The position numbers and the translations under genes are program-made. Below are positions 1 to 64,000 of a DNA stretch of 64,000 nucleotides, piece after piece. The stretch comes from Calditrichia bacterium (GTDB lineage: Bacteria > Calditrichota > Calditrichia > RBG-13-44-9 > J075). The stretch's first letter is position 1. Every line of letters starts with the position of its first letter. Under the pieces are notes generated by a model that had not been told where the DNA came from, did no database searches, and saw only the letters and a list, made by a program, of their open reading frames with translations. The stretch lies in assembly GCA_028284905.1 (NCBI GenBank), contig JANQQU010000015.1, positions 124,001 to 188,000 on the forward strand, given 5' to 3'.

Positions 1-2
1 AG

Positions 3-575
3 CTTGCCAAATTAGGCATGTACATGACTGCTATGGCCTTTATTGGTTATTTATTTATTGCCAAAAATGCATTGGTTGGTGATGCAATATATGACCGAGC
101 CGAAAAATTCTACAATAAAGCCCGCTATTCCGAAGCATTAACCTGCTTTGAGAAATATGTGCAAAAATGTCCTGATGCCGATCTGGTTCCCCTGGCACAA
201 CAAAAAATCGCCAATCTCAGTTATAAATTGCTGGCAACCGCCCGGGAACGAAAAGAAAATTTAAAGAAAATCCCCAACCTTCTCAAGAAGGCACACGCGG
301 CAATGAATCGTCAGCAATTGCTGCATCCGGTTGAAGATAATGTTATGAATTACGTCTGGCAGGTGCTCTCGATTGATCCTGAAAACAGCGACGCAGCAAC
401 GATCAAGGAAGCAGTCATTTATCACCTTAAGGAAGAGGCGTTAAAGTACCGTATGGCGAAAGATATCTTCGGTACCATTCGCGCCTACAAAAAACTAATG
501 ATGGTCGATCCGGAAAACACCAACATTTTCCGTGATTTCCAAAAAGTTGCTGCCAGCGTCGAAAAACCAAATTAA
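3..575 (+). CDS. TPR-like protein, 5' end outside the window
   Basis: The frame stays open from base 3 to the stop, so the gene probably starts before the window; the first internal Met is at 18. A hydrophobic stretch (about residues 4-20 from that Met) is followed by a helical repeat typical of tetratricopeptide proteins (AEKFYNKARYSEALTCFEKY), and a second TPR-like helix pair lies near the C-terminus (GTIRAYKKLMMVDPEN). TPR modules mediate protein contacts; no enzymatic motif is visible. Which complex it serves cannot be told from this fragment. A GC-rich partial hairpin follows at about 586-613 but has no T-run. Confidence 0.6.
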   Translation, partial: LAKLGMYMTAMAFIGYLFIAKNALVGDAIYDRAEKFYNKARYSEALTCFEKYVQKCPDADLVPLAQQKIANLSYKLLATARERKENLKKIPNLLKKAHAAMNRQQLLHPVEDNVMNYVWQVLSIDPENSDAATIKEAVIYHLKEEALKYRMAKDIFGTIRAYKKLMMVDPENTNIFRDFQKVAASVEKPN

Positions 576-695
576 TATTCTACCAGCGGCGCCCTTTCCT
601 TGAGAGAGCGCCGGCAGCAAATCAATCATCGCTTTATTCTTGCCTGCAGAACTTCTATATTCCCTCCTTCATAAAAAGCAGGCAACGCATCCGTT

Positions 696-1898
696 ATGAA
701 CGAAACTCGGAAGTTACAGGCGAATATTCCGAAAATTCTCTTTTGGAATGGCGCACGAATGTTCCTGGTAATTATGCCAGTGGTAGTGCCATTTTTCCAG
801 TCCCATGGCCTCAACATGGAACAGATATTTCAGCTACAATCGATCTTTGCAATTTCGCTGGCGATACTGGAGGTGCCCTCTGGCTATATCGCGGATTTCA
901 TTGGGAGAAAAGGAGCACTGATTGTCGAAGGTATCTTCCACGGCATCGCCTATAGCATTTTACTATTCAGTGATTCCTTCCTTGGTTTCGTTTGCTTCGA
1001 GTTGGCTATTGCAGTTGCGGTCAGCCTCGGCTCCGGCACAGATGTCGCACTTCTTTACGATACCATGGCGCTGCTCCCGGACAGCAAAGAGAATGAAAGC
1101 AAGGTGCTCGGCCAAAAGCTCTTTTACTCACAGACAGGTGAAACTCTGGCAGCCCTTTTGGGGGGCGCCCTCGCGGTCTATTCATTAACCCTGCCTGCCC
1201 TGGCAAATGCGATTATCGGCTGGGTGCCGCTGTTTATTGTCCTCTCACTCTATGAGCCGCCGCGCCAACTGATGAGCAAGCAGAAACACATCGAGAATTT
1301 CCGCTATATCTACAGGTCATTATTCCGGGATTCCCGATTGCTGCGCTACATTATCCTCAATCTTATTTTTTATGGTCTGGCAACATTACTGGCGGTTTGG
1401 GCTTTTCAAGGGTACTGGAAAGCCTATGATATTCCCTTAAGCTATTTCGGCTATATTTGGGCGGCCTACAACTTGACAGTTGCTTTAACTGCCCGGATGG
1501 CGCATAATCTGGAAAGGCGATTCGGAGCGGTTGCCCTGATCATTACCATCGCGATTTTGCCGGTCGCAGGTTACCTTGGTATGGCATACTTTTCTGTATG
1601 GTTGGGAGTAATCAGTGGATTTGCATTCCAGTTCTGCCGGGGATTGACCCAGGTGATTTTCCGCGATGCACTGAATAAACGCGTCAGTGGCGATATGCGG
1701 GCAACGGCAAATTCCATTAGCAGTCTCGGAGTACGGCTCTCTTTTGCCTTTATCGGTCCCCTAATGGGCTACCTGATAGACCACCAGGGATATTCTACCG
1801 CATTTTACTTTTTCGCCGGCGTTTTTATCCTGGTCTTTTTCTTGGTTTCATTACCATTGCTGAAAATGCGTCATTCCTTCCTGAATGCGGGTGGATGA
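696..1898 (+). CDS. MFS transporter
   Basis: About twelve hydrophobic segments over 400 residues, with the signature loop between TM2 and TM3 (residues about 61-71, GYIADFIGRKGAL) that matches the major facilitator GxxxDxxGRRxx motif. Family members move small solutes by ion-coupled transport across the inner membrane; substrate unknown. The motif after TM4 (SLGSGTDVALLYDTMA) is like that in drug/multidrug-type facilitators. The ATG at 696 has only a weak ribosome site, and no later start is better because the first TM begins soon after. It stands alone, 178 bp before the S9 peptidase gene. Confidence 0.8.
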   Translation: MNETRKLQANIPKILFWNGARMFLVIMPVVVPFFQSHGLNMEQIFQLQSIFAISLAILEVPSGYIADFIGRKGALIVEGIFHGIAYSILLFSDSFLGFVCFELAIAVAVSLGSGTDVALLYDTMALLPDSKENESKVLGQKLFYSQTGETLAALLGGALAVYSLTLPALANAIIGWVPLFIVLSLYEPPRQLMSKQKHIENFRYIYRSLFRDSRLLRYIILNLIFYGLATLLAVWAFQGYWKAYDIPLSYFGYIWAAYNLTVALTARMAHNLERRFGAVALIITIAILPVAGYLGMAYFSVWLGVISGFAFQFCRGLTQVIFRDALNKRVSGDMRATANSISSLGVRLSFAFIGPLMGYLIDHQGYSTAFYFFAGVFILVFFLVSLPLLKMRHSFLNAGG

Positions 1899-1984
1899 TC
1901 CCACAAATGTTCACTTTCGTTGCCTGATGGAAAAAATATGGTATATTAGAATATCCTGAAACTGGCAGTACGGGAAGAAAAGCG

Positions 1985-2013
1985 TTGGCAGAGCAGCAAA
2001 TTCGATATTATAA
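1985..2013 (+). promoter_or_regulatory. candidate sigma-70 promoter of the S9 peptidase gene
   Basis: TTGGCA at 1985-1990 and TTATAA at 2008-2013 with a 17-base spacer, about 65 bp before the start codon. Pattern match only. Confidence 0.4.
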
Positions 2014-2076
2014 ATTTTATTAGCATTATGAATTAGAGACACATTTTCACCGCATATTTAAAATTGGGAGACAAAG

Positions 2077-4095
2077 ATGCGCTTACGGAATTTTTATTTT
2101 ACTGGCACTGTATTGATATTGGCTTTCGCTTGTTTTTTTTCATCATTACAGGCTCAACAACTGACCCCGGAATCGATTGTTAATATTAAGACCGTCGGTT
2201 CGGTAAAAATGCAACCGCAGGGTAATTATATTGCTTACACATTATCTGTTGCACGGGATGCGGATGAAAAACCCGGTGGCAGCTATACGGAGCTTTGGGT
2301 AGTGCCAACTCTCGGTGGCGAGGCGCGGGCATATATCAGCAAGCCTAATTCTGTCAGCGATATCGCCTGGACGCCCGATGGAGAAATGATCACCTTTCGT
2401 AGCACCCGGAAAGCATATCACAAAAAGAAACAGGTTTACGGAATTCCGCTGAACGGCGGTGAGGCAGTTCAATTAACCGCTGCGCCCCGGGATGTGGCAG
2501 ACTATGCAGTTTCCCCGGATGGGAAAACCATTGCCTACCTGATGAAAGATGCGAAAACCCCGGAAGTCGCCGCTGCCCACAAGCAAGGTTTCGATCAGCA
2601 GGTGGAGGGCACCTGGCATATCATCAGTCGCATCCATGCCGTTCCATTTAGCGGCGGGGAAAGTCGACTGGTAACCGAAGGCCCGGAAAATGTTTGGGAG
2701 CTTGCCTGGACGCCGGATAGCCGCCAAATCATCTATCGCGCAGGAGATACGCCTTTCATCGATGACAAATACATGCATACCGACAACTACCTGGTTTCTG
2801 CAGCTGGCGGGCAAGGTAAGAAAATTTATGATACCGATGGCAAATTGGAATTGGCCCAAATGTCTCCCGATGGCAAATATATCGCCTGGCTGGGCGCGGT
2901 CAGTTACAACGATCCCTACCCGCATAGTCTTTTCGTTCTCAATACAGAAAAGAATGAACTGAAAAATCATCATGGCGACTTTCCGGCAACCGGGGAATCC
3001 TTTGTTTGGAAAGACAAAAAAAATCTCCTCGTCGTGATGACGGAAAATACGCAACGCAGCCTTTACGAAGTATCTGCCAAGAATGGAAAGAAGAAAAAGA
3101 TTCTGGGCGATAGTGGCCCAATTTTCGGAGCTATTACCCTCTCGGCGGACCGGAAGATGTTCGCAACAGCTGCAAACACTTTCAATCATCCGGATGAAGC
3201 TTATCTCGGCGATCTTTCCCAGAAAACACTGCAACGGCGCAGTTTTTCCAATCCGCAATTAGATAATCTCCAGTTTGGTGAGCAGGAGACAGTCACCTGG
3301 CAAGGCCCGGACGGACTGTCGATCTCCGGGGTATTAATTAAGCCGGTAGGCTACCAGTCTGGTCAGCGCTACCCGTTACAGGTTCAGGTGCATGGCGGTC
3401 CGGAGAGTGCCCGTTTGAATGGCTGGAATACCGGTTACAACAAGCTCTGTCAGGCATTGGCCCAGCGTGGCATTATGGTCCTTTTTCCCAACTATCGCGG
3501 CAGCACTGGCAAGGGCGTCGCTTTTGCCAAGGGCGACCAGGGCGATATGATGGGCAAAGAATTTGAGGACATGCTCGCCGGCATCGATTACCTCGACGAT
3601 CAAGGTATGATTGATCCGAAGAAAGTGGGTCTTGGCGGTGGATCATACGGCGGATATACCGCTGCCTGGGCCGCGACCAAACATAGCGAACGTTTTGTCG
3701 TAGCTGTAATGTTCGTGGGTATTTCCAATCAGATATCCAAAGGCGGCATGACCGACACACCAGTAGAAAATGCGGTTGTGCATTGGGATGGCTGGTTATA
3801 TGACAACATGGATTTGGTTTGGGATCGATCGCCATTGAAGCACATCAAAAATGCACAAACCCCGACGCTGATCCTTCATGGCGAAAATGACAAACGCGTG
3901 CCGCTCAATCAGGCATTTGAGATGTACCGTGCATTGCAGCATTACAAAGTAACATCGGAGCTGGTTGTTTATCCGCGGGAAGGACATGGTAACCGGGAAC
4001 GCGCTCACAGAATTGATAAGGCAAGCCGAGCGCTTGAATGGTATATGAAGTATTTGAAGCCCACTGGCAGCAGCGATAGTGAGAATGCACTGTAA
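2077..4095 (+). CDS. Secreted S9-family prolyl oligopeptidase-type peptidase
   Basis: Signal peptide at residues 1-26 (hydrophobic core, then LQAQ). Residues about 40-400 form WD/PD40-like beta-propeller repeats (e.g. VSPDGKTIAYL); the C-terminal third is the alpha/beta-hydrolase peptidase domain. Catalytic triad is visible: Ser523 in GGGSYGGY, Asp605 in HGENDKR, His637 in REGHGN. Family members cleave dipeptides or short peptides, here in the periplasm or outside. The 672-residue length is normal for dipeptidyl-peptidase/acylaminoacyl-peptidase-like S9 proteins. The start is supported by GGGAG eight bases upstream. The DUF1189 gene follows after 33 bp. Confidence 0.9.
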   Translation: MRLRNFYFTGTVLILAFACFFSSLQAQQLTPESIVNIKTVGSVKMQPQGNYIAYTLSVARDADEKPGGSYTELWVVPTLGGEARAYISKPNSVSDIAWTPDGEMITFRSTRKAYHKKKQVYGIPLNGGEAVQLTAAPRDVADYAVSPDGKTIAYLMKDAKTPEVAAAHKQGFDQQVEGTWHIISRIHAVPFSGGESRLVTEGPENVWELAWTPDSRQIIYRAGDTPFIDDKYMHTDNYLVSAAGGQGKKIYDTDGKLELAQMSPDGKYIAWLGAVSYNDPYPHSLFVLNTEKNELKNHHGDFPATGESFVWKDKKNLLVVMTENTQRSLYEVSAKNGKKKKILGDSGPIFGAITLSADRKMFATAANTFNHPDEAYLGDLSQKTLQRRSFSNPQLDNLQFGEQETVTWQGPDGLSISGVLIKPVGYQSGQRYPLQVQVHGGPESARLNGWNTGYNKLCQALAQRGIMVLFPNYRGSTGKGVAFAKGDQGDMMGKEFEDMLAGIDYLDDQGMIDPKKVGLGGGSYGGYTAAWAATKHSERFVVAVMFVGISNQISKGGMTDTPVENAVVHWDGWLYDNMDLVWDRSPLKHIKNAQTPTLILHGENDKRVPLNQAFEMYRALQHYKVTSELVVYPREGHGNRERAHRIDKASRALEWYMKYLKPTGSSDSENAL

Positions 4096-4128
4096 GCTGC
4101 AACAATGAATTAACCCTGGGAAAATCGT

Positions 4129-4929
4129 ATGAAACGCTTTAATGCCTTACATGCCCCCTACCTCAGCTTCTATTCGGGCGAGTTCTATCAGGACGTCGCC
4201 CGAAACTGGAAAGGCTTTGCCTTCTTTTACCTTTTCTTGCTGGTTGCAGCCGTTTGGATTGTCGATATCGTTAATCTGCAGAAAGAATTGACGCAGTGGG
4301 TTGATACCGATGCGCCGGAAATCGTAGAACAGATTCCGGAAATCGAGATCACCAACGGTCGTGCCTGGGTAGATATTGAAACGCCCTACTATATCCGCGA
4401 TGACAATGGCGCTGCTGTAATTGCTATCGACACTTCCGGAACGCTGCGCAGCATGAGCGACACTGAGGCCCGGGTATTGTTGACGAGTGATGAAGTGCTT
4501 ATCCGGCAAAGCGGGGGACGCTCGCGCAGTTTCTCCCTGCGGGAAATTGAAGATATGCGCATCGACAAATATTTCATTATGGACGTGCTCTATACTGTCG
4601 ATAGTTGGTTTGGCGTGGTTATCTATCCACTGGCAGTAATGATCGCATATATTTACCGCGTATTTCAGGCACTCCTTTACGGCCTCATTGGCCTGTTGAT
4701 TGCTTCAACGATTATCAAAACAAAGCTAGGCTTCGATGCCGCGGTTCGCTTGTCCGTAATGGCCGTAACACCGGTGATCATCATTTTCTTTTTGCTCGAT
4801 TTCGCTGATCTCGATATTCCCAGCGAAAACACCGTCGCATTTTTTATCGCCATGGCCTTTCTATATTTCGGTATTCACATGAAGAAGCAGGCGGAAGAAG
4901 AAGAACCGGTTGAATTTTTTCAGCGTTAA
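4129..4929 (+). CDS. DUF1189-family membrane protein
   Basis: 266 residues. One TM segment near residues 31-47, a soluble loop of about 110 residues rich in IEI/TNG strands, then three or four TM segments from about residue 160 to the end. The N-terminal text (FYSGEFYQDVARNWKGFAFFYL) and the loop with ITNGRAWVDIETPYYI are the hallmark of DUF1189, a widespread inner-membrane family of unknown function; the loop probably faces the periplasm. The sequence does not reveal a role. It lies 33 bp after the S9 peptidase and may share its transcript. Confidence 0.75.
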   Translation: MKRFNALHAPYLSFYSGEFYQDVARNWKGFAFFYLFLLVAAVWIVDIVNLQKELTQWVDTDAPEIVEQIPEIEITNGRAWVDIETPYYIRDDNGAAVIAIDTSGTLRSMSDTEARVLLTSDEVLIRQSGGRSRSFSLREIEDMRIDKYFIMDVLYTVDSWFGVVIYPLAVMIAYIYRVFQALLYGLIGLLIASTIIKTKLGFDAAVRLSVMAVTPVIIIFFLLDFADLDIPSENTVAFFIAMAFLYFGIHMKKQAEEEEPVEFFQR

Positions 4930-4942
4930 TGCGTGGGACCGA

Positions 4943-4958
4943 ATGGGCAAATGGGCAA
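4943..4958 (+). repeat. Octamer ATGGGCAA repeat, 2 units
   Basis: Two perfect head-to-tail ATGGGCAA units in the gap before the methyltransferase gene, followed by a GAACTT unit (4969-4975). Same family as at 5670, 12033, 16015 and 23097. Confidence 0.8.
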
Positions 4959-4984
4959 ATTAACAACTTTGAACTTGTATTTAT

Positions 4985-5665
4985 ATGGACAATTATTATC
5001 AGCAATTTGCGGCTGCCTATGTACGTGGTAAGGGGCGAGGTCAATATGACATTCAACCGGCTTTCAGCAAAGATTTAGATTCACTCTCAGTTGATGATAT
5101 TACTCTGCTATTTCAGCTGGCCCGGGAAAACAAATGGAAACTGCATAGATTTAAACGAAATGCTGAATTGCCCCGCGTCCGAAAAGTGTTGGGAATGCTT
5201 CAGGCTTTGCAACCGGAATCACTCCTTGATGGCGGCAGTGGACGCGGCGTCTTTCTCTGGCCTTTACTGGACACATTCCCCAATTTATCCGTCCATTGTG
5301 TAGACATATTAGATTATCGGGTAGCCGATATCAACGCATTACAGACGGGCGGTATTCAGCGAGTTTCCGCTTCTTTACAGAGTCTAACAACGCTAAAGTT
5401 TCCCGATAATCATTTTGATGTGGTTACACTTCTGGAAGTATTGGAACACATTCCGGATACTGCGAAAGCTTTTCAGGAAGCAATACGGGTAACGAAACGT
5501 TTCCTAATCATTTCCGTGCCATCAAAGCCTGATGAGAATCCGGAGCATATTCATCTGATCGACGAAGACCAGATCCGACAATTTGCAGCAGATCAGCCGG
5601 TCAAGAGCATCAAATTTGACTATGTGCCCAATCATATGATAGCCCTGGTAAGAAAAGCTCAGTAA
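4985..5665 (+). CDS. Class I SAM-dependent methyltransferase
   Basis: 226 residues. SAM-binding motif I at about residues 78-90 (LLDGGSGRGVFLWPLL), the acidic strand-2 residue in HCVDILD, motif near DNHFDVVTLLEVLEH, matching the Methyltransf_11 fold. The acceptor substrate is unknown. A charged stretch (NPEHIHLIDEDQIRQF) resembles that in many small-molecule methyltransferases. An octamer repeat sits just upstream and another just downstream, before the RNA ligase-like gene; the two genes are 55 bp apart and co-oriented. A recognisable Shine-Dalgarno is missing because the repeat occupies that space. Confidence 0.8.
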   Translation: MDNYYQQFAAAYVRGKGRGQYDIQPAFSKDLDSLSVDDITLLFQLARENKWKLHRFKRNAELPRVRKVLGMLQALQPESLLDGGSGRGVFLWPLLDTFPNLSVHCVDILDYRVADINALQTGGIQRVSASLQSLTTLKFPDNHFDVVTLLEVLEHIPDTAKAFQEAIRVTKRFLIISVPSKPDENPEHIHLIDEDQIRQFAADQPVKSIKFDYVPNHMIALVRKAQ

Positions 5666-5669
5666 ACAA

Positions 5670-5718
5670 ATGGGCAAATGGGCAAATATGCAACTCTGAA
5701 CGTTGAACTTTGAACTTA
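5670..5718 (+). repeat. Octamer ATGGGCAA repeat (2 units) plus GAACTTTGAACTT unit
   Basis: Two ATGGGCAA units at 5670-5685, then AACTCTGAACGTTGAAC and TTTGAACTT directly before the RNA ligase start. The second module recurs near 4969 and 44756-44832. Confidence 0.75.
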
Positions 5719-5720
5719 AA

Positions 5721-6512
5721 ATGATGCAACAAATCCGAAAATATCCCCGCACGCCACATATCGAAGGCTCCCGCTTTCAGCCGGGGGATGAGGAACTGCC
5801 TTCTATTCCATTTTCAAGTATTGCCGGGAAATACATCGTCGTTGCGGAAAAAATGGATGGCGCCAATAGTGCGATTAGCTTTTCTCCGGAAGGTGAATTG
5901 CGTCTGCAAAGCCGGGGGCATTATCTGACCGGCGGTCCACGCGAAAAACATTTTGATTTGCTGAAAACCTGGGGGCATCGCTACGCAGCGGAGCTATTTC
6001 AATTACTCGGTAAACGTTACATCATGTATGGGGAATGGCTCTACGCCAAACACACCATCTTTTACGACAATCTACCGCACTATTTTATGGAATTCGACAT
6101 CCTCGATTTAGAATCAAATAGCTTTCTCAGCACAGCAGCCCGACGGGAGATGTTAAACAATTATCCATTTATCACTTCTGAAAAAATCCTTTTTGAAGGG
6201 CAACTGCAGCAGCTTCAGGAACTACAAGCATTGCTCCAACCATCAACATTTATCAGCACAACTTCCCGGGAAAAGCTGCGTGCACATTGCATTGAAAGCA
6301 GTCTCGACCCGGAGCGCGCTTTGCTGGAAACCGATGCTGCTCCCGAAATGGAAGGACTTTACATCAAGCGGGAATCGGATGACATTGTTTTGGAGAGATA
6401 CAAGTTCGTCCGGGCAGATTTCCTTACCGCAGTCGAAAACGCGCAAAGCCATTGGCTGAATCGGCCGATTATTCCCAACCAGCTTAAGGATGGCATTGAT
6501 TTATTCAGTTAG
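5721..6512 (+). CDS. RNA ligase family protein (nucleotidyltransferase fold)
   Basis: The adenylation motif I is clear: Lys44 in EKMDGANSAI (KxDG), with downstream GRGHYLTGG-like motif (SRGHYLTGG), YGEWLYAKHTI (motif IIIa-like), MEGLYIKRESD (motif IV) and ERYKFVRADF (motif V, KxxR). This set matches the RNA ligase family PF09414 (T4 Rnl2-like), which activates a 5'-phosphate with ATP through a lysyl-AMP intermediate. About 264 residues, so only the catalytic domain with little C-terminal appendage. ATG at 5721 or 5724 chosen; a TTG at 5703 would extend into repeat sequence. Its natural substrate and partner are unknown; the methyltransferase upstream is a possible partner. Confidence 0.8.
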   Translation: MMQQIRKYPRTPHIEGSRFQPGDEELPSIPFSSIAGKYIVVAEKMDGANSAISFSPEGELRLQSRGHYLTGGPREKHFDLLKTWGHRYAAELFQLLGKRYIMYGEWLYAKHTIFYDNLPHYFMEFDILDLESNSFLSTAARREMLNNYPFITSEKILFEGQLQQLQELQALLQPSTFISTTSREKLRAHCIESSLDPERALLETDAAPEMEGLYIKRESDDIVLERYKFVRADFLTAVENAQSHWLNRPIIPNQLKDGIDLFS

Positions 6513-6520
6513 CCCCGTTG

Positions 6521-6650
6521 AAATGTCCAATGTAAAATTTTCAATTTTCAATCCCGGCAACCGGGACAAGTTGTAGAAGTGAAAAACATACTGGGTTAAT
6601 CATGCTTTTTACTTGGTCATTGAGAATTGATTATTGGACATTGGACATTT
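6521..6650 (+). repeat. MITE-like intergenic element, copy A
   Basis: 130 bp bounded by imperfect inverted ends: AAATGTCCAATG at 6521-6532 and CATTGGACATTT (ending 6650, with a second TTATTGGACA just before it). The interior has AATCCCGGCAACCGGGACAA and GTTGTAGAAGTG. Copy B at 15057-15159 is in the opposite orientation and shares ends and interior. No coding potential. Confidence 0.75.
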
Positions 6651-6660
6651 CCTCCCTTCC

Positions 6661-7542
6661 CTATTTTTGTTCGCGACGGCGATATCTCAGCGGAGACTCT
6701 CCCATAATCTTTCGAAATAAGCGTGAGAAATAATAAGGATCCTGAAAACCTAATTCCCCGGCAATCAACTTCACTGGCATGTCGGTTAAATTAAGGAACT
6801 GACAGGCACGTTGAATTTTTAAGCGGATAAAGTAATCCATCGGGGAGTATCCGGTTTCCTGTTTAAACACTGCCGAAAAATGCGGTATGGAATAATTGGC
6901 ACTGGTTGCCATCTCCGCCAGCGTTAGGCTTTTATCGAGATTAGCAGTCATAAAATGGATTGATTTTTCTGCCGGTGTAGAAGCTATCGTCGTGTGGGAT
7001 TTAATAAATTGTCGGGGATAAAGGAATGTGCCGATCAGTCGCCATAGTGTATTACAGACATAGCTAAAATTATCAGCCGTATAGCCGCTCTCCAGACAGC
7101 GATACATCTCGGTGAACAACGATTTGCGCAGATCAACCAAGGCATTTTCCTGATCATCGACCGACGACGCGCTCACCAGCTTTTGATACAATTCATCGGC
7201 TTTTTCTCCACTAAAATGGAGGAAATAGATACTCCAGGGCGATGCTTCGGAAGCGGCATAACTGTGCGAAATTCCCGCTGGCAAAACAACAAATTCGTTC
7301 TTCCCGACAACACCTTTATTACCGGCGATTTCGTATTTCCCACTGCCACCGACACAGTAAATAAGAATATACTGACTCGCCCCCTCCGGACGTTCTACGA
7401 AGTGAAAAGCAGCCTCCGGAAAAAATCCAATGTGCGTCAGATGCAATAAATTTACCGGAAAAGAATTGGTGATTCCTTGCAGGGTAATTTCCGGAAGAAT
7501 AATCAATTGCTGACCGGAAAACCCCTCTTTAATTCTCAGCAT
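6661..7542 (-). CDS. AraC-family transcriptional regulator
   Basis: About 293 residues. N-terminal cupin-like AraC ligand-binding domain (residues about 40-110: GGSGKYEIAGNK, FVVLPAGISHSY) and C-terminal double helix-turn-helix (last 100 residues: LAEMATSANYSIPHFSAVFKQ, IAGELGFQDPYYFSRLFRK). Such proteins bind a sugar-like effector and activate nearby catabolic genes. It faces the sugar-catabolic cluster starting at 7895 across a 350 bp gap and is its likely regulator. ATG at 7542 is preferred because GAGG lies five bases before it; a GTG two codons earlier overlaps that site. Confidence 0.88.
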   Translation of the reverse strand: MLRIKEGFSGQQLIILPEITLQGITNSFPVNLLHLTHIGFFPEAAFHFVERPEGASQYILIYCVGGSGKYEIAGNKGVVGKNEFVVLPAGISHSYAASEASPWSIYFLHFSGEKADELYQKLVSASSVDDQENALVDLRKSLFTEMYRCLESGYTADNFSYVCNTLWRLIGTFLYPRQFIKSHTTIASTPAEKSIHFMTANLDKSLTLAEMATSANYSIPHFSAVFKQETGYSPMDYFIRLKIQRACQFLNLTDMPVKLIAGELGFQDPYYFSRLFRKIMGESPLRYRRREQK

Positions 7543-7894
7543 AAGCACCTCGTGCTATCAGAAAATAATCCATCTTTCCCATAAAATTTTCCATTGTCTA
7601 TTTCCTGCAATTCTTTGACTTTTTATAGAACATTAGTCTCGAGTAAATTCACAGGTTTTCACAAGTATCAACCTTTTCAAACTATTACTAACATTAATCC
7701 GTGGAAATCTGTGCATATCAGTGGCTGATGAAATAGATCTTTCAAAGCGTAATTAATTCCACTATGGAATATACATCATTTAAACCATCAAGAAAATAGT
7801 CCATGCCCAAGCAGTAGAAAATCGATATCCCTGGAGATTTTCGAATGATAGCAATCCCATTTCAACATCCTCAAGTTTTTTCAAGGAGCAAGCA
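7543..7894. promoter_or_regulatory. Divergent control region between AraC regulator and catabolic cluster
   Basis: 352 bp of AT-rich non-coding DNA. Short dyads visible: TGAAATAGATCTTTCA at about 7730-7745 and GAAAATC...GATTTTC at about 7817-7842. Either could be an operator for the AraC-type protein. AAGGAG before the GTG at 7895 is a good ribosome site. No convincing consensus promoter found. Confidence 0.45.
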
Positions 7895-8692
7895 GTGAAA
7901 ATAGGCGCACATGGTTGGGTGTATGCTGCCCCAATGCCAGGCTACGATTATACCCCTTGGCTGGCAGAAATTTTTGCCGATATGCAATATGCCGGCATCA
8001 ATGCGTTTGAGCTGATGGAGATCGTTCTTCGCCATAAGGATGCCGTTTCCCGGATTAGCGCCCTTTCCGAGCAATATGGTGTTGAGGTGCTGGGCACTTC
8101 TTATGGTGCGGATATGTGGAATGCCAAATTACACGACGAAATTCTGCGGGACGCAGAGATTGTTATTAAGCGGCTGGGACAATTAAAGGGCCGCACTTTT
8201 GGAGTGTCCGTCGGCCAGGCGCCAGGTGCAAAGACAGCAGATCAACTTGACGCTCAGGCAAAGCTGCTAATCACTCTTGATAGCATGTGCGCTGCGGAAA
8301 ACATCCAGCTGAATTTTCACAATCACACCTATGAAGTTGAGAATGATTGCCATGACCTACGCGGCACTCTTCAACGCTTCCCTGGCCTCAAACTTGGACC
8401 GGATCTTAACTGGATGCTGCGCGCCGGCGTCGATCCGGTCTGGTTTCTCAATACATTTGCGGAAAATATTGTTTTCCTACATTTCCGCGACCAAACCGCT
8501 GATGGCCGCTGGACGGAAGCGCTCGGCGAAGGCGATATGGATCATACAGCAATTGCTGAGACATTAAAGGCAATTAATTATAGCGGGGATTTTATCGTTG
8601 AACTGGCCCATGAAGCTGATTTTCAACTAACCCGCCCCTTGCGGGATAGCTGGCGGAACAGCCGAAAATATTTACAGACATTGATGATATAA
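7895..8692 (+). CDS. Sugar phosphate isomerase/epimerase-type TIM barrel
   Basis: 265 residues of AP_endonuc_2 (xylose isomerase-like TIM barrel) type. Metal-ligand style motifs: NAFELMEIV (Glu), LNFHNHTYE (His and Glu), GPDLNWML (Asp), VFLHFRDQ (His), FIVELAHE (Glu). Relatives include IolE/IolH, hydroxypyruvate isomerase and ketose 3-epimerases; substrate cannot be fixed. No signal peptide, so cytoplasmic, unlike the paralogue at 16117. Starts with GTG; AAGGAG lies six bases upstream and no ATG is near. First gene of the cluster; the next starts 21 bp later. Confidence 0.82.
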   Translation: MKIGAHGWVYAAPMPGYDYTPWLAEIFADMQYAGINAFELMEIVLRHKDAVSRISALSEQYGVEVLGTSYGADMWNAKLHDEILRDAEIVIKRLGQLKGRTFGVSVGQAPGAKTADQLDAQAKLLITLDSMCAAENIQLNFHNHTYEVENDCHDLRGTLQRFPGLKLGPDLNWMLRAGVDPVWFLNTFAENIVFLHFRDQTADGRWTEALGEGDMDHTAIAETLKAINYSGDFIVELAHEADFQLTRPLRDSWRNSRKYLQTLMI

Positions 8693-8713
8693 AAAACCGA
8701 CGGGAGTCGCAAC

Positions 8714-9916
8714 ATGAAAAAAGGCTATAAACTCACCCTTTTAGGTACTGGTCTGATCGGTAATTTCTACACCATGACACTTCACAACATGCGAAGTCGC
8801 GAGCAATTTCACACTGTCTATTCCGCCAATCCGGAGAATGCCGCCGCCTTTGCGAAGCGCTGGGGAATTCCCAAATCAACCGGCGATATGGCAGAAGCGA
8901 TCAACGATCCGGACACAGATGCCGTTGTCATCGGCATTCCCAATCACGTCCACAAAGAAGCGGTGCTGATGGCTGCAAAGGCAGGTAAAGCCATCCTCTG
9001 CACCAAACCATTGGGACGCACAGCGGCGGAAGCGAAAGAGATGCTGGCAGCGGCCGAATCCGCCGCTGTCTTTGCCGGATACCTCGAAGATCTTGTTTAT
9101 ACACCGAAAACTTTAAAATCCTTAACAGCCGTTCAGAATGGCGCATTGGGAAAAGTCTTATGGGTACGCTCCCGGGAAACCCATCCCGGGCCGCACAGCG
9201 ATTGGTTCTGGGATATTGAAAAGGCAGGAGGTGGTGCCATTATCGATATGGGCTGTCACTGCATCGAAATCATTCGCAATTTCGTTGGCAAGAATATTCG
9301 CCCTATGGAAGTGATGTGCACAGCCGATACGCTGGTTCATCCTATCGATGCGGAAGATTCTGCCATCGGACTGATTCGTTTCGCCAATCGGGCCATTGGG
9401 CAATTTGAGGTCAGCTGGACCTTCCGCGGTGGCATGGATTTGCGCGATGAAGTCGCCGGCACCGAAGGCACCATCTGGATGGATCACTTTCTCCGCACCG
9501 GTTTCGAAATGTTTACTGCGGTCGGTCAGGAGGGCTACGTCGCGGAAAAAGCAGAAAGCGACACCGGCTGGCTTTTTCCGGTTGGCGATGAGGCACATGA
9601 GCTTGGCTATAACCACATGTTTCTCGATATGTTTCAGGCAATGGATGCCGGCAAACCACCGATGGAAACGTTTTATGATGGATATGTAGTCAACGCGGTT
9701 ATGGATGCATGTTATCGATCGGTAGAGTCCAAAAAATGGGAGCCGGTCATTTTGGACGACTGGCGCGGTGATGATCCGAAAGCAGAAGATCAATCCTACG
9801 AACACCTGATAGATGGCAAATACATTCTGATCAAAACCGAAAAGATGCCGGACGGAAAAACAAAAACGATCCTGAAAGACAAAGACAGTGGGCAAATCAC
9901 CCAAAGGATCGAATAG
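8714..9916 (+). CDS. Gfo/Idh/MocA-family oxidoreductase (cytoplasmic)
   Basis: 400 residues. Rossmann glycine motif near the N-terminus ([11 protein letters not shown]), the family KP motif (LCTKPLGR, about residue 95) and the C-terminal alpha/beta domain with [20 protein letters not shown]. The family oxidises or reduces sugars, inositols and deoxy-sugars with NAD(P). No export signal, so it likely works with the cytoplasmic isomerase just upstream. The substrate is not readable from sequence. Good ribosome site (GGGAG). A perfect palindromic repeat follows directly after the stop. Confidence 0.88.
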
Positions 9917-9930
9917 ATTTTGGGCGGGCA

Positions 9931-9964
9931 TTTGTAGAGAAAATTCATGAATTTTCTCTACAAA
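9931..9964. repeat. Perfect palindromic repeat, copy 1
   Basis: 34-bp perfect palindrome; half-site TTTGTAGAGAAAATTCA. The same 32-bp core occurs at 51823-51858. It could form a long hairpin in RNA. It lies between two Gfo/Idh/MocA genes and may attenuate or terminate transcription. Confidence 0.85.
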
Positions 9965-10006
9965 CCCCACAACGAACAACCAGCAATGATATACAGGAGA
10001 ATCCCA

Positions 10007-11233
10007 ATGCAGGAAAAGAAAATCACCATCAGCCGCCGCGCATTCCTTGGAGGATTCGGGGCAGCGGCTTCATTAACCATTCTTAAACCTTCGCTGGTTT
10101 GGGGAAGCGCCCAAAACGAAAAAATCCGTCTCGGCTTAATTGGCTGCGGGGATCGCGGCACCTGGATAGCCAATCTCTTTCAGGAACATGGGGGATATCA
10201 TATTGCCGCTGCCGCAGATTACTTTCCGGAGAAAGCTAAAGACTTTGGAGAAACATTTAGCATTGATGAAAAAAAACTGTTTAGCGGTTTGTCCGGTTAC
10301 CTCCGGCTACTCGATGCAGATATTGTAGACGCCATCGCAATAGAAAGCCCTTCCTATTTCCATCCTGAACAAGCTGCTGCGGCTGTAGCGGCTGGTTGCC
10401 ATGTATATCTAGCCAAACCGGTGGCCGTGGATGTGCCCGGCAGTAATACCATTAGCGAAAGTGCCGAAAAGGCAACCGCTAAGAAGCAGGTCTTTCTGGT
10501 CGATTTTCAAACCCGCACCGATCCTTTTTACATCGAAGCAGTGAAGCGAATTCACGCCGGCGGATTGGGTAAAATCGCCTTTGCTGAGTCTACTTTCCAT
10601 GGCGATTGTCCCTGGAAAAAATGGTATAAGGCGTTGCAGGAAGATCCCAGTAATCCCGAACACCGTCTCCGGGGCTGGGGCGTGGATCGCGCCTTGGCCG
10701 GCGATATTATCGTCGAGCAAAGTATTCATACAATTGATGTCGATACCTGGGTGATTGACAAGCCTCCAGTTTCCGCTATCGCTTCCGGTGGCCAGCTGGT
10801 GCGCCCGGTCGGAAATGCCTGGGATTACCTGACGGTGCACTACAAATATCCCGATGACATCAGCGTTAACTTCAGCGGGAAACAATTTAAAGGACATGGC
10901 ACTCTCGGCGGCATTCGGAACCGCATATTTGGCTCGGAAGGCGTTTTGGAGGCACAATACGGCGGTGAGGTGCTGTTACGTGGTCAACATTTTTACCGCG
11001 GCGGTAAAACACCCGGCATCTATAAAGAAGGTGCACAACGGAACATTGCCACTTTCCATGAGAATATCAAAAATGGCGTGTATGACAATCCCACTGTCGC
11101 TCCCAGCGTTCGCAGCACCTTAACAGCTATCCTGGGCCGGAATGCCGGCTACAGTGGCAGTCGCCTTACCTGGGACGAACTCCTGAAAAGCACGGAAAAA
11201 CTGGAAGCAGATCTAGACGGATTGAAAGCATAA
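10007..11233 (+). CDS. Tat-exported Gfo/Idh/MocA-family oxidoreductase
   Basis: 408 residues. Twin-arginine signal at the N-terminus (ISRRAFLGGFGAAAS), followed by Rossmann motif LGLIGCGDRGTWIA, the KP motif (YLAKPVAVD) and family C-terminal domain. Tat export implies folding with NAD(P) bound before secretion, as known for Zymomonas glucose-fructose oxidoreductase of the same family. ATG 10007 is chosen because AGGAGA precedes it and the Tat signal starts there; upstream in-frame codons fall in the palindrome at 9931. It ends 3 bp before the SDR gene. Substrate unknown. Confidence 0.87.
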   Translation: MQEKKITISRRAFLGGFGAAASLTILKPSLVWGSAQNEKIRLGLIGCGDRGTWIANLFQEHGGYHIAAAADYFPEKAKDFGETFSIDEKKLFSGLSGYLRLLDADIVDAIAIESPSYFHPEQAAAAVAAGCHVYLAKPVAVDVPGSNTISESAEKATAKKQVFLVDFQTRTDPFYIEAVKRIHAGGLGKIAFAESTFHGDCPWKKWYKALQEDPSNPEHRLRGWGVDRALAGDIIVEQSIHTIDVDTWVIDKPPVSAIASGGQLVRPVGNAWDYLTVHYKYPDDISVNFSGKQFKGHGTLGGIRNRIFGSEGVLEAQYGGEVLLRGQHFYRGGKTPGIYKEGAQRNIATFHENIKNGVYDNPTVAPSVRSTLTAILGRNAGYSGSRLTWDELLKSTEKLEADLDGLKA

Positions 11234-11236
11234 CTA

Positions 11237-12028
11237 ATGAGTCGCCTGAAAGGAAAATCGATTGTCATCATTGGTGGCACAAGTGGATTGGGACTTTCCG
11301 CCGCAAAAGCATTCATCCGGGAAGGTGCCAGGGTCGTCGCCGTTGGTCTTTTACAGGAAAGCGTTGAACAAGCCAGGGAAATTTTCGCTGGCAACGGCGT
11401 AGCGATTCAGGGAGATGCCCGGGATAGTGCCACTGCAATTTCAGCGATTCGCCAGGCAGAAGTCAAATTCGGACGTTTTGACGGCCTTTACCATGTCGCC
11501 GGGGGCAGCGGTAGAAAGATGGGTGATGGCCCACTGCATGAGATGAGTGATAATGGACTCAATGAAACGATGTCGCTAAACTTTAACTCGCTGGTTTACT
11601 CGAATAGGGCCGCAGTGCAAACTTTCCGGGCAAACAAACAAGCCGGCACAATTCTAAATATGGGATCAGTATTGGGCTTCTCCCCTTCCCCGGCGCATTT
11701 CGCCACCCATGCTTATGCTGCTGCAAAAGCGGCAATCATTGGGTTTACCAGGGCCACTGCAGCATACTATGCGAAAGAGAATATCCGTATCAACGTTCTC
11801 GCACCAGCGTTGGTGGAAACGCCGATGGCGCAACGCGCCGCTAAAGACGAGACGATTCAGCATTTTATAAAAAGCAAACAACCGCTGGATGGCGGGAGAA
11901 TCGGCCGCCCGGCAGATTATGATGAAGCGGCAATCTTTTTTATGTCCGATGCTTCCCGTTTTACCACCGGGCAGGTGCTGAGTGTCGATGGTGGATGGGA
12001 TCTAAGTGAAGGTCAGTATGGGGAATGA
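11237..12028 (+). CDS. Short-chain dehydrogenase/reductase (SDR)
   Basis: 263 residues, classical SDR length. Cofactor motif GGTSGLGLSAA near residue 13, NNAG-equivalent region changed to HVAGGSG, catalytic Tyr-Lys in HAYAAAKAAIIGF, and a C-terminal GQVLSVDGGW. Catalyses NAD(P)-dependent oxidation or reduction of a hydroxyl/keto group, most likely on an intermediate of the surrounding sugar pathway. Separated by only 3 bp from the Tat oxidoreductase gene upstream, so the two are co-transcribed. Downstream is an octamer repeat array. Confidence 0.88.
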   Translation: MSRLKGKSIVIIGGTSGLGLSAAKAFIREGARVVAVGLLQESVEQAREIFAGNGVAIQGDARDSATAISAIRQAEVKFGRFDGLYHVAGGSGRKMGDGPLHEMSDNGLNETMSLNFNSLVYSNRAAVQTFRANKQAGTILNMGSVLGFSPSPAHFATHAYAAAKAAIIGFTRATAAYYAKENIRINVLAPALVETPMAQRAAKDETIQHFIKSKQPLDGGRIGRPADYDEAAIFFMSDASRFTTGQVLSVDGGWDLSEGQYGE

Positions 12029-12032
12029 GTAG

Positions 12033-12095
12033 ATGGGCAAATGGGCAAATGGGCAAATGAGCAATGCCAAGAACGATCAACGAGCAACGAACAAC
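12033..12095 (+). repeat. Octamer array (4 units) followed by AACGA-type array
   Basis: Three ATGGGCAA and one ATGAGCAA unit at 12033-12064, followed at about 12070-12095 by CGATCAACGAGCAACGAACAACGA. This fills the whole gap before the ROK gene and creates a false 24-codon upstream extension of it. Confidence 0.8.
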
Positions 12096-12112
12096 GATAC
12101 TCGGATTTCAAA

Positions 12113-13000
12113 ATGAGCTACGCAATAGGAGTGGACTTAGGCGGCCGGCGTGTGAAGGTTGCATTGGTAACGCTAGATGGTAAAATTATTGACAGGCAGG
12201 CGCATTACATTACCGATGAAGATGCGGCCTGGGCCGGCCAGATCAAACAATTGCTACATCAGATTATCGCTAAGCAAACAGCAAAACCGGCACATATCGG
12301 TCTTGCTGCACCGGGGCTCGCTGCGCAGGACCAAAGTGCGATTGCCTTTATGCCGGGACGAATGGCCGGGCTGGAAGGATTGAACTGGACGAACTGGATT
12401 GATTGCGGCATTAGCATACCGGTCCTAAACGACGCCCATGCTGCTCTGAAAGGTGAGCATTGGCTGGGTGCAGCGACAGGCTTCCAGAATGCGTTTATGC
12501 TCACCCTTGGCACCGGCGTTGGCGGGGCAGTGCTGGCAAATGGCCAGATTCTCAGCGGCGCGATCGGAAGATTTGGCCATCTGGGACATATCACTCTTGA
12601 TGCCGCTGGCGATCTCGATGCAACCAACACGCCGGGTAGCCTGGAAGAAACCATCGGTGATAAAAGTATCGTCCGGCGCAGCAATGGCCAATATCCAGAT
12701 ACAAAGGCACTGATCGAAGATGTTCGGAAAGGCATTCGCAATGCCGAGAAGATCTGGCAGGATTCGCTGGATAAACTGGCCTGCGGCATCGGCTCTCTGA
12801 TTAACGTGCTCGATCCGGAAGCTGTTATTCTCGGTGGTGGTATGATACAGGCCGGCGAGCTGCTGTTTCAACCGTTGTCCCGCTATCTTTCCAAATACGA
12901 GTGGCGGCCCGGTGGTCATCAGGTGGCGGTCATTCCTGCGCAACTGGGCGACTATGCCGGTGCGATTGGGGCAGCGAAGCATGGTATTGAGAATGGGTGA
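12113..13000 (+). CDS. ROK-family sugar kinase-like protein
   Basis: 295 residues from ATG 12113. ATP phosphate motif at the N-terminus (IGVDLGGRRVKVALV), catalytic Asp107 in VLNDAHAA, ROK core LTLGTGVGGAVL and GHLGHITLD. The usual zinc motif (CxCGxxGCxE) is absent: the segment after His159 reads DAAGDLDATNTPGSLE, without any cysteine. ROK proteins phosphorylate glucose, N-acetyl sugars or fructose; a zinc-free variant may still be an active kinase. No HTH domain, so not a ROK repressor. The upstream in-frame extension is repeat DNA. Confidence 0.82.
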   Translation: MSYAIGVDLGGRRVKVALVTLDGKIIDRQAHYITDEDAAWAGQIKQLLHQIIAKQTAKPAHIGLAAPGLAAQDQSAIAFMPGRMAGLEGLNWTNWIDCGISIPVLNDAHAALKGEHWLGAATGFQNAFMLTLGTGVGGAVLANGQILSGAIGRFGHLGHITLDAAGDLDATNTPGSLEETIGDKSIVRRSNGQYPDTKALIEDVRKGIRNAEKIWQDSLDKLACGIGSLINVLDPEAVILGGGMIQAGELLFQPLSRYLSKYEWRPGGHQVAVIPAQLGDYAGAIGAAKHGIENG

Positions 13001-13002
13001 TT

Positions 13003-13026
13003 GTTGCTCGTTGCTCGTTGCTCGTT
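13003..13026 (-). repeat. TTGCTCG array (inverted AACGAGCAACGA family)
   Basis: Three tandem GTTGCTC units directly after the ROK stop, in the opposite orientation to the array at 12070-12095, so the ROK gene is flanked by inverted copies. Confidence 0.7.
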
Positions 13027-13189
13027 GGCTAAGAATTTTGAAATTGGACAACATTATGACAAGATCTTTATAAGCTTTGAGATAGCGAATTTTAACTTTA
13101 GAAACTTTCATAAAAACCATGTAGAACATCAATTTTTTAATGAGTGAGAACTTACTCCTATGAACTCAGGAATGAAAAACGGAAACAAA

Positions 13190-13222
13190 CGATGAACGAA
13201 CAACGATCAACGAACAACGACT
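13190..13222 (+). repeat. AACGAACAACGA array at the SIS gene start
   Basis: Repeated CGAACAACGATCAACGAACAACGA overlapping the start codon of the SIS gene; same orientation as the copy at 12070-12095. Confidence 0.65.
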
Positions 13223-14004
13223 CCCCCACCGCAAAATATTTACGCAAATGCGCTGAGTTAATCGATACCGTAGAGAAGCAGCAGAATGAAATCAGCAAAA
13301 CCGCAGAGATATTTGCGAAGTCGATTCTGGCCGGACGGATGGTTCATCTTTTTGGCTCAGGTCATAGTCGTATCATGGTCGAGGAAATGTGGCCGCGTTA
13401 TGGTTCCTTTCCGGGGTTTAATCCGATCGTCGAACTCAGTCTAACTTTTCATAATCCGGTGGTTGGCGCCAATGGGCAACGGCAGGCGATGTTTCTGGAG
13501 AACGTCAGCGGCCTGGCGGATCGCATTCTTCGCAATTTCACTCTCTCATCGCGGGATGCCGCGCTGGTTATCTCTTCCAGTGGGTGCAATATCGTTCCGA
13601 TTGAAATGGCCGCCAATTTTAAAGCGGCCGGTATGCCGGTCATCGCACTGGTTAGCCGGGCGCATGCGCTTGCCAGCCCCAGCAAGCATCCCGAGGGGAA
13701 AAAGTTGATGGACTATGCGGACATCATTCTCGACACTGGAGCGCCACCCGGGGACGCAATGGTTTATGTCGATGACCTGGATACGCCGGTCTCTCCCGGC
13801 TCAACCGTTGGCGGCTGCATGATTATCAATGCCATCAAGGCGGAAGTGGCCCAACGACTGACCAAAGCCGGGAAACCACCGCGGGTGCTTAGCGGAGCGG
13901 CCGTTGTCGGGGTAGAGCGGGCAACCCACCTGTTCGAATCCGCATATGATGAACATGCCGTTCGCCTTAGTCAATTATTCAAGGATTTTGAAAACAATAT
14001 TTAA
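13192..14004 (+). CDS. SIS-domain protein, UPF0309 type
   Basis: 270 residues. Phosphosugar-binding SIS motifs: HLFGSGHSRIMVEEM (about residues 60-75), VISSSGCNIVPIEMA, and ALVSRAHALASPSKHPEGKKLMDYAD, then GAPPGDAMVYVD. This pattern matches the UPF0309 group (sugar isomerase-like, exact reaction unknown). It probably binds a phosphosugar, fitting a step after the ROK kinase. ATG 13192 is inside an AACGAACAACGA repeat, so residues 1-9 are repeat-derived; a GTG at 13144 would extend it further. The MetE-like gene follows after 15 bp. Confidence 0.78.
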   Translation: MNEQRSTNNDSPTAKYLRKCAELIDTVEKQQNEISKTAEIFAKSILAGRMVHLFGSGHSRIMVEEMWPRYGSFPGFNPIVELSLTFHNPVVGANGQRQAMFLENVSGLADRILRNFTLSSRDAALVISSSGCNIVPIEMAANFKAAGMPVIALVSRAHALASPSKHPEGKKLMDYADIILDTGAPPGDAMVYVDDLDTPVSPGSTVGGCMIINAIKAEVAQRLTKAGKPPRVLSGAAVVGVERATHLFESAYDEHAVRLSQLFKDFENNI

Positions 14005-14019
14005 CCAAGTGGAATACTC

Positions 14020-15048
14020 ATGAAAGAACAACCGATTCGCACCACAGTCATTGGCAGTTACCCCTTTCCGGCCTGGCTGGAATTTGCCAGTACACATTTG
14101 GAAAACTTTGGCAGCGCGGATATTGCCGAGATGCAGGATGATGCCGTTATTGCCGCCATCCATGATCAGGTTGCCTCGGGTCTGGACGTCATTACCGACG
14201 GGGAACAAACCCGCTTCGATTTCAACCTCTCATTCTATGGCTACCTGGAAGGCATTGAGATGGAATCCGTCTCTCCCCGTCTGTGGGGACCACCGGCGCA
14301 TGACCAGCGTGGCAAACACAAAATAATCGCCGATCTCGCTGCCCCCCGCGGCCTCGGGGCTGTTGAAGAATTCCAACGATTACAGCGCCTCGCTCCGGAG
14401 GGACCAACTTTGAAAGCAAGCATTCCCGGTCCATACACGCTGAGTGGTCGGCTACTCCCCAACAAACAATATCCTGATCGCTATGCGATCACAGAGGCCC
14501 TTATTCCGTTTGTTCGCGAAGAGCTGGAAAAGCTGGTTACTGCCGGCTGTCGGGAAATCACCGTCGATGAGCCTTCAATGAGCTGCTATGCCTACCGGGA
14601 AGATACGCTAAGGTTTGTAGATATTTTTAACCGCACGGTTGCTTCCGTTGCCGGAAAATGCCGACTCTCTACCCATCTCTGTTTTGGTAATTATAAAGGG
14701 CATCCGGTGGGTTATCGCAGGATTGCCCCGATGTTTCCGGATTTCCTCGATTTTAAAGTCGACGAAATTCATGTGGAGATGGCCAATCGCGAATTCGCCG
14801 AAATTGAATTGATTAGTGAAATCACCAAAGAAAAGGATGTCGCTGTCGGGATCATTGATGTGAAGAGTTACTACATCGAAACCGTTGCGGATGTTGAGGA
14901 ACGAATTCGCTTATGCCTGAAGCATGCTCCCGCAGATCGCCTTTCGGTTGCACCGGATTGTGGCCTCAGCCAAACCGCACGCTGGGCGGCAAAACAGAAG
15001 CTGGTAAATATGGTTGCCGGCGCTAAAGCCGTTCGAGACAATTTATAG
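14020..15048 (+). CDS. MetE-like (cobalamin-independent methionine synthase C-terminal) protein
   Basis: 342 residues, the size of a single UROD/MetE-type barrel rather than full-length MetE (about 750). Zinc-site motifs are present: His219-x-Cys221 in STHLCFGNY, a Glu near residue 253 (HVEMANREF) and Cys314 in APDCGLSQTARW. Also GSYPFP at the start and SIPGPYTL. In MetE this site activates a thiol for methyl transfer. Here the gene sits in a sugar cluster, so a methyl- or thiol-linked substrate is possible, but this is inference. It begins 15 bp after the SIS gene. Confidence 0.82.
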   Translation: MKEQPIRTTVIGSYPFPAWLEFASTHLENFGSADIAEMQDDAVIAAIHDQVASGLDVITDGEQTRFDFNLSFYGYLEGIEMESVSPRLWGPPAHDQRGKHKIIADLAAPRGLGAVEEFQRLQRLAPEGPTLKASIPGPYTLSGRLLPNKQYPDRYAITEALIPFVREELEKLVTAGCREITVDEPSMSCYAYREDTLRFVDIFNRTVASVAGKCRLSTHLCFGNYKGHPVGYRRIAPMFPDFLDFKVDEIHVEMANREFAEIELISEITKEKDVAVGIIDVKSYYIETVADVEERIRLCLKHAPADRLSVAPDCGLSQTARWAAKQKLVNMVAGAKAVRDNL

Positions 15049-15056
15049 AGAATAAA

Positions 15057-15159
15057 AAATGTCCAATAATCAATTTCCAATGACGAATTAAATAAACACA
15101 CTTCTACAACTTGTCCCGGTTGCCGGGATTCGATATTAAAAATTGGACATTGGACATTT
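15057..15159 (-). repeat. MITE-like intergenic element, copy B
   Basis: 103 bp, reverse-oriented relative of 6521-6650: AAAATGTCCAAT at the left end, TTGGACATTGGACATTTC at the right end, with CACTTCTACAACTTGTCCC and CCCGGTTGCCGGGATT inside. It fills the gap between the MetE-like and metallo-hydrolase genes and produces a false TTG start at 15143. Confidence 0.75.
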
Positions 15160-15178
15160 CATAAACACAGGAAACAGA

Positions 15179-16018
15179 ATGCTCAAACCAGCAAAACTAA
15201 AAGATGCTGCACTTCTCAAGGATATCCGCGACAACCAGGATCGCGACGGTATCAGTATCTGGTGGCTCGGCCAAAGCGGCTTTTTAATCCGCTGGCAGGG
15301 CAAACATCTACTCTTTGATCCCTATCTGTCCGATTCTCTTACCCACAAGTATGCGAACAGCGAAAAACCGCATATCCGGATTACCGAGCTTGTTATCGAT
15401 CCTGCCCGACTGGATTTTATCGATGTCGTTACCTCCAGTCATAATCATACCGATCATCTCGATGGAGAAACCTTGAAGCCTTTGATGGCTAGTAATCCCG
15501 GAATGGAAATTGTCATTCCAGAGGCGAACAGGGCATTTGTTGCCAACCGTTTGCAGATTGACCCGGATTTACCAATTGGCTTAAATGCCGGCGAAGAGAT
15601 CACAGTTAAAGGTTTCACCATACATGCAGTACCCGCTGCTCATGAAGCCCTGGAACAGGATGCCAACGGCAATTATACGCACCTTGGATATGTAGCCCGC
15701 TTTGGAAAATGGACGATTTACCACAGTGGTGATACTATCTGGTATCCCGGATTAGAATCATCTTTGGCGCCATATAATATCGACATTGCTATTTTGCCAA
15801 TTAATGGAAGAGCGCCGGAACGCAAGGTTGCCGGCAACTTTAATGCCCGCGAGGCTGTCGATCTTGCCAAATCGGCGAACATTGGAATGGTTATCCCCTG
15901 CCATTATGATATGTTCACTTTTAACACCGCAGATCCGCAGGATTTTGTTGATTACGCAACAACCCGAGATCAAAACTTCACTGTTTTGGAAAATGGTGAA
16001 GGCTGGCATAGCAAATGA
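15179..16018 (+). CDS. Metallo-beta-lactamase-fold hydrolase (UlaG/UPF0173-like)
   Basis: 279 residues. Metal motif His88-x-His90-x-Asp92-His93 in SSHNHTDHLDG, with WWLGQSGFLIRW and LLFDPYL at the N-terminus, later AVPAAHE, YHSGDT and VIPCHYDMF (remaining His/Asp ligands). Closest recognisable group is UlaG (L-ascorbate-6-phosphate lactonase) and UPF0173 metal-dependent hydrolases. A lactonase would fit after a Gfo/Idh/MocA dehydrogenase. ATG 15179 follows a good AGGAAA site; the upstream TTG lies in the MITE-like element. The stop codon overlaps an octamer repeat. Confidence 0.83.
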   Translation: MLKPAKLKDAALLKDIRDNQDRDGISIWWLGQSGFLIRWQGKHLLFDPYLSDSLTHKYANSEKPHIRITELVIDPARLDFIDVVTSSHNHTDHLDGETLKPLMASNPGMEIVIPEANRAFVANRLQIDPDLPIGLNAGEEITVKGFTIHAVPAAHEALEQDANGNYTHLGYVARFGKWTIYHSGDTIWYPGLESSLAPYNIDIAILPINGRAPERKVAGNFNAREAVDLAKSANIGMVIPCHYDMFTFNTADPQDFVDYATTRDQNFTVLENGEGWHSK

Positions 16019-16077
16019 GCAAATGGGCAAATGGGCAAATGGGCAAATGGACAAATTTTCAGTGTTGCCCATTTGCA
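16015..16077 (+). repeat. Octamer array, 5 direct units plus one inverted unit
   Basis: ATGAGCAA, three ATGGGCAA and ATGGACAA at 16015-16054, then an inverted TTGCCCAT near 16065-16072. The UlaG-like stop TGA (16016-16018) is inside the first unit. The array can form a hairpin. Confidence 0.8.
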
Positions 16078-16116
16078 GCTTCACTTAATTATTCAATGTA
16101 AATCGAAGGAGGTATT

Positions 16117-17157
16117 ATGAAGAAGTCATTTACTCGACGGGATTTTCTCAAAACCGGACTGGGCTTAACTGCGGCAGGTATTGCGCTCGGCACTTTGGGT
16201 TGCGAAAGCAAAAGCCCGGGCGGCAATGCCGAAAAGACCATAAAGCCGGAAGATCTCTTCAAAATTTCCCTGGCACAGTGGTCCCTGCATAAATCCATTT
16301 TTAAAATCCCCCCGGCAGAAATGGGTTGGGATGTTTGGGGTGAAATTCTCATGACCGACAAGTATCGTACCTTGTTAGGCGGAGAAATCGATCCCATGGA
16401 TTTTGCCAAAGTCGCCCGTCAGGAATTTGACATTGACGCCATCGAGTACGTAAACACCCTCTATTATGACCGCGCAAAGGATATGGAATATTTAAAAGAG
16501 CTAAAAAATGTTGCGGACGGTGAGGGTGTTAAGAGTTTGTTGATTATGTGCGATCGCCTGGGCAATCTCGGCGAGCCGGAAGAAGCCGGCAGGATCCAAA
16601 CTGTAGAGAATCACAAGGAATGGGTGGAAGCTGCAAAATTTCTTGGTTGCCACTCAATCCGGGTAAACGCGCGTAGCGATGACAGTCTCAGCCATGAAGA
16701 ACAAATGAAGCTGGCTGCAGACGGACTTCGCCGACTCTGCGAATTCAGTGAGCCGTTTGGCATCGATGTTATCGTGGAGAATCATGGTGGTATTTCCAGT
16801 AATGGTGCCTGGCTGGCCGGGGTAATGAAAATGGTCGATCATAAGATGGTTGGCACTTTGCCGGACTTTGGTAATTTCCGTATTCAGGGAGACGAATGGT
16901 ATGATCGCTATCTCGGCGTTACAGAGCTAATGCCTTATGCGAAGGCAGTAAGCGCCAAAGCGAACAATTTCGACGAAGCAGGCAACGAAAAGGACACGGA
17001 CTTCCTGAAAATGATGAAAATCGTTCTCGATGCCGGTTATCGTGGATATGTTGGTATCGAATATGAAGGTCCGGTGCTTGGTGAAAAAGATGGCATTCGT
17101 GCGACGAAAGCGCTATTGGAAAAAGTGCGCGCCGAGTTAGCGCCACAGTATGCCTGA
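16117..17157 (+). CDS. Tat-exported lipoprotein, sugar isomerase/epimerase-type TIM barrel
   Basis: 346 residues. Twin-arginine motif [10 protein letters not shown] at residues 5-14 and a lipobox ending LGTLGC at about residue 29, so a Tat-exported lipoprotein. The remainder is an AP_endonuc_2 barrel with [41 protein letters not shown] and YVGIEYEG as metal/substrate strands. It is an exported counterpart to the cytoplasmic barrel at 7895. ATG with strong AAGGAGG. Last gene of the cluster; a strong terminator follows at 17182. Confidence 0.85.
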
Positions 17158-17181
17158 TAAGAAATTCTGGTACAAATACTT

Positions 17182-17214
17182 ATTCCCATCCTGACTCCGG
17201 GATGGGAATTTTTT
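17182..17214 (+). terminator. Rho-independent terminator of the catabolic cluster
   Basis: ATTCCCATCC and GGGATGGGAAT arms around a short loop, then TTTTTT, 25 bp after the last cluster gene. Confidence 0.75.
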
Positions 17215-17307
17215 CCACTTCAATTTGCACAACTCCCTCCACTTCCTCCTCGTTCCCCCACAAAGTGATTCCTTCGGAAAAACTCCAGTTTGGCAATGTG
17301 TTTTTAC

Positions 17308-17489
17308 CCGAAACTCTGTTTCGGATTCCCCAGGCAATACTCGAATCGCGAAACTGGAGTTTCGCAAATAATTCCGTTCCCAAAGAGACTTTGGGAACGA
17401 GCAGATCTTCAAGCCCCTCTCCCCTTACTCTCGTTCCCATCCCGGATTGCCGGGATGGGAACGCACTATTACCCGAAACTCTGTTTCGG
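17308..17489. repeat. Cluster of short palindromic hairpins
   Basis: Five near-perfect dyads in a gene-free stretch: CCGAAACTCTGTTTCGG at 17308-17324 and again at 17473-17489, GCGAAACTGGAGTTTCGC at 17348-17365, GTTCCCAAA with 7-nt core at 17376-17398, GTTCCCATCCCGG dyad at 17433-17462. The same motif families recur at 43355-43536. The rest of 17215-17587 shows no gene. Confidence 0.8.
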
Positions 17490-17587
17490 CTTCTTTGCAC
17501 AAGAAAACACAAGCAATCTACCTCTCCGTGAAAAGAATAGATTTCCTACCAAATCCGGTTTTATATTAGCGCTGAGAGATTAAGATT

Positions 17588-18268
17588 ATGAAGATATTAT
17601 TAGTAGAAGATAACAGCCGTTTATCGGACGATATCAGGCAATTTCTAGAAGAAGATGGATTCATCGTCGCCCAGGCAGAAAATTTCGCGCTTGCCCGGGA
17701 GAAGCTCGATCTGTATCAGTATGATGCGGTTATTATCGATATCGGCCTGCCCGATGGTAGCGGCCTGGATCTTATTCCACTGATTCGCGAGATGGAAAGC
17801 GATACCGGCATTTTAATTGTGACAGCCCGGAATGCCGTGGAAGATAAAGTAGCCGGCCTGAATCGCGGCGCAGATGATTACCTCACTAAACCGTTTCACA
17901 AGGCAGAACTCATCGCCCGGGTTCGTTCAATTCTGCGTCGGCATAAATCATCCAGAAACAACGTCTTACAATTCAACAACCTGCAAATAGATACTGCCGC
18001 TTCACAGGTATATATTGGTGAGAAAACGCTAAAACTCACTCGCAAAGAGTATGATCTCCTCCTCTATTTTATGTATAACCCCAATCGCCTCCTCACCAAA
18101 GAGAACATTGCCGAGCACCTTTGGGGAGATCATATCGACCAGGCGGATAATTTCGATTTCGTTTACAACCACATCAAAAACCTGCGGAAAAAAATTGTCA
18201 ATGCCGGAGGTGAGAATTATATCCATGCAATGTATGGTATGGGCTATAAATTTTCGGAGACCAGTTAA
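17588..18268 (+). CDS. OmpR-family response regulator
   Basis: 226 residues. Receiver domain with Asp51 as phosphoacceptor (VIIDIGLPDG), acidic pocket ED at residues 7-8 and the conserved Lys in YLTKPF; C-terminal winged-helix DNA-binding domain (LTRKEYDLLLYFMYNPNRLLTKENIAEHLWG, IHAMYGMGYKF). Partner kinase starts 3 bp downstream. Together with the outer-membrane receptor gene that follows, this is an arrangement often seen in Bacteroidota, suggesting local control of the receptor, though that is inference. Confidence 0.93.
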   Translation: MKILLVEDNSRLSDDIRQFLEEDGFIVAQAENFALAREKLDLYQYDAVIIDIGLPDGSGLDLIPLIREMESDTGILIVTARNAVEDKVAGLNRGADDYLTKPFHKAELIARVRSILRRHKSSRNNVLQFNNLQIDTAASQVYIGEKTLKLTRKEYDLLLYFMYNPNRLLTKENIAEHLWGDHIDQADNFDFVYNHIKNLRKKIVNAGGENYIHAMYGMGYKFSETS

Positions 18269-18271
18269 ATC

Positions 18272-19549
18272 ATGAAAAGACCTCGTTCCTTTAAGTTATT
18301 GTCGAAAACGACTTTCATTTACCTCATCTTTACCTTTATCGCTTTTTACAGCAGTGCCCTGTTTTTAACCAAAGAGGCAGATGAGTTTATTGATCATGAT
18401 CTGGAAATCAGTTATGGCTATATGGAAAGACGGGTTACCCGGCAAATTAAAAGCGGAAAATCTCTGGAAGAAATATCAAAAAGAGCAGAGACGATAAAGT
18501 TAACGGCGGCACCGCTCTCTGGTCAGTATCCGGTTTATCAGGATACGCTGATCGCTGATGAAGAAAGTGGCGAGCTATTGCCTTATCGCAGTAAAACAAC
18601 CGTCATCGCTGTCGATAGTAGTTATTATCAGGTACATATATTAAAGTCCGTTGATGATTTCTACAGCTTACGGGATGATATTTTCGAAGCTCTGATCCCC
18701 GCATTTCTTTTCCTGGCACTTGGCATACTACTTTTCAATGTTCTCGTTGGTGGTTACCTTTTCCGCCCGTTTAACGCCATCCTGACAGCAATGAAAAACT
18801 ACCAGATCGGCCTTGGTGTAAAAGCGGAGAAGATCAGCACTTCTACAACAGAATTTAACCGTATGCAGAATCTCTTCCATCAGATGGTGGAGCGGATTGA
18901 ACTAGATTATCGCCATCTCAAGGAATATACCGAGAATATGGCACACGAAATTCAGACGCCGCTGGCCGTTATCCGGAACAAAGCTGAGATCTTAATGGCA
19001 GATGAAAAAGTAATGACGCATCAAGCCGGCAATATCAAGGTGATATATGATGAAGGGAATCAGCTCTCCCGTCTGAGCGATACACTGAATCTGCTAACAA
19101 AGATTGAAAACAGTGAATTTAAAGATCAACAATTGATTACTACCCGACCGATTGTCGAAAAACATGTCGCAGCGATTCAGGAACTGGCAGAGTTAAAATC
19201 TTTTAAGATCAGCACAGATTTATCAGACGACCACCAGCTCCTTATAGATCCGTTTTTGTTTGATATCGTATTAAAAAACCTGCTCAGAAATGCCCTGCGT
19301 TATGGCACTAACGAGGGTCCGATCAGCATTAATACTGATGAACGGCATTTATCTATCAGCAATTTTGGTGCTCCCTTAAAAGTGCCTTTCGAAAAGTTGC
19401 TGGAACGTTTTTATCATAATGGCAATGGCAATGCCTCGTTGGGATTAGGTCTATCGCTGGTAAAAGAAATTTGCGATAAGCATCGCCTGGTGCTTGATTA
19501 TCAGTATCGGGATGGGCAGCACGTCATCAGTATTCGCCCCGGGAAATAG
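18272..19549 (+). CDS. Sensor histidine kinase
   Basis: 425 residues. TM1 about 14-32, periplasmic sensor segment about 33-138, TM2 about 140-162, HAMP-like linker, HisKA with His225 in NMAHEIQTPLAVI, ATPase N-box (LLRNALRYG) and G-box (LGLGLSLVKEI). Phosphorylates the regulator encoded 3 bp upstream. The periplasmic domain is short (about 105 residues) and gives no clue to the signal. Followed after 155 bp by the outer-membrane receptor gene. Confidence 0.93.
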   Translation: MKRPRSFKLLSKTTFIYLIFTFIAFYSSALFLTKEADEFIDHDLEISYGYMERRVTRQIKSGKSLEEISKRAETIKLTAAPLSGQYPVYQDTLIADEESGELLPYRSKTTVIAVDSSYYQVHILKSVDDFYSLRDDIFEALIPAFLFLALGILLFNVLVGGYLFRPFNAILTAMKNYQIGLGVKAEKISTSTTEFNRMQNLFHQMVERIELDYRHLKEYTENMAHEIQTPLAVIRNKAEILMADEKVMTHQAGNIKVIYDEGNQLSRLSDTLNLLTKIENSEFKDQQLITTRPIVEKHVAAIQELAELKSFKISTDLSDDHQLLIDPFLFDIVLKNLLRNALRYGTNEGPISINTDERHLSISNFGAPLKVPFEKLLERFYHNGNGNASLGLGLSLVKEICDKHRLVLDYQYRDGQHVISIRPGK

Positions 19550-19704
19550 CAGATACTCAATAATCTCTTCTATCATTGGAAACAAAAATTTAATTTCCGG
19601 GCGCTCTTCTTCACGATCTACCAAATGTCTACCAATTTTTTTATTACCATAGGCTCAGAAAATTTTTGAAAGCTGAATTAAATTGATGTACTAAGGAGAA
19701 AAAA

Positions 19705-22137
19705 ATGCGTTTTAGAAGTGTTACCTTGTTAATGTTGTTTTTACTAATTAGCACCGCGCTGTTTGCGCAACGTCCCCGAGATGGGCGCAGTGGATTTAGC
19801 AATGGGGAAATTATCGGAAAGATCCTCGACTCTGAAACCCTTGCCCCGATTGAATATGCTAATATCGTTCTGCATGCTCAGCGGGATAGTTCTCAGCTTA
19901 CCGGTACCATCAGCGATGCAAATGGTAAATTCGTATTGGACGGGCTTCGTCCCGGCCGTTATTACCTCGAAGTTCATTTTATCGGATACGAAATTCAAAC
20001 GATTAATAATATTGGGATTCGCCCGGCAAATCCGATTTTTGAAGTGGATGATATTATTCTTTCTGCCAAGGTAATAGCCAACGATGCTGTAGACGTTGTG
20101 GATGAACGGGCTGCAATTTCCTACCAAATTGATAAAAAAGTGATTAATGTTAGTAAGCAATACGCCTCTGCTGCTGGCAATGCAGCCGACGTCCTTAAAA
20201 ATGTCCCCTCAGTTTCTGTTGATATCGAAGGTAATGTTAGTCTGCGCGGCAGCAGCAGCTTTACCGTATTGATCGACGGCCGCCCGACAGTGCTTGACAG
20301 CGAAGATGCCTTGCAGCAGATTCCCGCCAGTTCAATCGATAATATCGAGATAGTCACCAATCCATCCGCCCGTTATGATGCTGAAGGCACTTCCGGGATT
20401 ATCAACATCATTATGAAGAAAAATAAGCTGCAGGGCAGCAGCGGCATTGTCAATTTAAATGGTGGTTATGAAGACAAACATGGTGGCGATATCCTCGTTA
20501 GCTACCGCATGGGAAAACTTCATGCCTATGCCGGAGCGGATTATAATGACCGGGATTATCCCGGCAGTAAACGCGCCGAGCAAAGAACACTGTTTGACGA
20601 AATCAGCTCCGTTTCTTTGTCCGAAGGAGAATCTCTGCGCGGCAGAAACAGTGCCGGTCTCCGCGGCGGGCTGGATCTAAACATTACTCCAAAAGATGTT
20701 TTTAGTTTGGGATTCCGTTACGGAGAACGTACACACAATCGTGGTTCAGATCTCAACTATGACGAGTGGACTGGCAGCAACATCAACCGCCAAACCTATA
20801 TTAGCAGCAACAACACCGAACGAAGCGGCACCTTTTTCTCGCTTAACTTCAACTATCAACACACATTCTCGAAAAAATCCCACAATCTCACCTTGCGTGC
20901 AGACTATCATGATCGCAACAGCGATGAGCTTTCAGTAAATGAACTACTGGACATGGACAACAATATTACCAGCGGCCAGCAATCAAGCGAAATTGGCCCC
21001 TCAAATCGCCTGCAGTTCAACCTCGATTATGTGCAGCCATTTGGCAAAGATGGTAAACTTGAGGCTGGCTATCAGGCCCGCTTTGGGGAATCCAACGATC
21101 GCACCGGTCTTTTTGAGTATGATCTCTTGAGCGGAAATTATCTGGAGCAGACGCAATTTAGACGCAACACTGAGTATCTCCGTAACATTCAGGCGATGTA
21201 TGGAATGTTCGCCGGAAAAAGTGGCCGACTGGGATATCAGGCCGGATTCCGGGCAGAATACACAGATCGTACTACTTCAGTATTGGAAGACAATCAGAAT
21301 TTTGCTATCAATCGCTGGGACTATTTCCCTACCTCTCACCTTAGTTACCAACTTAGTGAAAGTCGTCAGTTAATGGCCAGCTATACCCGTAGAATTGTTC
21401 GCCCGCGTAGCTGGTTTCTGGAGCCCTTTATTACCTGGACCGACGCCTATAACGTCCGCCAGGGGAATCCTGCTTTAAAGCCAACCTATATCGATTCTTA
21501 TGAAGCCGGATACCAGATGCCGATCGGCAGCAGCCTCTTTTCCAGCGAACTTTACTATCGGGTGTCTCATAACCGGGTAGAACGCGTACGTTCTGTTTAT
21601 GCGGACAATGTCACGCTTACAGCACCAGCAAATGTTGGGACGGATTACGCCCTTGGTGCAGAATTGATGTTAAACAGCGATCTGCAAAAGTGGTGGAATA
21701 TTAACCTGATGGGCAACCTCTACAATTATCGGGTCGAAGGCGTATTAAATGAGAACGCATTTTCGGAAGAGAATTTCAGCTGGAATATGCGCTTAAACCA
21801 AACCCTGAAATTTGGCAGCAGCAGCTCTGTTCAGGTAAACAGCCGGTATTTCAGTAATATCACAACTGCGCAGGGTGAAATGGAAGGGTTCTTTCTATTT
21901 GACTTAGGATTGAAACAATCCTTGATCAACAAAGTGCTTACCGCTACACTGCAGGTGGAAGATTTGTTTGGCACCGCCAAGCATGAGTTCATCTACAGCG
22001 GACAGGATTTTTATATCTATGATTATTCTACCCGGCAGTCGCCGATTGTTATGTTGACACTGAATTACAATTTCAACAATTACAAAAATGAGCGCGGCCG
22101 TAACGGACGCAATGGTGATGATGGTGATGATTTCTAA
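19705..22137 (+). CDS. Outer-membrane beta-barrel receptor, TonB-dependent-receptor-like
   Basis: 810 residues. Signal peptide 1-21 (LLISTALFAQ), carboxypeptidase-regulatory-like domain about 31-115 (GEIIGKILDSETLAPIEYANIVL), plug domain about 135-230 (VSLRGSSSFTVLIDGRP), then a C-terminal beta-barrel with many aromatic-ended strands. Matches the outer-membrane barrel family PF14905. Usually imports or surface-displays; ligand unknown. Low-complexity Gly/Asp/Asn/Arg tail after the barrel (NGDDGDDF) is unusual because a terminal aromatic strand is expected; the last residue is Phe. AAGGAG ribosome site. Placed right after a two-component system. Confidence 0.85.
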   Translation: MRFRSVTLLMLFLLISTALFAQRPRDGRSGFSNGEIIGKILDSETLAPIEYANIVLHAQRDSSQLTGTISDANGKFVLDGLRPGRYYLEVHFIGYEIQTINNIGIRPANPIFEVDDIILSAKVIANDAVDVVDERAAISYQIDKKVINVSKQYASAAGNAADVLKNVPSVSVDIEGNVSLRGSSSFTVLIDGRPTVLDSEDALQQIPASSIDNIEIVTNPSARYDAEGTSGIINIIMKKNKLQGSSGIVNLNGGYEDKHGGDILVSYRMGKLHAYAGADYNDRDYPGSKRAEQRTLFDEISSVSLSEGESLRGRNSAGLRGGLDLNITPKDVFSLGFRYGERTHNRGSDLNYDEWTGSNINRQTYISSNNTERSGTFFSLNFNYQHTFSKKSHNLTLRADYHDRNSDELSVNELLDMDNNITSGQQSSEIGPSNRLQFNLDYVQPFGKDGKLEAGYQARFGESNDRTGLFEYDLLSGNYLEQTQFRRNTEYLRNIQAMYGMFAGKSGRLGYQAGFRAEYTDRTTSVLEDNQNFAINRWDYFPTSHLSYQLSESRQLMASYTRRIVRPRSWFLEPFITWTDAYNVRQGNPALKPTYIDSYEAGYQMPIGSSLFSSELYYRVSHNRVERVRSVYADNVTLTAPANVGTDYALGAELMLNSDLQKWWNINLMGNLYNYRVEGVLNENAFSEENFSWNMRLNQTLKFGSSSSVQVNSRYFSNITTAQGEMEGFFLFDLGLKQSLINKVLTATLQVEDLFGTAKHEFIYSGQDFYIYDYSTRQSPIVMLTLNYNFNNYKNERGRNGRNGDDGDDF

Positions 22138-22156
22138 ACCATAACCATTTCAGTTT

Positions 22157-22204
22157 CCGGCCGGCAGTATAACCTCCACCACTGCTGGCCGGGAACGGTT
22201 TTAT
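22157..22204 (+). terminator. Terminator-like hairpin after the outer-membrane receptor
   Basis: TCCGGCCGGCAGT and ACTGCTGGCCGGGA form a long stem with a 12-base loop, followed by GGTTTTAT. T-run is short. Confidence 0.55.
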
Positions 22205-22308
22205 CACCGCATCTGCACTTACACCTGCCTCCCCTCCTCAATTTAATCACAAATAATGCAGCCTGTCACTTTACACCCGTTATTATTCTGTAATACCGGT
22301 ATATACAT

Positions 22309-22337
22309 TACTGCTATTCTTTTAAAAAATAGCAGTA
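22309..22337. promoter_or_regulatory. Near-perfect dyad upstream of the esterase-like gene
   Basis: TACTGCTATT and AATAGCAGTA flank CTTTTAAAA; 80 bp before the gene at 22418. May be an operator or an RNA stem. Confidence 0.4.
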
Positions 22338-22417
22338 TGATTAAATAGCTGAGAGATATGTAATTCGCCTGTTACAAATATTCTGTTAATATCATTCTGA
22401 TCTGTTGGAGACAAAAC

Positions 22418-23116
22418 ATGAGAGACCTTCCATTCAAGACCTTATTCCTGGCATTATTATTGGTCAACATTCCCTTAATGGCTAACCGGCATTTTGAATC
22501 TATAGACCTTGGCAATGGCAAAGAAATTCCTTTTGCTTACACCCTCCCGGCGAACTTCGATGCGAACAAGACATATCCGGTGCTCATTGGCCCCGGCGAT
22601 ACGCATGCGGGATCGGAAGCCAGTTTTTTCTGGCGGAACAATCTGCCGGAATCACTGGGATGGATTTTGGTTGAATCGACGGTATTCTTCGAAAACAACG
22701 ATAAAACGTTAATGGCTAAACTGCTCGACCACTTGCAGAAAAAGTTCAAAGTGGAAGGGAATAAATTTCACACCGTCGGCTTTAGCGCGAACAGCAGCAA
22801 GATTTTTAAAACGGCGATGAGTCTCGCAGATCGTTTTGCCAGCATCACTGGCATTCCCGGCCATCCCACTTCCCGAAACCCCGGCGAATTAAAGCAGCTA
22901 AAAAATACCAGGATACACTTCATCGTTGGAGAAAATGACGGCTATTGGCGACGCGAATCCGAGCGGGCCCATAAGCAACTGAAGGAACTGGGCATAGAAA
23001 CCGTCTTGGATATCATTCCCAATGGCGGGCATGTGCTGACAGATTTGATTGGGGCGGGATTCCTGGAGAAAATGGAAAAAATGAGACCGAAGGCAGATGA
23101 GCAAATGAGCAAATGA
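22418..23116 (+). CDS. Exported alpha/beta-hydrolase (esterase/phospholipase-like)
   Basis: 232 residues. Signal peptide at 1-22 (TLFLALLLVNIPLMA). Hydrolase motifs: nucleophile Ser in VGFSANSSK, Asp in VGENDGYW, His in PNGGHVL, resembling the phospholipase/carboxylesterase or PHB-depolymerase-like groups (Esterase_PHB-type). Substrate unknown; exported. Its last residues and TGA stop lie inside an octamer repeat (ATGAGCAA), so the C-terminal tail DEQMSK is repeat-encoded. Converges on the NarL regulator gene 44 bp away. Confidence 0.78.
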   Translation: MRDLPFKTLFLALLLVNIPLMANRHFESIDLGNGKEIPFAYTLPANFDANKTYPVLIGPGDTHAGSEASFFWRNNLPESLGWILVESTVFFENNDKTLMAKLLDHLQKKFKVEGNKFHTVGFSANSSKIFKTAMSLADRFASITGIPGHPTSRNPGELKQLKNTRIHFIVGENDGYWRRESERAHKQLKELGIETVLDIIPNGGHVLTDLIGAGFLEKMEKMRPKADEQMSK

Positions 23117-23158
23117 GCAGATTTGCAGTTTTGCCCATTTACCCATTTGCCCATTTGC
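23097..23158. repeat. Octamer repeat inverted array between convergent genes
   Basis: ATGAGCAA units at 23097-23120 face inverted TTGCCCAT/TTACCCAT units at 23131-23154. The pair can form a stem between two convergent genes and may act as a bidirectional terminator. Confidence 0.75.
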
Positions 23159-23160
23159 TT

Positions 23161-23787
23161 TTATATCTCACCACGCAGGCTTTTCCGGATAACATCGGCC
23201 TTGCAGTGAATATGCAGCTTTTGGTAGATATTCTTGATATGCGTGCGAACTGTCTCCAGGGACACTTTCATTTGCCCGGCGATCATTTTATAGCTGAGCC
23301 CATCGACCAGTCCTTGTACCACTTCCTTCTCCCGGGAGGTCAGCGGGGATTCCTTACGCGGGCGGGGATTCTGAAAGTGTTCGATCACTTTTCGGGCAAT
23401 TTCCGGTGACATTCTCGAACCGCCGGCAGAGACAATTTCGATAGTTTTTTTGATCTCCTCAAAAGGACTGTTTTTTAAGAGGTAGCCGGATGCACCGGCG
23501 GAAATCGATTGAAAAATCTTGTGAGAGTCGTTATGCACCGTAAACATAATGATGTCGATATCCGGGTAGCGATCTTTAATGAGCTGAATTCCCCCAATGC
23601 CCGAGATGCCCGGCAGCCCGATATCCATAAGAATAACGTCGGGGAGATTGTCAGCATCGATTGCTGCAAGAAAGGCTTCGACACTTTCCCCGGCCCACTC
23701 GGCAAGGATGTTCTCCTGGCTCCCCAGGAAACTGTAAACAGCTTCCCGAATGTCTCTATCGTCTTCAATAATTGCTAATGATATCAT
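23161..23787 (-). CDS. NarL/LuxR-family response regulator
   Basis: 208 residues. Receiver with Asp55 (VILMDIGLPG) and Lys in YLLKNSPFEEI; C-terminal LuxR helix-turn-helix (LTSREKEVVQGLVDGLSYKMIAGQMKV, ETVRTHIKNIYQKL). Follows the propeller kinase gene by 60 bp on the same strand, which is its probable partner (HisKA_3-type kinases pair with NarL regulators). Its target is unknown; the secreted 1129-residue protein upstream of the kinase is one candidate. Confidence 0.93.
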   Translation of the reverse strand: MISLAIIEDDRDIREAVYSFLGSQENILAEWAGESVEAFLAAIDADNLPDVILMDIGLPGISGIGGIQLIKDRYPDIDIIMFTVHNDSHKIFQSISAGASGYLLKNSPFEEIKKTIEIVSAGGSRMSPEIARKVIEHFQNPRPRKESPLTSREKEVVQGLVDGLSYKMIAGQMKVSLETVRTHIKNIYQKLHIHCKADVIRKSLRGEI

Positions 23788-23847
23788 ATCTCAAACCTAT
23801 CGCTAAATGTCCCGGAATTCAATCCCATCTTTATGGGAAAGACATTT

Positions 23848-26800
23848 TTATTGATGCTTTAATGCCAGAATTATGCGCACACCATTTTCATCTTCAATTT
23901 TCAAATCCGCGCCAATCTGCTCAGCTCTCATTTTCATATTTCGCAGCCCATTACCAGCCAAGCCATCATCTTGGGACAACCCCTTGCCATCATCTGATAA
24001 ATCAATAGTTAAATATTGCCCGCGCTCAGTCATGGTAAAATGAACGCTTTCAGCATCAGAATGGCGAGCGATATTATTTAGAGCTTCTTTAAAAATCAGG
24101 TAAATATTCTGGCGCAGATTTAATGGCAATTTTCGATTCGTATTTACCTTCCCAATTTTAAAATAAGTTTCGACATCATCTTCCGGCAACACTTCCAGGG
24201 CATATAGTTTAATTCTGCCGATCAAATCTCCCAGGGTATCATTTCGGGCGTCAATTGCCCAAACGATGTCGCTTAAGGTGCGGACAATCTCCCGGCTCAT
24301 CTCCCCAATTTTCCGGGAAGAGCGGGTAATTTTTTCCCCGTCTGCGGTGTTCTGGATTATTTCCGAATGCACAGCAATACGGGTTAAACTGGCACCGATG
24401 TCATCATGCAAATCACTGGCAATCCGCACTCGCAGCCGCTCCAGCTCCAGCGCCCGCCCGAGACGATAACGATGCAGCATTAATAAAATAGCCAGGATGC
24501 CGACACCGAGCAGCAGCCGGAACCACCAGGTTTGCCAAAAAGGTGGTGTAATAATTATCTGAACTTCTGCTCCCTCTGTGTTCCAGATGCCGTCATTATT
24601 GCTTCCTTTTACCCGAAAGGTATATTCCCCCGGATCCAGGTTGGTGAAATTGGCAAAGCGCCGCCGGCCATTGTCGACCCAGTCGGCATTGAACCCTTCC
24701 AATTTATAGGCATACCGATTTTCCTGTGGGGCAATATAGTCCAATGCAGCAAATTCAAAAGAGAAGTGGTTATCAAAATATGACAATGTTATTTGGCGGT
24801 TTACAGAAACTGATGGTTGAAGCAAATGCGTTTCACCGAAAATCTGGAACGCCGTTAGAACAACCGGTGGTTGATAGGCATTATCCTGAATATCCTCCGG
24901 GCGGAAGATATTGAAACCATTAACGCCACCGAAATACATCTTTCCGCTTTTCCCCAAATGATATGCCCCATAGCCAAATTCCCGGCTTTGTAAGCCATCC
25001 TGCAAATTGAAATTCTTAAACTGTTCAGTCTCCGGATTAAAAACGCACAATCCCTGGTAAGTGCTTAGCCATAGATTCCCAGACGCATCTTCCAGAATAC
25101 CGTTAATAATATCACTGGGTAATCCATTTGCTTCCGTATATCGTTGAAAGGTTTTTGTCTGCGCATTAAACCGGTTCAATCCTCCGCCAAATGTACCCAC
25201 CCAAAGGGTGCCTTTACTGCTCTCGAAAATATTGATAACGGTTTGATGGCTTAAGCTGCTGCTATCTGCGGGGTCATGCTGAAAATGAGACATCCGCTTC
25301 ATTTCTGAATCGAAACATTGCAATCCCCGATCGGTACCAACCCACAAGTTCGCCCGGGAATCTTCCCAAAGGGCGAGGATTGCGTTACTGGACAAACCAG
25401 CATCGTCTTCGACAGAATGTTGCCAGCGTTCAAATTGCGGATTCCCGTTCCTGGCCGCATTTACGTCCAGTCGATTTAGCCCCCCGCCATAGGTGCCAAT
25501 CCAGATATATTCGCCACCCGGTTTTCGGCTTTTTCTCAGGGCCCAGATACGATCATTGCTGATGCTTACAGAACGCTTCGGGTCATGACGAAAATGACTA
25601 AAAATACCGGTTTCCGGCGCCAGCATATCCAGCCCTCCTCCATCCGTGCCGATCCAGATATTTCCCTCTTCATCCTCTAATAGGGAACGAATGCTATTAT
25701 GACTAACACTTTTCCCATTCGTATTTGCGCGGTAATGTTTAAAATTATTATTAGCAGGATTATATAAGTTTAAGCCACCATTGCCAGTGCCCACCCAAAC
25801 ATTTCCCCGACGATCTTCCCATAGCGAGCGAATAAATTTGTCGTTTAAACTGTTATCCTGAAAGGGTTCTGGCTTGATATGAATAAATTTTCGTTTCCGG
25901 GGATGATAATGATTAACACCGCCCCCCAAAGTCCCCAGCCAAAGATCACCTCCCCGGCTCACCGCTGCAGTATAAACCCGATTATTACTTAAACTATTTT
26001 TCCGAACAGGCGTGTGCCGGTAGTGGTTAAACTCGCCGCTATGCCGGTCGAAAAGATTTAATCCGTTATCGGTGCCAACCCAAAACAGATTTGTATCGTC
26101 AGCTGAATGCGGTCGAATGAAATAGACTGTGTTATCACTAATGCTGGGAATATTATCCGCTTGAGCAAGATGCCTCCGGAATTCTGAAGTGAGTGGGTTT
26201 AGGATAAGCAAGCCGCTTCCCCAACTACCTAACAATACCCAATCGCGAACGCCTGCCGGGGGGATAAAGATCGATTGGATAATGTTAATATTCTCTATTC
26301 CGGAAGCAGTCGGTTCCGGTAAATAATATTCAAATTCACCGTTTTCCCTATCAAAAAATGCCAACCCATTTCCATAGGTCCCCACCCAGAGATTTTCGGA
26401 GCTATTTCCATCCCCTGTGATCGTTAATATTCGCTTGCGGTTATCAAAGCCGGCAACGGCTATTTCCAGCGGAAAATGGGCAAAGCTATCGCTGGCGGCA
26501 ACCAGTTGATCCAACACGGATGCGAAAGTGCCCACCCAAAGGTTGCCGATAGCATCAGCGTAAATGGCACGCACCCGATCATCACTAATGCTGGAGGAGA
26601 TGTTCGGATTATGACGATAACGGCTGAAGTTTTCGGTTGCCGGATCGTAACGATTCAGGCCATCGGCGCCGGTGCCAATCCAAAGCTCACCAGTAGCATC
26701 GATCGTTAAAGCGGTTATTCGATTTCCGGAAATTGAAAGCTCGTCTGCAGGGTCATGTTTAAACACTTTGATGTCGTATCCATCATAGCGATTTAATCCG

Positions 26801-26988
26801 TCTAATGTGCCAAACCACATAAAGCCGAATCGATCCTGCGCAATCGCATAAACTGCTGCCTGGGAGAGGCCTTCATCCAGGGAGATATGTGCGTATTCAA
26901 GGGAAGTGTTTTCCTGAGCAATAAGCGCCGACAATACACAGTATGCTGCACAAAAGATTAAGTGATGTTTTTTCCAAAGTATACCCAT
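23848..26988 (-). CDS. Two-component propeller sensor histidine kinase
   Basis: 1046 residues. Signal peptide-like N-terminus, about twelve to fourteen Reg_prop propeller blades (motifs such as LWIGTGADGLNRYD, ENLWVGTYGNGLAFFD) over residues about 30-690, a Y_Y_Y domain (LDPGEYTFRVKGSNNDGIWN), one TM segment near 785-803, HisKA_3 with His in ASDLHDDIGASLTRI and a HATPase domain near the C-terminus (DDGKGLSQDDG, GNGLRNMKMRAEQ). It senses a periplasmic ligand, often a glycan in Bacteroidota, here without a fused DNA-binding domain. Partner regulator is directly downstream. Confidence 0.93.
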   Translation of the reverse strand: MGILWKKHHLIFCAAYCVLSALIAQENTSLEYAHISLDEGLSQAAVYAIAQDRFGFMWFGTLDGLNRYDGYDIKVFKHDPADELSISGNRITALTIDATGELWIGTGADGLNRYDPATENFSRYRHNPNISSSISDDRVRAIYADAIGNLWVGTFASVLDQLVAASDSFAHFPLEIAVAGFDNRKRILTITGDGNSSENLWVGTYGNGLAFFDRENGEFEYYLPEPTASGIENINIIQSIFIPPAGVRDWVLLGSWGSGLLILNPLTSEFRRHLAQADNIPSISDNTVYFIRPHSADDTNLFWVGTDNGLNLFDRHSGEFNHYRHTPVRKNSLSNNRVYTAAVSRGGDLWLGTLGGGVNHYHPRKRKFIHIKPEPFQDNSLNDKFIRSLWEDRRGNVWVGTGNGGLNLYNPANNNFKHYRANTNGKSVSHNSIRSLLEDEEGNIWIGTDGGGLDMLAPETGIFSHFRHDPKRSVSISNDRIWALRKSRKPGGEYIWIGTYGGGLNRLDVNAARNGNPQFERWQHSVEDDAGLSSNAILALWEDSRANLWVGTDRGLQCFDSEMKRMSHFQHDPADSSSLSHQTVINIFESSKGTLWVGTFGGGLNRFNAQTKTFQRYTEANGLPSDIINGILEDASGNLWLSTYQGLCVFNPETEQFKNFNLQDGLQSREFGYGAYHLGKSGKMYFGGVNGFNIFRPEDIQDNAYQPPVVLTAFQIFGETHLLQPSVSVNRQITLSYFDNHFSFEFAALDYIAPQENRYAYKLEGFNADWVDNGRRRFANFTNLDPGEYTFRVKGSNNDGIWNTEGAEVQIIITPPFWQTWWFRLLLGVGILAILLMLHRYRLGRALELERLRVRIASDLHDDIGASLTRIAVHSEIIQNTADGEKITRSSRKIGEMSREIVRTLSDIVWAIDARNDTLGDLIGRIKLYALEVLPEDDVETYFKIGKVNTNRKLPLNLRQNIYLIFKEALNNIARHSDAESVHFTMTERGQYLTIDLSDDGKGLSQDDGLAGNGLRNMKMRAEQIGADLKIEDENGVRIILALKHQ

Positions 26989-27118
26989 GGGCGCCCATAG
27001 TGGATTTTTTCTGAAACATACGATTACTCACAGAAAATATCAAGAAATGAGCCCATAATGAGAAACCAAACGATGGAAACATAAAAAATGCATATTTCCA
27101 TCGTTGAATAACAACCGC

Positions 27119-30100
27119 TTACTTCAGCAAAATCATCTTTCGGGTTTTCACGAAATGTCCTGCTTGCATCCGATAGAAATACAGTCCGGAACTGACCTGT
27201 TCCCCATTGTCGTTTCGGCCATCCCATTCCAGACTGTAGCTGCCGACGCTCATTTCGTTATTTACCAGGGTTCTAACCCGCTGCCCGAGCACGTTGAACA
27301 CTTCCAGTTTAACATCCACTTTGTAGGTAACTCTGAAATCAATTTGCGTCCGCGGGTTAAAGGGATTCGGATAATTCGCGGAAAGTGCAAAGGATAGATC
27401 GCGGGTTCTGCCCTCCAGAAACCCTAAATAGGCATACGGGTTAAATTGAAATACATCATTTGTATCAACACTGGTGATATATTTCAGGAATAATCTGCCC
27501 GGCGAGTCCATAAAAGTATGCCCGACCTTGAGATCCAGCCAGCATCCCCAAACAACATCTGCTGTAATCCCTTTATTCTCGTTGTTATAAATACTGCCAC
27601 TATCATAGTCGCTATCCATAAAATACAAGTACTCGCGGCCGCCCACGCTGGCAGCCCGCCCCGTATTTGGGTTTATTCCCAGATCCCATTTTAAGTTTGC
27701 AGCAGAACCATTCGCCGCGGATACATTATTATCTTCGACAAAGCAGATATTGATTCGTCGTGGTAAACTGGGATCGGAGATGTCGTATGCAGCTCCCGGA
27801 AATATACCGATGCCGGCATACTCATACCCAAGGTCCCGCCGATAGACTGCACACTCCGAGGTTAGTGTAGAATCGAAAACAATTTCCACACTGTTAAATT
27901 CGTTAGCTGCCAGTGTGCTGCCGAAAAAATTGGACCCGATATCGATACCGCCAAAAAGCAGGTTACCTCCCCAATTCACGCCGGTTAACCAGCGCTCTCC
28001 GATCCATTCCCAGTCATCGACCCGGGGAAAGGGACTTGTGCTTCCCTTTGTAACCAGGAAACCATCAAAGGGATTACTATTATGTCCATACAAATCCGGA
28101 TAGGGTTGATTACTGGCAAGCGTTATCCCCAAATCCAGATTACGCAATTCGTATACGGGCAAGTTGGATGCATCAAGATCATTGAAGTTCACCTGGTATA
28201 CATTATTTTTAACTAAATTTTCATCAAAGATTCTTAGCCCCAGTTGACCGCTGGCATTTCCGGAAATATGCGCCATCAGGTATTCTTCGACCGGACTGCT
28301 TAACGGCGTTACCGGAATACGCACGATATCTTTCCAGACATTGTTATTGCCATCAGAGATATAGAATTCGAATTCGACATCGCCGTTTCCCGGATGCTGA
28401 TTGGATAATTGAAACTGAAAATAGGTATCGTTTGCCGAATATGGCCAGTTGTAGCTGCCAGATGGCGGTAAAAGCGAAATTTGATGATAACCATTCGGCA
28501 TCACAAGATCGCTGACAAATTCAGGCGTTAAGGTTCTGAATTGAAAAACGTGAACATTACTAAATCCGCTGCTTGCTGAATTTTCAATATCTAACGTGTA
28601 ACGAATATTTTCTCCGGGATTCACTGTTCCATCGTGATTGAGATTATCTGAGCCGATTATCGCCGACAGTATTTTTACCGGGCCACTGGTGGTTATATTT
28701 TTTAGCAAATATTGCCAGTTATGGGCGAAGCCCTCCTGGTATTCCACATTTGCATTAGCGCAGAGCCCAACGGAAAATGGTTCGCCAGTCCAGCTATTTG
28801 CCCAAATGCCGTCTCCGGACAAGCTATCATTATGAGCGCCATCATCGTACAGGGGAATTTGGATGACCGGTGAATCGTCCGCGGTTACCAGTTGTAAAAG
28901 GATTGATAAAGCCTCATCATTTTCTGCGCGAAAATGCAGTTCCGTCTCTGCTGGAGAGACAAATACAGTTTCATACGTTAAGTTTATTACTGACGGCACA
29001 TTCCGATACAGGTTTTTCTGAAGCGCAATCGCACTTTGGGCATTGCTTTTCATTTTCTCTATTGCGGTCAAATAATTTCTAGTGATCCCGCCAACAAGTG
29101 CGTAAATGACTTCCTGGGTATCACCTGGCTGCATGTAAAAAGGCCCGGTTGTATTATTTATTCGTCTGTTTCCCGGTGGCAGATTCGTTTCCCGACCATC
29201 AATATCGCCGGCAGATGTAAGCGGGTTGCCATTCAAGGGAAATTTGGTCGGTTGTCCGTAGAATGCGCCGCCACCATGTATAAAAGGCTCAGGGTTAATG
29301 ATGTCATCTGTCGGTATATATCCATTTAGATAATTATACCACATCAAAGTCCCCTTATATTCATCAAATATCGGGTCCGAATATGGTGATCCCCCAGTAC
29401 CTTTATAGGTAAATGAGGTCATCGGCAGATTTTTGAAATCAGGCAATTTTTGCATATTAACAATTGCGGTGTCTCCTGGTGAAGGAACCGTCGGGCCTTG
29501 CAATAAGATGTTACCGATTGCCGGCGGCGTTAAACCGAATTCAGAGAATTCATCATCATCCAAGTAACTGTTGTAGCAATAGGCAATATTTAAAATTGAA
29601 TCGCATCCGGCGAGGTCATCGATATAATTACCAACGTCTAAATCCGCCCATTTACAGACAAACATCGAATCTATCTGAAAACCGGATTTATTAATGATCC
29701 GATAGCGTTGAAAAATCGTTTGCCCCAAAGGACCGCCATAATCACGATACCCCCACCAGGTAATTTGTATTTCCAGGCCGATCGGAGGAGAGCCATACAT
29801 GCCTGTCGTTGCATCTTCATCCAGATCATTTACTACCAGCCAGAGCGTCTGCCCGGCCCCGGGAATACCGGCAATATCTGTCTGCGGATCATATTCTCCA
29901 TTTGAATCTACATCCTCATATGGGGCGCCCAGTTCGGCCGGCCAATTTTCCCAATCCAGTGCATACTGATCCAAAATAGCTTGCGACATCGTGTTAGTGA
30001 CTGAGCTGATTGGAATGTCAAAAAATTCTGCGGCATCCAACAAAACTTCGTGGTCATAAATATTCAGGGATTCCCAATCAGGGCGAACCCGGTAAACGCG

Positions 30101-30508
30101 AGCATTGTGGGGATATGAGGCCACCGGTGGAGATGTCGCCGTGCCCGCTGTGATAATATATCCAGGTGTGAGTCCGCTGCGGTAAGTAGAACCGCCCACT
30201 CGTATCGCCGGATCCAATGGGCGCCGGGTGTCCTGAACAACAGCGCCCCATACCAATCCATCCTGATAAACAGCCGGGGCTGTTCTCCGGGGAAAAATTC
30301 CTCCGGGATAACCGCTCAGCGGGTTATGTCCGGAGAGGCCATCCCATTCAATCCATTGGGAAATGCCGCCAATATTAATCAAAGACGCTTCCGGCGGGGC
30401 ATTTCCTTTGTTCAGCCTCTCCCCCCTTTGTCTTTCCCTCTTATCCTGGGCAAAAACGCTTCCGGAAACAAAGGCCCCCAATAAAATTAATACAAATAGC
30501 CGTTTCAT
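27119..30508 (-). CDS. Large secreted protein with C-terminal FlgD-like sorting domain
   Basis: 1129 residues. Signal peptide 1-20 (LILLGAFVSGSVFAQ). The body is rich in aromatic and Asn/Gly turns, with DNLNHDGTVNPGENIRYTL (a CARDB-like beta-sandwich start) around residues 615-640 and no recognised catalytic motif. C-terminal module of about 90 residues has NYPNPFNPRTQIDF, NVLGQRVRTL, WDGRNDNGEQVSSGLYFYRM, KTRKMILLK, the hallmark of FlgD-like/type IX-secretion sorting ends. Likely surface-bound or released. AAGGAGG precedes ATG. Lies upstream of the propeller kinase on the same strand. Function unknown. Confidence 0.8.
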   Translation of the reverse strand: MKRLFVLILLGAFVSGSVFAQDKRERQRGERLNKGNAPPEASLINIGGISQWIEWDGLSGHNPLSGYPGGIFPRRTAPAVYQDGLVWGAVVQDTRRPLDPAIRVGGSTYRSGLTPGYIITAGTATSPPVASYPHNARVYRVRPDWESLNIYDHEVLLDAAEFFDIPISSVTNTMSQAILDQYALDWENWPAELGAPYEDVDSNGEYDPQTDIAGIPGAGQTLWLVVNDLDEDATTGMYGSPPIGLEIQITWWGYRDYGGPLGQTIFQRYRIINKSGFQIDSMFVCKWADLDVGNYIDDLAGCDSILNIAYCYNSYLDDDEFSEFGLTPPAIGNILLQGPTVPSPGDTAIVNMQKLPDFKNLPMTSFTYKGTGGSPYSDPIFDEYKGTLMWYNYLNGYIPTDDIINPEPFIHGGGAFYGQPTKFPLNGNPLTSAGDIDGRETNLPPGNRRINNTTGPFYMQPGDTQEVIYALVGGITRNYLTAIEKMKSNAQSAIALQKNLYRNVPSVINLTYETVFVSPAETELHFRAENDEALSILLQLVTADDSPVIQIPLYDDGAHNDSLSGDGIWANSWTGEPFSVGLCANANVEYQEGFAHNWQYLLKNITTSGPVKILSAIIGSDNLNHDGTVNPGENIRYTLDIENSASSGFSNVHVFQFRTLTPEFVSDLVMPNGYHQISLLPPSGSYNWPYSANDTYFQFQLSNQHPGNGDVEFEFYISDGNNNVWKDIVRIPVTPLSSPVEEYLMAHISGNASGQLGLRIFDENLVKNNVYQVNFNDLDASNLPVYELRNLDLGITLASNQPYPDLYGHNSNPFDGFLVTKGSTSPFPRVDDWEWIGERWLTGVNWGGNLLFGGIDIGSNFFGSTLAANEFNSVEIVFDSTLTSECAVYRRDLGYEYAGIGIFPGAAYDISDPSLPRRINICFVEDNNVSAANGSAANLKWDLGINPNTGRAASVGGREYLYFMDSDYDSGSIYNNENKGITADVVWGCWLDLKVGHTFMDSPGRLFLKYITSVDTNDVFQFNPYAYLGFLEGRTRDLSFALSANYPNPFNPRTQIDFRVTYKVDVKLEVFNVLGQRVRTLVNNEMSVGSYSLEWDGRNDNGEQVSSGLYFYRMQAGHFVKTRKMILLK

Positions 30509-30777
30509 AAAAACCTCCTTAACCTTGAAACTGCTAAATGAATATCAGCCTTACAGGCGTGAACCTTGCAGTAAAAAATTCTACAGTACAAGTTATATTC
30601 TACTACTAGCTTCGCCGCATGTAAAAAATATTTATTTACCGGGTTTCTTTTTTATTACGCAAAATTGTTGGAATGTATCCCATCTTACAAAATATTCTTG
30701 AAAAATTGTTGGTTGGCAAAGTAACATCTTAACCATAAGAACAATTTAAACAAAGCTTTAGGGAACAATAAATTAAT

Positions 30778-31407
30778 TTAAAGTATTGTGGAATGAACTG
30801 TCGGTTGATAACCAGCAGCGATTGTTTTCACCAGCGTCCCCGGCGTCAGCACACGAACGATGACATTATTCGGAAGCGGGAGATTTCCTATATAGCCGTT
30901 AGGTGTCCAGGTATGGATTTTCTGTCGCCAAATCAATGCCGGCTTATCATCGGTGGGTGAGATGATAAAAACCCCGTCTGGTAAACTATCAATATTTGCT
31001 TCAAATAAAACTTTATTTCCTTGTAGATCAATGCGTTCCCGATGGATGATCGCATCTATCTCGCCAATACGCGGATTTTCTTTCGGCAACATATCCTGAT
31101 TGGCACTCAACCATAATGATTTAAAGCGCCGGTAATCCTCTCTCCGGCATTCAGCACAGGGGCGGTGACCGGCAGCCATCGCAGTCACTTCATCGAGGAA
31201 AAAAAGTTCGGTATATTTCCCAGGGGACATTACTTCCCGCTGCCGTTCTTTAAAAGATAGCTTGCAAGTAATCCAGGCTTTTAAGCGCCAGGAACGGCGG
31301 ATCACCTGCTGGGGATCGTGTAATAATCCCCGGTTCCCCATCCATCCTCCCCGTTCCGGGATAGCGACAATGTCACCAAACGGTGTCACTCTATTTTGCT
31401 TTGGCAT
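30778..31407 (-). CDS. Conserved Cys/His protein of unknown function
   Basis: 209 residues from ATG 31407, which has AGGGA upstream; a longer frame start at 31458 would overlap the upstream receptor gene. Recognisable features: RVTPFGDIVA..RGGWMGNRG at the start, AGHRPCAECRREDYRRF (an HxxCxxC cluster that could bind zinc), and WRQKIHTWTPNGYIG. The pattern recurs as hypothetical proteins in many bacteria as far as I recall, but I cannot assign a function. It is 10 bp downstream of a heme-type TonB receptor gene and probably co-transcribed. Confidence 0.7.
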   Translation of the reverse strand: MPKQNRVTPFGDIVAIPERGGWMGNRGLLHDPQQVIRRSWRLKAWITCKLSFKERQREVMSPGKYTELFFLDEVTAMAAGHRPCAECRREDYRRFKSLWLSANQDMLPKENPRIGEIDAIIHRERIDLQGNKVLFEANIDSLPDGVFIISPTDDKPALIWRQKIHTWTPNGYIGNLPLPNNVIVRVLTPGTLVKTIAAGYQPTVHSTIL

Positions 31408-31417
31408 TGGGTGATCC

Positions 31418-33802
31418 CTAGAAATTCCGCCGAATAGCGAGTACAAAGTTCCTGCCACCCGCTACGATACCGGATGAATAGGGTCGATATCGCTTATCAA
31501 GAATATTTTCGATCCCGCCATGCAGGCGAAATTTATCATTGAGCTGATATGCCGTTTTCAAATTCAGTGTAAACCATGATGGCGAGAAGGGCAATCCGTT
31601 TTCATCACTGGCGTAAATGTGTGTTTTTGCCTGTTCGGTCAGCGCCAGGTTTTCATTGGAAATTTCACCGTTATAATTGACTGAAATATCCGCGCGAAGT
31701 TTGTTCATTTGATAACTCAGATAGGCGCTGCCAAAAAAGGGATTGATATGGCGCAGCGGCAATCCATCCTGATCCTCGCCAGTCGCCCAGGAAAAATGTT
31801 TGCGGAAGGATAGCTGGTCTGACAACATAATTCGGATCGCCGTTTGTAAACCATACACTGTCGCCTCATCGGCATTAACCACAGCCTGCACCTGGCTGAT
31901 TGTCCCATCATAAACAATTGAATCCTGGCCATTAAATTGAAAATCCCGCCGGACCATAGCATCTCTTAACAAGGTAAAAAAGCCGGTGGCCTCCAGGCGA
32001 ATGCGATCATCAATTCTTTTTACAAAACCGAGATCGACACTATAGGCAGTTTCCGGTTTCAAGGACTCATTCGGGACAACAACATTTCCGGGTTCGGAGT
32101 CAAATATTTTCCCGGCGTCATCGATATTCGGGGCGCGAAAACCACTGGCGGCGTTAAGATTGATCTGCCAGCGGTCACTGGGTCGATAAACCCATCCGAG
32201 GCTCCCATTCAGTGCGCCGGTACGGATATCCAGACTTTCAAACGGAAACGGGAAAAAGGTATTATCAAAATCCGCAGTCAGGGATATGCGGCTATAGCGA
32301 ATTCCCGCCAGGAAAGTATGATTGGGGTGAAGATTACTTTTTAATTTTCCATACGCAGCGTAAGATGAATACTGCGAATCATCCGGATAACGGCTGGATA
32401 CCAGCTCTCTTTCCCCATTCTCAATATTTTCCTGCGCACCACTGGAGCCAATTCGATTGTGGACGAATTCGCTGCCATAGTACAGCGAATTTGTAGCGTT
32501 TAACTTTTTGTCCATATCGAGATTCAGGGAATATACTTTCACTTTTTCAATGCGTTGACGGAGATTCAGGCTGCCAAAGCGCCGATCGTTCCGGCTTTCT
32601 TCATAATCCTGAAATGCAGCGGTTAAGCGCGCAGAATCGAACGCTTTGCCGAGCCGGTTGTAACGAACATTGAGGGCATTCATCCACCATTTTTGCGGGC
32701 CATAATACCATTCTGCGGAGCGGGGAGCGCCATCGCGAAACTCGATCAGGCGATCGTAGCGGGGCACATCGGAAGTACGGGAGTAGTGCAGGGCCATATC
32801 GACATCCCAGGTCAGATTCGGCCGATAGCGAATTTTCTGAGAAACATTCCACTGGTCGTATCCGCTGGGTACTTGTATTTCCGGACTATCATTCGTCAGC
32901 AAACTATCCTGACCATCGATGCGGCTGACAAAGCTATTCCGCAGATATTCATCCCGGCCACTACCGCCCATCTGCAAATCATCAAAATTACTGTAAGTGA
33001 CGCTACTGGCAATGCCCCAGCGGTTTGAACCGGCGTTGAGGCGCAAGTGATAGGTTTGTTCAGAATTGACGGAAGAGAAACGACCAAATCCTTCCGAACT
33101 AAAATTACTTTGCCCACTATTGCTTAACACCGGTTGCAGCGTTTGAAAACTCATGACTCCGCCAATTGCGTCGCTACCGTAAATGACTGAGCCCGGGCCA
33201 AAAATCACTTCGGCGTTTTGCAGGCTGTTTGCATCCAGAGAGATAACATTTTGCAAATTCCCGCTGCGATAAATCGCATTATTCATCCGAACACCATCCA
33301 CGACAATCAGCACCCGATTAGCCGCAAATCCCCGGATCATCGGACTGCCTCCCCCCTGCTGGCTTTTCTGGATATAAACATCCCCGGAAGAAGCCAATAA
33401 GTCCGCGGTGGTTTGCGGGTTGTTGAAACTGTTTTCCCGGTGAGAAATGCTTGTAATCTTCATCGCCACTTCCCGGCGGTTTTGCTCCCAACGATTCGCA
33501 GAGACAACAATTTCATCCATATTCACCAGTCGCTCCCGGAGAATGATGCGATAATTACTCGCCACTAAATCGGAATGGGATATAGCAAAATCTTTATAAG
33601 AAGAATGGTAGAAAAATACACTGTCCGGCATACTTAGTTTATCCAATACCGCTTCACCATCATCATTTGTATATTCTGAGCCGTTCTTATTATAGACTAA
33701 AACATGAGTAATCGGTTGTAGGGTATTTTGGTCCATCACCCTGACAACTTGAGAAAATGCCGTCATCTGAATAAAAACCAGAATTAGAACAAGCCATTTC
33801 AT
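31418..33802 (-). CDS. TonB-dependent receptor, heme/hemoglobin-type
   Basis: 794 residues. Signal peptide 1-18, carboxypeptidase-like beta domain (QVVRVMDQNTLQPITHVLVY), TonB-box-like ERLVNMDEIVVSANRW, plug domain (GSPMIRGFAANRVLIVVDGVRMNNAIYR), 22-strand barrel and C-terminal aromatic residue (LAIRRNF). The FRAP box (GFRAPNIDDAGK) and an NPNL-like box (VPNESLKPE) recall the heme/hemoglobin receptor subfamily, so iron or heme import is the likely role; other substrates are possible. The conserved Cys/His gene follows. Confidence 0.88.
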   Translation of the reverse strand: MKWLVLILVFIQMTAFSQVVRVMDQNTLQPITHVLVYNKNGSEYTNDDGEAVLDKLSMPDSVFFYHSSYKDFAISHSDLVASNYRIILRERLVNMDEIVVSANRWEQNRREVAMKITSISHRENSFNNPQTTADLLASSGDVYIQKSQQGGGSPMIRGFAANRVLIVVDGVRMNNAIYRSGNLQNVISLDANSLQNAEVIFGPGSVIYGSDAIGGVMSFQTLQPVLSNSGQSNFSSEGFGRFSSVNSEQTYHLRLNAGSNRWGIASSVTYSNFDDLQMGGSGRDEYLRNSFVSRIDGQDSLLTNDSPEIQVPSGYDQWNVSQKIRYRPNLTWDVDMALHYSRTSDVPRYDRLIEFRDGAPRSAEWYYGPQKWWMNALNVRYNRLGKAFDSARLTAAFQDYEESRNDRRFGSLNLRQRIEKVKVYSLNLDMDKKLNATNSLYYGSEFVHNRIGSSGAQENIENGERELVSSRYPDDSQYSSYAAYGKLKSNLHPNHTFLAGIRYSRISLTADFDNTFFPFPFESLDIRTGALNGSLGWVYRPSDRWQINLNAASGFRAPNIDDAGKIFDSEPGNVVVPNESLKPETAYSVDLGFVKRIDDRIRLEATGFFTLLRDAMVRRDFQFNGQDSIVYDGTISQVQAVVNADEATVYGLQTAIRIMLSDQLSFRKHFSWATGEDQDGLPLRHINPFFGSAYLSYQMNKLRADISVNYNGEISNENLALTEQAKTHIYASDENGLPFSPSWFTLNLKTAYQLNDKFRLHGGIENILDKRYRPYSSGIVAGGRNFVLAIRRNF

Positions 33803-34321
33803 TTATATTCCACCTTAATCGTATTTGAAATTCTCATCCAGAACAAAACTCGCAAGCCTTGAAGTTAAACAATCTCGCAGGGAAGTCAACAGCTATTTAG
33901 ACTTCCCCGGCAGACTATTGATACTGTCCGTGCAATAAAATGTTCGGCAGTTTTAACTGCGCCAAATATTAACCGGCAGTAAGCACTCCATTAACCGACG
34001 GATATTCACAACGCTATACATTCTATTATCGGAAATATGAGAAAATATCCATCCTGTGTATTAATTTTACAATTTTAAAAGTTTCTCCCCCTCAGAATCC
34101 CTCGAAAGCTTGGAACCGCCGCTCGGCAAGGTATTTGCTGATATATATCCCGTTAACAAAACGAAGTATATTTATGAGATGTAGCATACACAAAAATTTA
34201 AAGCAAATGCGTACGTATACTTCGTTGGGAGCTAAGGGCAAGCGGGCTTTCAGTGATATCACTCTGAGAGAAACTTCCCGCGACTCTTGAGGTTTAACCA
34301 ACATATGAAAGAGGAAAACTC
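33803..34321. other. 519-bp gene-free region with an inverted repeat
   Basis: No credible gene. Contains an 11-bp perfect inverted repeat AACGAAGTATA (34160-34170) and TATACTTCGTT (34216-34226) separated by 45 bp. Divergent genes flank the region, so promoters for both are expected here; none is convincing. Confidence 0.45.
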
Positions 34322-35395
34322 ATGAGAAGTTTATCAATAATTTACAAATTGCTGGGCGTAATGTTGATTTTGTCCGGTGGATTTCTTCAGGCCCAAACGA
34401 TCGGGATTTGGCTTAGTCATGATGAAATTATGCAATTGCCTATGTCCGGCCAGGCCTGGGATAATGTGAAAGACGAGGCAGATCAATCAACTGGTTCTCC
34501 GAACCTTTCCAATCAGGACGATCGCACTAACGTGCGCGTGCTGGCAAAAGCACTGGTATATGTGCGCACTGGCGACGACAGTTATCGTCAGGATGTTATC
34601 AATGCCTGCATGGATGCCATCGGCACTGAAGGTGGAAGAACACTGGCGCTCGGTCGAGAACTAGGGGCCTATGTTATTTCTGCGGACCTCGTTGGTTTAC
34701 CTCCCGACAAAGACGCGATCTGGCGTCAATTTATCCGGGATATGCTTACACACGAGTTATCCGGTAAAACATTAATTTCCACCCATGAAGAACGCCCGAA
34801 TAACTGGGGCTGCCATGCCGGCGCCACCCGCGCTGCGATTGCGGTTTATTTAAATGACACTGTCGAGCTTGAGCGTACCGCAGAAGTTTTTAAAGGCTGG
34901 CTTGGCGATCGTAGTTCTTACGCAGGCTTCAGTTATGGCGACCTGGACTGGCAATCCGATCCGAACAACCCGGTAGGTATTAATCCGCTTGGCGCCACTA
35001 TTAACGGTAATAATGTTGATGGCGTCCTGCCCGATGATCAACGGCGCGGTGGTGGATTTACCTGGCCACCGTTTCAGGAAAACTATGTTTATGAAGGTTT
35101 GCAAGGCGCAATTGTCCAGGCAACCATTCTGCACCGGGCCGGTTATGACGTCTTTAACTGGGAAGATCAGGCAATCCTCAGAGCGTATACCTGGTTAAAT
35201 GATGAAATCAACTTTCCGGCCAGTGGCGATGATAACTGGCAGCCGCACCTGGTCAACTATTATTATGGCACCAACTTTCCGGCACAATCCCCAACAACAC
35301 CGGGGAAAAACAATGGCTGGACAGATTGGACGCATGCCGGCACTAGCAGCAGTAATCCTCCCCCTGCCATCCCCCAGAATGTCAGGGTTGAATAA
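34322..35395 (+). CDS. Secreted protein with alginate-lyase-like alpha/alpha-barrel
   Basis: 357 residues. Signal peptide 1-25 (MLILSGGFLQAQ). The body matches the helical toroid of alginate lyase/heparinase-type proteins: IWLSHDEIMQLPMSGQAW, ALVYVRTGDDSYRQ, GRELGAYVISADLV and NNWGCHAGATRAAIAVYL. Likely a polysaccharide lyase or relative; the exact substrate is unclear and catalytic Tyr/His are not fully checked. The C-terminus ends PPPAIPQNVRVE, the usual opening of a fibronectin-III or sorting module, so a C-terminal domain seems to be missing. A strong terminator follows at once. Confidence 0.68.
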   Translation: MRSLSIIYKLLGVMLILSGGFLQAQTIGIWLSHDEIMQLPMSGQAWDNVKDEADQSTGSPNLSNQDDRTNVRVLAKALVYVRTGDDSYRQDVINACMDAIGTEGGRTLALGRELGAYVISADLVGLPPDKDAIWRQFIRDMLTHELSGKTLISTHEERPNNWGCHAGATRAAIAVYLNDTVELERTAEVFKGWLGDRSSYAGFSYGDLDWQSDPNNPVGINPLGATINGNNVDGVLPDDQRRGGGFTWPPFQENYVYEGLQGAIVQATILHRAGYDVFNWEDQAILRAYTWLNDEINFPASGDDNWQPHLVNYYYGTNFPAQSPTTPGKNNGWTDWTHAGTSSSNPPPAIPQNVRVE

Positions 35396-35412
35396 TAAAG
35401 TTTTATTGAAAA

Positions 35413-35441
35413 GGGCCGGGATAAACATTCCGGCCTTTTTT
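35413..35441 (+). terminator. Rho-independent terminator
   Basis: GGGCCGG and CCGGCC arms around ATAAACATT followed by TTTTTT, 18 bp after the lyase-like gene. Confidence 0.85.
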
Positions 35442-35577
35442 ATGTACACTTAATTGACCACGACGAATTTCTCATTTCAATCATATCTGCGATTCCAGAC
35501 GCTTCTTAGGCACAAAAATCAGTTAAAGCATAGTAATAGAACCGCTGAGGTTGAACTCACCCTGCAATTTCAATTTC

Positions 35578-35704
35578 TAACTGATGTTACGCACGGACGA
35601 TAAAAACCATCCACCCCGGGATGAATCCTTCCGAAGGAATCCCTGGCGGGCGAAGATAACGGTAAAAAACTGCCTTTTTTCTCATTATCGCGTAACATCA
35701 GTTA
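35578..35704. repeat. Candidate MITE with 15-bp terminal inverted repeats
   Basis: TAACTGATGTTACGC at 35578-35592 matched exactly by GCGTAACATCAGTTA at 35690-35704. The 97-bp interior has small hairpins such as GAATCCTTCCGAAGGAATCC and no credible gene. No target-site duplication was confirmed. Confidence 0.55.
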
Positions 35705-35851
35705 ATAATGGACATAACTTTTCGCCAAGCGTTATGATTGCAAACGTCTGGATAAAATCGGCACCATCATACTATTGGACTTACGATGGATCTATAAATT
35801 TAATCTGTAAGTAATTAATAGGAAGTTTTGTCGCGAGGGCCAGGAATAGCA

Positions 35852-35885
35852 AACGCCGAAAACCTTGCGCAAGGATTTCCGGCGT
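35852..35885 (-). terminator. Hairpin downstream of the 68-residue membrane protein gene
   Basis: ACGCCG and CGGCGT arms with an inner CCTTGCGCAAGG dyad; lies 23 bp beyond the stop of the minus-strand gene. No strong T-run. Confidence 0.5.
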
Positions 35886-35907
35886 CAACATCTATGTGCC
35901 TGTAAAT

Positions 35908-36114
35908 CTAAACTTGTTGCAGTAAATAAAGAATAGATGCCCAAAAAGGCAGCGCGAGAATCGCGGCAAAAAAGAATCCACGAAATGGGTTATTTTTCTC
36001 TTTTGCTACGATTTCTTTTTTAAAGAGCTCATTCCGGTATTCATCCGTGTTTAAAAATTGCTCAATGAATGTATTCTCTCTAAAACTCATGTTATTTGCG
36101 AAGAAGGAATTCAT
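35908..36114 (-). CDS. Small membrane protein of unknown function
   Basis: 68 residues with one C-terminal TM segment (about residues 47-65: FFFAAILALPFWASILYLL) and a charged N-terminal part. A strong AAGGAGG lies six bases before the ATG and a hairpin follows the stop, supporting a real gene in an otherwise gene-free kilobase. No family recognised. It may be a tail-anchored inner-membrane protein. Confidence 0.6.
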   Translation of the reverse strand: MNSFFANNMSFRENTFIEQFLNTDEYRNELFKKEIVAKEKNNPFRGFFFAAILALPFWASILYLLQQV

Positions 36115-36423
36115 CCCTGCCTCCTTGGTGGCTTTTTAATTAACAAACTTTATCTGGTATCGAAATTCAAAGATGCATCTGCTATTTATATCACAAAGAC
36201 TGTGCCAAAACTGCAACCCTTTTAAATGGCGCTTATAGTAAAATTTGAATTGTAAAGTTGTAAATTTTTTTCCCAAAATTCAGGGAGTGCAAAATTATTT
36301 GCATTGAAAACTTGACTCTTATCACCCTTTATTTAGCTTGTTAGAATAATTTAGCTCCAGCAATCCAGTAATCTTCTGAATTTAATAAACCGAAGTCGAA
36401 CTCTAAAGGAAACGGAAATTTCA

Positions 36424-36921
36424 GTGAACAGGCTACCCAGTTTATCATTCTTTATTTTTTTATTTATCTTTGGCAGCTTCCTTTATGGGCAGGAAAATGA
36501 AAAATACATCCTTGGCACTCCGGACGAGAGCTTGTTACAAATTAAAGTGCATGTTCTCGGCGAACTTAGAAAGCCCGGCGAATATATCGTCAGCGACAAA
36601 ACCGATATTGTCGAGATCATATCCAAAGCTGGTGGTGTCACAGAATTCTCGAACCTCGGGAAAGTGTTGATCACCCGCTACACAATGCCGGAAGGGTATC
36701 AAAATGACCCAAACAGCAAGCCGCGCAAGGAAATCATCAAGTATGACGTTAATGAATTTTTAAAGGATTCGAATTCTCCCCGGCCCCCGGTTTTAAAGCC
36801 TGGAGACATTATTTTTGTCCCGCGAAATGGCTGGTCCAAGTGGCGTAGTGTCGCGACAGTTGTCCGTGATATCTCAGTTGTTATTAGCGCTTACCTCCTC
36901 TATCGCCGCACTTTACAATAG
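36424..36921 (+). CDS. SLBB-domain protein, polysaccharide-export-like
   Basis: 165 residues. Signal peptide 1-22 (FIFLFIFGSFLYGQ), then an SLBB domain (VHVLGELRKPGEYIVSDKTDIVEIISKAGGVTE) and LKPGDIIFVPRNG; a C-terminal hydrophobic segment (about 143-158) is probably an anchor. Wza-like export proteins have a Poly_export domain plus two SLBB domains; here only one is present and the Poly_export domain is missing. There are no capsule genes beside it, so role in export is uncertain. GTG start with a distant AGGAAA site. Confidence 0.72.
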   Translation: MNRLPSLSFFIFLFIFGSFLYGQENEKYILGTPDESLLQIKVHVLGELRKPGEYIVSDKTDIVEIISKAGGVTEFSNLGKVLITRYTMPEGYQNDPNSKPRKEIIKYDVNEFLKDSNSPRPPVLKPGDIIFVPRNGWSKWRSVATVVRDISVVISAYLLYRRTLQ

Positions 36922-36960
36922 CGCGAACGATATTTAATTCTCAATCTGAATTAAAAGCCT

Positions 36961-37002
36961 AACCCGTTTCCGAATGCTGTAAATTTTGAAACGGGTTTTT
37001 CC
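36961..37002 (+). terminator. Rho-independent terminator
   Basis: AACCCGTTTC and GAAACGGGTT arms followed by TTTTT, 40 bp after the SLBB gene. Confidence 0.8.
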
Positions 37003-37278
37003 CTCCAAAAAACTGCTGCAATGTGCATAAATCCTTTGTCCCCTAAAGTAAAATTTCTTAGTTTCAATTTTGCTAATCCGGTTTTACAGTCAAGTAACAT
37101 TGGTTACTGAAAACCCTGGTCAATTATTTACTATATTTTGTTTGAACGTCACCGGATTTTCTATCAATATGAACGAAACAGTTGTATTCATCTTAAATTA
37201 GAATCGGCTTTATTTGCTTTACAATCCAGTAACAGGAAGTAAGCTGGTTGGAAAGTTGCCACCAAACCTGAGGCATCT

Positions 37279-39123
37279 ATGAATCGCAATACCCATCTCC
37301 GGGTGCTATTACGCCTGGCACTCATTTTACTGCTCCTAAACATGCCGATGCTGGCCCAGCAACATTGCTCGTGTTCGTTTAACGGCCTGCGTCATATCAA
37401 TAAAGATATGAATACACGAGTGGGTCCGCCCGCAGCATTTTTGGCAAAAAAAACTGCCACGGCAACCTTTCAGATAAATTATAACGATTTTACCCAGGAA
37501 GCACAGAATGCCTTCCAATATGCTGCCGATATCTGGGCAAGTCTGTTAATTTCCGATGTGCCGATTACTATCGATGCCAGTTGGGTCGGGCTGGACGAAA
37601 ACGTGCTGGGTGCAGCTACGCCCAACAAATATTACCAGTTACTTAATAGTGGCGTTAGTGATACTTGGTATCCTGTAGCAATAGCTAATAAACTAGTCGG
37701 TTTCGATCTAGACTCTCTAGAAGTGGATATTCTAGCCCAATTCAGCAGCAATTTCGATAACTGGTATTTTGGTACCGATGGTAATACGCCCCAAGGCCGA
37801 ATTGATTTCGTAACCGTTGTTCTTCATGAAATTGGCCACGGGCTGGGTTTCGTAGGGTCAATGGGCGTTACAGACGGGCAGGGCAGTTGGGGCGCAGGCT
37901 CGGCTTCTCCTTTTATATTTGATCGCTTTGCTGAAAATGGTAGTGGCCAATCTCTAATTAACTTGAATTTATTTCCCAGTCCATCCACTCTGCTAGCCAA
38001 CCAGTTAACCAGCGGCAATATTTTTTGGAATGGCGTAGAAGCACAGTCTATTAACGGTGGTGTGAAACCAGAATTGTATGCGCCATCAAACTGGTCCGAA
38101 GGCTCCAGCTACGCGCATCTTGATGAGAACCGGTATCCAGCTGGAAACATTAATTCGCTTATGACACCTTCAGTTGGCAATAGTGAGGCTATTCACACTC
38201 CAGGCCCTATCATCTTTGGAGTTTTCAGGGATATAGGCTGGGGCATAAACAGCGACAATACCATACCATATCTCAGTGTTTTTCAGAATCCGGCATTAAA
38301 TGGTATTCTCCATTTTGCCGTTAATGTCGAGAATTTCAGCAGCGGCAATGTTAGTCTGACGGCGAATGACACCAACATTCCATTAAATGCCAATGGGGAG
38401 AACAGCTGGTACGGCACAGCCGAACTTACCCGCTCCGGCGATGTTGCCTTACGCCTCACTGCCGGCACCGCGCAGATCACCCGAACTTTTTCTGTGGCAA
38501 GTTTATCGAAAAATGGAGGCAGTGGCGAATCTTACGACCGGCGCTTCAGTATCGAGTTTTCTGCAAATAGCGTTGCGCAAGATTATTTTCTCCCCATTTT
38601 CGATCATCAGAGCAACCCGAATACAAGTACCGGCAGTTATTCTGTTGGCTTGCCTTCTTTAACGCTTCGGCAGCCGGCAACCGTTATTTTCGAGCACTCC
38701 GCTGAAGATAAATCAGTTTACTACAACGACAATGGAAAGTGGCAGCCACTTCCTACGCGCTATCAGGATGGAAAAATTTTAGCGGAAACCCGCAAGATTG
38801 GTGAGTTCAAATTAGGTCCCCGTTTAACAATAATCGATGGCAGTCGTTTGCTAGGGAATTATCCTAATCCTTTCAATCCGGAAACCCATATTCGCTTTCA
38901 GATAGGCAGGGCAGATCATCTTCAGAATGTTAAACTTGCCGTTTTCAATATTCGCGGGCAGCTACAGCAAGAATTACTCAACAGTCCATTAGCGAATGGT
39001 GAATATCAATTTACCTGGAACGGCCAGAACGCAAATGGAAACCGCGCAGCATCCGGAATTTACATCTATCAATTACAGGTCGGCGGGAACGTCTACTCCG
39101 GAAAAATGATTCTGGTTCGCTAA
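37279..39123 (+). CDS. Secreted HExxH metalloprotease-like protein with FlgD-like sorting end
   Basis: 614 residues. Signal peptide 1-27. Zinc motif His183-Glu184-x-x-His187 in VVLHEIGHGLGFVGSM, with a Met-turn-like SLMTPSVGNSEAIH downstream. The usual metzincin third ligand at position +10 from the first His is Gly193, so a different third ligand must be used. Residues about 335-500 are beta-rich; the final 90 residues form the FlgD-like sorting module (LLGNYPNPFNPETHIRF, ASGIYIYQL, GKMILVR). Presumably a surface or extracellular peptidase; substrate unknown. Confidence 0.78.
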   Translation: MNRNTHLRVLLRLALILLLLNMPMLAQQHCSCSFNGLRHINKDMNTRVGPPAAFLAKKTATATFQINYNDFTQEAQNAFQYAADIWASLLISDVPITIDASWVGLDENVLGAATPNKYYQLLNSGVSDTWYPVAIANKLVGFDLDSLEVDILAQFSSNFDNWYFGTDGNTPQGRIDFVTVVLHEIGHGLGFVGSMGVTDGQGSWGAGSASPFIFDRFAENGSGQSLINLNLFPSPSTLLANQLTSGNIFWNGVEAQSINGGVKPELYAPSNWSEGSSYAHLDENRYPAGNINSLMTPSVGNSEAIHTPGPIIFGVFRDIGWGINSDNTIPYLSVFQNPALNGILHFAVNVENFSSGNVSLTANDTNIPLNANGENSWYGTAELTRSGDVALRLTAGTAQITRTFSVASLSKNGGSGESYDRRFSIEFSANSVAQDYFLPIFDHQSNPNTSTGSYSVGLPSLTLRQPATVIFEHSAEDKSVYYNDNGKWQPLPTRYQDGKILAETRKIGEFKLGPRLTIIDGSRLLGNYPNPFNPETHIRFQIGRADHLQNVKLAVFNIRGQLQQELLNSPLANGEYQFTWNGQNANGNRAASGIYIYQLQVGGNVYSGKMILVR

Positions 39124-39157
39124 CAGACACATCAATGTTTGAAGACAAGAGGCAATT

Positions 39158-39754
39158 ATGACTTTCAAGAAAAAATTTATCTACCTGTTTATCTCGCTGA
39201 CGATTGCTATCGGCTTGAGCTGCAGCAGCACTAGTAATTCAGATCTTTCCGACGAAGAACTTTTTAACCAGGCATGGGAGAACTTCACAGCGGGTAATTT
39301 TGATAACGCGCAAGGAGATTTCTCCGATCTCCAACAACGAGGCACGATGCCGGCAGAAGCATTGAATGGCCTTGGCTGGAGCAGTGCTTACCTCGGCTTG
39401 TTACAAACTGCCGTGGGCAGCTTCCTGAATGCCCTCGATCAATCTCCTTCCGAAAGCCTGGAGGATGATATTTACGCCGGACTCGTCATCACCTACGATG
39501 CGTTGGATGAGTCCCAATCCTGCCTGGACGCCTCCGATAATGTATCCCAAAGCTGGTCCTTTGCCTATCGCAGCGGACTCAATTATAATGACATCGTTTT
39601 ACTTCGGGCCATCAGTTATTACGCCCTGGGGAATTTCTCCAGTTCCCTGCTGGAAGTTAAACGGCTGGAAGCCACCTTTACCGTGGACATCAATACGATT
39701 GATGGCCGGGCGGCACTTGCGGCAAAAATCGAAGAATTACGGAACCAAATATAG
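39158..39754 (+). CDS. TPR-like lipoprotein
   Basis: 198 residues. Signal peptide with lipobox IGLSC at residues 18-22. TPR-like helices follow: EELFNQAWENFTAGNFDNAQGDF, LNGLGWSSAYLGLLQTAVGSFLNAL and VLLRAISYYALGNFSSSLLEVKR. A periplasmic scaffold role is likely; no enzyme motif is visible. It lies 34 bp after the metalloprotease gene and 52 bp before the quinone-oxidoreductase gene, all co-oriented. Confidence 0.72.
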   Translation: MTFKKKFIYLFISLTIAIGLSCSSTSNSDLSDEELFNQAWENFTAGNFDNAQGDFSDLQQRGTMPAEALNGLGWSSAYLGLLQTAVGSFLNALDQSPSESLEDDIYAGLVITYDALDESQSCLDASDNVSQSWSFAYRSGLNYNDIVLLRAISYYALGNFSSSLLEVKRLEATFTVDINTIDGRAALAAKIEELRNQI

Positions 39755-39806
39755 GCATTGCCCTTTTCCGAAAATTACTCAACTTATAGCAGAAGTGAAT
39801 TGTTCT

Positions 39807-40844
39807 ATGAAAGCGATTATACTCAAGAAAACCGGAAAGCCACACGTCCTGGCCCCGGAAACAGTGCCGGATCCTGCACCAGCCGCTGGTGAAGTATTGG
39901 TAGAAATGGCCTATGCCGGCATCAATTATGCCGAAATTCTCTCCCGAAAGGGCTTATATGGCTGGGCAATTAAGCGCCCCTACATTTTGGGAATGGAAGG
40001 CTCCGGGGTTATTAGCGCCGTCGGCGATGGCGTCGATAGCAACAGAGTGGGTGAGAAAGTAGTCGTTGGCACCCAATACGGCTGTTACGCAGAAAAAATA
40101 GCGCTCCCGGCAGAACGTGCCATCCCGGCAGTTGACCATTTTAGCATGGCTGAAAATGCTGCTTTTGTTGTTAACTATATGACTGCCTGGATTTCCCTCA
40201 ATCAAATGGCCAAGCTTCAGAAGGGTGAAACATTGCTGATAACGGCGGCAGCGGGCGGGGTTGGCACAGCTGCGGTACAAATCGCTTCAAAAATGGGCGC
40301 AAAAGTTTATGGCCTTGCTGGAAGCCAGGAGAAGATTGATTTCCTGAAAGAGCTGGGCGCGACAGATGCTTTCAATTATCGCGAGTCGGATTGCTTTGAG
40401 AAACTAAAAGCAGCAACTGGCGGTCTTGATGTCGTCCTGGAAATGGTCGGGGGCGATGTTTTCAAACAGGCCTATGCCATGTTGAATCCCTTTGGCCGCC
40501 TGACACTGGCAGGCTTTGCCAGCCTCGATCTAAAAAAGTGGAATCCTTTTTCCTGGTGGAAAACCTGGCGGGATATTCCCCGGGCGAACTTTTCCGACCT
40601 GGCGCATAAATCGGTCGCTGTAATGGCCTCTCATATCGGTTACTTACTCGATGATCCGGAACGAATGATGGCGATTTACAATGACCTCGCAGCCTTTGTT
40701 ACCAGGCATAAAATTCGCCCGATTATCGGGAAAACATTTCCATTCGATGCCGTAGCCGATGCACATACCTTTATTGAATCCCGGAAAAGCATCGGGAAAG
40801 TGTTGCTGGCGCATGATTCAGCCGAATCCCGGAAAGGGACCTGA
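39807..40844 (+). CDS. Quinone oxidoreductase/zinc-type alcohol dehydrogenase-like protein
   Basis: 345 residues from ATG 39807; longer in-frame codons upstream overlap the lipoprotein gene and are not used. N-terminal GroES-like domain (EVLVEMAYAGINYAEILSRKGLY, GMEGSGVISAVGDGV) and Rossmann domain with AAAGGVGTAAVQIA. It lacks the usual zinc cysteines, which points to the NADPH:quinone reductase (MDR) subgroup. Reduces a carbonyl or quinone. First gene of a tight four-gene run (gap to next 2 bp). Confidence 0.85.
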   Translation: MKAIILKKTGKPHVLAPETVPDPAPAAGEVLVEMAYAGINYAEILSRKGLYGWAIKRPYILGMEGSGVISAVGDGVDSNRVGEKVVVGTQYGCYAEKIALPAERAIPAVDHFSMAENAAFVVNYMTAWISLNQMAKLQKGETLLITAAAGGVGTAAVQIASKMGAKVYGLAGSQEKIDFLKELGATDAFNYRESDCFEKLKAATGGLDVVLEMVGGDVFKQAYAMLNPFGRLTLAGFASLDLKKWNPFSWWKTWRDIPRANFSDLAHKSVAVMASHIGYLLDDPERMMAIYNDLAAFVTRHKIRPIIGKTFPFDAVADAHTFIESRKSIGKVLLAHDSAESRKGT

Positions 40845-40846
40845 AA

Positions 40847-41446
40847 ATGATTCGCACTTTCCAGATTTTCGGCGAAAAAATTTCACCATTGAAAATCCTT
40901 CTGGAGCTTCTGGTCATCATTGCCGGTGTTTCCCTGGCGCTAATTGCCAACAATTGGAACAATGAAAAAAATAACCGTCAACTAGTATCAATTACCCTGG
41001 AAAATCTTATTGAAGAAATCGAAACGAATCAGGAGCGAATCCAGGAGACTTTCGAATATCATCAATTTGTCGTAGATTCTCTGGAAGCAATGGTCGCCAG
41101 TAAGAAGCTGGATAATGTCAAGAACCTGCTTCTGAGAAGGGGCATTTCTCCCCCGTTTGTACAGAAAGCAGCCTTTGAGACAGCGAAGTCCAATCAGGCG
41201 TTTACTCATATGCCTTATAAGCTAACCAGCTCTATCTACAGTGCATATTTGAATCAGCAACTGTTCTTTGATTATTACTGGATTTTCATTGAAACGAACT
41301 TTGGGGAAAATCTATTAGAACGAGCGAATAAAAACCTGGCAGTCAGCATACTTCTGGACCTGCGCAGCATTACCGGTCTGGAAAGGCTGATGATGAAAAG
41401 CAATCAGGAAGCATTAGATAATATTGCCCGATTTGCCAATCAATAA
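40847..41446 (+). CDS. DUF6090-like membrane protein
   Basis: 199 residues. One TM helix at about residues 17-36 (LLELLVIIAGVSLALIANNWNNE) followed by a long helical region; the LxIANNWNxE motif at the end of the TM resembles DUF6090 proteins, a family without assigned function. It starts 2 bp after the oxidoreductase gene and ends 11 bp before the PLP enzyme gene, so it is part of the operon. Confidence 0.65.
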   Translation: MIRTFQIFGEKISPLKILLELLVIIAGVSLALIANNWNNEKNNRQLVSITLENLIEEIETNQERIQETFEYHQFVVDSLEAMVASKKLDNVKNLLLRRGISPPFVQKAAFETAKSNQAFTHMPYKLTSSIYSAYLNQQLFFDYYWIFIETNFGENLLERANKNLAVSILLDLRSITGLERLMMKSNQEALDNIARFANQ

Positions 41447-41457
41447 TAGAGGTCGTT

Positions 41458-42756
41458 ATGTATGATCGCAGAGAGTTTCTGGAAAAATTAGGAACTGCCA
41501 TTCCGTTGGGACTTGCCCTTGCCACTCTTGCCCCACTCGGGAAAAATGGCGGCAGCGCAATTGCCGCCCCCAACTTGCCCCCGGAGCAGCTTGCTACGAA
41601 TGAATCCTACTGGGCAAAAATTCAACAAGCCTTTACCGTAGACCGCAGTATCATCAACCTCAACAATGGTGGTGTTAGTCCGGCACCAGCTTACGTCCAG
41701 CAGGCGATGAAACGGCATCTGGATTTTTCGAATAACGCACCAGCCTATACCATGTGGAAAGTGCTGGAACCACAAAGGGAAGGCGTTCGCCATCAATTGG
41801 CCCGGCTATTTGATTGCGAGAATGAAGAAGTTGCCTTAACCCGTAATGCGTCGGAAGGCTTGCAAATTTGCCAGCTCGGTTTTGATCTGAAGGCAGGTGA
41901 TGAGGTATTGACAACCACCCAGGATTACGGGAGGATGATTAATACCTTCAAGCAGCGGGAACGGCGGGAAGGCATTGTCCTCAAGCAATTTCAGATCCCC
42001 ATTCCGGCAGAGGATGATGACACCGTAGTTGCCTTATTCGAAGAAAATATTACTGCGAAAACCCGCTTGATTCTTATTTCGCATATGATCAACCTTACCG
42101 GGCAAATTCTCCCGGTAAAACGGGTAGTGCAGATGGCACGACGGAGAGGCATTCCGGTCATCGTTGATGGTGCCCATTCTTTTGCGCATTTTCCTTTTCA
42201 GCAGCAGGATCTCGATTGCGATTATTTTGCAACCAGCCTGCACAAATGGCTCTTTGCCCCCCATGGTACCGGCATGCTATATGTGAAAAAGGATAAGATT
42301 GAAGGTCTCTGGCCGATGACCCCAGCCGGCGAAAAAATGGATAATGATATCCGGAAATTCGAAGAGATTGGCACGCATCCCGCCGCTAATTATCTGGCCA
42401 TTGCAGAAGCAGTCACTTTCCATGAAGGCATTGGTGCTGAGGCCAAAATAGCCCGCCTCATTTATCTGCGCGATCGTTGGGCGAAAAGATTGCTGGCAAA
42501 TGAACGGGTTAAGCTCCACACCAGCTTAAAAACAGGGCTAGCCGGCGGATTCGCCAATGTGGAAATCGAAGGGATTCGCCCCGGCAAGCTCGCCCGCCAC
42601 CTTTGGAAAAAACATCAGATCATTGTTACTCCGATTAATCATCCGGAGTTTGATGGCATCCGGGTTTCCCCGAGTGTTTATACCACGGTAGCAGAAATAG
42701 ATCGCTTTAGTGAGGCACTGGAAACTGTTATCAAGAAAGGATTACCAACGACATGA
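41458..42756 (+). CDS. Tat-exported class V aminotransferase-like PLP enzyme
   Basis: 432 residues. Twin-arginine signal (YDRREFLEKLG) with hydrophobic core and a cleavage-like AIAA at about residues 35-38. PLP fold of the class V/cysteine desulfurase group: VALTRNASEGLQI, PVIVDGAHSFAH (Asp) and Schiff-base Lys263 in TSLHKWLFAPHGTG. Similar to isopenicillin N epimerase-like proteins. Tat export allows secretion with PLP bound. Overlaps the RidA gene by four bases (ATGA). Substrate unknown. Confidence 0.86.
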   Translation: MYDRREFLEKLGTAIPLGLALATLAPLGKNGGSAIAAPNLPPEQLATNESYWAKIQQAFTVDRSIINLNNGGVSPAPAYVQQAMKRHLDFSNNAPAYTMWKVLEPQREGVRHQLARLFDCENEEVALTRNASEGLQICQLGFDLKAGDEVLTTTQDYGRMINTFKQRERREGIVLKQFQIPIPAEDDDTVVALFEENITAKTRLILISHMINLTGQILPVKRVVQMARRRGIPVIVDGAHSFAHFPFQQQDLDCDYFATSLHKWLFAPHGTGMLYVKKDKIEGLWPMTPAGEKMDNDIRKFEEIGTHPAANYLAIAEAVTFHEGIGAEAKIARLIYLRDRWAKRLLANERVKLHTSLKTGLAGGFANVEIEGIRPGKLARHLWKKHQIIVTPINHPEFDGIRVSPSVYTTVAEIDRFSEALETVIKKGLPTT

Positions 42757-43217
42757 GAATACTTGTTACGATCATTTTACTCGCTACTTTTTTCTCCTGC
42801 GAAAAACACACAGCCCCTCCTGCGGAGAAGATTACCAAGGAGATCATATCGACCCCGAACGCACCGGCGGCTATTGGGCCCTATTCCCAGGCAATCCGCG
42901 TCGGTAACCGCCTTTACCTTGCCGGGCAAATCGCCCTGGATCCCACTAGCGGAGAAATGGTTGAAGGCATTGAAGCACAGACTCGCCGGGTGCTGGATAA
43001 TATTAAAGCCGTTCTCGATGCCGCTGGTTTTACCCTCAACGATGTTGTGCAAACCCAGGTCTTCATTGCTGATATGAATAACTACGGCATTTTTAATGGC
43101 ATTTATGCCGAGTATTTTCCCAGCAATCCACCCGCCCGTGCAGTTGTGGAGGTGAGCCGCTTACCGAAAGATGCGCTGGTAGAGGTAATGATGGTCGCGG
43201 TTAGGACAGGCGACTAA
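42753..43217 (+). CDS. RidA-family lipoprotein
   Basis: 154 residues. Signal peptide with lipobox FFSC (Cys16), so a lipid-anchored form; most RidA proteins are cytoplasmic and about 128 residues. The RidA domain from residue 30 has PAAIGPYSQAI, YLAGQIALDP, conserved Arg129 in PPARAVVEV and Glu144 in ALVEVMMVA, the residues that bind enamine/imine intermediates. RidA hydrolyses reactive enamines from PLP enzymes; the upstream exported PLP enzyme, overlapping by four bases, is an apt partner. Confidence 0.88.
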   Translation: MRILVTIILLATFFSCEKHTAPPAEKITKEIISTPNAPAAIGPYSQAIRVGNRLYLAGQIALDPTSGEMVEGIEAQTRRVLDNIKAVLDAAGFTLNDVVQTQVFIADMNNYGIFNGIYAEYFPSNPPARAVVEVSRLPKDALVEVMMVAVRTGD

Positions 43218-43582
43218 AAAAACCACAAGGTTATTAACCTACTGGTTCCCAAATCCTGATTCTACCTGGCTCCCAAACTGGAGAGAGTGTCTAAAAAGTC
43301 AATTTTGGTAAAATAAAGTTCATAATGCCGCAATAAAACAACATCGTTCTACCTGGTTCCCAAACTCCCGTTTGAGAACCCCATTACTTTCGAAACTCTG
43401 TTTCGAGCAATCTACAGTCGAGAGTATTCTCTCAGGAATGCCAATTTCGATATCAGAGGACTTGGGATTTCCTGATTAATGAGGTGCGAAACAGAGTTTC
43501 GCGTTTTATTGCATTCCCAAACTTCAGTTTGGGAATGAGGGTGTATACTGAAATTAGAGATGGAAAATGGAAATCGATTTTC
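43218..43582. repeat. 365-bp gene-free stretch with a palindromic hairpin cluster
   Basis: No gene seen. Dyads: imperfect GGTTCCCAAAC/GTTTGAGAACC at 43355-43380, TCGAAACTCTGTTTCGA at 43390-43406, GCGAAACAGAGTTTCGC at 43486-43502, ATTCCCAAAC/GTTTGGGAAT at 43513-43536. Same families as at 17308-17489. Confidence 0.78.
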
Positions 43583-44554
43583 TTATTTCATATACAACAT
43601 CTGACGCACCTTGTTAAATCGCCCGACTGTGCTTTCCGCCTGTAGCCGGTACAGATATATTCCCGAAGCAACCGCCCGGCCGTTAATATTCTGGCCGCCC
43701 CAATTGATCTGATGAAATCCGGCAGACTCACTACGATCGACCAGACGATTTACTTCCCTGCCGGCAGTGTCATAAATACTTAATTGAACCCGTGAAGTTT
43801 GCGGCAAGGAATAACGAATAATAGTTTCTCCGTTAAACGGATTTGGGTAATTCTGATGCAAGGCAAACAGCTCAGGCTCCGTACCGTGCTGATCATCCAT
43901 GCCGGTAACTACAGCAGCGTCGAGGTTTACGTCGAAAGTGCCGTATTCGTTGTCTCCCTGGGTGCTAACCGGTATTATTCTCGCTGCGGCATCGGGGCTG
44001 GAAGCAAAGGGATCGTTGGGAATAACCGGGTCACCTTCAAAATAGATTTGGGTAGTAAGAATCGTGCCGCCGTCCGGAGAAACAACCCGGTAATGGAAAT
44101 GCTGGGGACGAGACCCGTAATATCCGGGTCGAATTGACTCAAACGCATACTCGCCATTTTCATTCGTTAGCATTTGCCCACGTAAATTGTAAGGATCGTC
44201 ATTGGGTGTGCACTGTTCGAAAACACTGTAACACCCTGCATCATTGGCATGCCAGATATCCACAATGGCGCCGCCCAGCGGTGTTTCGCAATCATCCGCA
44301 AAAACTTTTCCGCTGATGAACATACGTTGTCCGGGCTCTTCCGGCGCAGCCAATATAGTGCGAACCGGGGGATTCTCGCTGTAAAACGGACCGACTACAT
44401 CACTGGTGGTTAGTTCACAGTCGGCAAGCAACGATCGGGGAAACATCAGGGCAGCCGCGCTTCCCATTAACCCAATCTTTAGAAAATCTCTGCGATTTAG
44501 ACTGCGAAAAGCGGGGGTATGGGACTTAATTAAAACCGTTTGCTTTTTGGACAT
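43583..44554 (-). CDS. Tat-exported intradiol ring-cleavage dioxygenase with FlgD-like sorting end
   Basis: 323 residues. Twin-arginine signal LNRRDFLKIG at 19-28. Dioxygenase core about 46-220 with iron ligands Tyr109 (GCYSVF), Tyr146, His152 and His154 (PGYYGSRPQHFHY), as in protocatechuate 3,4-dioxygenase-type enzymes that cleave catechols between the hydroxyls using Fe(III) and O2. The last 90 residues are a FlgD-like sorting module (NYPNPFNGETIIRY, ASGIYLYRL). Tat plus a C-terminal sorting domain suggests export in folded, metal-loaded form and then surface placement. No aromatic-degradation genes adjoin it. Confidence 0.86.
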   Translation of the reverse strand: MSKKQTVLIKSHTPAFRSLNRRDFLKIGLMGSAAALMFPRSLLADCELTTSDVVGPFYSENPPVRTILAAPEEPGQRMFISGKVFADDCETPLGGAIVDIWHANDAGCYSVFEQCTPNDDPYNLRGQMLTNENGEYAFESIRPGYYGSRPQHFHYRVVSPDGGTILTTQIYFEGDPVIPNDPFASSPDAAARIIPVSTQGDNEYGTFDVNLDAAVVTGMDDQHGTEPELFALHQNYPNPFNGETIIRYSLPQTSRVQLSIYDTAGREVNRLVDRSESAGFHQINWGGQNINGRAVASGIYLYRLQAESTVGRFNKVRQMLYMK

Positions 44555-44711
44555 ACTCTCTCCCGGTTTTTGTTTTATGTGCTAAGAAATATTTTAGACG
44601 AATACTATCCATTAATACCATTCCCAAAAGGATTCCCCTCTTCAAGTCAATATTGTTTTTCTTCAATGACCAGAGAAGCACTTTATCCCATCCCCTTTCT
44701 TTCAAACTGCT

Positions 44712-44740
44712 TGACATCGTTCTTTCCAACGCCTAAAATC
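44712..44740 (+). promoter_or_regulatory. Sigma-70 type promoter of pruA
   Basis: TTGACA at 44712-44717 and TAAAAT at 44735-44740, 17-base spacer, about 165 bp before the pruA start. An imperfect inverted repeat of the GAACTTTGAACTT family (44756-44832) lies in the predicted leader. Confidence 0.55.
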
Positions 44741-44755
44741 AACACGGCTGGGAAG

Positions 44756-44832
44756 TTCAGAGTTCGAAGTTCAGCGTTCAATGTAAAAGGCAACATATTA
44801 TACCTGATGACAACTCTGAATCCTGAACGCCA
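44756..44832. repeat. GAACTT-family imperfect inverted repeat in the pruA leader
   Basis: GTTCAGAGTTCGAAGTTCAG and its near-complement AACTCTGAATCCTGAACGC surround AATGTAAAAGGCAAC. Related to units before the genes at 4985 and 5721. The rest of 44555-44904 holds no credible gene. Confidence 0.5.
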
Positions 44833-44904
44833 AGACTCAACCAGATTTTACGATAATAAATTTCATTATAATCTTCTAACTTTTCATCCACTGGAGGCTT
44901 ACCT

Positions 44905-46536
44905 ATGGCAAATGCATATTTTAAGGTTCCGACGCCTGTCAACGAGCCAATTAAATCTTACGGCAGCGGGAGTCCGGAAAAGCAATCGTTAAAAGCGAAA
45001 TTGAAAGAGATGAAATCCCAGGAAATCGAAATTCCGCTGATTATTGGCGGCAAGGAAGTCCGCACGGGAAATACAGGTGCATTGAAAGTACCGCACGATC
45101 ATTCTGTTAATCTCGGTGTATATCATAAAGCAGGTGCAAAAGAAGTCGCAATGGCTGTCGAAGCTTCCCAAAAAGCATTCGCGGACTGGTCCCGTATGCC
45201 CTGGGAACATCGGGTCGCTGTTTTTCTGAAAGCGGCCGATTTACTGGCAGGCCCCTGGCGCGACGTTCTCAATGGGTCTACCATGCTGGGTCAATCGAAA
45301 AATGCTTTCCAGGCAGAAATCGACTCAGCTTGCGAGTTAATTGACTTCTATCGTTTTAACTCCCACTATTTGGCCCAGCTGTATTCCGAACAACCGGAAT
45401 CTTCCGCTGGAATCTGGAACCGCTCCGAGTATCGCGCTTTGGAAGGCTTCGTCTTTGCTGTCACCCCGTTTAACTTCACCTCTATTGCCGGCAACTTGCC
45501 GACAGCCCCGGCATTGACCGGCTGTGTATCTCTCTGGAAACCGGCTTCCAGTGCGGTTTATTCTGCTTATTTTATTATGAAGCTTCTCGAAGAAGCGGGT
45601 CTGCCTCCCGGCGTCATCAACTTTATCCCCGGCTCTGGTGGTCAGGTCGGCAATCCGGTGATGCAGAACGAGCATCTGGCTGGTGTTCACTTTACCGGTT
45701 CAACCGAAGTATTCCAGGGCATGTGGCGCACAATTGGTGATAACATTTCCAACCTGAAGTATTACCCACGCATTGTTGGGGAAACCGGTGGTAAGGACTT
45801 CATCTTTGCCCATCCCTCAGCAGATGTAGATGCATTGGCTGTTGCCGCCCTGCGTGGTGCTTTTGAGTATCAGGGCCAGAAATGCTCCGCGGCTTCCCGG
45901 ATGTATATCCCGAAATCTCTCTGGAAAGATTTTCAGGACCGATACGTGCCGGCTGTAAATGAAATTAAAATGGGTGATGTCACCGACTTCCGCAATTTTA
46001 TGAATGCGGTAATCGACAAAGGCGCTTTCAGTGATATTACCGGCTATATCGATCATGCCCGGGATGCTAGAGATGCCGAGTTCATCACCGGTGGTAACTA
46101 TGACGATAGCAAAGGCTGGTTCATCGAGCCAACTACAATCGTTACAACAAACCCGGCTTTCAAGACTATGCAGGAAGAGATCTTCGGCCCGGTTCTTACC
46201 ATCTATGTTTACGATGACAACAAGCTGGACGAAACCCTGGCATTATGCGACACTACTTCACCGTATGCATTAACCGGTGCTATTTTTGCCCAGGATCGTG
46301 CCGCCATTGTTAAGATGGCTGATTATCTGCGCGATGCTGCCGGTAATTTTTACATCAACGACAAACCGACTGGCGCAGTTGTTGGACAGCAGCCCTTTGG
46401 CGGCGGCAGAGCTTCCGGTACTAACGATAAAGCCGGTAGCGCAATGAACCTCCTGCGCTGGATGTCCGCCCGTTCTATCAAGGAAAACATGGTGCCGCCG
46501 AAAGACTGGCGTTATCCCTTCATGGAAAGCGAATAA
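44905..46536 (+). CDS. pruA: L-glutamate gamma-semialdehyde dehydrogenase (1-pyrroline-5-carboxylate dehydrogenase)
   Basis: 543 residues, length and text of the ALDH4 type (RTGNTGALKVPHDHSVNLGVYHKA, PFNFTSIAGNLPTAPAL). Catalytic Cys327 in YQGQKCSAASR and general base Glu293 in VGETGGKDF. Oxidises glutamate semialdehyde to glutamate with NAD+ as the second step of proline breakdown. It is a stand-alone enzyme, not fused to proline dehydrogenase, and putA/prodh is not in this window. Own promoter and terminator. Confidence 0.93.
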   Translation: MANAYFKVPTPVNEPIKSYGSGSPEKQSLKAKLKEMKSQEIEIPLIIGGKEVRTGNTGALKVPHDHSVNLGVYHKAGAKEVAMAVEASQKAFADWSRMPWEHRVAVFLKAADLLAGPWRDVLNGSTMLGQSKNAFQAEIDSACELIDFYRFNSHYLAQLYSEQPESSAGIWNRSEYRALEGFVFAVTPFNFTSIAGNLPTAPALTGCVSLWKPASSAVYSAYFIMKLLEEAGLPPGVINFIPGSGGQVGNPVMQNEHLAGVHFTGSTEVFQGMWRTIGDNISNLKYYPRIVGETGGKDFIFAHPSADVDALAVAALRGAFEYQGQKCSAASRMYIPKSLWKDFQDRYVPAVNEIKMGDVTDFRNFMNAVIDKGAFSDITGYIDHARDARDAEFITGGNYDDSKGWFIEPTTIVTTNPAFKTMQEEIFGPVLTIYVYDDNKLDETLALCDTTSPYALTGAIFAQDRAAIVKMADYLRDAAGNFYINDKPTGAVVGQQPFGGGRASGTNDKAGSAMNLLRWMSARSIKENMVPPKDWRYPFMESE

Positions 46537-46576
46537 TTTCCGGAAAATATTTGATAGGAAAGATTCTTTACAGAGA

Positions 46577-46608
46577 GACGTCATCCATTTGGGTGGCGTC
46601 TTTTTTTT
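46577..46608 (+). terminator. Rho-independent terminator of pruA
   Basis: GACGTCATCC and GGGTGGCGTC (with G-U pairs) around ATTT, followed by eight T. Confidence 0.8.
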
Positions 46609-46617
46609 CCAGGCTGA

Positions 46618-46729
46618 AGGAGATTAGACTATAGGCTTTAGGGGAAGTCGTTGTTCGTTATTCGAAGAACGAGCAACGAACAACGAGGAAGCATCACCTT
46701 AAGCCTAAGGCCTATAGCCTAATAACCTA
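46618..46729. repeat. Nested inverted repeat containing AACGAACAACGA core
   Basis: Outer arms ATTAGACTATAGGCTTTAGG and CCTATAGCCTAAT, inner arms GTTGTTCGTT and AACGAACAAC around ATTCGAAGAACGAGC. Belongs to the AACGAACAACGA family at 12070 and 13190. Confidence 0.65.
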
Positions 46730-47353
46730 TCAATCAAAATCTGCCGGTAAATCCGGTTGACGATAATGCACATATAATCGTTCCAGCTGATCTTCCGTGG
46801 TTCTAACCTGCGATAATGGTGGATAATCCCCTTCCTTGAAAAACGCTACGCCACTGGTTTCCAGGCTCTCTGCAGGCGCCCCACCGATAATTTCGCATCG
46901 AAAAAACAATTTATAGGTATAGAATAATGATGGCGGATGACGGTGTTTACTTTTATCCCAAACAGCCAGTAATTTCTGCACTGAAACTTCATAGCCGGAT
47001 TCTTCGCGCACTTCTTTCGCAACACATTCTGCTGGTGTCTCGTTCACATCTGCCCAGCCGCCGGGGAGTGTCCATTTTCCGTCACTTCTTTCCCGCACAA
47101 GGAGAATTTCGTCATCGGGTGAAAAAACCACGCCGCGCACATCAACCTTCGGTGTTGCATATCCCATTTCCGCAGTGAGCACCTCCTGCATCTTTGCCAA
47201 ATCACCATTAGAATGGGCGGCGAGAATCTCGGCGTTTATTTGCTGCAATTGATGATACCGTTCGATATCATAGGGATTTTCACTATACGTTAATCCGGCC
47301 TGAACAATCGTCATTAACTGCCGGGACCAGTTCAACCATTTATCCTCGGGCAT
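46730..47353 (-). CDS. Nudix hydrolase with N-terminal Nudix_hydro_N domain
   Basis: 207 residues from ATG 47353 (AAGGAGA just upstream). N-terminal helical region (LMTIVQAGLTYSENPYDIERYHQL) like the Nudix_hydro_N domain, then the Nudix box (GGWADVNETPAECVAKEVREESGYEV). Hydrolyses nucleoside diphosphate-linked compounds; this subgroup acts on ADP-ribose, nucleotide sugars or CDP-choline-type substrates. Specific substrate unknown. The longer start at 47386 is unlikely because it precedes the ribosome site. Confidence 0.88.
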   Translation of the reverse strand: MPEDKWLNWSRQLMTIVQAGLTYSENPYDIERYHQLQQINAEILAAHSNGDLAKMQEVLTAEMGYATPKVDVRGVVFSPDDEILLVRERSDGKWTLPGGWADVNETPAECVAKEVREESGYEVSVQKLLAVWDKSKHRHPPSLFYTYKLFFRCEIIGGAPAESLETSGVAFFKEGDYPPLSQVRTTEDQLERLYVHYRQPDLPADFD

Positions 47354-47535
47354 CCGCTCTCCTTTTTTGAGAAATGTTATTATCAATTTATATGCAGGAT
47401 AAATTGAATCTGCAAGGCATAATCGACGATAATAAAGAAAACATCCTTGGCGATAACCTCCTGGCGGATTTCATCAAAAAGCCTGCTTTGAAAAATAATT
47501 GCTATTTAATACATTCGGTGAAAATTGGAGGTGTT

Positions 47536-49848
47536 TTGAAAAAGTTCTTTCTGGTCTTTGGCATTTTGTTACTCGCACTCGTTCTCTCCGGCTGGTTTGG
47601 TGGCCGTTATTATCTCTCTTCCTCGGTAGCGGATTATCAAGGCGAGATTACTCTGAAGGGCATCTCAGCCCCGCTGGAAATTACATTCGACGCCAAGGGC
47701 ATTCCGCAGATCTGGGCCGAGAATGACCGGGATGCATACTTCGCCCTCGGCTGGCTACATGCTTCCGAACGCCTCTTTCAGATGGAACTGATTCGCCGGA
47801 TGGTCTATGGAGAACTCTCCGAAATGCTCGGCGCAACAACATATGCAGTTGATTATCGGCAGCGGCAATTGGGTTTTGCTCGTTTTGCCGCTGCGCATGA
47901 AGCCTCTCTGAGTCCTGAAAATCGCGATTGGCTGCAAGCCTATTGCCAGGGTATCAATAGCTGGATTTCCGAAAAATCTGTTTTGCCACCGGAGTTTGAA
48001 TTGCTCCGCACTATCCCACGTGACTGGGAATTGAAAGATGTTCTCTCCGTTGCACTTTATCAAACCTGGTATGCTCATTCTCTGGTGGACAAAGACCTCG
48101 ACTACGAAGCGCTGCTGGAAACTTTCGGTCCGGATCTGTTGCCGGTGCTGCAGGATTTCAAACGTTGGTCCCCACCGACTGTCCACAATAGTTTTATCAG
48201 TTCAATTTTAGGCGCGGAGCCTTTTCCTTTTCGCATGTCGCAGGCGTCTAATTCCTGGGCGATTACTCCGGGGAAATCCGCCAGCGGAAAAGCGCTTCAT
48301 GCCAGCGACCCGCATTTGCGGGTAGATCAGGTGCCCGGTTTCTGGTATATTGCCGGTCTGCACAGCAAAAGCGGGCTTAATGTTCTCGGCATCACAACGC
48401 CAGGTATGCCGATTGTCGCTATGGGACATAATGGTAAAATTTCCTACTCTTTTACAGTTGCCACTGTAGATAATATCGATTATTTCCGATTTCAGCGCCA
48501 CCCGGAAGACAGTCTGCAGATCCTAACTGCGGAAGGGTATCGCCCCCTGGAAGTTATTTCCGACAGCATCGCTGTCAGTGGAGAATATAAACGCCCGATC
48601 ACGCTTTATCAAACAGCGCTTGGTCCGGTGGTAGAGAGCGATTCAGTCTCGGTGTTGGTGCTAAAATGGGGTGGATTCGATACCAATCCCGGGGAAACAT
48701 ATGCCGCTGCATTTCAGTTGCACACTACCGATAATTTTCAAGATTTTCGGAAGCTGGTTACCAGTTTCGGGGCACTGGACGTCAATTGGATATATTCCGA
48801 CCAGGTGGGCAACATTGGTTATCAACTTGGCACTCCGATTCCGATTCGTAATTTTGCGGATAATTATTCTGTGCAAAATGGCGCAGATAGCACTAAGCAT
48901 TGGCAAGGGTATGTGCCATTGGAGGAAACGCCATTCCTTTTTAACCCTGCAGAAGGCTGGCTGGCTTCCTGCAATAATCAGGTAGTCTCCGATCAATGGG
49001 CAACTGCCATTCCCGGATTTTACGATCCCTATCGCATCGTACGTGCCAACCAATTATTATCATCGCAAGAGATTTTTTCAGTGAAGGATATGGAGGATTT
49101 TCAGCTGGACAACATTTCCAGCCGGGCAGTGCGCTGGAAAGCGCTGCTGGCAGATGGTGCGGAGCGAATGGGAGACACAGATTTAGCAGCAGAGATACGT
49201 GCCTGGAATGGCGCAATGACTCTGGACAGCGATCTGCCGTCAATCTACCTGCTCTGGTGGGAATATTTGGCCAAACCGCTCTTTGAGGACGATTTGCAGG
49301 ATAAATGGAGTTCCGGAGACATCATCCGGGAAGAAGTGCTCAGTGCAGGACTTGCCCACTTAATTGACGACCAGCGCACCCCGGAAAAGACTGAAGATGC
49401 GATAGATATCTCGGCCGCATCTTTACGCTATGTTCTCGATACTTTTGGCCGCCCGGCATACCGGGAGATCAGTAAATTAACCGTTGCGCATCCTTTTTCC
49501 CGAGTGCCTTATGCCGGTGGCGTTATCGATAGTTGGTTGGGCCTTAACAGTCCTCAGGTTCCCGCTGTCGGCGACATGGGAACGCTGAACGCCAATTTCA
49601 ACTTCTGGCTGGAAGAGCAAAGGCTGCTATACAGTGCCGTTGGACCAAGCATGCGCTTTGTGCTCGATTGGGCAGCAGTAGACAGCTTCAGCATCGTAAA
49701 CAGCTTCGGGCAATCGGGCAATCCATTCAGTCCCTATTACGGCAATCATTTTGAGATGATGCAAAGCGGCGAACGCTGGGTCGTGCCTTTCAGCAAAGAA
49801 AAAATCTATCGCCAAAAGGCAAGCTTGCTACGCCTGCTGCCGCGCTAG
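47536..49848 (+). CDS. Penicillin acylase family protein
   Basis: 770 residues from TTG 47536, chosen because GGAGG precedes it and the signal peptide (KKFFLVFGILLLALVLSG) starts there; upstream codons back to 47374 look non-coding. Ntn-hydrolase type: beta-chain nucleophile Ser238 in QASNSWAI, followed by SGKALHASDPHL and TTPGMPIVAMGHNG. Proenzyme is cleaved autocatalytically before Ser238. Members hydrolyse amide bonds of beta-lactams, acyl-homoserine lactones or N-acyl amino acids; which one is unknown. The last 21 bases overlap the convergent RetSat-like gene. Confidence 0.86.
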   Translation: MKKFFLVFGILLLALVLSGWFGGRYYLSSSVADYQGEITLKGISAPLEITFDAKGIPQIWAENDRDAYFALGWLHASERLFQMELIRRMVYGELSEMLGATTYAVDYRQRQLGFARFAAAHEASLSPENRDWLQAYCQGINSWISEKSVLPPEFELLRTIPRDWELKDVLSVALYQTWYAHSLVDKDLDYEALLETFGPDLLPVLQDFKRWSPPTVHNSFISSILGAEPFPFRMSQASNSWAITPGKSASGKALHASDPHLRVDQVPGFWYIAGLHSKSGLNVLGITTPGMPIVAMGHNGKISYSFTVATVDNIDYFRFQRHPEDSLQILTAEGYRPLEVISDSIAVSGEYKRPITLYQTALGPVVESDSVSVLVLKWGGFDTNPGETYAAAFQLHTTDNFQDFRKLVTSFGALDVNWIYSDQVGNIGYQLGTPIPIRNFADNYSVQNGADSTKHWQGYVPLEETPFLFNPAEGWLASCNNQVVSDQWATAIPGFYDPYRIVRANQLLSSQEIFSVKDMEDFQLDNISSRAVRWKALLADGAERMGDTDLAAEIRAWNGAMTLDSDLPSIYLLWWEYLAKPLFEDDLQDKWSSGDIIREEVLSAGLAHLIDDQRTPEKTEDAIDISAASLRYVLDTFGRPAYREISKLTVAHPFSRVPYAGGVIDSWLGLNSPQVPAVGDMGTLNANFNFWLEEQRLLYSAVGPSMRFVLDWAAVDSFSIVNSFGQSGNPFSPYYGNHFEMMQSGERWVVPFSKEKIYRQKASLLRLLPR

Positions 49849-51414
49849 TATATCTTTGATAACATTTCGCTTCAAAATAGCCGCGGTTGTTAACACGCCG
49901 GCCATCATTGCCCCGGTAACACCATCCGTAACAATGTCCTGCCCGGTGAGATAGAGATTTTTCACCGGGGTGTCCGGCCGCAGCCAGCGCTGACGGAAAC
50001 GATCCGGCGTATGCTCCAATCCGTATATTTCCCCCCGCTCATATCCGACAAAATCCCGGGTAGACAACGGCGTCGATAATTCCATATGGTCAATTTTGCC
50101 TTTTACCTGTGGCACATGTTTGTAAAGATTTTCCAGCAAACGCTCCGTCAGGCTTTCCTTGAGGGTTTCATAATCCGCCCCGCGCTTTTTCCAGCGAGAA
50201 TTTTCCCAATCGGAGAACCAATCGTACGGCGCCAATCCGATAGCTTCCATTGTCGTTGTGCCGGGGTGTTCTTCTTCCCATAAGGGGTCTTTTTCGGAAG
50301 GGAAGGATAAATAAGTTACCGGTAGCGGTGCCATCGGGTCGTCCAGGTATCGGGCAATATTTTTATCGTGATCATAATCGGGGTAAATCCAAAGATTGGT
50401 GCCGGAAAGATTCAAATCTTTCGTTGGTTGATCAATGCCGATATACAAACAGATATGACCGCAGGATGCCGGTACGCTGTCCACTTTCTTTCGGGGAAGC
50501 ACTTCCTGCTTTAATAAATGGCCAAAAGTGTTATGAACTCCGGCATTGCTGATGATCATTGGCGCTTTTAGTTCCGCGCCATTTTCCAGGCGCACACCAA
50601 TCGCGCGATTTTTTTCAGTGATGATTTCTTCCACACCAGCGCGGACTAATACTTTTCCTCCGCTGGCCTGGATGACCGGCACAACCGTTTCGGCAATTCG
50701 CCGGGCACCACCCACCGGGTAATATCCACCCTTCATATAATGATTAACAATCGCTGCATGAATCGCAAATGAGCTTTGGGAAGGCGTCAGCCCATAATCT
50801 CCCCATTGACCCGTCAAAACGCTGATCAGTTTCTGATTACTGGTGATATCTGAAAGCACGTCTGCGGTTGTCCTGCCGGCAAGCGACAGATATTTTTTGC
50901 TCATAAACGGATAGGAAAGCTTGCTTAACAAAGATGGCATTGCCCGGTTGGCAAAAAAACTCTGGGCTCCTTTATTAACCAATCGTACTAATTTCAAATG
51001 TTCCAGGATTGCATTTTTTTCCTCGGGGAAAGCCGCAGTCAATTCAGCAATATAGTTCTCTTTTCCAGCGGTTAGATCGTAGGAACGGTCCGGGAAAATC
51101 AGGCGATCATAAACATCCGGCATTGCCGCCCACTGCAGTTCGCCGTCCGATAAATCATCAAAGACCTTTCGCAGAAAGCTGTCTTTGCTTCCCATCTGTC
51201 CAATATAGTGGATGCCAACATCCCACTCATATTTCCCGCGTTTAAATGTATGGGTAAATCCACCCACTTTGAAATGCCGTTCCAGCACCAACACCCGTTT
51301 TCCCGCCCGGGATAACAATGCTGCTGCCGTCAGGCCTCCCATACCTGATCCGATCATTATCACGTCAAATTTTTCATTGGCAATCTCATCCGTATATCTT
51401 TCCCATATTTTCAT
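49828..51414 (-). CDS. NAD(P)/FAD-dependent oxidoreductase, RetSat/phytoene desaturase-like
   Basis: 528 residues. FAD motif GSGMGGLTAAALLSRAGKRVLVLERH near residue 22, KVGGFTHTF, a central GGYYPVGGARRIAETVV, and C-terminal NLYLTGQDIVTDGVTGAM. Family members saturate, desaturate or isomerise isoprenoid chains (retinol saturase, carotenoid desaturase). No carotenoid genes are nearby, so substrate is open. The C-terminal 21 bases overlap the penicillin acylase gene, convergent. Confidence 0.86.
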   Translation of the reverse strand: MKIWERYTDEIANEKFDVIMIGSGMGGLTAAALLSRAGKRVLVLERHFKVGGFTHTFKRGKYEWDVGIHYIGQMGSKDSFLRKVFDDLSDGELQWAAMPDVYDRLIFPDRSYDLTAGKENYIAELTAAFPEEKNAILEHLKLVRLVNKGAQSFFANRAMPSLLSKLSYPFMSKKYLSLAGRTTADVLSDITSNQKLISVLTGQWGDYGLTPSQSSFAIHAAIVNHYMKGGYYPVGGARRIAETVVPVIQASGGKVLVRAGVEEIITEKNRAIGVRLENGAELKAPMIISNAGVHNTFGHLLKQEVLPRKKVDSVPASCGHICLYIGIDQPTKDLNLSGTNLWIYPDYDHDKNIARYLDDPMAPLPVTYLSFPSEKDPLWEEEHPGTTTMEAIGLAPYDWFSDWENSRWKKRGADYETLKESLTERLLENLYKHVPQVKGKIDHMELSTPLSTRDFVGYERGEIYGLEHTPDRFRQRWLRPDTPVKNLYLTGQDIVTDGVTGAMMAGVLTTAAILKRNVIKDILARQQA

Positions 51415-51522
51415 AACGATTTACTTTCCGCGCTTTATGCCGTTAATGATAATGCCGATTGAAAAATTTACTGATTTTCGGCAGCATTTTCTTATATTAC
51501 CGTTAAACAGGGAAATAATGAA

Positions 51523-51810
51523 ATGATTCGTTTATACAGACTGGAAAATTGTCAGCCTTGCGCGGAGATAGAAGAAAAATTGCGGGAGATGGTCATTGCA
51601 CATCAAATAGAAATTGTAGCAGACCTCGCTGAAGCACAAAGCAGCCAACCCAAAATTGAAACCCTCCCCTGCCTGTTAGATGATGGCAAGTTATACCAAG
51701 GCAAGGAGGCAGTAGTAACACAAGTGGCGGCATTAGAAAAAATCAAAACGCAATGGGATCGTTTTCAAAGCGACAGCTGTTATTGCGGCCCGGATGGGGA
51801 TGTTTTGTAG
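51523..51810 (+). CDS. Glutaredoxin/thioredoxin-fold small protein
   Basis: 95 residues. Start IRLYRLENCQPCAEIEEKL has the thioredoxin-fold CxxC active site (Cys-Gln-Pro-Cys) and TLPCLLDDGKLYQG the cis-Pro region, like glutaredoxin or GST N-terminal domains. Probably a thiol-disulfide exchanger. Cys-rich tail SCYCGPDGD. Palindromic repeat copy 2 lies 13 bp after the stop. Confidence 0.78.
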   Translation: MIRLYRLENCQPCAEIEEKLREMVIAHQIEIVADLAEAQSSQPKIETLPCLLDDGKLYQGKEAVVTQVAALEKIKTQWDRFQSDSCYCGPDGDVL

Positions 51811-51822
51811 AGGGAATTGGGG

Positions 51823-51858
51823 TATTGTAGAGAAAATTCATGAATTTTCTCTACAATA
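51823..51858. repeat. Perfect palindromic repeat, copy 2
   Basis: 36-bp perfect palindrome with half-site TATTGTAGAGAAAATTCA; shares a 32-bp core with 9931-9964. It lies between convergent genes and could terminate both. Confidence 0.85.
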
Positions 51859-51868
51859 CAAACATATA

Positions 51869-53221
51869 TCAATTATCCCGTTCGGCCAGCACCGTTTGTC
51901 CCCCCTGGTTTATCTCAAATGCCCTAATATGTCCATCATCATCGCGAATAAATGTCAATTTTATGCCGGTAGCAATCGCCATAACATACTCATCCTTCGC
52001 TTGACAAACCATTTCAAACAAACGGCCGGTTGATCCCTTCAGGTACAATGCGCCGTTATCAATGTAAATTTCCCGGGTGCCATATTTTCCGACGTATTCA
52101 GCCATTTCTTCTGGTGTTTGCACAATGCCCTGCACCTTGGGAATTTCAATAAATGCAGCCTTCTTTACCCCAAGGCGGTTCTCGATATCCTGGACGCCAT
52201 TTTTCAGAAAATCACCAATAATTGCATTAAACTTCTCCGGTTGATCCTCCCACATACTGATATGCGCATCGGGCATCGTGCGCATTTCGATCCAGGGATT
52301 ATCTTCTATCCCTTTCCAGTTGTTCGGTCCAAAATTCGGCAGCAGATAATTGTTGCGTGGCATTGCAAGCGTTTCCTGATCAAAATCTGGCAATAAAATC
52401 AAAAGCGGGTTTTTAATTTCCCCAAAACGGAAGGAATGGTCAGAGGCGGAATATTCACAATAATAGCGTATCAGCACATGAATCGGCACTTCCGTTACCA
52501 TTTGCCAGTATTTAGCGGCAACATCGGGAATGCGTGAGTATGTCTCCGGATAATAGTTATTACTGTCCCAGGTTTCCTCGGTTACTGTTTTAAACCAGTT
52601 CGGTGCCAGAGATGTATCCACATAGGCGACCCGACTAGCCAATGGAATTTGAATGCCAGCTAATTGAGGGACGGCGATTTTCGCCGAACCACCGATGATC
52701 ACCACTTTGCCAATTTTCTCAGGAAGATTTAAGGTTAAGCGCAATGCGATCATCGAGCCGAGGACGAAGTGCCCGACAATTGCCGGTCGATTTAATTTTT
52801 CCCGCTCGATTAATTTCACGATAGCATCAACGGTATTATTCACCCAGGTATTTTCTCCATAGCTGCTGCCTTCGGGGGGCATTGGCGGAGCGGGCGTATC
52901 TCCCATCCCGGGAATCGTAACGGCATACATGCGATATTTATTTTTATTCGCAGTTAAGAATTCCTGAAAAATGCTGCTGTCGAAACCCAATCCGGGAATC
53001 AGAATCATCGCCTGCTTGCCGGAGCCGGATTTCACAAAATTTCCAAGCCTCCCCCACTCCCCGCTCCGATAGTTTTCCGGATGCACTAAATTATTTAACG
53101 TAGAATCTTGTACCATTGTAGGACTATTTTGTCCCAGGCCTTCCGGGGATAAGAAAAGACCTATCACAATAATTAAAAGTGTTAAGCTGATTCGCCAGGC
53201 CTTATGAAATCTGTTTCGCAT
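51869..53221 (-). CDS. Exported alpha/beta-hydrolase lacking the nucleophile serine, C-terminal DUF3471-like domain
   Basis: 450 residues. Signal/anchor at 11-26. Hydrolase fold residues about 50-345: oxyanion region LIPGLGFDSSIF, His in MPDAHISMWEDQPE and Asp in LLPDFDQET, but the nucleophile elbow reads VGHFVLGSMIAL instead of GHSxGG, so the catalytic Ser is replaced. The C-terminal 90 residues (EEMAEYVGKYGTREIYIDNGALYL) resemble a DUF3471/lipocalin-like module. Either an inactive binding protein or an unusual enzyme. Downstream, palindromic repeat copy 2 separates it from the convergent thioredoxin-fold gene. Confidence 0.75.
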   Translation of the reverse strand: MRNRFHKAWRISLTLLIIVIGLFLSPEGLGQNSPTMVQDSTLNNLVHPENYRSGEWGRLGNFVKSGSGKQAMILIPGLGFDSSIFQEFLTANKNKYRMYAVTIPGMGDTPAPPMPPEGSSYGENTWVNNTVDAIVKLIEREKLNRPAIVGHFVLGSMIALRLTLNLPEKIGKVVIIGGSAKIAVPQLAGIQIPLASRVAYVDTSLAPNWFKTVTEETWDSNNYYPETYSRIPDVAAKYWQMVTEVPIHVLIRYYCEYSASDHSFRFGEIKNPLLILLPDFDQETLAMPRNNYLLPNFGPNNWKGIEDNPWIEMRTMPDAHISMWEDQPEKFNAIIGDFLKNGVQDIENRLGVKKAAFIEIPKVQGIVQTPEEMAEYVGKYGTREIYIDNGALYLKGSTGRLFEMVCQAKDEYVMAIATGIKLTFIRDDDGHIRAFEINQGGQTVLAERDN

Positions 53222-53517
53222 ATAAACTCCCTGATATTACGGTTATACTCGTTTTAGGGGCTAATTTGTGCGAATCAGAATGGTAAATCGGCCAATCTTA
53301 TAAGGGTTGACAAATTTTTCTGTGGTTGGGCATTATTGTTTTGAGAAGATTAATAAATGAGAATGCTTAATTCTATTCACCCTTCGACAAGCTCAGGATG
53401 AATGAAAACTGCTTTTTTAACAGCGAGGAGCGACAAGCTTTAATCAATAAGAACAGATATTTACACAGAAAGAAGGCCTATAGAAATAAATAAGCGCGGG
53501 TAAAATTGGGCTACTAT
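53222..53517. other. 296-bp intergenic region
   Basis: No gene seen. A CCCTTCGACAAGCTCAGGAT unit lies at about 53380-53400 on the + strand, akin to a widespread bacterial intergenic repeat; a related CGGCACGCTCAGGAT string is at 61811-61825. Confidence 0.4.
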
Positions 53518-54669
53518 CTATGCAGCCGCTGTCTTACGAAATTCGGAAGGAGTCATCCCGGTAAATTTACGGAAAGCACTGTTGAAGGAAGTTTTGTTGT
53601 TAAATCCCACTTCGAAAGCGATTGCCAATAGTGTGAAATTTGCAGCTGCAGGATCACTCAGCTTTTTCTTGGCCGCTTCTACCCGATAGCGATTTATAAA
53701 GTCAAAAAAATTCAATTGGCAGCGCTCATTGATAATCCGAGACAAATGATGGGCGGGCATATTCAGGCGGGCCGCCAGTTCTGGTAATTTCAGCGTCGGC
53801 TCCAGAAACGGTTTTTCAGAAGTCATCATGGTCAGTAACTGCTCATAGAATTCATCTGCCTGGCTTTCTGTCAAGTTGGATTTTTCATACTTCCGCCCCA
53901 TCTGACGATTCACCGCGCCAGACAAAATTTCCGGATGCCGTAAAGCATAGTAACCAATCGCATAAATCCAGATCGTCATGGCATAGGTAACGCCATAATC
54001 GATTATTCGTGAATATGCCACACCATAACTCAGGGAAAGATTATAGCCAACCCAGAGCGAGAAAATAATCCCAAACCCAATGGTTAATCCCTGCAACCAA
54101 CGAACCCGCGCGGCATCCTTCAGATTACCGGAAGCCTGGCTGTCGTTTTGCACAACGCGCAGTTTTTTGGCGGTCAGCAATATGTAAATAAAAACGTGGG
54201 GAAATTGTAGCACGAACATCAGCCAATAAATGATCGGTACGTCATAATCCGGAATGGCATCCCCATAGGTATAATTTTCCAGAATAAATATTTTTTGGGC
54301 AGCACTCATCAAATAGAAAGGCACCATCAGGGCAAAGTGTAAAATGTAAGGAATGAGATGCAATACCAGGCGGGGAGAATATTCGCGATTTTTATCCAAC
54401 TGAAAAGAGACATAAAAAAACAAGAATGGGCCAAAGAGATAAGGCAGTGCGTTGGTGGTTGCCCAAAAATGCGGAAATACCAGCAAATATTTCGTCCAGT
54501 ATGCAACAATTTCCAATAACCTGAGGGAAAAAGCGAGGATCAATAAACCGAGCATTCGGTTGGCAAGCACGTTTCCGCGCGGATGCCGGAAGCAAACCAG
54601 CGCCAAAAGGGCGCCCTGAAAAGCGCCCAGCAATATAATCACTTCCCAAAAACCAATCTCTGGTTGCAT
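53518..54669 (-). CDS. Membrane-bound AraC-type transcriptional regulator
   Basis: 383 residues. Seven or so TM segments across the first 240 residues (EVIILLGAFQGALLALVCF, FGPFLFFYVSFQL, YALRHPEIL at the end), then a C-terminal AraC HTH pair (LPELAARLNMPAHHLSRIINERCQLNFFDFINRYRV, FTLLAIAFEVGFNNKTSFNSAFRKFTG). Typical of FCB bacteria; probably senses a membrane or periplasmic signal and controls nearby genes. Target unknown. It lies upstream (same strand) of the truncated-nucleophile hydrolase, which may be a target. Confidence 0.88.
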   Translation of the reverse strand: MQPEIGFWEVIILLGAFQGALLALVCFRHPRGNVLANRMLGLLILAFSLRLLEIVAYWTKYLLVFPHFWATTNALPYLFGPFLFFYVSFQLDKNREYSPRLVLHLIPYILHFALMVPFYLMSAAQKIFILENYTYGDAIPDYDVPIIYWLMFVLQFPHVFIYILLTAKKLRVVQNDSQASGNLKDAARVRWLQGLTIGFGIIFSLWVGYNLSLSYGVAYSRIIDYGVTYAMTIWIYAIGYYALRHPEILSGAVNRQMGRKYEKSNLTESQADEFYEQLLTMMTSEKPFLEPTLKLPELAARLNMPAHHLSRIINERCQLNFFDFINRYRVEAAKKKLSDPAAANFTLLAIAFEVGFNNKTSFNSAFRKFTGMTPSEFRKTAAA

Positions 54670-54757
54670 ATCATCTCCGGCAGAACTGAATGCTTAATTC
54701 GAATCGTTTGAAAATTCGTATTTAATGCTATTCTACCGACGAATGTCCGGTGAGGTT

Positions 54758-55477
54758 TCAGAGTTCTTTTAACTGGGCAGAAAGATCGCTGAGAGGTGGA
54801 TCAAAATCTTCCTGGTAAATTTCAAAATAGACGCTTTTGTTTTTCGATTTTCGAATCCCGCTTTTTTCGATCCGATCCTGATAAGTCTTATAACACCCCA
54901 GCGCATTCAAAAAATTTTCCCGGTCTATTTCTTCCGCTTCAACAACACAGTCGATCTCTTCCGGTTTGGAGTAGGTCGATCTTTTCAACCAATTTTTCGG
55001 GGGATTTTTTCGCTCGGTAACGGTGTAAAATGCCAGTCTTTTTAAGTAATCCGCACCGGCAGCAATCATTTCTGTCACCGCTGTTTTCACAACGGCATGG
55101 GTAATAATATGATCCGGATGCCCACTGACGCCATGAACGGCATAAGTGACCACAATCGCGGGCTGATAATCGGCAATCGTGCTTTTAATTGCCGCTTCAA
55201 GAATGCGCGGGTCCATCTCTTTCAAACCGCCATCGGGGAAGTCCAAAACGGTCAACGTTGTTAACTGTAAGGATCCTGCCGCACAGATCAGCTCTTGATG
55301 ACGCACTTCCCCCATTTCTTCTACAGAATATCCAAATTTGAGTCTCTCCTTTGTTGCCCCGCCCTTAGTAAGCGTAAGCAGTGCGACATCATGCCCTTCC
55401 CGGATTTGCCGGGAAATCGCCCGAGAGGGGCCGTAAGATTCATCATCCGGGTGGGGAAATATGTAGAGAATTTTCAT
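54758..55477 (-). CDS. PIG-L family deacetylase
   Basis: 239 residues. Metal motif HPDDE at residues 9-13 and His120-Pro-Asp-His123 in SGHPDHII, the zinc-site signature of LmbE/BshB-type N-acetylglucosaminyl deacetylases. Removes acetyl groups from sugars or thiol cofactors such as bacillithiol or mycothiol precursors; exact substrate unknown. Follows the SAM-hydrolase-like gene by 36 bp on the same strand and is probably co-transcribed. Confidence 0.88.
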   Translation of the reverse strand: MKILYIFPHPDDESYGPSRAISRQIREGHDVALLTLTKGGATKERLKFGYSVEEMGEVRHQELICAAGSLQLTTLTVLDFPDGGLKEMDPRILEAAIKSTIADYQPAIVVTYAVHGVSGHPDHIITHAVVKTAVTEMIAAGADYLKRLAFYTVTERKNPPKNWLKRSTYSKPEEIDCVVEAEEIDRENFLNALGCYKTYQDRIEKSGIRKSKNKSVYFEIYQEDFDPPLSDLSAQLKEL

Positions 55478-55513
55478 CGGTCGTTTTCCATGATTAGGTT
55501 TTTCGCGTTGATA

Positions 55514-56434
55514 TTATTCATCTTTTACTTTTTCCAGGGTTATATACCATTCCGCGCCGGAGGCGATATGATGTTTTTCTGCAAAGCTTCCCTGGTTTAA
55601 CGCAATGGCAATATTATTCAAACTATTTAGATAGATTAGTGGCGCACCAATGGCGACTTCTCCAAACGTATTGGCATAGGGAATCACGCCTTCATATTTA
55701 AAATCTTTGCCGAACAGTATTTTCACATTAAGCATCTCACCGGGCATTGCCCCAAGTGCCAGAAACATCTCCCGGGGAATATTCGTCCAGACGTTACCAT
55801 ATTGCACATCAAGAATCGGAATGGTTCCCTTTAACTTGTTCTCATTCAAGACAGGTGCCTGATAAGGCAAGCTGACGACGGCTGCGGGCAGCAGCTGGCC
55901 GACATCCGTAAAATCGATCACGCCGGCCGCTAATCGTGCCCCGGTGTATGCATAAACATCCCGGCCATGAAAAGTATAGGATTTTTCCGAATCCTTGCGG
56001 CGGTTTATTGCCTCATCAATTTCCCGTACAGCTTCGATTCCCATAGATGCTGCCACCAGGGTTAATGTGCCATTATCGGGCGTTACGAAAAAATGCCCAG
56101 TTTTGGTTTTCAGCACTACTGATTTACGGTCCGTGCCGACACCGGGATCCACGACAGAAACGAAAACCGTGCCGCTCGGCCAGTAGCCGGCGGTTTGCTC
56201 CAGGCGATAGGCAGCTTCCCATATATTATAGGCTGGAATTTCGTGAGTTAGATCGTGAATAGACAACGTGCCGCTAACCCCGACAGCAACACCTTTCATT
56301 GCCGCGACAGCGCCATCTTTGCTACCAAAATCCGATTGCAGCACCAGGGCTTGTTGCCCGGACAGTTTAATACCCAAAAGCATTAGAATAGCAACAGAAA
56401 GACTTATTATTCGAAATTCGGAACGAAAATTCAT
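55514..56434 (-). CDS. Exported SAM hydrolase/halogenase-family (DUF62) protein
   Basis: 306 residues from ATG 56434, which has GGGAG upstream and starts a signal peptide (IISLSVAILMLLGIKLSGQ). The rest matches SAM hydroxide adenosyltransferase/chlorinase family: LQSDFGSKDGAVAAMKG, SVVDPGVGTDRK, TPDNGTLT and FHGRDVYAY. The family hydrolyses S-adenosylmethionine in the cytoplasm; an exported form would need another substrate or periplasmic SAM. Longer starts up to 56521 have weaker ribosome sites. Neighbour of PIG-L. Confidence 0.82.
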   Translation of the reverse strand: MNFRSEFRIISLSVAILMLLGIKLSGQQALVLQSDFGSKDGAVAAMKGVAVGVSGTLSIHDLTHEIPAYNIWEAAYRLEQTAGYWPSGTVFVSVVDPGVGTDRKSVVLKTKTGHFFVTPDNGTLTLVAASMGIEAVREIDEAINRRKDSEKSYTFHGRDVYAYTGARLAAGVIDFTDVGQLLPAAVVSLPYQAPVLNENKLKGTIPILDVQYGNVWTNIPREMFLALGAMPGEMLNVKILFGKDFKYEGVIPYANTFGEVAIGAPLIYLNSLNNIAIALNQGSFAEKHHIASGAEWYITLEKVKDE

Positions 56435-56572
56435 AAAAAACTCCCGGCAATTGGCCAATTCTCTCAACACTTTTCCCATTTCCTGATTTATTTTTGAATA
56501 TGTAGAACTATTGTTTCTCAAAAAGGTGAAATAGTTTTGGCAACTTTTCAGGAAATTGATCCTGATGAATTA

Positions 56573-56601
56573 TTGTGTTTCATTGAAAAAAAAACTATAT
56601 T
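56573..56601 (+). promoter_or_regulatory. Candidate sigma-70 promoter of the korAB operon
   Basis: TTGTGT at 56573-56578 and TATATT at 56596-56601, 17-base spacer, about 50 bp before the korA start. Confidence 0.45.
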
Positions 56602-56651
56602 TATAGATTACAAATTACAATCTACAGGGGTTAAAAAGAAGGATTTCTTCC

Positions 56652-58475
56652 ATGAAAACGACAAAGAAGCTGGAGCGGGTAACTATCCGGTTTGCTGGAG
56701 ATTCCGGCGATGGGATGCAGCTGACCGGTACTCAGTTTACCCGTACGACCGCGATGGCTAAAAATGATCTAAGTACAGTCCCTGATTTCCCGGCGGAGAT
56801 CCGTGCACCAGCCGGCACTTTATATGGCGTCTCCGGTTTTCAAATACAATTTAGTAGTGAAATGATCCACACCCCTGGCGATCAGGCTGACGTCCTGGTA
56901 GCAATGAATCCGGCTGCGTTGAAGTCCGGATTACGCTATCTGAAAAAGGGCGGCACAATTATCGTCAATACAGATGCATTTACCTCCAGAAACTTAAGAA
57001 TGGCCGACTTTGAAGATGATCCTATCGACAATGGCTTTCTGGAAGGGTATGAAGTCTTTTCAGTCGAAATGACCCGCCTGACCAAAGATGCTCTGGAGGG
57101 CCTGGAACTGACCCATAAAGAGAAAGAACGGTGTAAGAACTTTTTTGCACTGGGAATGATTTATTGGTTATACAATCGTTCCATTGATCCGACATTGGCC
57201 TGGATCGAAGAGAAATTCCATAAAAAACCGGTCTGGGTAGAAGCAAATAAACGGGCACTGCGCGGTGGTCGTAATTTTGCGGATATGACGGAAATTTTTA
57301 CCGTTAACTATGAAGTACCGGAAGCGAAGATTGAGCCGGGTATTTACCGTCGCATTACCGGCAACGAAGCACTTTCCCTCGGTCTGGTAGCCGTCAGCAA
57401 TAAATCGGATGTGGAAATCCTTTATTGCAGCTATCCGATTACCCCGGCTAGTGACATTTTGCAGCATGTTTCCAACTATAAGAACTATGGCGTAAAGAGT
57501 TTTCAAACGGAAGATGAAATTGCCGCTATCGGTGCAGCGATTGGCGCATCCTTTGCCGGTAATCTTGGTGTAACCGGTACCAGTGGTCCTGGATTCGCAC
57601 TGAAAGCTGAATTCGCTGGATTGGCGGTAATTTGTGAGCTGCCATTGCTGATTGTCGACGTTCAGCGTGGTGGCCCGAGCACCGGAATGCCAACCAAGCC
57701 GGAGCAGACAGATTTAATGCAGGGAATGTATGGCCGTAATGGCGAGGCACCAATTCCGATTATCGCTGCGGATAGCCCGGCAGATTGTTTTCAGACAGTT
57801 TATGATGCTGCCAGAGTCGCCTTCCAGTTTATGACCCCGGTCCTGATATTATCGGATGCATATCTTGCCAACGGCGCCGAGCCCTGGCGGATTCCTGATA
57901 TTGACGCGATACCGGAAATCAAACCTAATTTTGCCGAGCCGGGCAAGCCTTACCTGCCCTACGAGCGCGATGATGATAGCCTGGCCAGAAAATGGGCACT
58001 CCCTGGTATGCCGGGACTGGAGCATCGCATTGGCGGCCTGGAACGCCAGGAAAACACCGGGAATGTTTCCTATGATCCGGAAAACCATATGCGCATGACC
58101 GAAATACGTGCTGAAAAGATTGAGAAGATCAATGACTTTGTGGAAGGTCCGGAATTACATGGCTCGGAAAAAGGTGATGTGCTGGTGATCAGCTGGGGCA
58201 GCACTTACGGAACCGTGCGAACCGCGGTGGAGCAATTACAGCGCGCTGGGAAAGAGATATCCTACATCCATCTTCGCTGGCTGAATCCGTTGCCGAAAGT
58301 TTTAGATACACATATCAAGAATTTTAAAGAGATCCTGATCCCGGAAATGAATATGGGTCAACTATCGCAGTTGATTCGCAGCAAGTATGCGATCGATGCA
58401 AAAGGATTTAATCGGGTAACCGGCCAGCCATTGGTGGTTGCAGAGTTGAAAGAAGCTATTGAAAACTTGTTATAA
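56652..58475 (+). CDS. korA: 2-oxoacid:ferredoxin oxidoreductase, alpha (gamma-fused) subunit
   Basis: 607 residues: N-terminal gamma/POR domain (residues 1-190, VTIRFAGDSGDGMQLTGTQF), then POR N-terminal alpha region (YCSYPITPASDIL, GTSGPGFALKAEFAGLAVICELPLLIVDVQRGGPSTG) and C-terminal domain. Together with KorB it converts a 2-oxoacid such as 2-oxoglutarate to its acyl-CoA using reduced-ferredoxin exchange. KorAB operon with an 11 bp gap to korB. 2-Oxoglutarate specificity is inferred from operon type. Confidence 0.93.
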   Translation: MKTTKKLERVTIRFAGDSGDGMQLTGTQFTRTTAMAKNDLSTVPDFPAEIRAPAGTLYGVSGFQIQFSSEMIHTPGDQADVLVAMNPAALKSGLRYLKKGGTIIVNTDAFTSRNLRMADFEDDPIDNGFLEGYEVFSVEMTRLTKDALEGLELTHKEKERCKNFFALGMIYWLYNRSIDPTLAWIEEKFHKKPVWVEANKRALRGGRNFADMTEIFTVNYEVPEAKIEPGIYRRITGNEALSLGLVAVSNKSDVEILYCSYPITPASDILQHVSNYKNYGVKSFQTEDEIAAIGAAIGASFAGNLGVTGTSGPGFALKAEFAGLAVICELPLLIVDVQRGGPSTGMPTKPEQTDLMQGMYGRNGEAPIPIIAADSPADCFQTVYDAARVAFQFMTPVLILSDAYLANGAEPWRIPDIDAIPEIKPNFAEPGKPYLPYERDDDSLARKWALPGMPGLEHRIGGLERQENTGNVSYDPENHMRMTEIRAEKIEKINDFVEGPELHGSEKGDVLVISWGSTYGTVRTAVEQLQRAGKEISYIHLRWLNPLPKVLDTHIKNFKEILIPEMNMGQLSQLIRSKYAIDAKGFNRVTGQPLVVAELKEAIENLL

Positions 58476-58486
58476 GGAGCAACAAG

Positions 58487-59509
58487 ATGGCAGATAAAGT
58501 AAGCAGCAAACCACAGAAGGTTAATTTTGGCTCTGATCAGGACGTGCGCTGGTGCCCTGGTTGTGGTGACTATGCAATCCTCAGTCAGATGAAAAAAGTG
58601 CTCCCGGAGCTCGGTATCCCGAAAGAAAAGATCGTTTTCATTTCCGGTATTGGCTGTAACGGCCGTTTCCCCTATTATCTGAGCACTTATGGATTTCATA
58701 CCCTGCATGGTCGGGCGCCGATTGTTGCTTCCGGCGTAAAGCTGGCCAACCCGGAGCTCTCCGTTTGGATAATTACCGGGGATGGGGATAGTCTGAGTAT
58801 CGGCGGAAATCATTTAATGCACTTGATTCGCCGGAATATGAATGTCAATGTTATTCTGATCAATAACCAGATTTATGGATTAACCAAAGGCCAGTATTCT
58901 CCAACTTCTCCGTTGGGGAAAGTTACCAAAACGACACCATATGGCTCCCTGGATCGGCCGGTAAATCCCTTATCTCTGGTGCTAAGCGCCGGTGCAACCT
59001 TCGTTGCCCGTACGATTGACCGCGACACCAAACATATGGCGCAAACATTCCGGGAAGCGGCTGCCCATAACGGCTGTTCCTTTGTGGAAGTATTCCAGAA
59101 TTGTAATATTTTCAATGACGGTGCTTTCCAGCAATTGACGGACCCGAAAACCAAGCAGGAAAAACTCGTTTATCTTCAACATGGCGAGCCGCTGGTTTAT
59201 GGTGCCGAAAAAGACAAGGGTTTACGTCTGAATGGTTTTGAAGCTGAACATGTCGATTTAGCAAATGAGCAAGATCGTGAATCCTTGATTGTGCATGATG
59301 AAAGCCAAAGCAGCGATGTTTATTCTTACATGCTTTCCCGAATGACGGAAAATACTGAACTGCCGACCCCGGTTGGCGTTTTCCGGCGGATTTCTCATGA
59401 TACATATAACGAGAACTTTTTACGGCAGATTGATGCTGTTAAACAGAAAAAAGGAAAAGGAAATTTGAAGCAGTTATTAATTAGCGGCGATACCTGGAGT
59501 GTCGATTAA
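58487..59509 (+). CDS. korB: 2-oxoacid:ferredoxin oxidoreductase, beta subunit
   Basis: 340 residues. CPGCGDY near the N-terminus, GIGCNGRF, and Cys in VFQNCNIFN are iron-sulfur ligands; TPP motif GDGDSLSIGGNHLMH with NNQIYGLTKGQ. Transfers electrons from the oxoacid decarboxylation to ferredoxin. Start has AAGGAG. A strong terminator follows. Second gene of korAB. Confidence 0.94.
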   Translation: MADKVSSKPQKVNFGSDQDVRWCPGCGDYAILSQMKKVLPELGIPKEKIVFISGIGCNGRFPYYLSTYGFHTLHGRAPIVASGVKLANPELSVWIITGDGDSLSIGGNHLMHLIRRNMNVNVILINNQIYGLTKGQYSPTSPLGKVTKTTPYGSLDRPVNPLSLVLSAGATFVARTIDRDTKHMAQTFREAAAHNGCSFVEVFQNCNIFNDGAFQQLTDPKTKQEKLVYLQHGEPLVYGAEKDKGLRLNGFEAEHVDLANEQDRESLIVHDESQSSDVYSYMLSRMTENTELPTPVGVFRRISHDTYNENFLRQIDAVKQKKGKGNLKQLLISGDTWSVD

Positions 59510-59532
59510 TTTCCTTTGAAAATAGTTTAAAT

Positions 59533-59571
59533 AAAAAAGGCGGCATTCCTTCCGGGATGCCGCCTTTTTTT
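59533..59571. terminator. Bidirectional terminator between korB and DUF4870 gene
   Basis: AAAAAGGCGGCAT and ATGCCGCCTTTTTTT arms; perfect stem serves both convergent genes. Confidence 0.9.
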
Positions 59572-59587
59572 AAATTGTAGAAGTTGC

Positions 59588-59983
59588 TTAGTTAATCAAA
59601 CGAATATTCAATGGATAACGATAAGCGACGCCTTCATTTGCTTTCAATGCACCAAGGATAGTGACTACCAACCAGAAGATAGCCAACGCTCCCAGCACGA
59701 AAATGCCAATAATAACAAATAGGAGAATACCACCAATGAAAGCATAAATCGTCGATGCGATTTGGAAATTAAGCACTTCTTTCGCCTGGTCTTCAACAAA
59801 GGCCATGTTCTCATCATCTTTCTTCAGCAACCAGATGACTAACGGTGCAATAATATGACCAAACGGAATAACAAGTCCGGAGAATACACTAAGATGGCTC
59901 AGCATTCCCCAGGTCTTTTCATCTTTACTTACTTCTCCGGTTGATACCGGTACTTCAGTTTGAGGCGTGGTCTCTTCGCTCAT
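59588..59983 (-). CDS. DUF4870 domain-containing membrane protein
   Basis: 131 residues. Three or four TM segments (LSVFSGLVIPFGHIIAPLVIW, IGGILLFVIIGIFVLGALAIFWL) and the family text EDQAKEVLNFQIAS. Function unknown; a widespread small inner-membrane protein in Gram-negative and FCB bacteria. A candidate promoter on the minus strand: TTGAAT/TAATCT, positions 60082-60087 and 60059-60064. Terminator shared with korB. Confidence 0.85.
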   Translation of the reverse strand: MSEETTPQTEVPVSTGEVSKDEKTWGMLSHLSVFSGLVIPFGHIIAPLVIWLLKKDDENMAFVEDQAKEVLNFQIASTIYAFIGGILLFVIIGIFVLGALAIFWLVVTILGALKANEGVAYRYPLNIRLIN

Positions 59984-60058
59984 ACTTATCCCCTTCTAGG
60001 AATTAAGTTAACTGTTTAAGTTATTATTAAAATAGATCTTTAGGCAATGTACACTTAG

Positions 60059-60087
60059 AGATTAACAATATTATTTTTTAAATTCAA
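60059..60087 (-). promoter_or_regulatory. Candidate promoter of the DUF4870 gene
   Basis: TTGAAT (60082-60087) and TAATCT (60059-60064) on the minus strand with a 17-base spacer. Confidence 0.35.
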
Positions 60088-60104
60088 TACTTCTAATGAG
60101 ATTT

Positions 60105-61691
60105 TTATGCTAACGACCACTGAAACCAGAGCATTGCGGACAATATAATCGCAAAATAGAGAATCAGCGCCAGGTAGGCTTTTACCCAGCGACGTTCATT
60201 TTCCAGTATTTCTTTCCAGGTCAACATCAACTTCGCGGGCGGATTACCAGACTCGATCGGCTTGATAGTGGATATCAGCCAGGTTACGGTCATTGTTACA
60301 ACCAGCCCAAAAGCATTCCACCACATCCAATAAACACCACTATAGAACACCCAAACAAATCCATTGAACGCAACGCCGGATATAATTCCCCAAAAAACGC
60401 CACGGGTATTTGCCTTACGCATTAATATCCCGGCGAGAAATGCGGCGAGAATTGGGCCGTAAAATGCCGAGCCGATTTTATTAATTGCCTCTACAATTGT
60501 ATCGGAAATTTGATCGGAGTAAAAAGCAAAAAAAGTAATCACGATTCCCCAGATCACTGTTACCCATTGCCCGGCACGTAAATCATCAGCCTTGATAGAG
60601 GAAAACGGACTGACAAAATCCCGCATTGTTGCCGCGGAAAGCGAGTTTAATACGGAATCCAGGCTGGACATGGTCGCTGCCATCAGCGCTGCGAAAAGCA
60701 ATGCTTTTATCCCATGGGGCAAATGAATCAAAATATATTGGGGCACCAGGTAATCGAGATTTTCTGCCGGCACTGCTTTTTGTAACTCCGGGGAAATCTG
60801 GTAAACCGCCCCAACCGCCATTCCCAGCACAATGTAAAGCATCCCTAGAGGAAAGCGGGAAAATCCATTAATTAACAGCGAGCGCCGCGTTCCTTCCACG
60901 GATTCCGCGGAAAGCTCCCGCTGCACCTGGCTCTGATCCGTACCATAATAGGAAATGAATAGAAAGAAACCACCGATCAAAAAGCCCCAGAAGGGCGTGT
61001 CGGAGCCATCGCCTAATCCGGGAGACCAGTCTATCACATGCAGTCTTTCTGCCGGCAAAGTGCCAAAAATTGCCGCGAAACCTCCAACCTGATCAACAGC
61101 AAAATAGATGCATAGAATAATGCCGGCAACCAATACAAACATTTGAATGACGTCAGAATAGACAACTGCCGGCATCCCACCGATAACGTCGTAGACAATA
61201 GTAACCACACCGATGATCAGTATCGTCTGCCAAAGTTCGATTTCCAGGCAAGCAGAGAGAACAATCGCTGTTGCATAAACAACCACACCCGCGGCAACGC
61301 CTCTGCTAATCAGAAATACTCCGCTAACCAGGTAACGGATTGACGGCCCGAAGCGCATCTCTAAATATTCATAGACACTGACCAACTCCAGCTTTCGGAA
61401 AAGGGGAATCAGCACAACCATTACGACAATCATGGACAACGGCACGGCAAGTTCATACTGCAGCCAGGTTAAGCCACCTCCGGGTTTTAAGGCAACAAAT
61501 GCTGGTTTCGAAATAAAGCTAATAGCCGATGTTTGTGTCGCCATGGTCGATATACCGATGGCCCACCAGGGAATATTCCGGCCACCCACATAATAGTCCG
61601 CCTGCGTGGTGTGGTTTCGTCCGATATAAACACTTAACAGAACGATGCCCGCCAGGTAGGTAATGATGATCAGCCAATCATAAAAATTCAT
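60105..61691 (-). CDS. Sodium:solute symporter (SSS family)
   Basis: 528 residues with about 13 TM helices. N-terminal DYYVGGRNIPWWAIGISTMATQTSAISFIS and the central SSYYGTDQ-like segment (ISYYGTDQSQVQREL) are the sodium-site signatures of SGLT-like symporters. Imports a sugar, sialic acid, inositol or similar solute with Na+; substrate not readable. Own promoter upstream. Confidence 0.9.
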   Translation of the reverse strand: MNFYDWLIIITYLAGIVLLSVYIGRNHTTQADYYVGGRNIPWWAIGISTMATQTSAISFISKPAFVALKPGGGLTWLQYELAVPLSMIVVMVVLIPLFRKLELVSVYEYLEMRFGPSIRYLVSGVFLISRGVAAGVVVYATAIVLSACLEIELWQTILIIGVVTIVYDVIGGMPAVVYSDVIQMFVLVAGIILCIYFAVDQVGGFAAIFGTLPAERLHVIDWSPGLGDGSDTPFWGFLIGGFFLFISYYGTDQSQVQRELSAESVEGTRRSLLINGFSRFPLGMLYIVLGMAVGAVYQISPELQKAVPAENLDYLVPQYILIHLPHGIKALLFAALMAATMSSLDSVLNSLSAATMRDFVSPFSSIKADDLRAGQWVTVIWGIVITFFAFYSDQISDTIVEAINKIGSAFYGPILAAFLAGILMRKANTRGVFWGIISGVAFNGFVWVFYSGVYWMWWNAFGLVVTMTVTWLISTIKPIESGNPPAKLMLTWKEILENERRWVKAYLALILYFAIILSAMLWFQWSLA

Positions 61692-61761
61692 TTATTATCC
61701 TGCAAAAGCGCGCCGCTATTTTCGGCATGCGGGGAAAGTCTTGTGGTCAATTTTTCGATGG

Positions 61762-61790
61762 ATTATACAGACTTTTCGGGAATAATTCAA
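61762..61790 (-). promoter_or_regulatory. Sigma-70 type promoter of the symporter gene
   Basis: Minus-strand TTGAAT (61785-61790) and TATAAT (61762-61767), 17-base spacer, about 70 bp before the ATG. Confidence 0.6.
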
Positions 61791-61809
61791 TAGTGGGGAG
61801 AAAGAGGAA

Positions 61810-61839
61810 TTCGGCACGCTCAGGATAGAGCGTGCCGAA
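61810..61839 (-). terminator. Hairpin after the sigma/anti-sigma operon
   Basis: TTCGGCACGCTC and GAGCGTGCCGAA form a 12-bp perfect stem; few T residues follow, so the function is not certain. Confidence 0.6.
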
Positions 61840-61845
61840 CTTAAT

Positions 61846-62271
61846 TTACAATGCAGTTACACGTAATCGCTGTTGAACCTTGAAGTAGGCCAACCAGCAA
61901 ATAGCGGCAATAGCGCCGACCATCACTGCGCCTTCCGGAAATCCTTCCCAGAGCCAGTGAACGCCGCGATCATTCCAGGATACATCGCCAAATGAAAATG
62001 GAATGCAAGTCAGGAATATTGCCAGGATTAAAAGGGTTGTCCGTAATTTCAATAATTTCTGTGTTTTTTGAAGCGTTTTCATTTCTTCCTCCGGTTCGAG
62101 AGTATCATTCATTTCAGTTGAAATATCCGGCAATGAATCTTCGCTATACTTTTCAGCAAATTCAGGATGTTCTGCCAGATACTTTTCCACTAACTGCCTG
62201 CTGTCTTCACTCACTTCTCCGGCATAATAGAGCGGTAATAAATCCAGTATTACATTTTCCGTTACTTTCAT
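61846..62271 (-). CDS. Anti-sigma-like membrane protein without zinc cysteines
   Basis: 141 residues. N-terminal helical region (VILDLLPLYYAGEVSEDSRQLVEKYLAEHPEF) is like zf-HC2 anti-sigma domains but lacks the HxxxCxxC zinc ligands (Phe at the last position). Two TM helices at about 75-93 and 115-130. Probable antagonist of the ECF sigma encoded just upstream, with which it overlaps by four bases (ATGA). Confidence 0.7.
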   Translation of the reverse strand: MKVTENVILDLLPLYYAGEVSEDSRQLVEKYLAEHPEFAEKYSEDSLPDISTEMNDTLEPEEEMKTLQKTQKLLKLRTTLLILAIFLTCIPFSFGDVSWNDRGVHWLWEGFPEGAVMVGAIAAICWLAYFKVQQRLRVTAL

Positions 62272-62771
62272 GACGGTTTTTCCTCCTTTATTTCGGAAAG
62301 AGAAGCCAGCTTAATTCTGGCACGGTGGATCTTAACTTTTACAAGATTCACGGTTATGCCCAGCATATTCGCTATTTCCTGATGGGACAATCCTTCGACA
62401 GAACGCAGAATTAAAATCGTGCGATCTTTCTCCGGCAGCTGTTGCAGATTTCTCCGCAGTTGATTTAGCTCGGACCGCTGCTCATTTAGTTCTTCGGCTA
62501 GCGGTGTCGGATCAACCAGCGTCTCATCCAATACAGCTTTTCGCCGGTGCTTTCGTAAACCCTGTAGATATAAATTGCGCGCAATTGTGAAGAGGTATCC
62601 TTTCACCGTTTTCAGGACCAATTCATTCGGCGCCGTCCAGACGCGGACAAATGTCTCGGAGGTAATATCCTTGGCGTCATCCACGTCGCCACAGAGCCAA
62701 AATGCAAATCGGAAAACATCATCACTATAGCGCTGATATAATTCCTGAAACCCGGTTAACTGATCACTCAT
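62268..62771 (-). CDS. ECF-type RNA polymerase sigma factor
   Basis: 167 residues from ATG 62771 (GTG at 62789 is an alternative). Sigma-70 region 2 (ELYQRYSDDVFRFAFWLCGDVDDAKDITSETFVRVW) and region 4 with HTH (QLPEKDRTILILRSVEGLSHQEIANMLGITVNLVKVKIHRARIKL). Directs transcription to a stress or envelope regulon; overlaps the anti-sigma gene by four bases. Candidate promoter on the minus strand upstream. Confidence 0.93.
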   Translation of the reverse strand: MSDQLTGFQELYQRYSDDVFRFAFWLCGDVDDAKDITSETFVRVWTAPNELVLKTVKGYLFTIARNLYLQGLRKHRRKAVLDETLVDPTPLAEELNEQRSELNQLRRNLQQLPEKDRTILILRSVEGLSHQEIANMLGITVNLVKVKIHRARIKLASLSEIKEEKPS

Positions 62772-62812
62772 ATCTATACTATCCACCAATTCCGGGAAGG
62801 TTACAAGAGATA

Positions 62813-62841
62813 ATGATATTTCTTGAAAATAATTTTCTCAA
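62813..62841 (-). promoter_or_regulatory. Candidate promoter of the ECF sigma operon
   Basis: Minus-strand TTGAGA (62836-62841) and TATCAT (62813-62818), 17-base spacer. Confidence 0.45.
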
Positions 62842-62975
62842 CAACTAAAAAACGCTCGCTCGTCTCATGCATCGATTTTATTTCTGCAGGGAATTGTTAC
62901 TGTTTCGTGAGGATTTGCTTGCGCCAATCTGCCTAATTTGCGCACAATAAATAATCAGGCAGAGGAGATTTAGAA

Positions 62976-63701
62976 ATGCAAACCACCGACAAAATACTGA
63001 TCATCGAAGACGATCAGAACATCGCGGACGTTATCGAAATCCATATTAAAGATCTCGGCTACAAGCTGGATCGGGCCGTTGACGGGCGAAGTGGACTAGA
63101 AAAAGCAATTTCCGGAGATTACGCCCTGATTATTCTCGATTGGATGCTCCCGGAAATGGACGGCCTGGACGTTTGCAAAAATTTTCGTCTGGAAGATAAA
63201 TACACACCGATCCTGATGTTAACTGCCCGCACAGATGAGATGGATAAGGTGCTCGGCCTGGAGTTTGGTGCAGATGATTACATCACTAAACCGTTCAGTG
63301 TTCGCGAGTTGGTTGCACGTATTAAGGCCACATTGCGCCGCCTGGAGGTCGACAAGAGAGAGCTGGAAAAAGAGAGTGAAAAAGAACAGCTGTTGTTTGG
63401 AGATTTGAGTATTAATCTCACCAAACGAAAAGTAACGCTGGATAGCCAGGTTGTAGCATTGACCGCAAAAGAATTCGATCTCCTTACCCTTTTTGCAACC
63501 AATCCCGGCAGGACCTATAATCGGCAGGTTTTACTGGATTTGGTTTGGGGCTATCAGTATGATGGTTATGATCATACCGTTAACTCGCACATCAATCGCC
63601 TGCGTAACAAAATTGAAAAAGACCCGGCTAATCCCCGCTACCTGAAAACACTTTGGGGCGTTGGATATCGTTTTTCCGAGCCGGAGGAGCTAGTGCAATG
63701 A
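62976..63701 (+). CDS. OmpR-family response regulator
   Basis: 241 residues. Asp55 phosphoacceptor (LIILDWMLPEMDG), Lys in YITKPFSVREL, C-terminal winged-helix (LTAKEFDLLTLFATNPGRTYNRQVLLDLVWGY, TVNSHINRLRNKIEKDP). Overlaps the sensor kinase gene by four bases (ATGA), so they form an operon. GAGGAG ribosome site. Confidence 0.94.
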   Translation: MQTTDKILIIEDDQNIADVIEIHIKDLGYKLDRAVDGRSGLEKAISGDYALIILDWMLPEMDGLDVCKNFRLEDKYTPILMLTARTDEMDKVLGLEFGADDYITKPFSVRELVARIKATLRRLEVDKRELEKESEKEQLLFGDLSINLTKRKVTLDSQVVALTAKEFDLLTLFATNPGRTYNRQVLLDLVWGYQYDGYDHTVNSHINRLRNKIEKDPANPRYLKTLWGVGYRFSEPEELVQ

Positions 63702-64000
63702 AACTATTCTTTAAATCATTTTACGTAAAATTATCGATCATTTTCCTCTGCCTGTTGTTGCTAATGGGCATCGTGCAAATTCTGATGACAGTCGATGCAT
63801 CGAAAAGTTTTCACACTCGCGCCGGACAGACGCTAAATGAAAACCTCGCCCGCGGGATGGTCCTGGATTTTGAAACGCAGGTAAAAAACGGCATTGATAT
63901 GGCAGCAATGGAAGATATGATCCACTACATGATGGTGATTAACCCGAAAATTGAGATTTACCTGCTGGACAGTGCCGGGAAAATTCTGGCATTCTTTGCC
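63698..64000 (+). CDS. Sensor histidine kinase, 3' end outside the window
   Basis: First 101 codons only. TM1 at about residues 12-30 (LSIIFLCLLLLMGIVQIL) and the start of a periplasmic sensor (MVLDFETQVKNGIDMAAMED, INPKIEIYLLDSAGKILAFFA). Follows the OmpR regulator with a four-base overlap, so it is the cognate kinase; the catalytic domains lie beyond the window. Confidence 0.8.
   Translation, partial: MKLFFKSFYVKLSIIFLCLLLLMGIVQILMTVDASKSFHTRAGQTLNENLARGMVLDFETQVKNGIDMAAMEDMIHYMMVINPKIEIYLLDSAGKILAFFA

What the first reader, a model, noticed from the sequence alone, without database searches (positions are those of the whole stretch)
43583..44554. Tat signal and FlgD-like sorting domain on one dioxygenase
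The intradiol dioxygenase has both a twin-arginine signal (Fe(III) loaded before export) and a C-terminal YPNPFN-type sorting module, which elsewhere belongs to Sec-exported proteins secreted across the outer membrane. A Tat-dependent route into such secretion would be unusual.
Basis: partly seen in the sequence, partly recalled or inferred. Interest (0 to 1): 0.5.

Follow-up and report, generated by a model that had tools for sequence, protein, structure and literature searches.

The report
Tat-exported cargo for type IX secretion
A ring-cleaving iron enzyme from a Calditrichota bacterium carries both the address tag for export in a folded state and the tag for type IX secretion, and the same pair of tags turns up in related and unrelated enzymes of other bacteria, which suggests a two-step export route that the reviews leave out.

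Summary
The 323-aa ORF at 43583-44554 (-) joins a twin-arginine leader (NRRDFLK, residues 20-26), an intradiol dioxygenase (46-214; closest structure SACTE_2871) and a type A type IX sorting domain (about 231-323). The leader is the best TAT_signal match in the 8.55 Mb genome, the tail passes Pfam and NCBIfam cut-offs, and the genome has TatC, SprA, PorU and 24 PorV-family proteins. At home the pairing was seen once: 1 of 201 tail proteins read, 1 of 30 Tat hits read. Elsewhere it recurs. An ortholog in another genus and relatives in Kapaibacterium, Marinimicrobia and an unnamed bacterium keep both signals. At three places inside Flavobacteriaceae the enzyme has the tail where its relatives have a lipoprotein-like cysteine, though behind R-K or R-N leaders. 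In the unrelated DUF1501 family 27 of 85 proteins have a tail, all 27 with a Tat-like leader (25 RR), in 21 of 38 genomes; Pfam alone confirms the tail in 9 of 13 scanned. Reviews whose passages I read route type IX cargo through Sec. I read this as a recurrent Tat-to-type-IX route. Transport itself is inferred, not shown.

The parts
43583..44554 (-). Whole gene: Tat leader + intradiol dioxygenase + type IX sorting domain, 323 aa plus stop
   Evidence: ORF list; Pfam; ortholog L010/L046 at 51-53% identity with both signals
44423..44554 (-). Tat leader, residues 1-44; probable cut after A44 (SLLA|DC), inferred
   Evidence: TAT_signal match 26.4 bits, best in genome; own Tat HMM 25.9 bits; model helix 21-37
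44477..44497 (-). Twin-arginine motif NRRDFLK, residues 20-26
   Evidence: read in the sequence; RRDFL identical in the ortholog
43913..44419 (-). Intradiol ring-cleavage dioxygenase domain, residues 46-214
   Evidence: PF00775; VIA-align Z 25.5, rmsd 1.1 over 155 residues to 4ilt SACTE_2871
44093..44230 (-). Span holding the four iron-ligand positions Y109, Y146, H152, H154
   Evidence: invariant in 69 of 69 aligned sequences; assignment as 2-His/2-Tyr Fe(III) ligands is from knowledge of the family
43865..43912 (-). Linker between enzyme and tail, residues 215-230; possible PorU cut region (inferred)
   Evidence: pLDDT under 50 at 219-227
43586..43864 (-). T9SS type A C-terminal sorting domain, residues 231-323, seven-stranded Ig-like fold
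   Evidence: TIGR04183, PF18962, PF13860 over cut-off; tail model pLDDT 94.2; PorU 6za2 Z 10.8, FlgD 3osv Z 9.9
43832..43849 (-). YPNPFN motif of the sorting domain, residues 236-241
   Evidence: read in the sequence; YPNP invariant in 11 of 11 tail-bearing dioxygenases

Best explanation
A surface or secreted intradiol catechol dioxygenase that leaves the cell in two folded steps. (1) It folds and binds Fe(III) in the cytoplasm (inferred). (2) The NRRDFLK leader takes it through the Tat translocase and is cut near A44 (leader shown by sequence, transport inferred). (3) In the periplasm four cysteines (46, 89, 108, 115), kept in all seven members of its clade, may form disulfides (inferred). 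(4) The C-terminal sorting domain hands it to the SprA/PorV translocon, and PorU may cut the tail at the linker and anchor or release the enzyme (genes shown present, action inferred). (5) Outside, it opens catechol rings of aromatic compounds (inferred from fold and ligands). The wider claim: Tat is a recurrent inner-membrane entrance to type IX secretion in the FCB superphylum, used at least by this enzyme and by DUF1501 proteins.
For: Tail over cut-off in Pfam and NCBIfam, leader first of 33 in the genome. A Tat HMM trained on 24 other Tat ORFs of this genome gives the finding 25.9 bits, the other 200 tail proteins at most 3.6, the 27 DUF1501 tail proteins 6.2-29.3 and the 58 tail-less DUF1501 proteins a median of 16.1. 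Genome: TatC 227.5 bits, SprA_N 128.2, PorU 810.3 against cut-off 420, 24 PorV-family proteins over cut-off. Both signals kept in an ortholog at 51-53% identity (TIGR01409 19.2 bits over cut-off 16.7) and, by motif, in L047, L048, L049. Tree: the window and L046-L051 form one clade (100/99), all with tails; at least four changes of the tail label are forced, the other tail rows lying at three places inside Flavobacteriaceae. In the 36-row Bacteroidota clade all 30 readable tail-less rows have a cysteine at 22-28 right after the leader and none of the 4 tail rows does. SprA_N in 38 of 38 relative genomes, TatC in 35. DUF1501: 27 of 85 over cut-off with tail, all with Tat-like leaders, 25 RR and 2 RK.
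Against: No transport experiment. At home it is the only such protein seen. The genome's second intradiol enzyme has a Sec-lipoprotein-like leader. TAT_signal is 0.1 bit under its cut-off on the single protein, and TIGR01409 does not list it. In the other ten tail-bearing dioxygenases Pfam's TAT_signal gives nothing at E up to 0.1 (L049 11.7 bits at E up to 10); TIGR01409 passes in L046 only of the three scanned (L048 15.8, just under; L049 none). With my Tat HMM L050 (1.7), L051 (0.4) and L053 (2.0) lie in the range of the Sec-type tail proteins, and all six of L050-L054 and L100 lack a strict RR pair. For L046-L049 Pfam's FlgD_ig passes but Por_Secre_tail does not; TIGR04183 passes in the three scanned. 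Of 13 DUF1501 tail proteins scanned, four (L307, L316, L319, L332) have no tail model over the Pfam cut-off and L370 is marginal. TatC was not found in G045, G049 and G056, all MAGs; the first two hold a tail-bearing dioxygenase and G056 a tail-bearing DUF1501. The motor parts PorK-N/GldK-N and TatA/B were not searched. Relatives were fetched by two short peptide seeds, so counts over relatives are no census.
Confidence: 0.75

Rival explanations
1. The leader looks like Tat but works through Sec. The protein is an ordinary Sec-exported type IX substrate with arginines in its n-region.
For: By a crude rule 193 of 201 tail proteins have a plausible signal and, apart from the finding, none scores as Tat; reviews describe Sec signal peptides on T9SS cargo (passages); the paralog L043 looks Sec-exported; RK/RN leaders in the Flavobacteriaceae relatives.
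Against: Full NRRDFLK consensus with a mild h-region (mean hydropathy 1.84 against 2.35-3.73 in the six other RR-bearing tail proteins); top Tat match of the genome; motif kept in distant orthologs; DUF1501 tail proteins carry the same consensus.
Confidence: 0.13
2. The protein is Tat-exported but stays in the periplasm. The tail is vestigial or an ordinary Ig-like binding domain.
For: FlgD_ig-type Ig folds are common and many unrelated Ig-like domains score Z 9-12 with the tail model.
Against: TIGR04183 and PF18962 over cut-off; genomes of all 10 tail-bearing relatives hold SprA_N; in Flavobacteriaceae the tail stands where relatives have the lipid-anchor-like cysteine.
Confidence: 0.09
3. 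Chimera or annotation artefact: two genes fused by assembly error.
For: The genome is in 93 contigs.
Against: The same architecture lies in four other assemblies (L046-L049) under at least three project names, at 42-52% identity.
Confidence: 0.01

Closest known systems
SACTE_2871 of Streptomyces sp. SirexAA-E (PDB 4ilt, 4ilv): dioxygenase fused to a carbohydrate-binding module
   Same: Closest solved structure (Z 25.5, rmsd 1.1 over 155 residues, 34% identity); an intradiol enzyme fused to a second domain (entry title). The strain name and that the enzyme is secreted are recalled.
   Different: Carbohydrate-binding domain instead of a type IX sorting domain; Gram-positive host (recalled); its export route was not checked.
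Type A T9SS cargo (TIGR04183/PF18962, e.g. gingipains of Porphyromonas gingivalis)
   Same: C-terminal sorting domain of the same family and a fold shared with the PorU and PorZ tails; genome has SprA, PorU, PorV.
   Different: Known cargo is described with Sec signal peptides (PMC9127263, PMC9251779, PMC5445135, passages read); this one has a Tat leader.
Tat-then-type-II secretion
   Same: Two-step secretion of a protein exported by Tat; the Tat-T2SS pairing is stated in PMC9127263 and PMC5449463 (passages read).
   Different: The outer-membrane step here is type IX with a C-terminal sorting domain.
Lipoprotein-like intradiol dioxygenases of Bacteroidota (e.g. L069, L088, L093)
   Same: Same enzyme family and the same kind of R-x-x-F leader start.
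   Different: Cysteine after the leader, no sorting domain.
DUF1501 (PF07394) proteins with Tat-like leader and type IX tail
   Same: Same pairing of signals in 27 of 85 proteins.
   Different: Unrelated main domain.

Membership tests
Intradiol ring-cleavage dioxygenase (PF00775) | Sequence match over the curated cut-off and the intradiol fold | tested here: met
   104.5 bits, cut-off 27.3; 4ilt Z 25.5
Intradiol ring-cleavage dioxygenase (PF00775) | Two Tyr and two His iron ligands | tested here: met
   Y109, Y146, H152, H154 invariant in 69 of 69; identity as ligands from family knowledge
Intradiol ring-cleavage dioxygenase (PF00775) | Fe(III)-dependent ring cleavage | not testable with these tools
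   needs assay
Tat substrate | Twin-arginine motif with mild h-region | tested here: met
   NRRDFLK, hydropathy 1.84; own Tat HMM 25.9 bits, other tail proteins at most 3.6
Tat substrate | Match over the curated cut-off of a public Tat model | tested here: inconclusive
   PF10518 22.6 bits against 22.7 on the single protein but 26.4 and over cut-off in the genome search; TIGR01409 not listed at E up to 10
Tat substrate | TatC in the genome | tested here: met
   227.5 bits
Tat substrate | TatA/TatB in the genome | not tested
Tat substrate | Export depends on TatC | not testable with these tools
   needs mutant
T9SS type A cargo | C-terminal sorting domain over cut-off | tested here: met
   TIGR04183 35.3 bits (cut-off 23), PF18962 33.6 (cut-off 27)
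T9SS type A cargo | Outer-membrane machinery in the genome (SprA, PorV, PorU) | tested here: met
T9SS type A cargo | Inner-membrane motor PorK-N / GldK-N | not tested
T9SS type A cargo | N-terminal Sec signal peptide (as described in reviews) | tested here: not met
   leader is Tat-type by motif and models; filed as a variant, not as a standard member
T9SS type A cargo | Secretion depends on SprA | not testable with these tools
   needs mutant
Bacterial lipoprotein | Lipobox cysteine after the h-region | tested here: not met
   SLLADC has Asp before Cys46; Cys46 is invariant in all 11 tail-bearing dioxygenases and lies where the enzyme domain starts. L048 alone reads VLAGC.

The most novel reading that the evidence does not exclude
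Type IX secretion has a general second inner-membrane entrance: a whole class of its cargo is folded, and where needed metal-loaded, in the cytoplasm, exported by Tat and then passed folded through SprA, in several phyla. Enzymes can switch between a lipid anchor and the type IX tail while keeping the same kind of leader. In Bacteroidota even leaders with R-K or R-N in place of R-R may serve.
Probability: 0.65. Interest if true: 0.68.

Novelty: new variant of a known kind. Interest (0 to 1): 0.55.

Why it matters
The type IX reviews whose passages I read describe cargo as Sec-exported, and one methods review gives Tat as an inner-membrane route for type II only (PMC5449463, passage). If Tat feeds type IX, the outer-membrane step must take proteins that crossed the inner membrane already folded. 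That is a sharp in vivo test of the folded-cargo model of SprA, and it would let bacteria put cofactor enzymes that cannot fold after Sec export on their surface. Secretome predictions that demand a Sec signal would miss these proteins.

Tried and rejected
Instead 129 stretches around 201 listed tails were read. The tail lists are capped (150 rows; one search lists only part of its rows), so the genome may hold more than 201. Five of the 201 frames reach the edge of the fetched DNA.

Lipoprotein reading of Cys46: rejected, because the residue before it is Asp and Cys46 is invariant in all 11 tail-bearing dioxygenases; Cys46, 89, 108 and 115 are kept in all seven clade members.

Gene neighbourhood as a clue to substrate: the gene lies between a class V aminotransferase and RidA-family pair on one side and an aldehyde dehydrogenase on the other. 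Flanks of L046, L048 and L053 showed me no shared partner by eye. No substrate inference drawn.

Paper searches for Tat together with type IX, for intradiol enzymes with Tat or T9SS and for Tat in Bacteroidetes listed no paper whose listing or searched passages describe Tat-dependent type IX cargo; the library holds open-licence papers only and I read passages, not whole papers. PMC10925705 lumps 'Sec or Tat' with T2SS, T5SS and T9SS in one general sentence. PMC11928666 notes T9SS-tail proteins without a detected signal peptide.

Search for the Streptomyces enzyme's paper: not held.

One search read minus-strand loci in the wrong orientation and stopped with an error; repeated correctly. Five of the 30 Tat hits read there (L141, L142, L144, L147, L149) are short frames that may not be genes.

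Other Ig-like domains score Z 8-12 with the tail model, so the fold alone does not prove type IX cargo; the sequence models do that work. My tail HMM was built from the 201 tails, the finding's included, so its 119.9 bits for the finding are partly by construction.

They brought results against the reading (weak or absent public Tat-model matches in most relatives, no tail model in L332) and one for it (the Tat HMM control); I left the odds as they were.

Full report
WHAT IS THERE. The ORF at 43583-44554 (-) encodes 323 residues from an ATG. From the N-terminus: a leader with NRRDFLK at 20-26 and a mild hydrophobic stretch; an intradiol dioxygenase (PF00775, 104.5 bits); a short linker; and a C-terminal domain over cut-off for FlgD_ig, Por_Secre_tail and TIGR04183. 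TAT_signal is 22.6 bits on the single protein against a cut-off of 22.7, and 26.4 bits in the genome search, the best of 33 matches in 8.55 Mb; NCBIfam's TIGR01409 does not list it. An AlphaFold2 model (69 sequences, mean pLDDT 84.5) matches the SACTE_2871 dioxygenase domain 4ilt at Z 25.5, rmsd 1.1 over 155 residues. The tail alone models at pLDDT 94.2 as a seven-stranded domain. Its matches include PorU 6za2 (Z 10.8, 27% identity) and FlgD 3osv (Z 9.9), but also unrelated Ig-like domains at Z 9-12. Y109, Y146, H152 and H154, which I take from family knowledge as the iron ligands, are invariant in 69 of 69 aligned sequences.

THE MACHINERIES. The genome is an unnamed assembly; its family includes G006, whose ortholog lies on a contig of 98,989 bases, the length of the contig of L046, a MAG titled Calditrichia bacterium, so L010 and L046 are taken as the same gene. 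The genome has one TatC (227.5 bits), one SprA_N (128.2 bits), one PorU over cut-off (810.3 bits) and 24 PorV-family proteins over cut-off. TatA/B and the PorK-N motor were not searched.

HOW RARE AT HOME. I listed 201 distinct tail hits, fetched their DNA and read the N-termini. By a crude rule 193 have some plausible signal. Seven have RRx[FLIVM] followed by a hydrophobic stretch; six of these are strongly hydrophobic (2.35-3.73) and look Sec-like, and only the finding's protein has the Tat consensus (1.84). RRxF[LI]K is in 1 of 201 N-termini, in 0 of 146,898 residues further in, and in 5 of 100,500 shuffled N-termini. From the other side, 30 of 33 TAT_signal hits were read. Only this one has a tail (119.9 bits to an HMM built from the 201 tails, its own included; next best 0.2). 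Three of the 30 run off the fetched DNA (L125, L129, L130) and five are short frames. As a control I built a Tat-leader HMM from the 24 clear Tat ORFs among them, the finding left out: finding 25.9 bits, other 200 tail proteins at most 3.6 (for each the first 125 residues after the first start were scanned).

RELATIVES OF THE ENZYME. Only 2 of 40 genomes of the phylum encode a relative of the catalytic part at E 1e-15: this one and G006. A scan of genome contigs seeded by two short peptides gave 74 loci. Ten of the 74 have a tail: L046-L054 and L100 (in Pfam, FlgD_ig alone passes for L046-L049 and Por_Secre_tail for the other six; TIGR04183 passes in L046, L048 and L049, the three scanned). 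With the window that makes 11: five with RR (window, L046 Calditrichia, L047 Kapaibacterium, L048 unnamed bacterium, L049 Marinimicrobia) and six with RS, RK or RN (L050-L054, L100; read). My Tat HMM gives L046 28.3, L047 10.8, L048 11.7, L049 17.8, L052 14.9, L054 9.2, L100 9.0, but L050 1.7, L051 0.4 and L053 2.0, no better than Sec-type tail proteins. A maximum-likelihood tree of the catalytic domain (75 rows) puts the window and L046-L051 in one clade (100/99), all with tails. The other four tail rows fall at three places inside Flavobacteriaceae, and starred branches force at least four changes of the label; three gains there are the simplest reading, not the only one. The tree warns of long branches, among them where two Pseudomonadota rows meet the seven-row clade.

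ANCHOR SWAP. The 36-row, almost wholly Bacteroidota clade of that tree (one row, L095, is titled Thalassovita) is informative. Of 32 rows without a tail, 30 have a readable N-terminus and an intact gene. All 30 have a cysteine at 22-28 straight after the leader: 25 fit my lax lipobox pattern and 5 have His or Lys two places before the cysteine. L091 is broken off by a repeat-rich stretch and L102 lacks its N-terminus. None of the 4 tail rows has such a cysteine. Ignoring relatedness, that split has a one-sided exact probability of 2e-5. So the same enzyme, behind the same kind of leader, is either lipoprotein-like or given the type IX tail.

A SECOND, UNRELATED FAMILY. To see whether the pairing is a quirk of one enzyme, I searched DUF1501 (PF07394) in the 38 genomes behind my loci that could be searched: 87 rows in 31 genomes, 85 over cut-off. 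I chose this family from memory because I recalled Tat leaders and suspected tails, so the rate below is not typical of Tat families. All 87 were read (30 loci, 20 regions, 37 regions; L303 is cut by a contig end). The two below cut-off (L334, L371) show no Tat leader and look sulfatase-like by eye. Of the 85, 27 have a tail by my HMM: 26 at 33 bits or more, and L370 marginal at 20.8. All 27 have a Tat-like leader, 25 RR and 2 RK (L317, L318); in L309 the motif lies 89 residues into the longest frame, so its start must be internal. They score 6.2-29.3 bits with the Tat HMM, against a median of 16.1 for the 58 tail-less ones. They lie in 21 of the 38 genomes. Of 13 scanned with Pfam, 9 have Por_Secre_tail or FlgD_ig over cut-off and 4 (L307, L316, L319, L332) do not. 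TIGR04183 passes in 4 of 4 scanned, and TIGR01409 in 2 of those 4 (L312, L326).

MACHINERIES IN RELATIVES. SprA_N in 38 of 38. TatC in 35 of 38, not found in G045, G049 and G056, all MAGs. So 8 of 10 genomes with a tail-bearing dioxygenase, and 20 of 21 with a tail-bearing DUF1501 protein, have TatC. L081 was not held.

WHAT PRINT SAYS. Passages read: T9SS cargo has Sec signal peptides (PMC9127263; PMC9251779; PMC5445135); [quoted passage not shown] One review lumps Sec or Tat with T2SS, T5SS and T9SS in general terms (PMC10925705). Searches showed me no paper that describes Tat-dependent type IX cargo; the library holds open-licence papers only.

MECHANISM AND LIMITS. Most likely the enzyme folds in the cytoplasm, crosses by Tat, and is secreted by SprA/PorV on its tail. 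Shown: both signals, key genes of both machineries, conservation, recurrence. Inferred: iron loading before export, transport, tail removal, surface location, substrate. Against obligate Tat: the genome's second intradiol enzyme (L043) has a Sec-lipoprotein-like N-terminus. The R-K, R-N and R-S leaders leave open whether those members use Tat.

VERDICT.

Noticed in passing
L050:2504-3898, L051:1822-3204: The two Neomarinimicrobiota members carry a Dockerin_1 match between dioxygenase and sorting domain (30.1 and 37.6 bits, cut-off 22.9).
   Followed up: no
rows, e.g. L053, L058, L069, L093: In the 36-row Bacteroidota branch of this enzyme the readable leaders start with R-K or R-N, not R-R; most of the genomes searched have TatC (35 of 38). 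Whether R-K leaders use Tat in this phylum is open.
   Followed up: partly
window 41458-42756 (+) and 42753-43217 (+): A class V aminotransferase with a Tat-like leader (DRREFLEKLG) overlaps a RidA-family protein with a lipoprotein-like start, next to the dioxygenase.
   Followed up: partly
window 27119-30508 (-) and 37279-39123 (+): Two more tail-bearing proteins in the window, with Sec-like leaders: ordinary type IX cargo for comparison.
   Followed up: no
window 9947-11233 (+) and 16117-17157 (+): Two Tat-leader proteins without tails, a GFO/IDH/MocA oxidoreductase and a xylose-isomerase-like TIM barrel.
   Followed up: partly
L043 (G000:C25:242433-242864): A second intradiol-type dioxygenase of the genome with a Sec-lipoprotein-like leader and no tail.
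   Followed up: partly
L091 2501-3400: In Flavobacterium restrictum the dioxygenase gene is cut short inside a stretch of repeated sequence.
   Followed up: partly
G000:C39:167873-172162 (L151) and C20:86949-88007 (L152): Two further PorU-like proteins below the cut-off (240.6 and 120.4 bits).
   Followed up: no
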